A stretch of 20,812 bases of DNA from a virus. Positions 1 to 20,812 of the stretch are shown in pieces (positions within the stretch are counted from its first letter, which is position 1; each line of letters begins with the position of its first letter). The stretch is from IMG/VR virus record IMGVR_UViG_3300031658_000183, positions 1-20,812 of that record; one strand, 5' to 3'. The notes beneath the pieces are model-generated. The model was not told the origin of the DNA, did no database searches, and saw only the letters and a list, made by a program, of their open reading frames with translations. The position numbers and the translations under genes were made by a program.

Positions 1-248
1 GGTGCGTCGAAGTCCGCTGGGATTGAATTAATCTTACATATCTTGTTCTCTCCTTCGATTCTTGCGTTAGGGTTAATACCTTCAAAGCCCGTTAAGAAGG
101 CATGTTCGGTATCACTCTTAGCACACCACTCCCGATATAAAGCTTTAGATTTAAATGGGGGGATTGGTTTTACCGCGATCTCTGTGGGATCACTTGCTGT
201 TATTAAAGCAGCTTTCGATTTTAAGTTCTTAAGGTATTTAATTTTCAT
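1..248 (-). CDS. Partial gene downstream of DNA polymerase, possibly replication primase/helicase N terminus
   Basis: This leftward reading frame starts at the ATG at 248-246 and stays open to the window edge, so only its first 82 codons are visible. Its start overlaps the polymerase stop in an ATGA arrangement, which implies translational coupling and supports it as a real gene. The product begins MKIKYLKNLKSKAALITASD. It later contains an aromatic/charged segment (EWCAKSDTEHAFLTGFEGIN) followed by PNARIEGENK and an acidic end, ADFDA. I associate an NPNxR...DFDA/DYDA pattern with N-terminal parts of phage primase-helicase proteins, and a primase or helicase would fit next to a family A polymerase. 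That assignment is pattern memory and context only. The frame and the overlap are seen directly. Confidence 0.6.
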   Translation of the reverse strand, partial: MKIKYLKNLKSKAALITASDPTEIAVKPIPPFKSKALYREWCAKSDTEHAFLTGFEGINPNARIEGENKICKINSIPADFDA

Positions 249-2038
249 TTTTCATATCTGGTTTGTATTGATCCTTCGGCAGCTACGGGGATATCTGGAA
301 TCCACGTTGGGGGTTCCGACATAATTTTGATTACATTATGTAACACTTCCTCCGCTTCATCAGCGTCAGCTTCAACAACCACCTCATCGTGTACGTGCAT
401 AACAATTTTGTATCCCGCTTTCTCAACTCTCAGCAGCATATCGGAAAATATATCTCGTGCTAATGCTTGAGAAGCGTTCTCGGCTACTAACCCACCCCAT
501 AGTCTTATGGGAACATATTTACCGTGTCTAGGAACTTTCGCTGTATATTGAATATTACTAGGGTCTCCACCTGTTTGTAGTGTTCCGTAGTCCAGAATCC
601 TCCCACTAGGGAGGTCAACTGTGAATCTAGAGTGTAGCCTTCTACCCTCTTCATCATATCCTCCGGTAACACTTACTGAACCTTTGATGTCCTCGCTATA
701 TTCATACCAAAGAGCTGTTATTTTCCTCATCTTGTGCCGATAAGTGTCCACTCTTTTTTGAGCTTCCTCTTCGCTAATTGAAGACATACTCGAAAATCGT
801 TTAGCTCCCGCCCCATAACCACACCCCAACACCATTGTTTTTACGGCGTGACGTTTTTCGGGGTCTTCTTTTTTGAGGATACCTTTTTCTTCATCCCACA
901 TCCCAAATCTAATGGCGAACGCTTCATAGATATCGGCTGTGTTTTTAATCTCCTCCATCATTGCGCGATCTTTAGCTAACCAGCACAGTGTTCGGACTTC
1001 AATCTGAGAAAGGTCTACCACGATTAATTTTTTGTCGGGTTGGGGGCAAATCAAATGCCTCAAGTTGACACCAAACATTCCCTCTCGGGGTAAATTCTGA
1101 AGGTTTAAGTTCCCCCCAGACCCACTGAATCTCCCTGTGTGAGCGCCAAAATACATGCACCCCCCGTAGTATCTACCATCTGGCATGGTGGCATAATCAA
1201 AGCTTTCTAACTTCTTTTTAATCGAGTTAATCCTTCGCCAGCTCTTAACGGCTCCGATCCATTTGTGTTCGTTACTGTGCTCTTTAACCCATTTTTTAGA
1301 ATCTTCGTCCGCTTCTGCAAGACTGTGTGGTGGGGTAAGACCTAGTAATAAACATTGATGATCGAAAGCGGCTTTGCTCAAAAGGGGTTTCTCATCTAAC
1401 CACGGGATGTTCTGTTCCGCTTCAAATAAAGCTTTGTTGATTGTCTCTAACTGAGTCTTTAAAAGATCTGTGTCAATTGGGATACCCCGCTGAACTATTC
1501 TTCTATTTACTCGGCTGATGTCTCGCTCAAACTGGGGCCAATACTCTTTGAGGGACTCCCATAACTTGAGACATAACTCACTGTCTTTGAGAGCGTATTC
1601 ACTAACTTCTTTCTGGAAATCGGGGGGCATATCCTCCCACCGCTTACCAGACATATTATCTCGTGTAGATTTATCTACCGTAATATTAAATAGTTTAGCC
1701 GTGGACCCTTTAAGTGATCTGGGTAACTTGCAATATGCGGCAAGATCGGCAGTGCAGTGCCACTCGGCTGGTTCACAGTTAGCCCACCAGTTGCGGGATA
1801 CCCCATACAGGAACAAGGTTTCATCGAAGGAGGCATTGTGTGATAGGACAATATTACCGTCCAGCAAACTCCAATCAAAGTCTTTGGGGTGACCAACAAA
1901 ATTTGTCCCCTCTGTCCCAACTACAGACACCATGTAAGCATCGAAGTTGGGGTGGCTGAAATACCCCAAAACTCCTAGAGTTCTTATGGAGCATTCCTTG
2001 TCATAATAAGTTTCGTAATCTATTGCGAAAGTATTCAT
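245..2038 (-). CDS. polA: Family A DNA polymerase with 3'-5' proofreading exonuclease
   Basis: Template-directed replicative DNA polymerase of the phage, 597 residues. The N-terminal DnaQ-like proofreading exonuclease appears intact: Exo I D7-x-E9, Exo II N68 to D72, Exo III Y148 to D152. The polymerase part has the TGRFS...NLQNLPR block at 301-318, motif A DLSQIEVR with catalytic D342, motif B R396-x3-K400-x7-Y408-G409, and motif C H550-D551-E552. There is no 5'-3' exonuclease domain, as is usual for phage enzymes. The residue equivalent to E. coli Phe762 is Leu404. It is shorter than T7 gp5 (704 residues). Its stop overlaps the next gene by ATGA. It follows a 133-base leader containing a strong hairpin, the one loose joint in this otherwise packed operon. 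No Shine-Dalgarno sequence precedes the ATG. Confidence 0.97.
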   Translation of the reverse strand: MNTFAIDYETYYDKECSIRTLGVLGYFSHPNFDAYMVSVVGTEGTNFVGHPKDFDWSLLDGNIVLSHNASFDETLFLYGVSRNWWANCEPAEWHCTADLAAYCKLPRSLKGSTAKLFNITVDKSTRDNMSGKRWEDMPPDFQKEVSEYALKDSELCLKLWESLKEYWPQFERDISRVNRRIVQRGIPIDTDLLKTQLETINKALFEAEQNIPWLDEKPLLSKAAFDHQCLLLGLTPPHSLAEADEDSKKWVKEHSNEHKWIGAVKSWRRINSIKKKLESFDYATMPDGRYYGGCMYFGAHTGRFSGSGGNLNLQNLPREGMFGVNLRHLICPQPDKKLIVVDLSQIEVRTLCWLAKDRAMMEEIKNTADIYEAFAIRFGMWDEEKGILKKEDPEKRHAVKTMVLGCGYGAGAKRFSSMSSISEEEAQKRVDTYRHKMRKITALWYEYSEDIKGSVSVTGGYDEEGRRLHSRFTVDLPSGRILDYGTLQTGGDPSNIQYTAKVPRHGKYVPIRLWGGLVAENASQALARDIFSDMLLRVEKAGYKIVMHVHDEVVVEADADEAEEVLHNVIKIMSEPPTWIPDIPVAAEGSIQTRYEK

Positions 2039-2049
2039 AATATAAAGTT

Positions 2050-2089
2050 ACCCCGACCCCCCTAAAATCGACTAAAAAGGGATCGGGGT
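2050..2089 (-). promoter_or_regulatory. GC-rich hairpin in the DNA polymerase 5' leader
   Basis: In the leftward transcript the arm ACCCCGATCCCTTT (2089-2076) pairs with AGGGGGGTCGGGGT (2063-2050). This gives a 14-pair stem with three G-U wobbles and a 12-base loop. The stem ends 11 bases before the polymerase ATG. On the opposite strand the three wobble positions become A-C mismatches, so the structure is best formed in polymerase-sense RNA. Possible roles are translational control of the polymerase, an attenuator or partial terminator, or an RNase processing site. The bases after it (AACTTTATATT) are not a clean T-tract, so a simple intrinsic terminator is less likely. The pairing is seen; the function is inferred. 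Confidence 0.6.
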
Positions 2090-2171
2090 ATTTCTCGGGC
2101 TTTTATGCGGTTACCCAAAGGTGGATGATTAACCAGCGTAAGTAACAACGCCGCCGCATTACCCAATCTTT
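2090..2171 (-). other. Non-coding part of the polymerase leader with further pairing potential
   Basis: This 82-base stretch lies between the 66-residue gene and the hairpin near the polymerase start. In the leftward sense it contains ATGCGG and CCGCAT as distant complementary hexamers, a local GCGT/ACGC pair and a GGTTA/TAACC pair. The last overlaps the outer pair, so the two folds would be alternatives. The octamer TTACCCAA occurs twice on the plus strand. I see no tRNA and no recognisable riboswitch class. An 18-codon reading frame is present but is probably chance. Confidence 0.3.
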
Positions 2172-2372
2172 TTACTCAAGTAACAATTTAGTTTCCTTGT
2201 GGATGTCCTGCAAGTTCTGTTCAAGACCACCCAAGAGCAGTCTATTTGCGATGATTGCTCTTTCTGTGGTATTCCGAACTGATTCCAGATCAACAAGGCT
2301 TTTCTTCATTGCCCCGATTTCAACCTCAAACACTTCTTGTGGCGTAATATTAGTAGTCATATTAGTAGTCAT
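2172..2372 (-). CDS. Small helical protein of unknown function
   Basis: A 66-residue protein of unknown role. After a short Thr/Asn-rich start, most of it is a predicted amphipathic helix with many Glu, Lys, Leu and Ile residues (VEIGAMKKSLVDLE, then RAIIANRLLLGGLEQNLQ), suggestive of a coiled coil or helical hairpin. It has no membrane segment or cysteine pair. It begins one base after the stop of the 218-residue gene, so it belongs to the replication operon. The first 24 bases are a perfect tandem copy of a 12-base unit that includes the start codon, so either of two in-frame ATGs (2372 or 2360) could be used. A small replication accessory protein is conceivable, but nothing in the sequence proves it. 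Confidence 0.65.
   Translation of the reverse strand: MTTNMTTNITPQEVFEVEIGAMKKSLVDLESVRNTTERAIIANRLLLGGLEQNLQDIHKETKLLLE
2349..2372 (-). repeat. Two tandem copies of a 12-base unit carrying the start codon
   Basis: In the sense strand ATGACTACTAAT occurs twice head to tail at the very start of the 66-residue gene. Each copy supplies an in-frame ATG and encodes MTTN. The exact duplication suggests recent slippage or expansion. Confidence 0.9.
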
Positions 2373-2373
2373 A

Positions 2374-3030
2374 TTACTGATTCATAAAGCCTTCCACAAA
2401 TGACACGACTTCCTCACTTGTCTCACTTTGCGTGATTGTCAGAGAGGGAGCGAACCATGAATATTTACCCCTAGTGATGGCAGAAGAAGTAAGATTCCAC
2501 AGTCTAGTGTGAATCGGAGTATTCTTGTTGAAGACAGCAAACGTAGCCAACCTTTTAAAGGTCTGCCTATAGGCATCCTTCGCTACGTTGATCCGACCCA
2601 TAGCGTAGTTCTTCTTCCCGAGAGGGAGGGGGAAAACCTCAACGTCATCATTACCCTCAAACAGGAAAGTAATCTCAGCGAATTCAATGAGGTTATACTC
2701 ACTATCCAAAGCTAGTTGATTCTTTTCTGCTTCAGATCCCGCAATGCGTGGAACATCATCAGAGTCATAAGGGATATCCTCACGCCATTGTTTTGTTGCA
2801 ATCAAAGGGATAACCTTGATTGGAGTTTCTGGTTGAGCCAATACAACGGATTTGTCTAGGACGAGTGACCCATAAGGAGCGGGTTCACCATCGCGACAAG
2901 TAATGTCGCTGGTTTTTTGCACCACGTTGATGCGGGGGATATCAATGTCTGATGCGTCAATAGTATCTGGCAGTGCTCCTGTAGACAATGCGTTGACAGG
3001 CTCAGGTGCTAATTCATCTTTTTTTCTCAT
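2374..3030 (-). CDS. Conserved-looking replication-operon protein of unknown function
   Basis: A 218-residue soluble protein that I do not recognise securely. The first ~35 residues are charged and flexible (MRKKDELAPEPVNALSTG, then DASDIDIPRIN). The rest alternates short hydrophobic strands and charged turns, e.g. IKVIPLIATKQWRED and ITFLFEGNDDVEVFPLPLG. Near the end come a basic/aromatic stretch (AYRQTFKRLATFAVFN) and ITRGKYSWFAPSL. There are no transmembrane segments. It sits between the Cas4-like nuclease and the polymerase, where phages often encode a single-stranded-DNA-binding or recombination-mediator protein. The strand-rich middle and acidic tail region (SETSEEVVSFVEGF) would be compatible with that. 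This is context only; no OB-fold signature can be claimed. An A-rich tract precedes the ATG. Confidence 0.75.
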   Translation of the reverse strand: MRKKDELAPEPVNALSTGALPDTIDASDIDIPRINVVQKTSDITCRDGEPAPYGSLVLDKSVVLAQPETPIKVIPLIATKQWREDIPYDSDDVPRIAGSEAEKNQLALDSEYNLIEFAEITFLFEGNDDVEVFPLPLGKKNYAMGRINVAKDAYRQTFKRLATFAVFNKNTPIHTRLWNLTSSAITRGKYSWFAPSLTITQSETSEEVVSFVEGFMNQ

Positions 3031-3068
3031 TTTTTTTCTAGTTTATGGTTTCTTTTTTTTGTTTTCCC

Positions 3069-4184
3069 TCACGACAAAGTATGTCTTGAGGATGATTCTT
3101 CGATGATCGAATGGGACTGGCAGGTCGTAATAAAGGACTCTGCTTTGGTTTTCTTCTGACCTTTTTCCGCTGTTTCCCCAATGCTTTTGGCAATTTTGGC
3201 GAGGGGGATGGAAACTTGTTCTAAGACTTTATCACTGTCCATCCCAAAATCCTTTGCAATTTGCATAAAGATTTTTTGATTAGTTATGTTCCGCCTCCCC
3301 GACATCTTTTTAAGGCGGAGGTTAGGGAACTCAAGACCGTCTTGAGCGAGCTTAATACATCTCTTTTTGAAACCGTCTGCCCAATAGGTAACGATTTTTT
3401 GTATTGCCCACAACTGTTCTAAAACTTCGGGGTCTTCAGTCGAGTCTAAGTCAACGTCAGGTAGTTGGGGATTTATCTTCTTAGCGACTTCCACCACCAG
3501 CCCACCTAGTGCGGGACAAATATCCTCAAACTTACAGAAGCGGCAGTTCACTGTAGGAGTCAATTCTCCTAGACTAGGAGTCCCCCCTTCCCATTTAGGT
3601 CGAACTCGTTCCGCTTCTAGAATCACCGAGGAGAGGTCGTCGATAAGATCTTCAAGTTCGCTCCTCTTAAAAGTGTCGGATAAAATTTCATTCCGTTGTG
3701 GGATGAAGAATACAAATGTAATTTCTTCCAACTCAGGGAATCTTTGGAAGCACCCTACCGTATAAGCACGAGCTTGGTAGTTATCTCGGGGGGTCTCAAT
3801 AACACTGATCCCCGTCTTGTAGTCTATTAACACCCCTTCCTTTTTCCCGTATATTGAGAGGTGGTCACAAGTTCCAAAAGTTGACGTTCCTTTTAGTTCT
3901 ATGTCTAGGAGGATTTCTGAGTGTGTTTCAGTTAGTTCTCTGTCTTCGTAGTTCTTTAAATATTCAGTCTGGTCAGCAATGATCTCCTCGTAGATTGAAA
4001 TCTCCTGCTCACTCTGAAGATTAGATGGGTCTAAAATTTCAAGGGCTTCGTGAATACGAGTTCCCATCTCGGCGGCAGGATTGGTTCCTTCGCGACCGTT
4101 ATACCCTGCACATCCGGCGCAGTATTTTAGGGAAGAGGGTGAGAACTCGGCGTGTCCTCTATCAGCGTGGTCTGGCGTTTTCAT
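3069..4184 (-). CDS. Cas4/RecB-like PD-(D/E)XK exonuclease, DUF2800-like, with probable Fe-S cluster
   Basis: Probable DNA exonuclease for recombination or DNA processing, 371 residues from this ATG. A TTG start at 4220 would add 12 residues and leave only 9 bases after the resolvase stop. Residues below use the TTG numbering. N-terminal FSPSSLKYCAGC is typical of DUF2800/RecB-like phage nucleases. Motif I is GTRIHE (H57). The nuclease core is G116-x2-D119 followed by LIDYKTG with D133 and K135, and then Q149-x3-Y153 of the RecB-family QxxxY motif. Three cysteines, C226-x2-C229-x5-C235, together with C34 or C37, match the four-cysteine Fe-S arrangement of Cas4 and AddB. A ~150-residue C-terminal region has no motif I can name. 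Gene order with polymerase and resolvase supports a replication/recombination role. There is no other cas gene, so this is not CRISPR adaptation. Confidence 0.88.
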   Translation of the reverse strand: MKTPDHADRGHAEFSPSSLKYCAGCAGYNGREGTNPAAEMGTRIHEALEILDPSNLQSEQEISIYEEIIADQTEYLKNYEDRELTETHSEILLDIELKGTSTFGTCDHLSIYGKKEGVLIDYKTGISVIETPRDNYQARAYTVGCFQRFPELEEITFVFFIPQRNEILSDTFKRSELEDLIDDLSSVILEAERVRPKWEGGTPSLGELTPTVNCRFCKFEDICPALGGLVVEVAKKINPQLPDVDLDSTEDPEVLEQLWAIQKIVTYWADGFKKRCIKLAQDGLEFPNLRLKKMSGRRNITNQKIFMQIAKDFGMDSDKVLEQVSIPLAKIAKSIGETAEKGQKKTKAESFITTCQSHSIIEESSSRHTLS

Positions 4185-4229
4185 CAGACGGACTCTGTGG
4201 TAGCCCCGAAATTTGGTCAATAAGTTTTT

Positions 4230-4715
4230 TCAATTTTTTTGTATCCCCCTGTAATAAAGGGCGACAAGGAACGCATCAACCATCCCATCGTGGGCTTTGC
4301 GGCATCTCTTGTTCTTTAACCAGCACTCTATAGGGGCTAGATGTTCCGCTTTAGCGAGCGCAACTTGCTTAGTCATCCCTTTAGGTCTAAAGCCGAGCAT
4401 GGTCTTTTGCCATTTGTGAACCGAAATCCTTTGCACATCGTAGTCGTTGGTTTCTGCCATCCCCACAATTTTCCCAAAAGAAAGGGCCATAGATCTTACT
4501 GCTTGAGAACTCTTGGCATGGGCTAGGGGTTCTTCAATAGCAATTGTGAAAGGAGTGTTGAGGGCGGTAACCCATTCTTTAACGGCGCGAGTATCTACCT
4601 CTCGTTTTTTAGCCACCCACTTTGTCGGCATCGCAATCTTGTCTATGATAGAGCCATCAAACTTAGACACAGCACAGAGACCCCCATCTAGTCCATTATC
4701 AATCCCGATTATCAA
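4230..4715 (-). CDS. RuvC-like Holliday junction resolvase
   Basis: Crossover junction endonuclease of 161 residues that would cleave branched DNA before packaging. It shows the RuvC-type RNase H fold pattern: GIDNG with D6 on the first strand, AIEEP with E61/E62, and the C-terminal HDGMVDA helix with H142, D143 and D147. Length matches bacterial RuvC (about 170). The start is TTG. The first internal ATG is at residue 29 and would remove catalytic D6, so the TTG is forced. TTG and the TGA of the preceding gene overlap by four bases (TTGA), implying coupled translation. Neighbours are a Cas4-like nuclease downstream and a small unknown protein upstream. Confidence 0.88.
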   Translation of the reverse strand: MIIGIDNGLDGGLCAVSKFDGSIIDKIAMPTKWVAKKREVDTRAVKEWVTALNTPFTIAIEEPLAHAKSSQAVRSMALSFGKIVGMAETNDYDVQRISVHKWQKTMLGFRPKGMTKQVALAKAEHLAPIECWLKNKRCRKAHDGMVDAFLVALYYRGIQKN

Positions 4716-4945
4716 AACAAATTTAAAGTAATTATTAGCCCGTTCCCTTCCGCAGGAGCGAAAACAAATACGTTTTTTGGTAGGGCTTGTAAAAAGAAAA
4801 CTTCTTTGGCGTTCGAGGGGTTGACTCTATAGAATGGTCCCGCTAATTCCTTTGTAATAAAGTAAAAGTCATTCTTCGGATAATCCTCTCTTCTGATGAT
4901 TACCTTGGGGTTGTTAATAAGCTCTTTATTTCTGAATAGGGTCAT
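4712..4945 (-). CDS. Small protein of unknown function
   Basis: A 77-residue protein with no family I recognise. It starts with a basic, polar segment (MTLFRNKELINNPKVIIRRE). It continues with aromatic-rich strands (NDFYFITKELAGPFYRVN and KEVFFLQALPKNVFVFAPAE) and ends in a hydrophobic tail (LIITLNLF), giving a beta-rich soluble look. Its ATG overlaps the stop of the upstream gene as TAATG, and its own stop overlaps the resolvase TTG start. These overlaps on both sides are the main reason to call it real. Function unknown. Confidence 0.75.
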   Translation of the reverse strand: MTLFRNKELINNPKVIIRREDYPKNDFYFITKELAGPFYRVNPSNAKEVFFLQALPKNVFVFAPAEGNGLIITLNLF

Positions 4946-5301
4946 TACTTTTCTATGATACTAGTGTCTAAAAAACAGGGCGCATTCGGTCCTAAGTCCG
5001 TAGCAATAAGTTTAGTCAGGGCAAACTTGGCGTAAGCTTCGGTTAGCCCATGCTCTTCCTGCAGTAAAGTTCTTGCAATAGAACTACTATAACAAGCTAT
5101 TGGAGGTCCAGTCGCTAATTCAACAATTCCAACTAGTGCCTCTTCAAGCTGTTCAAAAAATATTACTACTGAAAAATCAGTCTCTATGTCGCCCCCTCCC
5201 GTGCGGACCCGACGGCGTTTCTCCGAAGAGAAAGACCTTTTATGGTAAGGGTCTTTTTTAGGGTCGTAGTCCCAAGAGAAGTTTTCAAAATTATTTTTCA
5301 T
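4945..5301 (-). CDS. Small phage protein of unknown function
   Basis: A 118-residue protein from this ATG; a TTG at 5310 would add three residues. The first ~35 residues are polar and basic (WDYDPKKDPYHKRSF, then SSEKRRRVRTGGG) and probably disordered or nucleic-acid binding. The remainder is a compact domain containing EEALVGIVELATGPPIACYS, then LLQEEHGLTEAYAKFAL, ending LGPNAPCFLD. This order (EAhhGh...CYD-like...hhxxxGhxxEEA...hGxxTPxFhD) resembles a small uncharacterised protein common in phage genomes, which I recall without a domain name. The start overlaps the end of the terminase-small-like gene by 11 bases, and the stop overlaps the next start. Confidence 0.8.
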   Translation of the reverse strand: MKNNFENFSWDYDPKKDPYHKRSFSSEKRRRVRTGGGDIETDFSVVIFFEQLEEALVGIVELATGPPIACYSSSIARTLLQEEHGLTEAYAKFALTKLIATDLGPNAPCFLDTSIIEK

Positions 5302-5884
5302 TGGATTCAATATCTATTACAGATCCCTCCCCCCTATCCGTTTTCCTATTATTTAGAATGGATATGTCAATCTGCATCTTACTTGAAGCTCCCCCACCCG
5401 TCTTAGAATTAAGACCTAAGTTCCTTCGGATAAGCTGATCCAATTCAGAAAGTTCGCGGACATTCTTCGGGCCTTTTAAGTTATTCATGTTGTCCCGCAG
5501 AAGTTTAATTCCGGCTGCGGCAATGTAGTGTTGATACTTTTGAGCAGGACTACTTTGGCTTTCTGCAATCTCCATCATTGTTTCATCTTCTTCCAAGCGA
5601 GCATCATGCTTTGCTCTGAGAACCGCTTCGTCTGTCATGTTCTCTAAATTCTGCTCGATCTTATCAGCTAAATAATCGACAGGTTTTTCCTCTTTGTCGA
5701 TATCTTCTGTCTTAATCGCCATAGCTAACCCGTTTTTTCTGGCTGGTATTCCTTTCTTTTTAAACCATCTTCGCACCGTCCCCACATGGACCCCCAACTC
5801 TTTGGCGATAGAACTTGTTTTCCAATCTAAATTGTATAGGTGGAAGGCGCGGTCTTTAATTTCTTGTTTGGAATTGATACCCAT
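5291..5884 (-). CDS. Terminase small subunit-like protein with N-terminal helix-turn-helix
   Basis: Likely the DNA-recognition subunit that starts genome packaging, 197 residues from the ATG at 5884. A TTG at 5911 would add nine residues but would run into the palindrome. Residues about 9-42 form a helix-turn-helix: LYNLDWKTSSIAKELGV, then HVGTVRRWFKKKGI. The C-terminal half has AGIKLLRDNMNNLKGPKNV, then LSELDQLIRRNLGLNSK and a Gly/Ser linker into MQIDISILNN, an arrangement I associate with small terminase subunits of marine-type phages. A transcription regulator is the alternative. Its position back to back with the large terminase gene supports the terminase reading. It is also the first gene of the leftward operon, which is unusual for a packaging gene. 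Confidence 0.72.
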   Translation of the reverse strand: MGINSKQEIKDRAFHLYNLDWKTSSIAKELGVHVGTVRRWFKKKGIPARKNGLAMAIKTEDIDKEEKPVDYLADKIEQNLENMTDEAVLRAKHDARLEEDETMMEIAESQSSPAQKYQHYIAAAGIKLLRDNMNNLKGPKNVRELSELDQLIRRNLGLNSKTGGGASSKMQIDISILNNRKTDRGEGSVIDIESNEK

Positions 5885-5902
5885 TTTTTTCTGTTCTATT
5901 GT
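5874..5902 (+). promoter_or_regulatory. Candidate promoter for the rightward structural genes
   Basis: TTGATA at 5874-5879 and TATTGT at 5897-5902 are separated by 17 bases, matching sigma-70 spacing with 5/6 and 4/6 consensus bases. Transcription would start only a few bases before the terminase ATG at 5914, giving a nearly leaderless mRNA. The -35 element would lie inside the start of the divergent gene. Suggestive only. Confidence 0.3.
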
Positions 5903-5912
5903 TTTTAACAAT
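5898..5912. promoter_or_regulatory. Perfect palindrome in the divergent terminase intergenic gap
   Basis: ATTGTT-TTT-AACAAT is an exact inverted repeat with six-base arms filling half of the 29-base gap between the two divergent start codons. It covers the candidate -10 and start region of the rightward promoter, so it is well placed to be an operator, possibly for the neighbouring helix-turn-helix protein. With AT-rich arms a chance origin cannot be excluded. Confidence 0.45.
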
Positions 5913-5913
5913 T

Positions 5914-7701
5914 ATGTCTTCAAAAGAACAAAGGAGCAAGCAGTTACTCGAACCAAGAATCGACCCTAAAACAAAAAAGATGGACGTAGGTGGGTTTAAA
6001 ATCCCCCCAACTAGTTTACTCACAGCCCTTTTGTATGGGTTTGCCAACCATGAAGTAGTGACTGCGAGAGAATATTATTTCTGGCGGGTGTGCGATGAGC
6101 TTTGGAATAATGACGAGCTTCCAGAAAAGTTAATGGTCCGCCACCCTTGGGCAAGCCTCATGATCCGTGCGGCATTAGAGAATAAATATTTGGCTGTGGG
6201 TGGGTCAGCTTCATCAGGAAAGAGTCACACTATGGCAGCTTGGGGGATAGTGAATTGGTTATCGAAGCCTCAAGACACGCTAATTCTTATGACTTCAACC
6301 ACGCTTCGTGAAGCCCGTAAGCGTATCTGGGGGAGTGTAATGTCTCTCCTGTCCGTGATTGACGATGCACCAATCAAGATTCGGGATTCAATCGGAAATG
6401 CTTCCTACGTTAATGAGAAAGGAATTTTAATTGAGCGAGCAGGACTTTCTCTGATCTCGGCAGAGAAGAGCAAGACTAAAGAAGCGGTAGGTAAGTTTAT
6501 CGGGATCAAACAGAAGCGAGTGATCCTCATTGGTGATGAGCTGTCAGAATTGTCGGAAGCAATTTTGAATGCCGGACTAACTAACTTGTCGAAGAACCCG
6601 TCATTTCAAATGATTGGGATGAGTAACCCCAACTCCAGATTCGATGCCTTTGGGATATGGGCTACGCCAAAAAGCGGGTGGGATAGTGTAGACACGAACA
6701 CAGAGGATGCTTGGGAGACAAAATGGAATGGGAAATATATTCGCTTAGACGGTGAGAAATCCCCAAACATTGTAGCGGGAGAAGTTATCTATCCTTGGCT
6801 CCCAACCCAAGAAAAACTTGACGAGGACAAGGCACTGTTGGGTGTTGAGAGTAGGGGCTATATGCGAATGGTAAGAGCTGTGTTTTTTGATAGTGATGAG
6901 ACCACAGGAATTTACACGGAGAACGAATTAACATCTTCTGGTTCTTTGAATAGAGTAAACTGGCAAGGGAATCCGGTAAATTTGGCTGGGCTAGACCCTA
7001 GCTTTACCAATGGCGGGGATCGGACAGTTCTTTTCTTAGCGCAATGTGGCTACGATATCTCAGGTCAGTACGTGATTGAGTTTGGAAAATCCATCCACTT
7101 GAATGACGACGCGACAAACAAGGCGATTCCTCGCACATACCAAATTGTTGAACAGGTAAAAAAAGAATGTATTAAGAACAACGTGCCGCCCGAGAATCTC
7201 AGCGTTGATGCCACGGGAGCGGGTGCTCCATTCTGTGATGTTCTGGCTGGGGAGTGGTCGAACAAATTTATGAGAATTTCTTTTGGCGGGAGGGCTAGTG
7301 ATAAACGAGTTAGCGCAAACAGCTCTAAAATCGGGACGGAGTTATACGTAAATCGTGTATCGGAGTTGTGGTTTGTGGGGAAAGAATTGATGCGGACCAA
7401 ACAAATCTTTGGGATTGACCCCGAACTCGCACAAGAAATGACCGCTAGAAACTACGACATAGTTAAAGGGGGGAGCCTACGAATGAAAATAGAATCGAAG
7501 CCAGAGTTTAAAGCTCGCTTCGGTAGAAGCCCCGATCTTGCCGATGCTGCATTTCTGGCGTTGGATTGTGCTAGGCAACGGCTTGGTTTAGTGGCGGTTG
7601 ACCCCCCCGATACAGAAAATCCAGCCATGCCTTACCGGAGGACGACCATAAAAAATCTGACTAGTGCTTTACAAAACGCAGAGACCACCCTCATCGATTG
7701 A
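5914..7701 (+). CDS. terL: Terminase large subunit (packaging ATPase and nuclease)
   Basis: Motor and nuclease that translocates and cuts phage DNA at the capsid portal, 595 residues. The ATG at 5914 is preferred; an in-frame TTG at 5899 lies within the palindrome. The ATPase domain has a Walker A loop GSASSGKS with K103 and a Walker B strand RVILIGDE with D208 and E209. The C-terminal RNase H-like nuclease has acidic residues D361 (GLDPSF), D432 (SVDATGAG) and D541/D544 (SPDLADAAF). All expected parts are present at a normal length. It is the first gene of the rightward block and is followed by probable virion genes, not by a portal gene as in many phages. Confidence 0.96.
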   Translation: MSSKEQRSKQLLEPRIDPKTKKMDVGGFKIPPTSLLTALLYGFANHEVVTAREYYFWRVCDELWNNDELPEKLMVRHPWASLMIRAALENKYLAVGGSASSGKSHTMAAWGIVNWLSKPQDTLILMTSTTLREARKRIWGSVMSLLSVIDDAPIKIRDSIGNASYVNEKGILIERAGLSLISAEKSKTKEAVGKFIGIKQKRVILIGDELSELSEAILNAGLTNLSKNPSFQMIGMSNPNSRFDAFGIWATPKSGWDSVDTNTEDAWETKWNGKYIRLDGEKSPNIVAGEVIYPWLPTQEKLDEDKALLGVESRGYMRMVRAVFFDSDETTGIYTENELTSSGSLNRVNWQGNPVNLAGLDPSFTNGGDRTVLFLAQCGYDISGQYVIEFGKSIHLNDDATNKAIPRTYQIVEQVKKECIKNNVPPENLSVDATGAGAPFCDVLAGEWSNKFMRISFGGRASDKRVSANSSKIGTELYVNRVSELWFVGKELMRTKQIFGIDPELAQEMTARNYDIVKGGSLRMKIESKPEFKARFGRSPDLADAAFLALDCARQRLGLVAVDPPDTENPAMPYRRTTIKNLTSALQNAETTLID

Positions 7702-7726
7702 CTTTTCCTTAAAAATACCTTAAATT
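7698..7726 (+). promoter_or_regulatory. Candidate promoter upstream of the 244-residue gene
   Basis: TTGACT at 7698-7703 and TAAATT at 7721-7726 are spaced by 17 bases. The first overlaps the terminase stop codon. The gap also contains the palindrome TTAAATTTAA at 7721-7730. The predicted start site would fall at the ATG (7733), giving a leaderless transcript. AT-richness makes chance matches likely. Confidence 0.25.
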
Positions 7727-7732
7727 TAAATT

Positions 7733-8467
7733 ATGTCGAAATTCCTACAAGGCCTTTTAAAAGGCGGCAAAAGATTACTTGCCGCTTTTGATAAACAAAA
7801 TCCCAAGAAGAAAAAGGATAAGAAGATTGGCGATGCGGGGGAGCAGGGCGAGCAGGGCGAGCAGGGCGAGCGGGACGAATTGGGGTTGTCGAACCGGATC
7901 GCCCTGAGAAAGAATATAACGGAAGCTTTTGACTCGGAAGATCCTGACACTAGAGAAGAACGATTGTCTTCTATTAGGGACCAAGGGACCGATCCTGATG
8001 GCAAATATGCTATTGACCCAGCAGCAATGGATCGGGAGATCCTCGAAGAGAGAAAAAAGTTTGTTGGTGGTCGAGTAAAAACAATGGAAGCTAGGAGAGA
8101 TTCCCAAGAATTGGAAAAGAAAGAAGATTATGATGCCTTCTTTGCTCGGGCTAATAGCCCTAACAGGACACTGTCGTCGGGGTTTGGGCAGCGTAGTAAC
8201 GTCTACCAAAGGAAAGGGAAATTGAGACTAGCTAAACGATTACGCAAAGATGGGTTTGGTAGAGCAGCAGAAGCCGTCGCGTTGGACTATGCTCGTTCTC
8301 CAGAAGCGTCGGCTCCGTCTATTATGACCCCTGCTTTGCGGCTTAAAATGCAACGGGATTCAGATAGAGCTAGTCGAATAAGGGATGTGAATCTTGACTT
8401 ACAGGAACAATTGTTAAAGAAAACAAACTTAGAAAACCGTAAGCGTACTCGTAGCTACTACTCATAA
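7733..8467 (+). CDS. Highly charged probable virion protein with basic N terminus
   Basis: A 244-residue protein of unknown function, probably a virion or ejection component by position. Its first ~18 residues (MSKFLQGLLKGGKRLLAAF) form a cationic amphipathic helix. They are followed by a lysine cluster (KKKKDKK) and a three-copy Gly-Glu-Gln repeat at about 37-45. The middle is rich in Asp, Glu and Arg. The C-terminal half is helical and basic, including KGKLRLAKRLRKDGFGRAAE and NLDLQEQLLKKTNLENRKR. It has no transmembrane helix and no enzyme motif. Its stop overlaps the next start as TAATG. By gene order it could correspond to the first of a T7 gp14/15/16-like set, but I see no sequence signature that proves this. 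Confidence 0.75.
   Translation: MSKFLQGLLKGGKRLLAAFDKQNPKKKKDKKIGDAGEQGEQGEQGERDELGLSNRIALRKNITEAFDSEDPDTREERLSSIRDQGTDPDGKYAIDPAAMDREILEERKKFVGGRVKTMEARRDSQELEKKEDYDAFFARANSPNRTLSSGFGQRSNVYQRKGKLRLAKRLRKDGFGRAAEAVALDYARSPEASAPSIMTPALRLKMQRDSDRASRIRDVNLDLQEQLLKKTNLENRKRTRSYYS
7841..7867 (+). repeat. Three tandem 9-base units encoding Gly-Glu-Gln repeats
   Basis: GAGCAGGGC is repeated exactly three times and then degenerates into GAGCGGG. It encodes a short collagen-like GEQGEQGEQ run in the linker of the 244-residue protein. The count could vary between strains through slippage. Confidence 0.9.
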
Positions 8468-9543
8468 TGCCTGATTCTCTTTTTAATTTTGAAAGGGACA
8501 TTGCTCCCGAAAGGAACAACTATGGCTTTTCTGGAACTGGAACTGAATCCGCCTTCGCTAATGCGAAAGCTGATCAGCAGATCCTGCCACAGCTTGACTT
8601 GATGGTTAAGTTGAATGGGCATCTACAGAGGGAAAAAGCCGCCGATCTCGCCTACGAGACGAGCGTGTTTGAATTCAAACAAAGAAAAAAATCTTTCCGT
8701 GACGAGAGAGATGCTGACCTAAGAGCCGATGAGCTATTGGGGCAAATCCAAAGCACTGTGGAAGACGAAAATCTTAGTCCCTTTGAGAGGCAAGAAAAAA
8801 TAAGTCTTCTCCAACTCCAAAATTCTGAAACATTTGCGAACAGTAGGGTTGCTCAACAATCTTTACTTGCAGCAAACAAATTCCTCGGGTCTCAGATGCA
8901 ACAGCGGAATGAGAAACTATCTAGGAAGATGCGGAGAAAAGCCGAGAAGAGGGTGGCTGACGATACGACAGGGTTCGATGTTAATACTGTTTACCGATAT
9001 GACCATAAAGATCAGGTTGAATCTCTCAGAGAATCTTACCTCAACAAAAATTCTGCTGGGGGTGAAAAAATCACAGCAAGGGAAGCAGCTAATCTCAGGA
9101 ATGCTGGTTTTGCCGTGACTAAAAACGTCGAGCTAAAAAAGGATAAAGATTACAAAGAACAGCAAGCTGTTGATGACGAGGTCTTTAATAACAAGAACCG
9201 TATTGATGAATATACTATTGATCAAGTTGACGAAACTATTCGTGAAGTAGCGGCTGCTAGAAAACTAAAGGAGGCAACTGATGGGACCGATCAAGAATTC
9301 TTCGGGGAATTTACAGGTTTGGGAATGCCGGACGGAACCGTTCTTAAAGGAACGAACGCATCAGCGCTACAAACGGAGTTGAAAACACTTCGTAGTCGTA
9401 TCCGTTCTGGCCTTGTTGAAAGAGGAAGAAAGCGTAATAAATTTCTAGAAAAATCACCTATCGGTAGGCGTAAGCCTACTACTACTCCTCCTCCTAATAA
9501 GGAAGAAGAAACCAAATCCGTGACCGTGGATGCCTTTGACTAA
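8467..9543 (+). CDS. Coiled-coil-rich probable internal virion protein
   Basis: A 358-residue, highly charged, mostly helical protein of unknown function. Residues ~40-170 are dense in Arg, Lys, Glu and Gln with hydrophobic spacing suited to coiled coils (KLNGHLQREKAADLAYE, then FKQRKKSFRDERDADLRADE, then RNEKLSRKMRRKAEKRV). A second helical region lies around 245-275. The tail is basic and proline-rich (SPIGRRKPTTTPPPNKEEE). There is no enzyme motif, signal peptide or membrane span. It is coupled to the upstream gene by a one-base TAATG overlap and lies 22 bases before the giant gene. Together these suggest a virion-internal cassette, but that is inferred from order and composition only. Confidence 0.75.
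   Translation: MPDSLFNFERDIAPERNNYGFSGTGTESAFANAKADQQILPQLDLMVKLNGHLQREKAADLAYETSVFEFKQRKKSFRDERDADLRADELLGQIQSTVEDENLSPFERQEKISLLQLQNSETFANSRVAQQSLLAANKFLGSQMQQRNEKLSRKMRRKAEKRVADDTTGFDVNTVYRYDHKDQVESLRESYLNKNSAGGEKITAREAANLRNAGFAVTKNVELKKDKDYKEQQAVDDEVFNNKNRIDEYTIDQVDETIREVAAARKLKEATDGTDQEFFGEFTGLGMPDGTVLKGTNASALQTELKTLRSRIRSGLVERGRKRNKFLEKSPIGRRKPTTTPPPNKEEETKSVTVDAFD
9464..9479 (+). other. Small perfect hairpin with GTAA tetraloop inside coding sequence
   Basis: GTAGGC and GCCTAC flank GTAA, a GNRA-type tetraloop in RNA. It lies about 65 bases before the end of the 358-residue gene and 87 bases before the giant gene start. It could stabilise or process the mRNA, but it may be chance. Confidence 0.35.
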
Positions 9544-9565
9544 AAAATAACACACTGCTTCTGCT

Positions 9566-12500
9566 ATGTCGGACCCAAGCAAACCAAACACAACAACACC
9601 GTTTAGCCCCACGCCATATAGCGTGTGGGCTACAGAAAACCCTTTTGAAAACGAACTGGAGGGTAGAACTAAACACCTAGATAACCTGCGCCTTGAGACT
9701 ATTCGGGCGGGTAAGTATAATGAAGATTTTGAAACAGATCTTCAAGAAAGGTTTGAGACTTCTTTAATTGAGAAGGGGCTATTGACGCAATCAAATCAGC
9801 AACAAGTTCAAGAAGCTATCCTAGAATTTTCCAATGTTCTCCCATCTAATCAAAAAGATGTCCTGTTTGTTAAGGACAATATGGGTGTTGGATCTGCTGA
9901 GATGGATTTCGAGGAGGGGGAACAAGAGAAGATTTTGCGCTACGCAAAAGCTTTAGAAACGGGGCAAGAGCTACCGGAAGATATAGACGTTAATGAAGTG
10001 CATGAGATAGCACGGCAAAAAAGACAGAACTATGTGACGGAGCTATATGAAAATGGGACGTTGTCGGCTGGGGTTTACTACAACAAGAGCGGTAGGCGTG
10101 TTTTTCTCGGGGGGAAGATGGATGATAACTCATCTGAGGCGGAAATCTTACAACAAATGGGGCCATTTGGTGTGGTTCCCAGAGATGTCTTTTCGTTTAG
10201 GGATCAACGAGAAGTTCAAAAGGATAAGAACGACTTGATGTTATACGAAGTCGATCAACGGGAACGAGCGCAGGACAAAGTCGAAGCTTTTTTAGATCCA
10301 CAAGATCCTCTCAAAGACGAAAAAACTGTGGCTCGATTCGATGCATTGGCTACGTCTTTAGGGAAAGCGAAGTCTTGGGGTTGGATGGACAAGGGGGTCG
10401 ATTCTACTGGGGAAGTATTCGTTTCAATTGCCTCAAACATTAGGGAGAGTTGGAACTGGGCTACAGGTGACGACGAAGAAAAGAAATTCTCTGAAGACTA
10501 CCAAAGGTTTGAGGGACTACGAGAAGAGTATGAAGATGATTACGATCAAACTCATCGTGATCTTATTGCAGATCTTGCGGAGAAGACCGGACTTAGTGGG
10601 CAGATTCTAGAAGATGTTGTTGACGACATGGTCGTAGAGATAGCTGGGAATGGATCTGACACTCAGGAGCCGACGCTCAATTATGCCGAAGATGATGACG
10701 AACTAACGGAAAATGTTGTCCGCCGGAAGTATCGGGGTAATTTTATTCAACCAGCTTTAGCATTAACACCAGAGAAGTTTAGGAAAACTTTATCGCAAGC
10801 TGGTTTTACTGCGGAAGAAATCAAAATGGAGGATGGGAAGAGACTAGCCAGCAATGAACTTTTAGCAGCTAGTCGCAGTGACCTTTTTAGAGCGGACAAT
10901 GATTACGTAAATGCGTTTCAATTAGCAGAGATTTCGGGCGCACAAGCGGGGCTAACTCAAGCAGAGATAGTTGAGAAATTTGTAGCAGACGAAGACCCCA
11001 ACTTGGGTTTGGAGGGGGTTGGCCTGAGTGTCGTCCAAGGTTTTTCGACTTTGTATTACGGGGCGGGTGCGTTGTTCGGGGCAGAGTATGGGACAGAGGG
11101 ACTACTTGAGAACGCTAAAGATCAAGCTCACCTAAATCAGATGAGAACGATCTTCGGTCAAGATGCGGGGGTGATGCAAACGGGAGCAGAGCAAATAGCT
11201 CCTATGGCTGTGGATGCTGTTATTGGTTTCGGTGCAGCACTACTTTCCGCTCCGACACTGGGAACAAGTGTTGCTGCTGCTGGGGGATACTTCGCTGTAA
11301 AGCAGGGGGCGACGGCTATGGCTAGAGCCGCGCTTAAAAATACTTTTAATACTGCTCTAAAACAGCAACTCAGAAATGATGCTACGGGGCGACTCATTAA
11401 AGAAAGCACGGGAGCTGCTGTCCGAAGATTGCAAACAGCAGGGACATTAAAAGGTTTGTCCAACCAGCAAATGATTTCAGTAGTTAAAAACTACAATGGT
11501 AAGGTAGCCAAAAGTTTGTCCCTCAACGCCTCTCAGTTTGCTCCTGCTGCTTTGCGCTCAGGGAGTATGACTTATGGGGCGGTCCATAGGACTGTCTACG
11601 ACGACTACACTCAGAGGTATACAGTTAATGGGGAGTGGGTGGATGGGTGGAGCGAACAAAGAGTAAAGGAAGTCGCGCACAAAGCTGGGTTTGAATCCAT
11701 GATCGCCGCCGGAACAACCACGGGGCTTATAACTGCCATCGCAGGGAAACTAGGAGGCGGAAAATATGGTGGTCTTGAGAGTGCGGTTCTTCAAGGAGTA
11801 AGTTTCCGAGCACTTAAGAAAAGCACGGACCGGATGGTGGCGCGTGTCTCCTCAGATAAAGCATTTCTGGAATACATGGAGAAGGCTGTTTCTAGCACGT
11901 TGAAGGAGGCTGGGTTAGGATTAGGGGGTCGTGTAATTAGGGGGGGTGTGGGTGAAGCAGCAGAAGAATTCATCGATGAGTTCGCGAACACAATTATCCA
12001 AGACGCTTGGACGCAGAAAGAAACATCTTTTGCGGATGCACTTAGTTCCGCTTTGATGGGTGCTGCAGTGGGAGGCTTTATGGGTGCTGCATCCCCCGCC
12101 ATTGGTGGGGGCTTAAAAGAATTAGCACCGACAAGATCGATGGATTCCGACAAGATGGTGGAGATCGATCAAAAGGTTGACGCTGAGTTCAGAAGATTGC
12201 TGGGGGCTAATGACAAATTAAAGGCGTTTGAAAATCTAGAAAAAACAGCTCCTCAAAGTAATGCAGAGTTTATAAAACGAGTTAAGGCTGAATACACTAA
12301 AGAGGAAGCTGCTGCAGAGGAAGCTGCTGCAGAGGAAGCTGCTAAAGAACCCGAAAATGAAAAAGAGGTTACAAAAGAAGATGTCACAGAAGAAGCGAAG
12401 CAATTAGAACAGGACGTTGAAGATAATGCCACACCAGAAACTCAACAGAAAGTAATCAACGAAGCTGAGTCTGAGAAGAAAACCAAGAACCAAGCTTCCC

Positions 12501-15500
12501 CTATCGTATCGACTAGCGATGCGATTACTGGAGTTACAGAAACTGATACTAATCCGGCTGCTGCCAATGCAGATGTTACTTCTAATACCCCATCCGCTAA
12601 CCCCCCATTGACCCCCCAACAGAAATACGAAAATTCTATTAAGGATATTCAAGCTAGGGAAAAGAAATACAACACACAAATCGCTGCTCTTGGAGAGCTT
12701 CCGGCAGATCTCCAACCTGCTAGGTTGGCTGAGATAAAGGCTCAAGTAAGAGATGGGAGAATGGTCACCTCAGTTGAAGCGGGTCTCCTTATTACGAAAG
12801 CAAATCGGCAGCGGGAAAAAGCCATAGCTGATGAAGCTAAACCAGCTAAAGTCACTAAGAAAGATTTAGATAAGCTAGAAGCAATTATTGATCAGGGTTT
12901 TCCGGTAGCTGATATTAGCACTAACTTGGAGCAACTGGGTCTCACTCTCGGAAGAACAGATGAGAAATATTTAAGGGCGGTAGAAAAAGTAATCAAAGAA
13001 AAGATTGCAGAGAGATACCCCACAATAAACCCAAAACTAAAAAATGGGGGTGTAAGACTACCCAATACTTTGGTTCCTTCGGGGACTGTTATTATTGATA
13101 GGGACGGGAACGGTGTGTTTAACAACGACCCCGCAGGGATGGTAACCTTGTTGCGGAACAACGTAGCTATTCCTCTAACGGAAGATCAAGCAACCAATCC
13201 CAATCTAAACAAATCCTTTGTCGTGGAAAAACAGGGGGACAACTACTTTGTTTCCGACATAATGGTTCCTGTTAAGGGGGGCTTGATTTCGGCTAAGACT
13301 CCAATAACAAAGATCGGGGTTCACGAATCAGATTACGGTCCCGTCAAGGATAAGATCCGAAGGGTTACCACTCTAAGGAACACGGTTGATTTAGACGCTG
13401 TCAAAGATGTAAAGGTAGAAAGTCCGTTCCGACTCGGCTCCGGCAAGAAGCCTTCACAAATAAGTTTCGTTGAGTTACTCAAAGAAGCTAGGAATTTACC
13501 CGCTCTTAAGAAGATTCTAACACAAGATTCTGTTCCTAATCTGAGCAAAGATTATTTAGATACTGCGGCTTTAACAATGAGCTTAGATCTGCAGGAGCAG
13601 ATTTATAAATATGCCCAGCAGGAAGCGGGAGGTAACTTAAATCTGGATTTAAAAGCGTCAGCCATAAAGAACGCTAAGTTCTTTGGCGAGGTTGAAGCAG
13701 CTAGGAAATCAAAAGCTATTCGTGATGTAGCCTCTTTGCTTGAACCTGATTCTGACATAACCAAGAGACCAGACTTATACGACGTAGAGAAGCAAAGTGA
13801 AAATAGTTTCATCCCACCTAAAGTCGCGACCATCAAACCCATTGCGGAACCAAAAATACAGGAATATATTTCTTCAAAGATTGATGATGTAGCAACAGCT
13901 ATTAACTTAGATGAACGTCTCCGAAGAGATGTAAAAGATCTTCTCAACAACGAGTATCACGGTGGTAAGAAAGTAACTAACAACTACTCCGCCGAGCAAG
14001 TAGCGATAGAGTTTGTCCATTTCTTAGCTTCAAATAGTGGGTCGAACAGACCTGCAGCGGTTCTAGAATCCAAACTTAGTAGTCGTTCTCTGAGTGTTAT
14101 TAACCCCGAATACAAATTGGGGCAGGACATGAAAGACGCTCTCACTTTGTTGGGGGTAACTAGTCCAACCCTTCATGGATCTTTGGATGTAGATACTGAA
14201 TTCTATTCGTTGATTGAGACACAGCTAAAAGGGTTAGTCGGGAAAGATGCGATGCTTTCGTATGCTGATGTAAAAACTTTTTACACTCAAGTTAGAAACC
14301 AAGCGGCTGTTCACAAGAAGAGAGCTATTAACGATGGGCGTAGTCGGGGGAAAACCCGACGCAAAAACTTAGCGGAGATAGAGCAGTTGGGTCTGATAGA
14401 TGATGACCCACAATCTGTAATTGATGCTCTTGAAGAGGTCGCTGAGTCAGGGCAAAAACCCTACAGCCTTTTAGCGAAAACCCTACTCAAGAACAAAGAG
14501 CTTATTCGTTCGGTCAGATTTTTCATAGATAGTAACCCAGCATCTTTTGCAGGGGCGTATTACATGGATGGCTTGGGGCAGAGGACGGTAGTAATTAACG
14601 TGGATAGGGGGACCAACGTAGTGGATACTTTAATTCACGAGTATCTTCATGCGTTTACTAATGACATCTTCCGCACACCACCGGAACATAGAACGGCAGC
14701 TCAGAATGAAGCCGTTACGAACCTAGAAGAGCTACTCCGTATCGCTCAACCATTTGCGCGTAAGTCTGGTAAAGGTAATCTTGTGTGGGGTACGGCAAAC
14801 ATCGACGAGTTCTTGACTCACATACTAACTGATACTGAGTTTCAGAAGTTTCTTAACGGTGTAATCCCCTCGAAGGGAGGCGCAAACCTCTTACAAAGAA
14901 TTATTAGGGAAGTGGCTAAGTTGCTAGGCGTAAGAACTTCGGAACTAAAGTCAGCTATTCAAGCCGCGCTTGACCTAACTAAAAGTGCAAACAGACCTCA
15001 GCCCGAAACCAAAGCATCGTTCGCGAGTCAGGCTGCAGGAAGCATTCACAAGTCTCAAGCTCAACTCCACCAGATGTCAAAAGACATGGACATGGGAAAT
15101 GATGCGGCTGTAAATGAAAAGCTAGAAGAGAGATCTAAGGAGATCGTTGAGTTCGCTGCGGCTTATGTCCCAAGTGAGCTTAATGTAGTCGTGGATGAAG
15201 CAAGCCCTGAGATAGCAACCGTCGATAATAATACGGGTGCGCTTATTCTCAATCCAAAACGAGCAGCTCTGTATCTAGCCAACCAAGGGGTAGAGGGGCT
15301 GGATGCTCAGAGGAGGAAACACGCCCTCGGAATTATTTTAAATAAGGCAGTAGGTCAGGCGGCAGCAGACACGATGATAACGGATGATCAGTATGTTGCC
15401 ATAACTGAGTCGATGACTGAGTCAGAGATAGATGCCGAGATAAGAGAGGCATACCCACTTGATGAGCAGGAGGCTGCGTTCGAAAGATTAAGAAGTGCTG

Positions 15501-18500
15501 ACGCAAAGGTGTCTGCCACTGAGAGGTTTGACTTAGCTAAGAAAGCAATTGCTAGACACACTGATTTAGCCACTACCGGAAGGACAACTAATCAGCAGAT
15601 CGCTTTCTTGCAGTCCAACCCTTCATTGATCCCAACCTTCATCACTTACATGAAGGCGTTCCTCAGTAAACTTACTTATCACAGGACACTGAAAGATGTT
15701 TCTCCTGAGATGAGGAAAGCTGTTAACAATACAGTGAGAGAAATCAGGGGGTTAGCACTTAACTACAAGCCAGCTCCTAGCATTATGAACCATAATCCTC
15801 GCGACCCATACGCAGTCGTGGAGAAACTTATGGGGCAAGCCATCGATGTTAATATGCTAGAGCCTACTACTAAGACAGATAGTGCTAGTCTACGAAATCG
15901 TTTAATAGATCAGAAAGATTCCGAATCTGTTGTTTTGAGAAAACCAGATACACAACCGGATACTGAATCTCAATTTGGCCAAGACTCTAAACTCCCTACA
16001 TTCGCAACCGAAGTTGAGATGCAGGAAAAAGATATCGGAAACTGGTTGGAGATTCTTGATGTCCCCCTCTTAGAATTTAGTGAAGACTATGAGTTTTCAA
16101 AGATGGGTAGGGTAAAGCGGACTCTATACAAAACTTTTCTCCGTGCCGCAGACAAGCGTGTTGTTAACTTCTACGACCAAAACAAAGCTTTTGTTCGCGA
16201 GACAAAAGGGCTTGTTGATGAACTCCAAAAGAAGCACAACAGAATTTTAAAGGCGGAAGATGCGCGACTAAGTTCTATCACAGGCACTGCGACCGGAAAC
16301 ATTCCGGCTCAACTTATTGCTAGAGCTTCGGGAACTACCGAAGGATCACAACTAACTACGGCGCAAGAAGATCTGGTTCAAGAGGGGTATCTAAAAGATC
16401 TAGCAAACGCGAATAAGCTACCCACGGTTGATGAAAAGAATGCCGCTATTGATCTAGCCGAAGCTGGTAAAAAGCAAAAGACATTAGACCTCCGAGAGGC
16501 GAATCGTAAAAAGCAGTTTGCCGAGCGGGATGCAGCGATGCATGATCTGTTATCTCTATCTCCCGACATGTATAATTTGGTCATCGAGATGAGGCAGATC
16601 CAAGATCAGCTTTCAAAGAAAGCGATAGAAATCTTTGGACCTTCCATGAATCCCGAAGATTTGAATATGGCTTTTGATTTTAACAGGGGTCTGTATTTAA
16701 CAAGGTCATATCGTATGTTTGAAGACCGTAACTTCTCGAAGCGAGTTAAAGAGTCTGATCAATACGCCGAGGTTCGTGAACGAGCAGTCGCTTACTTCAT
16801 GAAACAACTGCAAAGCCAAGCGGTCGATAAGCTTGTGCTGGGGGGAACCGTAACCAAGGGTCAAGCTCAGCTCAAAGTAAGAGAAGAAGCTGTTGGGAAA
16901 GACTCTAAAATGCAATCGGACGCAACGGCGATGATGAATAATTTCATTGACGGGTATTCTCGGGCAGAATCTAGGAAGAAGATCCTAAGTTCCCAGCGAC
17001 AAATGGGGGAACAAAATTTAGTTCTACAGGATGTAGGGTTCCCGAAAGGGGGTCCACTTGAAAAGATTGTTGAAAAGATAAATAACAAGAAGGAAATTCC
17101 AGAACCAATAAAAGAATTGCTTGGTGAGTTTGGTGAAGACACTGGCATTTATAATCTCAGCTACTCGTTGAACCACACAGCGAGCATGATTTCTAATCAG
17201 GCGTTCTTTAATAAACTAAAAGAACTGGGAACTAATAGTGACAACCCGTGGATGGTTACCAGAAAAGAATACCTAGATAATCCAGCAAAGTATCCAGACT
17301 GGGATACGGTCCTAGTCGAAGGGAGTGGTGATCTTAATCCGCTTAAGGGTATGTATGTCCCCATACAAGTAATCTCTAATTTAAAATCTTTGTTCGGGGG
17401 TAAGGAACCCGATATAACTGATCCACTTAATGAGATGGCAGAGCTGCAGGGGATGCTGATGCGAGCGACTAAAAAATCTGTAGGACTTTCTCTTGCTTAT
17501 AAGGTTCTGGGATCTCCTTCTTTCTACATCAGAAACGTCATCGGCAATATGTTGTTCTTTGGCCCAATGCAGGGCTACCCATCACACAGAGTGATAAGAG
17601 ATTTCGGTAGAGATGCTACGGGTATGTTTACTAAGAATCCTGACTCAGTCTTCTACCAGTTGGGTGGGTCTGAATTAAGTTTTAAACTCCGAGAACTTAG
17701 ATCAAGGAATGTTTATGGAGACGAGCTTGAAGTATCTCAGATACAAGAGCTTCTCTCAGGAAAAATAAGCTACGATAGTTTAGCAAATGATCTAGACAAA
17801 GTAGCTGCTGCTTCTGGTTTCCTTAAAAAAATTAAGAATAAGAGCGGAGCTGTTAAGATCCCTGATGAACACATCGAGATACTAGCGAAGGTGGGAGTCA
17901 AAATAACCGAGACGGGTATGATGCCAGTGAAAGCTCTGCTTGTGGCTAACAAATTTCTTTTGGAGAAAGGGGGCGCTCTAGCCTCCGCTTGCGACGGGTT
18001 CTTCAAGATTGGTCTCTATGATTTTGAGATGAAGACTTTGATCGAAGCCGCTCAACACGATATAGAAAACGGAAAACCATATGGGAAGTATGGGAAACTG
18101 CTAGATAATAACGGCGAGCCGAATAACACCATGAAAGATATGGCTGCGGAGATCGTGAAGGACACAGCACAATCCTACAGTAGAGCCTTACCAGTTATTA
18201 AATCATTCACATCCAGTAATCTCTCCATTGCTATCGCTCCTTACGTTCGATTCGCGGCTGATGTGCCTAGAGTTTTTGCGAACGGACTAGCTAGGGGGGT
18301 TAAGGAAAGAGGGAGCGACAACCCAGTCATCAAAGCTAGGGGTAGAAAGCGTTTGCTGGGAGCCACAAGGACTACGGCTGCGTCTGTTGCCATGACTAAA
18401 GGAAGCCAGATGCTCCTTTGGGGTATCGACGACGAAGACGAGGACAAAGCATTCCGTGCAATGGTTCCCAAGTGGATGAAAAATGCAGGGATTCTTGTAT

Positions 18501-19348
18501 TCAAAGACTCTGATGGGGACACATGGTCAGCCGATATAACTTACCTAAACCCATTCGCCATCATTCAAGATCCTGCTGTCAGGGCTATCGAGTCGTTGGT
18601 CAGAGGAGAGGGAATCAAGGAAGCCACGACGAAATTTATAGGTCAGGTTTTGAAACCCTACGCCAGTGAACAAATACTTACAGGGGCTTTCCTCGATGTT
18701 TTTCAAAACGAAAACCAGTATGGTAGCCCAATAGTTCTGGACGGAGATGACGATAAGTTTGCTAGAAGGAGGGATTATATATTTGAGAAAGCCTTCTCAC
18801 CTAGATCACTAATGTCGGCTGATGCGGCTTATGATTCCTTCCTCTCCAAGGAAAGCACCGCCTCGTTCTTCGACTCGGGAATCGGGCATCTTCTAAAATC
18901 GGTGATGCCTTTGCGACTACACCAACAAGATTACACAGCCGGAGTAGGGCGTTACTTATATAACCACACGGACGAATACAGAAATAACAACCAAGCATTC
19001 AATACGAAGATGGGGCAAATGGGTGTTCTTCCAAAGAAGGAAGTGTTGGAGGCATACGACAGGTTCTTGAGGAACAGGATGTATCTGAACAACGACTTCA
19101 AACAAACGATCAGAGGGTTTGAAAAGATCGGTTTGTCCCGCTCAGATATTGCACGTATTGCACGATCTAGGGGGGTTAGCGCAGATCGGCTAAAGAATAA
19201 TCAGCTAGGCTTTATGCGTAGACCTGTCCCATCCGCTCCACTGAAGGAAAGGCTTGAGGAAACAGCTAATGGTCGGAGGCGGCTTCAGTATGTTAAAGAA
19301 CACTACGAACAAAATTACCCGAACGAGCATATCAGCATAGACAAATGA
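9566..19348 (+). CDS. Giant 3260-residue polyvalent virion protein with zincin-type metalloprotease motif
   Basis: One uninterrupted frame of 3260 residues, probably packaged in the virion and ejected with the DNA. Residues 1-470 are acidic and helical. Gly/Ala-rich hydrophobic stretches occur near 480-509, 545-580 and 822-852, plausible membrane-interacting parts. A low-complexity acidic linker starts at 913 (EEAAA repeats), followed by a Thr/Pro/Asn-rich spacer to ~1000. An EF-hand-like loop lies at D1178-x-D1180-x-N1182. A zinc-protease motif HEYLH (H1691, E1692, H1695) is followed by E1748 in NIDEFL, a likely third ligand. The region from ~2150 contains FYIRN near 2653 and a block near 2870-3090 (ALPVIKSFTSSNLSIAIAPY) resembling large polyvalent protein domains such as LPD38. 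No lysozyme, transglycosylase or T7-type RNA polymerase motif was seen. By position it is analogous to T7 gp16. Confidence 0.85.
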   Translation: MSDPSKPNTTTPFSPTPYSVWATENPFENELEGRTKHLDNLRLETIRAGKYNEDFETDLQERFETSLIEKGLLTQSNQQQVQEAILEFSNVLPSNQKDVLFVKDNMGVGSAEMDFEEGEQEKILRYAKALETGQELPEDIDVNEVHEIARQKRQNYVTELYENGTLSAGVYYNKSGRRVFLGGKMDDNSSEAEILQQMGPFGVVPRDVFSFRDQREVQKDKNDLMLYEVDQRERAQDKVEAFLDPQDPLKDEKTVARFDALATSLGKAKSWGWMDKGVDSTGEVFVSIASNIRESWNWATGDDEEKKFSEDYQRFEGLREEYEDDYDQTHRDLIADLAEKTGLSGQILEDVVDDMVVEIAGNGSDTQEPTLNYAEDDDELTENVVRRKYRGNFIQPALALTPEKFRKTLSQAGFTAEEIKMEDGKRLASNELLAASRSDLFRADNDYVNAFQLAEISGAQAGLTQAEIVEKFVADEDPNLGLEGVGLSVVQGFSTLYYGAGALFGAEYGTEGLLENAKDQAHLNQMRTIFGQDAGVMQTGAEQIAPMAVDAVIGFGAALLSAPTLGTSVAAAGGYFAVKQGATAMARAALKNTFNTALKQQLRNDATGRLIKESTGAAVRRLQTAGTLKGLSNQQMISVVKNYNGKVAKSLSLNASQFAPAALRSGSMTYGAVHRTVYDDYTQRYTVNGEWVDGWSEQRVKEVAHKAGFESMIAAGTTTGLITAIAGKLGGGKYGGLESAVLQGVSFRALKKSTDRMVARVSSDKAFLEYMEKAVSSTLKEAGLGLGGRVIRGGVGEAAEEFIDEFANTIIQDAWTQKETSFADALSSALMGAAVGGFMGAASPAIGGGLKELAPTRSMDSDKMVEIDQKVDAEFRRLLGANDKLKAFENLEKTAPQSNAEFIKRVKAEYTKEEAAAEEAAAEEAAKEPENEKEVTKEDVTEEAKQLEQDVEDNATPETQQKVINEAESEKKTKNQASPIVSTSDAITGVTETDTNPAAANADVTSNTPSANPPLTPQQKYENSIKDIQAREKKYNTQIAALGELPADLQPARLAEIKAQVRDGRMVTSVEAGLLITKANRQREKAIADEAKPAKVTKKDLDKLEAIIDQGFPVADISTNLEQLGLTLGRTDEKYLRAVEKVIKEKIAERYPTINPKLKNGGVRLPNTLVPSGTVIIDRDGNGVFNNDPAGMVTLLRNNVAIPLTEDQATNPNLNKSFVVEKQGDNYFVSDIMVPVKGGLISAKTPITKIGVHESDYGPVKDKIRRVTTLRNTVDLDAVKDVKVESPFRLGSGKKPSQISFVELLKEARNLPALKKILTQDSVPNLSKDYLDTAALTMSLDLQEQIYKYAQQEAGGNLNLDLKASAIKNAKFFGEVEAARKSKAIRDVASLLEPDSDITKRPDLYDVEKQSENSFIPPKVATIKPIAEPKIQEYISSKIDDVATAINLDERLRRDVKDLLNNEYHGGKKVTNNYSAEQVAIEFVHFLASNSGSNRPAAVLESKLSSRSLSVINPEYKLGQDMKDALTLLGVTSPTLHGSLDVDTEFYSLIETQLKGLVGKDAMLSYADVKTFYTQVRNQAAVHKKRAINDGRSRGKTRRKNLAEIEQLGLIDDDPQSVIDALEEVAESGQKPYSLLAKTLLKNKELIRSVRFFIDSNPASFAGAYYMDGLGQRTVVINVDRGTNVVDTLIHEYLHAFTNDIFRTPPEHRTAAQNEAVTNLEELLRIAQPFARKSGKGNLVWGTANIDEFLTHILTDTEFQKFLNGVIPSKGGANLLQRIIREVAKLLGVRTSELKSAIQAALDLTKSANRPQPETKASFASQAAGSIHKSQAQLHQMSKDMDMGNDAAVNEKLEERSKEIVEFAAAYVPSELNVVVDEASPEIATVDNNTGALILNPKRAALYLANQGVEGLDAQRRKHALGIILNKAVGQAAADTMITDDQYVAITESMTESEIDAEIREAYPLDEQEAAFERLRSADAKVSATERFDLAKKAIARHTDLATTGRTTNQQIAFLQSNPSLIPTFITYMKAFLSKLTYHRTLKDVSPEMRKAVNNTVREIRGLALNYKPAPSIMNHNPRDPYAVVEKLMGQAIDVNMLEPTTKTDSASLRNRLIDQKDSESVVLRKPDTQPDTESQFGQDSKLPTFATEVEMQEKDIGNWLEILDVPLLEFSEDYEFSKMGRVKRTLYKTFLRAADKRVVNFYDQNKAFVRETKGLVDELQKKHNRILKAEDARLSSITGTATGNIPAQLIARASGTTEGSQLTTAQEDLVQEGYLKDLANANKLPTVDEKNAAIDLAEAGKKQKTLDLREANRKKQFAERDAAMHDLLSLSPDMYNLVIEMRQIQDQLSKKAIEIFGPSMNPEDLNMAFDFNRGLYLTRSYRMFEDRNFSKRVKESDQYAEVRERAVAYFMKQLQSQAVDKLVLGGTVTKGQAQLKVREEAVGKDSKMQSDATAMMNNFIDGYSRAESRKKILSSQRQMGEQNLVLQDVGFPKGGPLEKIVEKINNKKEIPEPIKELLGEFGEDTGIYNLSYSLNHTASMISNQAFFNKLKELGTNSDNPWMVTRKEYLDNPAKYPDWDTVLVEGSGDLNPLKGMYVPIQVISNLKSLFGGKEPDITDPLNEMAELQGMLMRATKKSVGLSLAYKVLGSPSFYIRNVIGNMLFFGPMQGYPSHRVIRDFGRDATGMFTKNPDSVFYQLGGSELSFKLRELRSRNVYGDELEVSQIQELLSGKISYDSLANDLDKVAAASGFLKKIKNKSGAVKIPDEHIEILAKVGVKITETGMMPVKALLVANKFLLEKGGALASACDGFFKIGLYDFEMKTLIEAAQHDIENGKPYGKYGKLLDNNGEPNNTMKDMAAEIVKDTAQSYSRALPVIKSFTSSNLSIAIAPYVRFAADVPRVFANGLARGVKERGSDNPVIKARGRKRLLGATRTTAASVAMTKGSQMLLWGIDDEDEDKAFRAMVPKWMKNAGILVFKDSDGDTWSADITYLNPFAIIQDPAVRAIESLVRGEGIKEATTKFIGQVLKPYASEQILTGAFLDVFQNENQYGSPIVLDGDDDKFARRRDYIFEKAFSPRSLMSADAAYDSFLSKESTASFFDSGIGHLLKSVMPLRLHQQDYTAGVGRYLYNHTDEYRNNNQAFNTKMGQMGVLPKKEVLEAYDRFLRNRMYLNNDFKQTIRGFEKIGLSRSDIARIARSRGVSADRLKNNQLGFMRRPVPSAPLKERLEETANGRRRLQYVKEHYEQNYPNEHISIDK
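12302..12343 (+). repeat. Tandem 15-base repeat encoding Glu/Ala linker
   Basis: GAGGAAGCTGCTGCA occurs twice in full, followed by a third copy of 12 bases, encoding EEAAAEEAAAEEAA at residues 913-926 of the giant protein. It begins a charged low-complexity linker that separates the hydrophobic N-terminal third from the protease-containing middle. Slippage-prone. Confidence 0.9.
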
Positions 19349-19349
19349 A

Positions 19350-19368
19350 GTAAGATTCCAAATCTTAC
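19350..19368. terminator. Hairpin between convergent genes, possible bidirectional terminator
   Basis: GTAAGAT-TCCAA-ATCTTAC is a perfect seven-pair stem with a five-base loop, one base after the stop of the giant gene and 27 bases from the end of the oppositely oriented gene. The location fits a shared terminator. Neither side has a strong T-run (leftward: TTCATTTG), so efficiency is doubtful. Confidence 0.45.
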
Positions 19369-19395
19369 ACAATGTCTTCCAGCCCTCCAGTGTGG

Positions 19396-19725
19396 CTAGC
19401 GCAATTCTTTGTCTCGTTCTTCGTGGAACATTGCCTTGGCTAGTATTGCATAGTTGATGATGTCTTCACAGGCATCGTCAACTGTCTCCCCAGACACAGA
19501 CAACTCACCATCGTTCGTGAATGTTTTTATGCGTTGGATTTTGTCCATAACACGCATCATTATTCCGGTCACAGGATGCACGTTCAACATTGTTGAACAC
19601 CGGAAATTTGCGAACACATCATCTGCATTCTTCCCGCCTGTGTAATCGCTGTTCTTCTTCTCCATAATCTTTCGGCATTTATCCGCAGTATCTTCATGGA
19701 GTTTGAGTAGTTGTTCTAAGGTCAT
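19396..19725 (-). CDS. DUF1599 / nucleotide-modification-associated (Nmad1-like) protein
   Basis: A 109-residue all-helical protein matching the DUF1599 (Nmad1) pattern: KKNSDYTG, then DDVFANFR, then HPVTGIMMRVMDKIQRIKTF, and finally the acidic helix ETVDDACEDIINYAILAKA. The family is common in phages and is thought to act on, or accompany enzymes of, modified nucleotide metabolism. The Glu/Asp-rich helix recalls MazG-like all-alpha NTP pyrophosphatases. Substrate is unknown. Its ATG overlaps the stop of the upstream 26-residue peptide gene by ATGA, and it is the last gene of the leftward unit before the convergent hairpin. Confidence 0.75.
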   Translation of the reverse strand: MTLEQLLKLHEDTADKCRKIMEKKNSDYTGGKNADDVFANFRCSTMLNVHPVTGIMMRVMDKIQRIKTFTNDGELSVSGETVDDACEDIINYAILAKAMFHEERDKELR

Positions 19726-19802
19726 GAGTCTGTTTTAAACGTATCTATGAATAGAATCAATAGAGCAATCAGAATAATTAAAAGGGCGATCTCTTGATTC
19801 AT
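19722..19802 (-). CDS. 26-residue single-span membrane peptide
   Basis: A very small gene, below usual gene-calling cut-offs. It encodes a polar start (MNQE), a continuous hydrophobic segment IALLIILIALLILFI of 15 residues, and a polar tail DTFKTDS. The start overlaps the upstream stop and the stop overlaps the downstream start, both as ATGA, so it fills exactly the space between two genes. That double coupling and the clean membrane span are strong evidence that it is translated. Function is unknown. Possibilities include an inner-membrane modulator, a pinholin-like or superinfection-related peptide, or a membrane anchor for a partner. It is far shorter than known holins, so a holin role is only speculation. 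Confidence 0.75.
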   Translation of the reverse strand: MNQEIALLIILIALLILFIDTFKTDS

Positions 19803-20083
19803 TGGAACTCACCTCCCGTAATTTGATGGATGGCTTCCTCGACTTGTTCGTAGTGTCTCGGGTCTGGGCTAGTGTCCCCAACCAATGCCAAGATACTTCT
19901 AATAAACAAATCGAGATGTCTCTTCTGGTTCGCCCTCACGCAACGAATACTTGCTGCGGGTGCGAAAGCAATGATGCTCCATCCTGATGGGTTCATCTGG
20001 TTGTCGTCCTGCCTAGCCTTTAGAGACAGAGTGCGGTCGTTAATATCTATTATGACAGAGGTTGTATTATCTGGTTCTTTCAT
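19799..20083 (-). CDS. Protein of unknown function
   Basis: A 94-residue soluble protein I do not recognise. It begins MKEPDNTTSVIIDINDRTLS with a beta-strand look and has a central stretch SGWSIIAFAPAASIRCVRAN. The helical end HLDLFIRSILALVGD is followed by a tail with YEQVEEAIHQITGGEF. It starts three bases after the helicase stop and its own stop overlaps the start of the 26-residue membrane peptide, so it belongs to the same leftward unit. There is no metal-binding or catalytic motif. Function unknown. Confidence 0.7.
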   Translation of the reverse strand: MKEPDNTTSVIIDINDRTLSLKARQDDNQMNPSGWSIIAFAPAASIRCVRANQKRHLDLFIRSILALVGDTSPDPRHYEQVEEAIHQITGGEFQ

Positions 20084-20086
20084 ATG

Positions 20087-20812
20087 TTAAAATTGGTTCG
20101 GCCCTGTGTAATACGAAGAGGTAAGTTCCCCTACTCGGGAGTGGTGTATCTTATTCATGTTATCCATTTTACGGTTGATAGCTTTCATGACGTATTCCTC
20201 AATCGATCCGTTCGATATCATCACCTTTTGTAGCGCGTCAGACTTCGCCCCGTTCCGGTGAATCCGTCCAAGCACTTGGCTGAATTCTTTGGCGTTGAAA
20301 CTAGGGCTAATCAAAGATAAGCGAGGGCGGTTTCCAAGCGTGTCATGCAGGGATATACCAGTCCCTCCTGTCGCGGCATTGAGCACGATACAATTTGTTT
20401 CGTCCGCTTGGAACTCATCAATGAAACGGTTCCGTTCTTCCTGCTTTACCGTCCCAGAGATGTAGTTACAATTTAATAACGTAGCTGTTTCCAGTAGCGA
20501 CTCGGTAAAGTTCATGAAGACTGCAACACTGTAGCCTTCTTCTACTGCATCTTGAGCCATAGCAACTATGTCTTTTACTTTCAGTAGCTCGCACTCTTGT
20601 CTAGCTCTCAATATCTTTACGAGGATACTCATCTCATCCGACTCCTCCAACCATTCAGACGGAAGCATTCCCTTTTCAATGTAATCTGTAACGTGAGACG
20701 CACTCATCTTCAGTGCCTTATAACTCTTAATAATCTTAGCGTTATTAGAAAACTGGATCGGGTCTACCAGCACTCGGTTTCCTCGGAAGGAATCGGGGAA
20801 GTCTGCAACAGT
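20087..20812 (-). CDS. Snf2-like superfamily 2 helicase, C-terminal part (5' end outside window)
   Basis: The frame is open to the right window edge. A GTG at 20773 is in frame, but 13 further codons (TVADFPDSFRGNR) precede it, so the gene continues beyond the window. Visible is the second RecA-like domain: a strand VAVFMNF (motif IV region), then IVLNAATGGTGISLHD (motif V), and QVLGRIHRNG (motif VI, with QxxGRxxR arginine fingers). This matches Snf2/UvsW-type ATP-dependent DNA translocases. The missing N-terminal part should hold Walker A and DExx. In phages such proteins remodel replication forks or recombination intermediates. The 94-residue gene follows after three bases. Confidence 0.88.
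   Translation of the reverse strand, partial: TVADFPDSFRGNRVLVDPIQFSNNAKIIKSYKALKMSASHVTDYIEKGMLPSEWLEESDEMSILVKILRARQECELLKVKDIVAMAQDAVEEGYSVAVFMNFTESLLETATLLNCNYISGTVKQEERNRFIDEFQADETNCIVLNAATGGTGISLHDTLGNRPRLSLISPSFNAKEFSQVLGRIHRNGAKSDALQKVMISNGSIEEYVMKAINRKMDNMNKIHHSRVGELTSSYYTGPNQF

Follow-up and report, generated by a model that had tools for sequence, protein, structure and literature searches.

Is a 26-codon open reading frame enclosed between two longer viral genes itself a gene, and what would its hydrophobic peptide do? The question is raised by a locus on the minus strand of the window, which is the whole 20,812-nt stretch analysed (IMG/VR virus record IMGVR_UViG_3300031658_000183, positions 1 to 20,812). 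The features of this locus, in window coordinates and hereafter named as below, are as follows.

19396..19725, minus strand: Nmad1 (DUF1599) gene, 109 aa (PF07659, nucleotide modification associated domain 1, E = 2.3e-6)
19722..19725, minus strand: ATGA overlap of the mini-TM stop and the Nmad1 start (exactly 4 bases in 11/11 copies)
19722..19802, minus strand: mini-TM gene, 26 aa, MNQEIALLIILIALLILFIDTFKTDS (open reading frame call, conservation in 10 related contigs, purifying selection)
19799..19802, minus strand: ATGA overlap of the 94-aa gene stop and the mini-TM start (read from the sequence)
19799..20083, minus strand: orphan 94-aa gene ("MKEP" family with the motif NPSGWSIIAF), confined to this phage group
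19803..19819, minus strand: Shine-Dalgarno-like GGGAGGTGAG before the mini-TM start (duplex energy -11.6, the strongest of the window starts compared)
20087..20812, minus strand: C-terminal part of a SNF2-like helicase, cut by the window edge (Helicase_C, E = 2.8e-9; phrog_62 DNA helicase; SNF2 matches)

A preliminary description of this DNA had reported the 26-codon frame with an ATGA overlap on each side, and this arrangement was confirmed in the minus-strand sequence, with the ATG at 19802-19800 and the TGA at 19724-19722. The clean hydrophobic core attributed to the product is likewise present, as a single helix at approximately residues 5-21 with a KD17 of 3.06. The same description had placed the frame together with a helicase and an Nmad1-like gene; Nmad1 is indeed a direct neighbour, but the helicase is not, the orphan 94-aa gene lying between and the helicase being one gene further upstream (454-475 aa at full length in relatives). 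The locus belongs to a block of replication genes, and its Nmad1 end is convergent with a giant gene of 3,000-4,200 aa. In the window this giant gene (9566-19348, plus strand) encodes 3,260 aa on nearly half of the length, with a Pfam match below threshold only; in relatives it encodes 3,067-4,183 aa, some copies being cut by contig ends.

The gene downstream of mini-TM is a genuine Nmad1: AlphaFold2 predicts an all-helical, soluble protein (pLDDT 87.8), whose fold matches in BFVD are viral Nmad1 proteins. With regard to a MazG-type pyrophosphatase, a poor first model gave weak MazG matches and the better one none that was significant. No description of Nmad1 biochemistry was found in the literature searched, nor any relative of Nmad1 among the genome contigs searched. 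Elsewhere, Nmad1 was observed immediately behind what is probably the portal gene (753-755 aa) in another group of related phages (L010, L012, L017, L018), and after a MazG-like 111-aa gene in L033 and its relatives.

When IMG/VR was scanned with the 94-aa family, Nmad1 and the helicase, 17 records with this synteny were obtained, the window being one of them, together with a subgroup of more distant relatives. The gene order in these relatives is helicase, 94-aa gene, an optional "MRIIR" gene, an optional mini-TM gene and Nmad1. The mini-TM gene is carried by 11 of the 17 records (the window, L001, L002, L003, L004, L006, L008, L009, L028, L029 and L030), and a profile built from the 11 peptides (26-33 aa, KD17 2.4-3.5) found exactly one copy in each of them and no displaced copy in the six others. 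The overlap with Nmad1 is fixed at 4 bases in all copies, while that with the upstream gene varies. The preliminary description had regarded a broken frame or lost hydrophobicity, in relatives keeping the flanking genes, as evidence against the gene; no such decay was seen, the frame being open and the KD17 at least 2.4 in every copy, but the gene is altogether absent in some of these relatives. On the tree these form four scattered lineages in which both flanks remain, and mini-TM is therefore considered as an accessory gene. In two of the records without it (L005, L007) the MRIIR gene leads straight into Nmad1; in the other four (L025-L027, L095) it is the 94-aa gene that comes immediately before Nmad1. 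In the tree, the window branches among L001, L002 and L003, each carrying the MRIIR gene, so that the simplest history is that the window lost MRIIR and kept mini-TM.

No isolate relatives were found for the mini-TM peptide, the 94-aa gene or the terminase. A tblastn search of 50,697 isolate phage records gave no match for the large terminase subunit of the window (5899-7701, plus strand; phrog_2, E = 2e-11), and the group is therefore one without close isolate relatives; it is uncultivated and probably marine. That the peptide is undescribed, as had been supposed from the first reading, is upheld by the lack of any match of its family in Pfam, PHROGs or isolate phages; the same searches returned nothing for the 94-aa gene. 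A replication operon of this group thus carries at least one unannotated membrane peptide.

The coding status of the mini-TM frame was assessed against all 1,282 open reading frames of 20-40 aa in about 334 kb (the window and the fetched relatives). Only four of these share an exact ATGA at each end with a gene of 60 aa or more, and every one of the four is the mini-TM gene. A 3' ATGA is present in 19, of which 11 are strongly hydrophobic, versus 20 of the 1,282 overall. The search of related phages and the check for selection that had been proposed at the outset gave, beside the same gene in 11/17 records, a pooled pN/pS of 0.29 (p = 1.8e-7) from four independent sister pairs, in which 39 synonymous differences fall on 84.7 sites and 37 non-synonymous ones on 272.3; with the window-L001 pair added, the values are 0.32 and p = 4e-8. 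Changes at codon positions 1, 2 and 3 number 36, 14 and 50. For six of the eight comparisons, neutral simulation at the observed divergence retained an open and equally hydrophobic frame in less than 3% of the runs. The other same-strand frames across the mini-TM frame contain stops in every copy, leaving no alternative coding frame on that strand. The pN/pS and the frame kept open in 11/17 records are thus those of a protein-coding gene: mini-TM is a genuine protein-coding phage gene, and chance is excluded. At 81 nt it lies below the usual gene-caller minimum, 90 nt by default, and it offers a clear and testable case of a phage microprotein under that limit shown to be coding by comparative data alone. 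It represents a new family among the small membrane peptides of phages, and its tightly coupled location just ahead of Nmad1 is unusual. Like the phage proteins of <100 aa in the catalogue of Fremin et al. 2022 (as cited in PMC11323111), it is short, of phage origin and easily missed by gene callers.

Translation signals around the mini-TM gene are unevenly distributed. In the 11 genomes with mini-TM, no Shine-Dalgarno site precedes Nmad1 (mean +0.8, with the caveat that the E. coli anti-Shine-Dalgarno sequence was used for scoring), and since most genes of the window phage have weak sites, this absence is only suggestive. A site is present at Nmad1 (about -5.3) in L005 and L007, two of the four lineages without mini-TM, and there is none in L025-L027 and L095, also without it. 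Of 14 gene pairs of the ATGA/TGATG type that were tested, 13 showed strict coupling (PMC6728339), and short overlaps are enriched among subunits of complexes in E. coli, 30.4% versus 6.8% of pairs (PMC10666635). Because Nmad1 has no Shine-Dalgarno site where mini-TM precedes it, and in view of these published pairs, termination-reinitiation coupling from the mini-TM frame to Nmad1 is likely on sequence grounds. Ribosomes would load at the mini-TM frame and re-initiate at Nmad1 through the ATGA, and the peptide and Nmad1 would be made in step. The fixed, ATGA-coupled position before Nmad1 also offers a handle on both proteins.

The explanation of function that we prefer, and to which we give slightly less than an even chance, is that mini-TM is an accessory inner-membrane peptide whose helix would pack on a membrane partner, most likely a host protein. 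This step was inferred from size, helix and distribution and by analogy with two bacterial peptides. The mini-TM product has the form of these peptides, a single hydrophobic helix in less than about 50 aa with no other domain, and single-helix bacterial peptides of 27-30 aa alter the state of the membrane or membrane proteins, as described for YohP (PMC12719787) and MgtR (PMC6813294). MgtR (30 aa) and YohP (27 aa) resemble mini-TM in size, in their one hydrophobic helix and in having no soluble domain; mini-TM differs in being phage-encoded and, according to the predicted coupling, co-translated with Nmad1. Among PDB sequences, the mini-TM profile had a single weak match, 2mc7, a 30-aa regulatory peptide which we take to be MgtR (E = 0.026, over 15 hydrophobic residues only); this match is not significant and is probably compositional.

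Conserved positions were examined in the alignment of the 11 mini-TM peptides. An acid occupies column 10 in all 11, small residues are found at column 13 (10/11) and column 20 (11/11), column 27 is small or polar (10/11), and a K stands near the C-terminus in 8/11. Columns 13, 20 and 27 are exactly seven apart and on one helix face, a spacing noticed after the fact; a formal helical-moment test for periodicity of small residues was not significant (p = 0.15). The peptide would insert as a single-pass protein in the inner membrane, and the face bearing the acid and then the small residues would pack against its partner. The partner would most likely be a protein of the host inner membrane, and the peptide would alter its activity or its stability during infection in the manner of bacterial peptides such as MgtR, the main alternative being Nmad1. 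A host protein is favoured over Nmad1 because mini-TM occurs patchily and Nmad1 does without it elsewhere; such patchiness would be expected of a gene tuning an interaction with the host and not of a core gene.

Of the other readings, the one that survives best, although we consider it rather unlikely, is that mini-TM serves Nmad1 as its membrane partner and binds it, so that Nmad1 itself or its nucleotide-related activity would be drawn to the inner membrane, at a ratio fixed by co-translation. Its strongest argument is the slot itself. Among 339 starts in the fetched genomes, a mini-TM frame overlaps (by 0-14 nt) 13 of 18 Nmad1 starts versus 0 of 321 others, the loci being related and not independent events. 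In the more distant subgroup, the slot is filled by a second mini-TM peptide of 32 aa (MSDWLFD...) with a single helix, which overlaps Nmad1 by 11 nt and was found at the following positions.

L144:4003-4101: second mini-TM peptide
L147:3943-4041: second mini-TM peptide
L148:1906-2004: second mini-TM peptide

In these three genomes, different genes lie between the 94-aa family and Nmad1, and hhalign detected no homology of the second peptide to the first mini-TM family. In the main group, the junction of mini-TM with Nmad1 stays while the upstream neighbour varies (MRIIR present or not), and the commonness of short overlaps among complex subunits cited above fits a partnership. The specificity of the slot and the second family in it could thus point toward Nmad1 rather than the host as partner. 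Against this, the four lineages without mini-TM have Nmad1 without any peptide, and Nmad1 evolves far more slowly than mini-TM (pN/pS 0.02-0.16 in the same comparisons); moreover, within one family, a shared slot is simply inherited gene order. Of 21 clusters of genes that precede Nmad1 in other phages, 3 are membrane-like, without excess over a background of 17-22%, so that co-occurrence was not found beyond this phage group and a general link of Nmad1 with the membrane was rejected. An obligatory role of mini-TM as Nmad1 anchor is not favoured, because the presence or absence of mini-TM is reflected in no core residue of Nmad1 and other phages show no such excess of membrane neighbours. That Nmad1 and a membrane mini-peptide make up a two-gene module of the phage appears doubtful; if it were true, two unrelated mini-TM families in the same overlapping slot would imply that Nmad1 chemistry is run at the host inner membrane.

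The preliminary description, whose interpretation is supported in part, had also suggested a superinfection peptide; as such, mini-TM might act from the membrane in superinfection exclusion, blocking the entry of related phages. Its size, single helix and patchy presence fit such a role, which we nevertheless consider improbable: the comparison is purely by analogy, there is no homology to a known family, and nothing points specifically to the blocking of entry. In the context of type I toxins, no Rfam family was found in the window.

A role of mini-TM in lysis, as a minimal holin, pinholin or lysis inhibitor, is very unlikely. As holins are, it is a small hydrophobic phage protein with a hydrophobic helix, and L028 and L030 have a GH24 lysozyme gene behind Nmad1, in the same orientation. 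However, no copy is adjacent to an endolysin gene, this lysozyme being separated from mini-TM by Nmad1, and mini-TM is unlike holins in having one helix in 26-33 aa and in its place among replication genes. Nine contigs have separate lysis genes, an Amidase_3 endolysin closely preceded by a holin-like TM frame of 54-59 aa in a late block, both with mini-TM (L001, L006, L008, L028, L030) and without it (L005, L007, L025, L027), and on this basis the lysis reading was rejected. The lysis block of the group (L116-L124) comprises a 58-62 aa TM frame, the holin-like frame and the Amidase_3 endolysin. In L107 and L109 (families F33 and F34), an extra GH24 lysozyme gene follows Nmad1 and a 101-aa TM protein is encoded on the opposite strand; these two may form a second lysis pair beside the amidase.

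That mini-TM is a leader frame, its translation delivering ribosomes to Nmad1 and its peptide having no function, accords with the invariable ATGA junction and the missing Shine-Dalgarno site, but is the least credible reading of all, as the selection on the amino-acid sequence argues against it and a leader needs neither hydrophobicity held beyond neutral expectation nor acid and small residues at fixed positions.

Two further observations were made around Nmad1 in this phage group. A few genes upstream, the same operon encodes a protein of family F9 (L106:261-662, L114:365-709, L100:4268-4627 and others), whose CxxC pairs may form a zinc ribbon and which has an N-terminal TM helix, the latter missing in L107 and L109. 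Directly after Nmad1, L100 encodes a stand-alone DnaA C-terminal DNA-binding domain (L100:7690-8043; PF08299, E = 3e-12).
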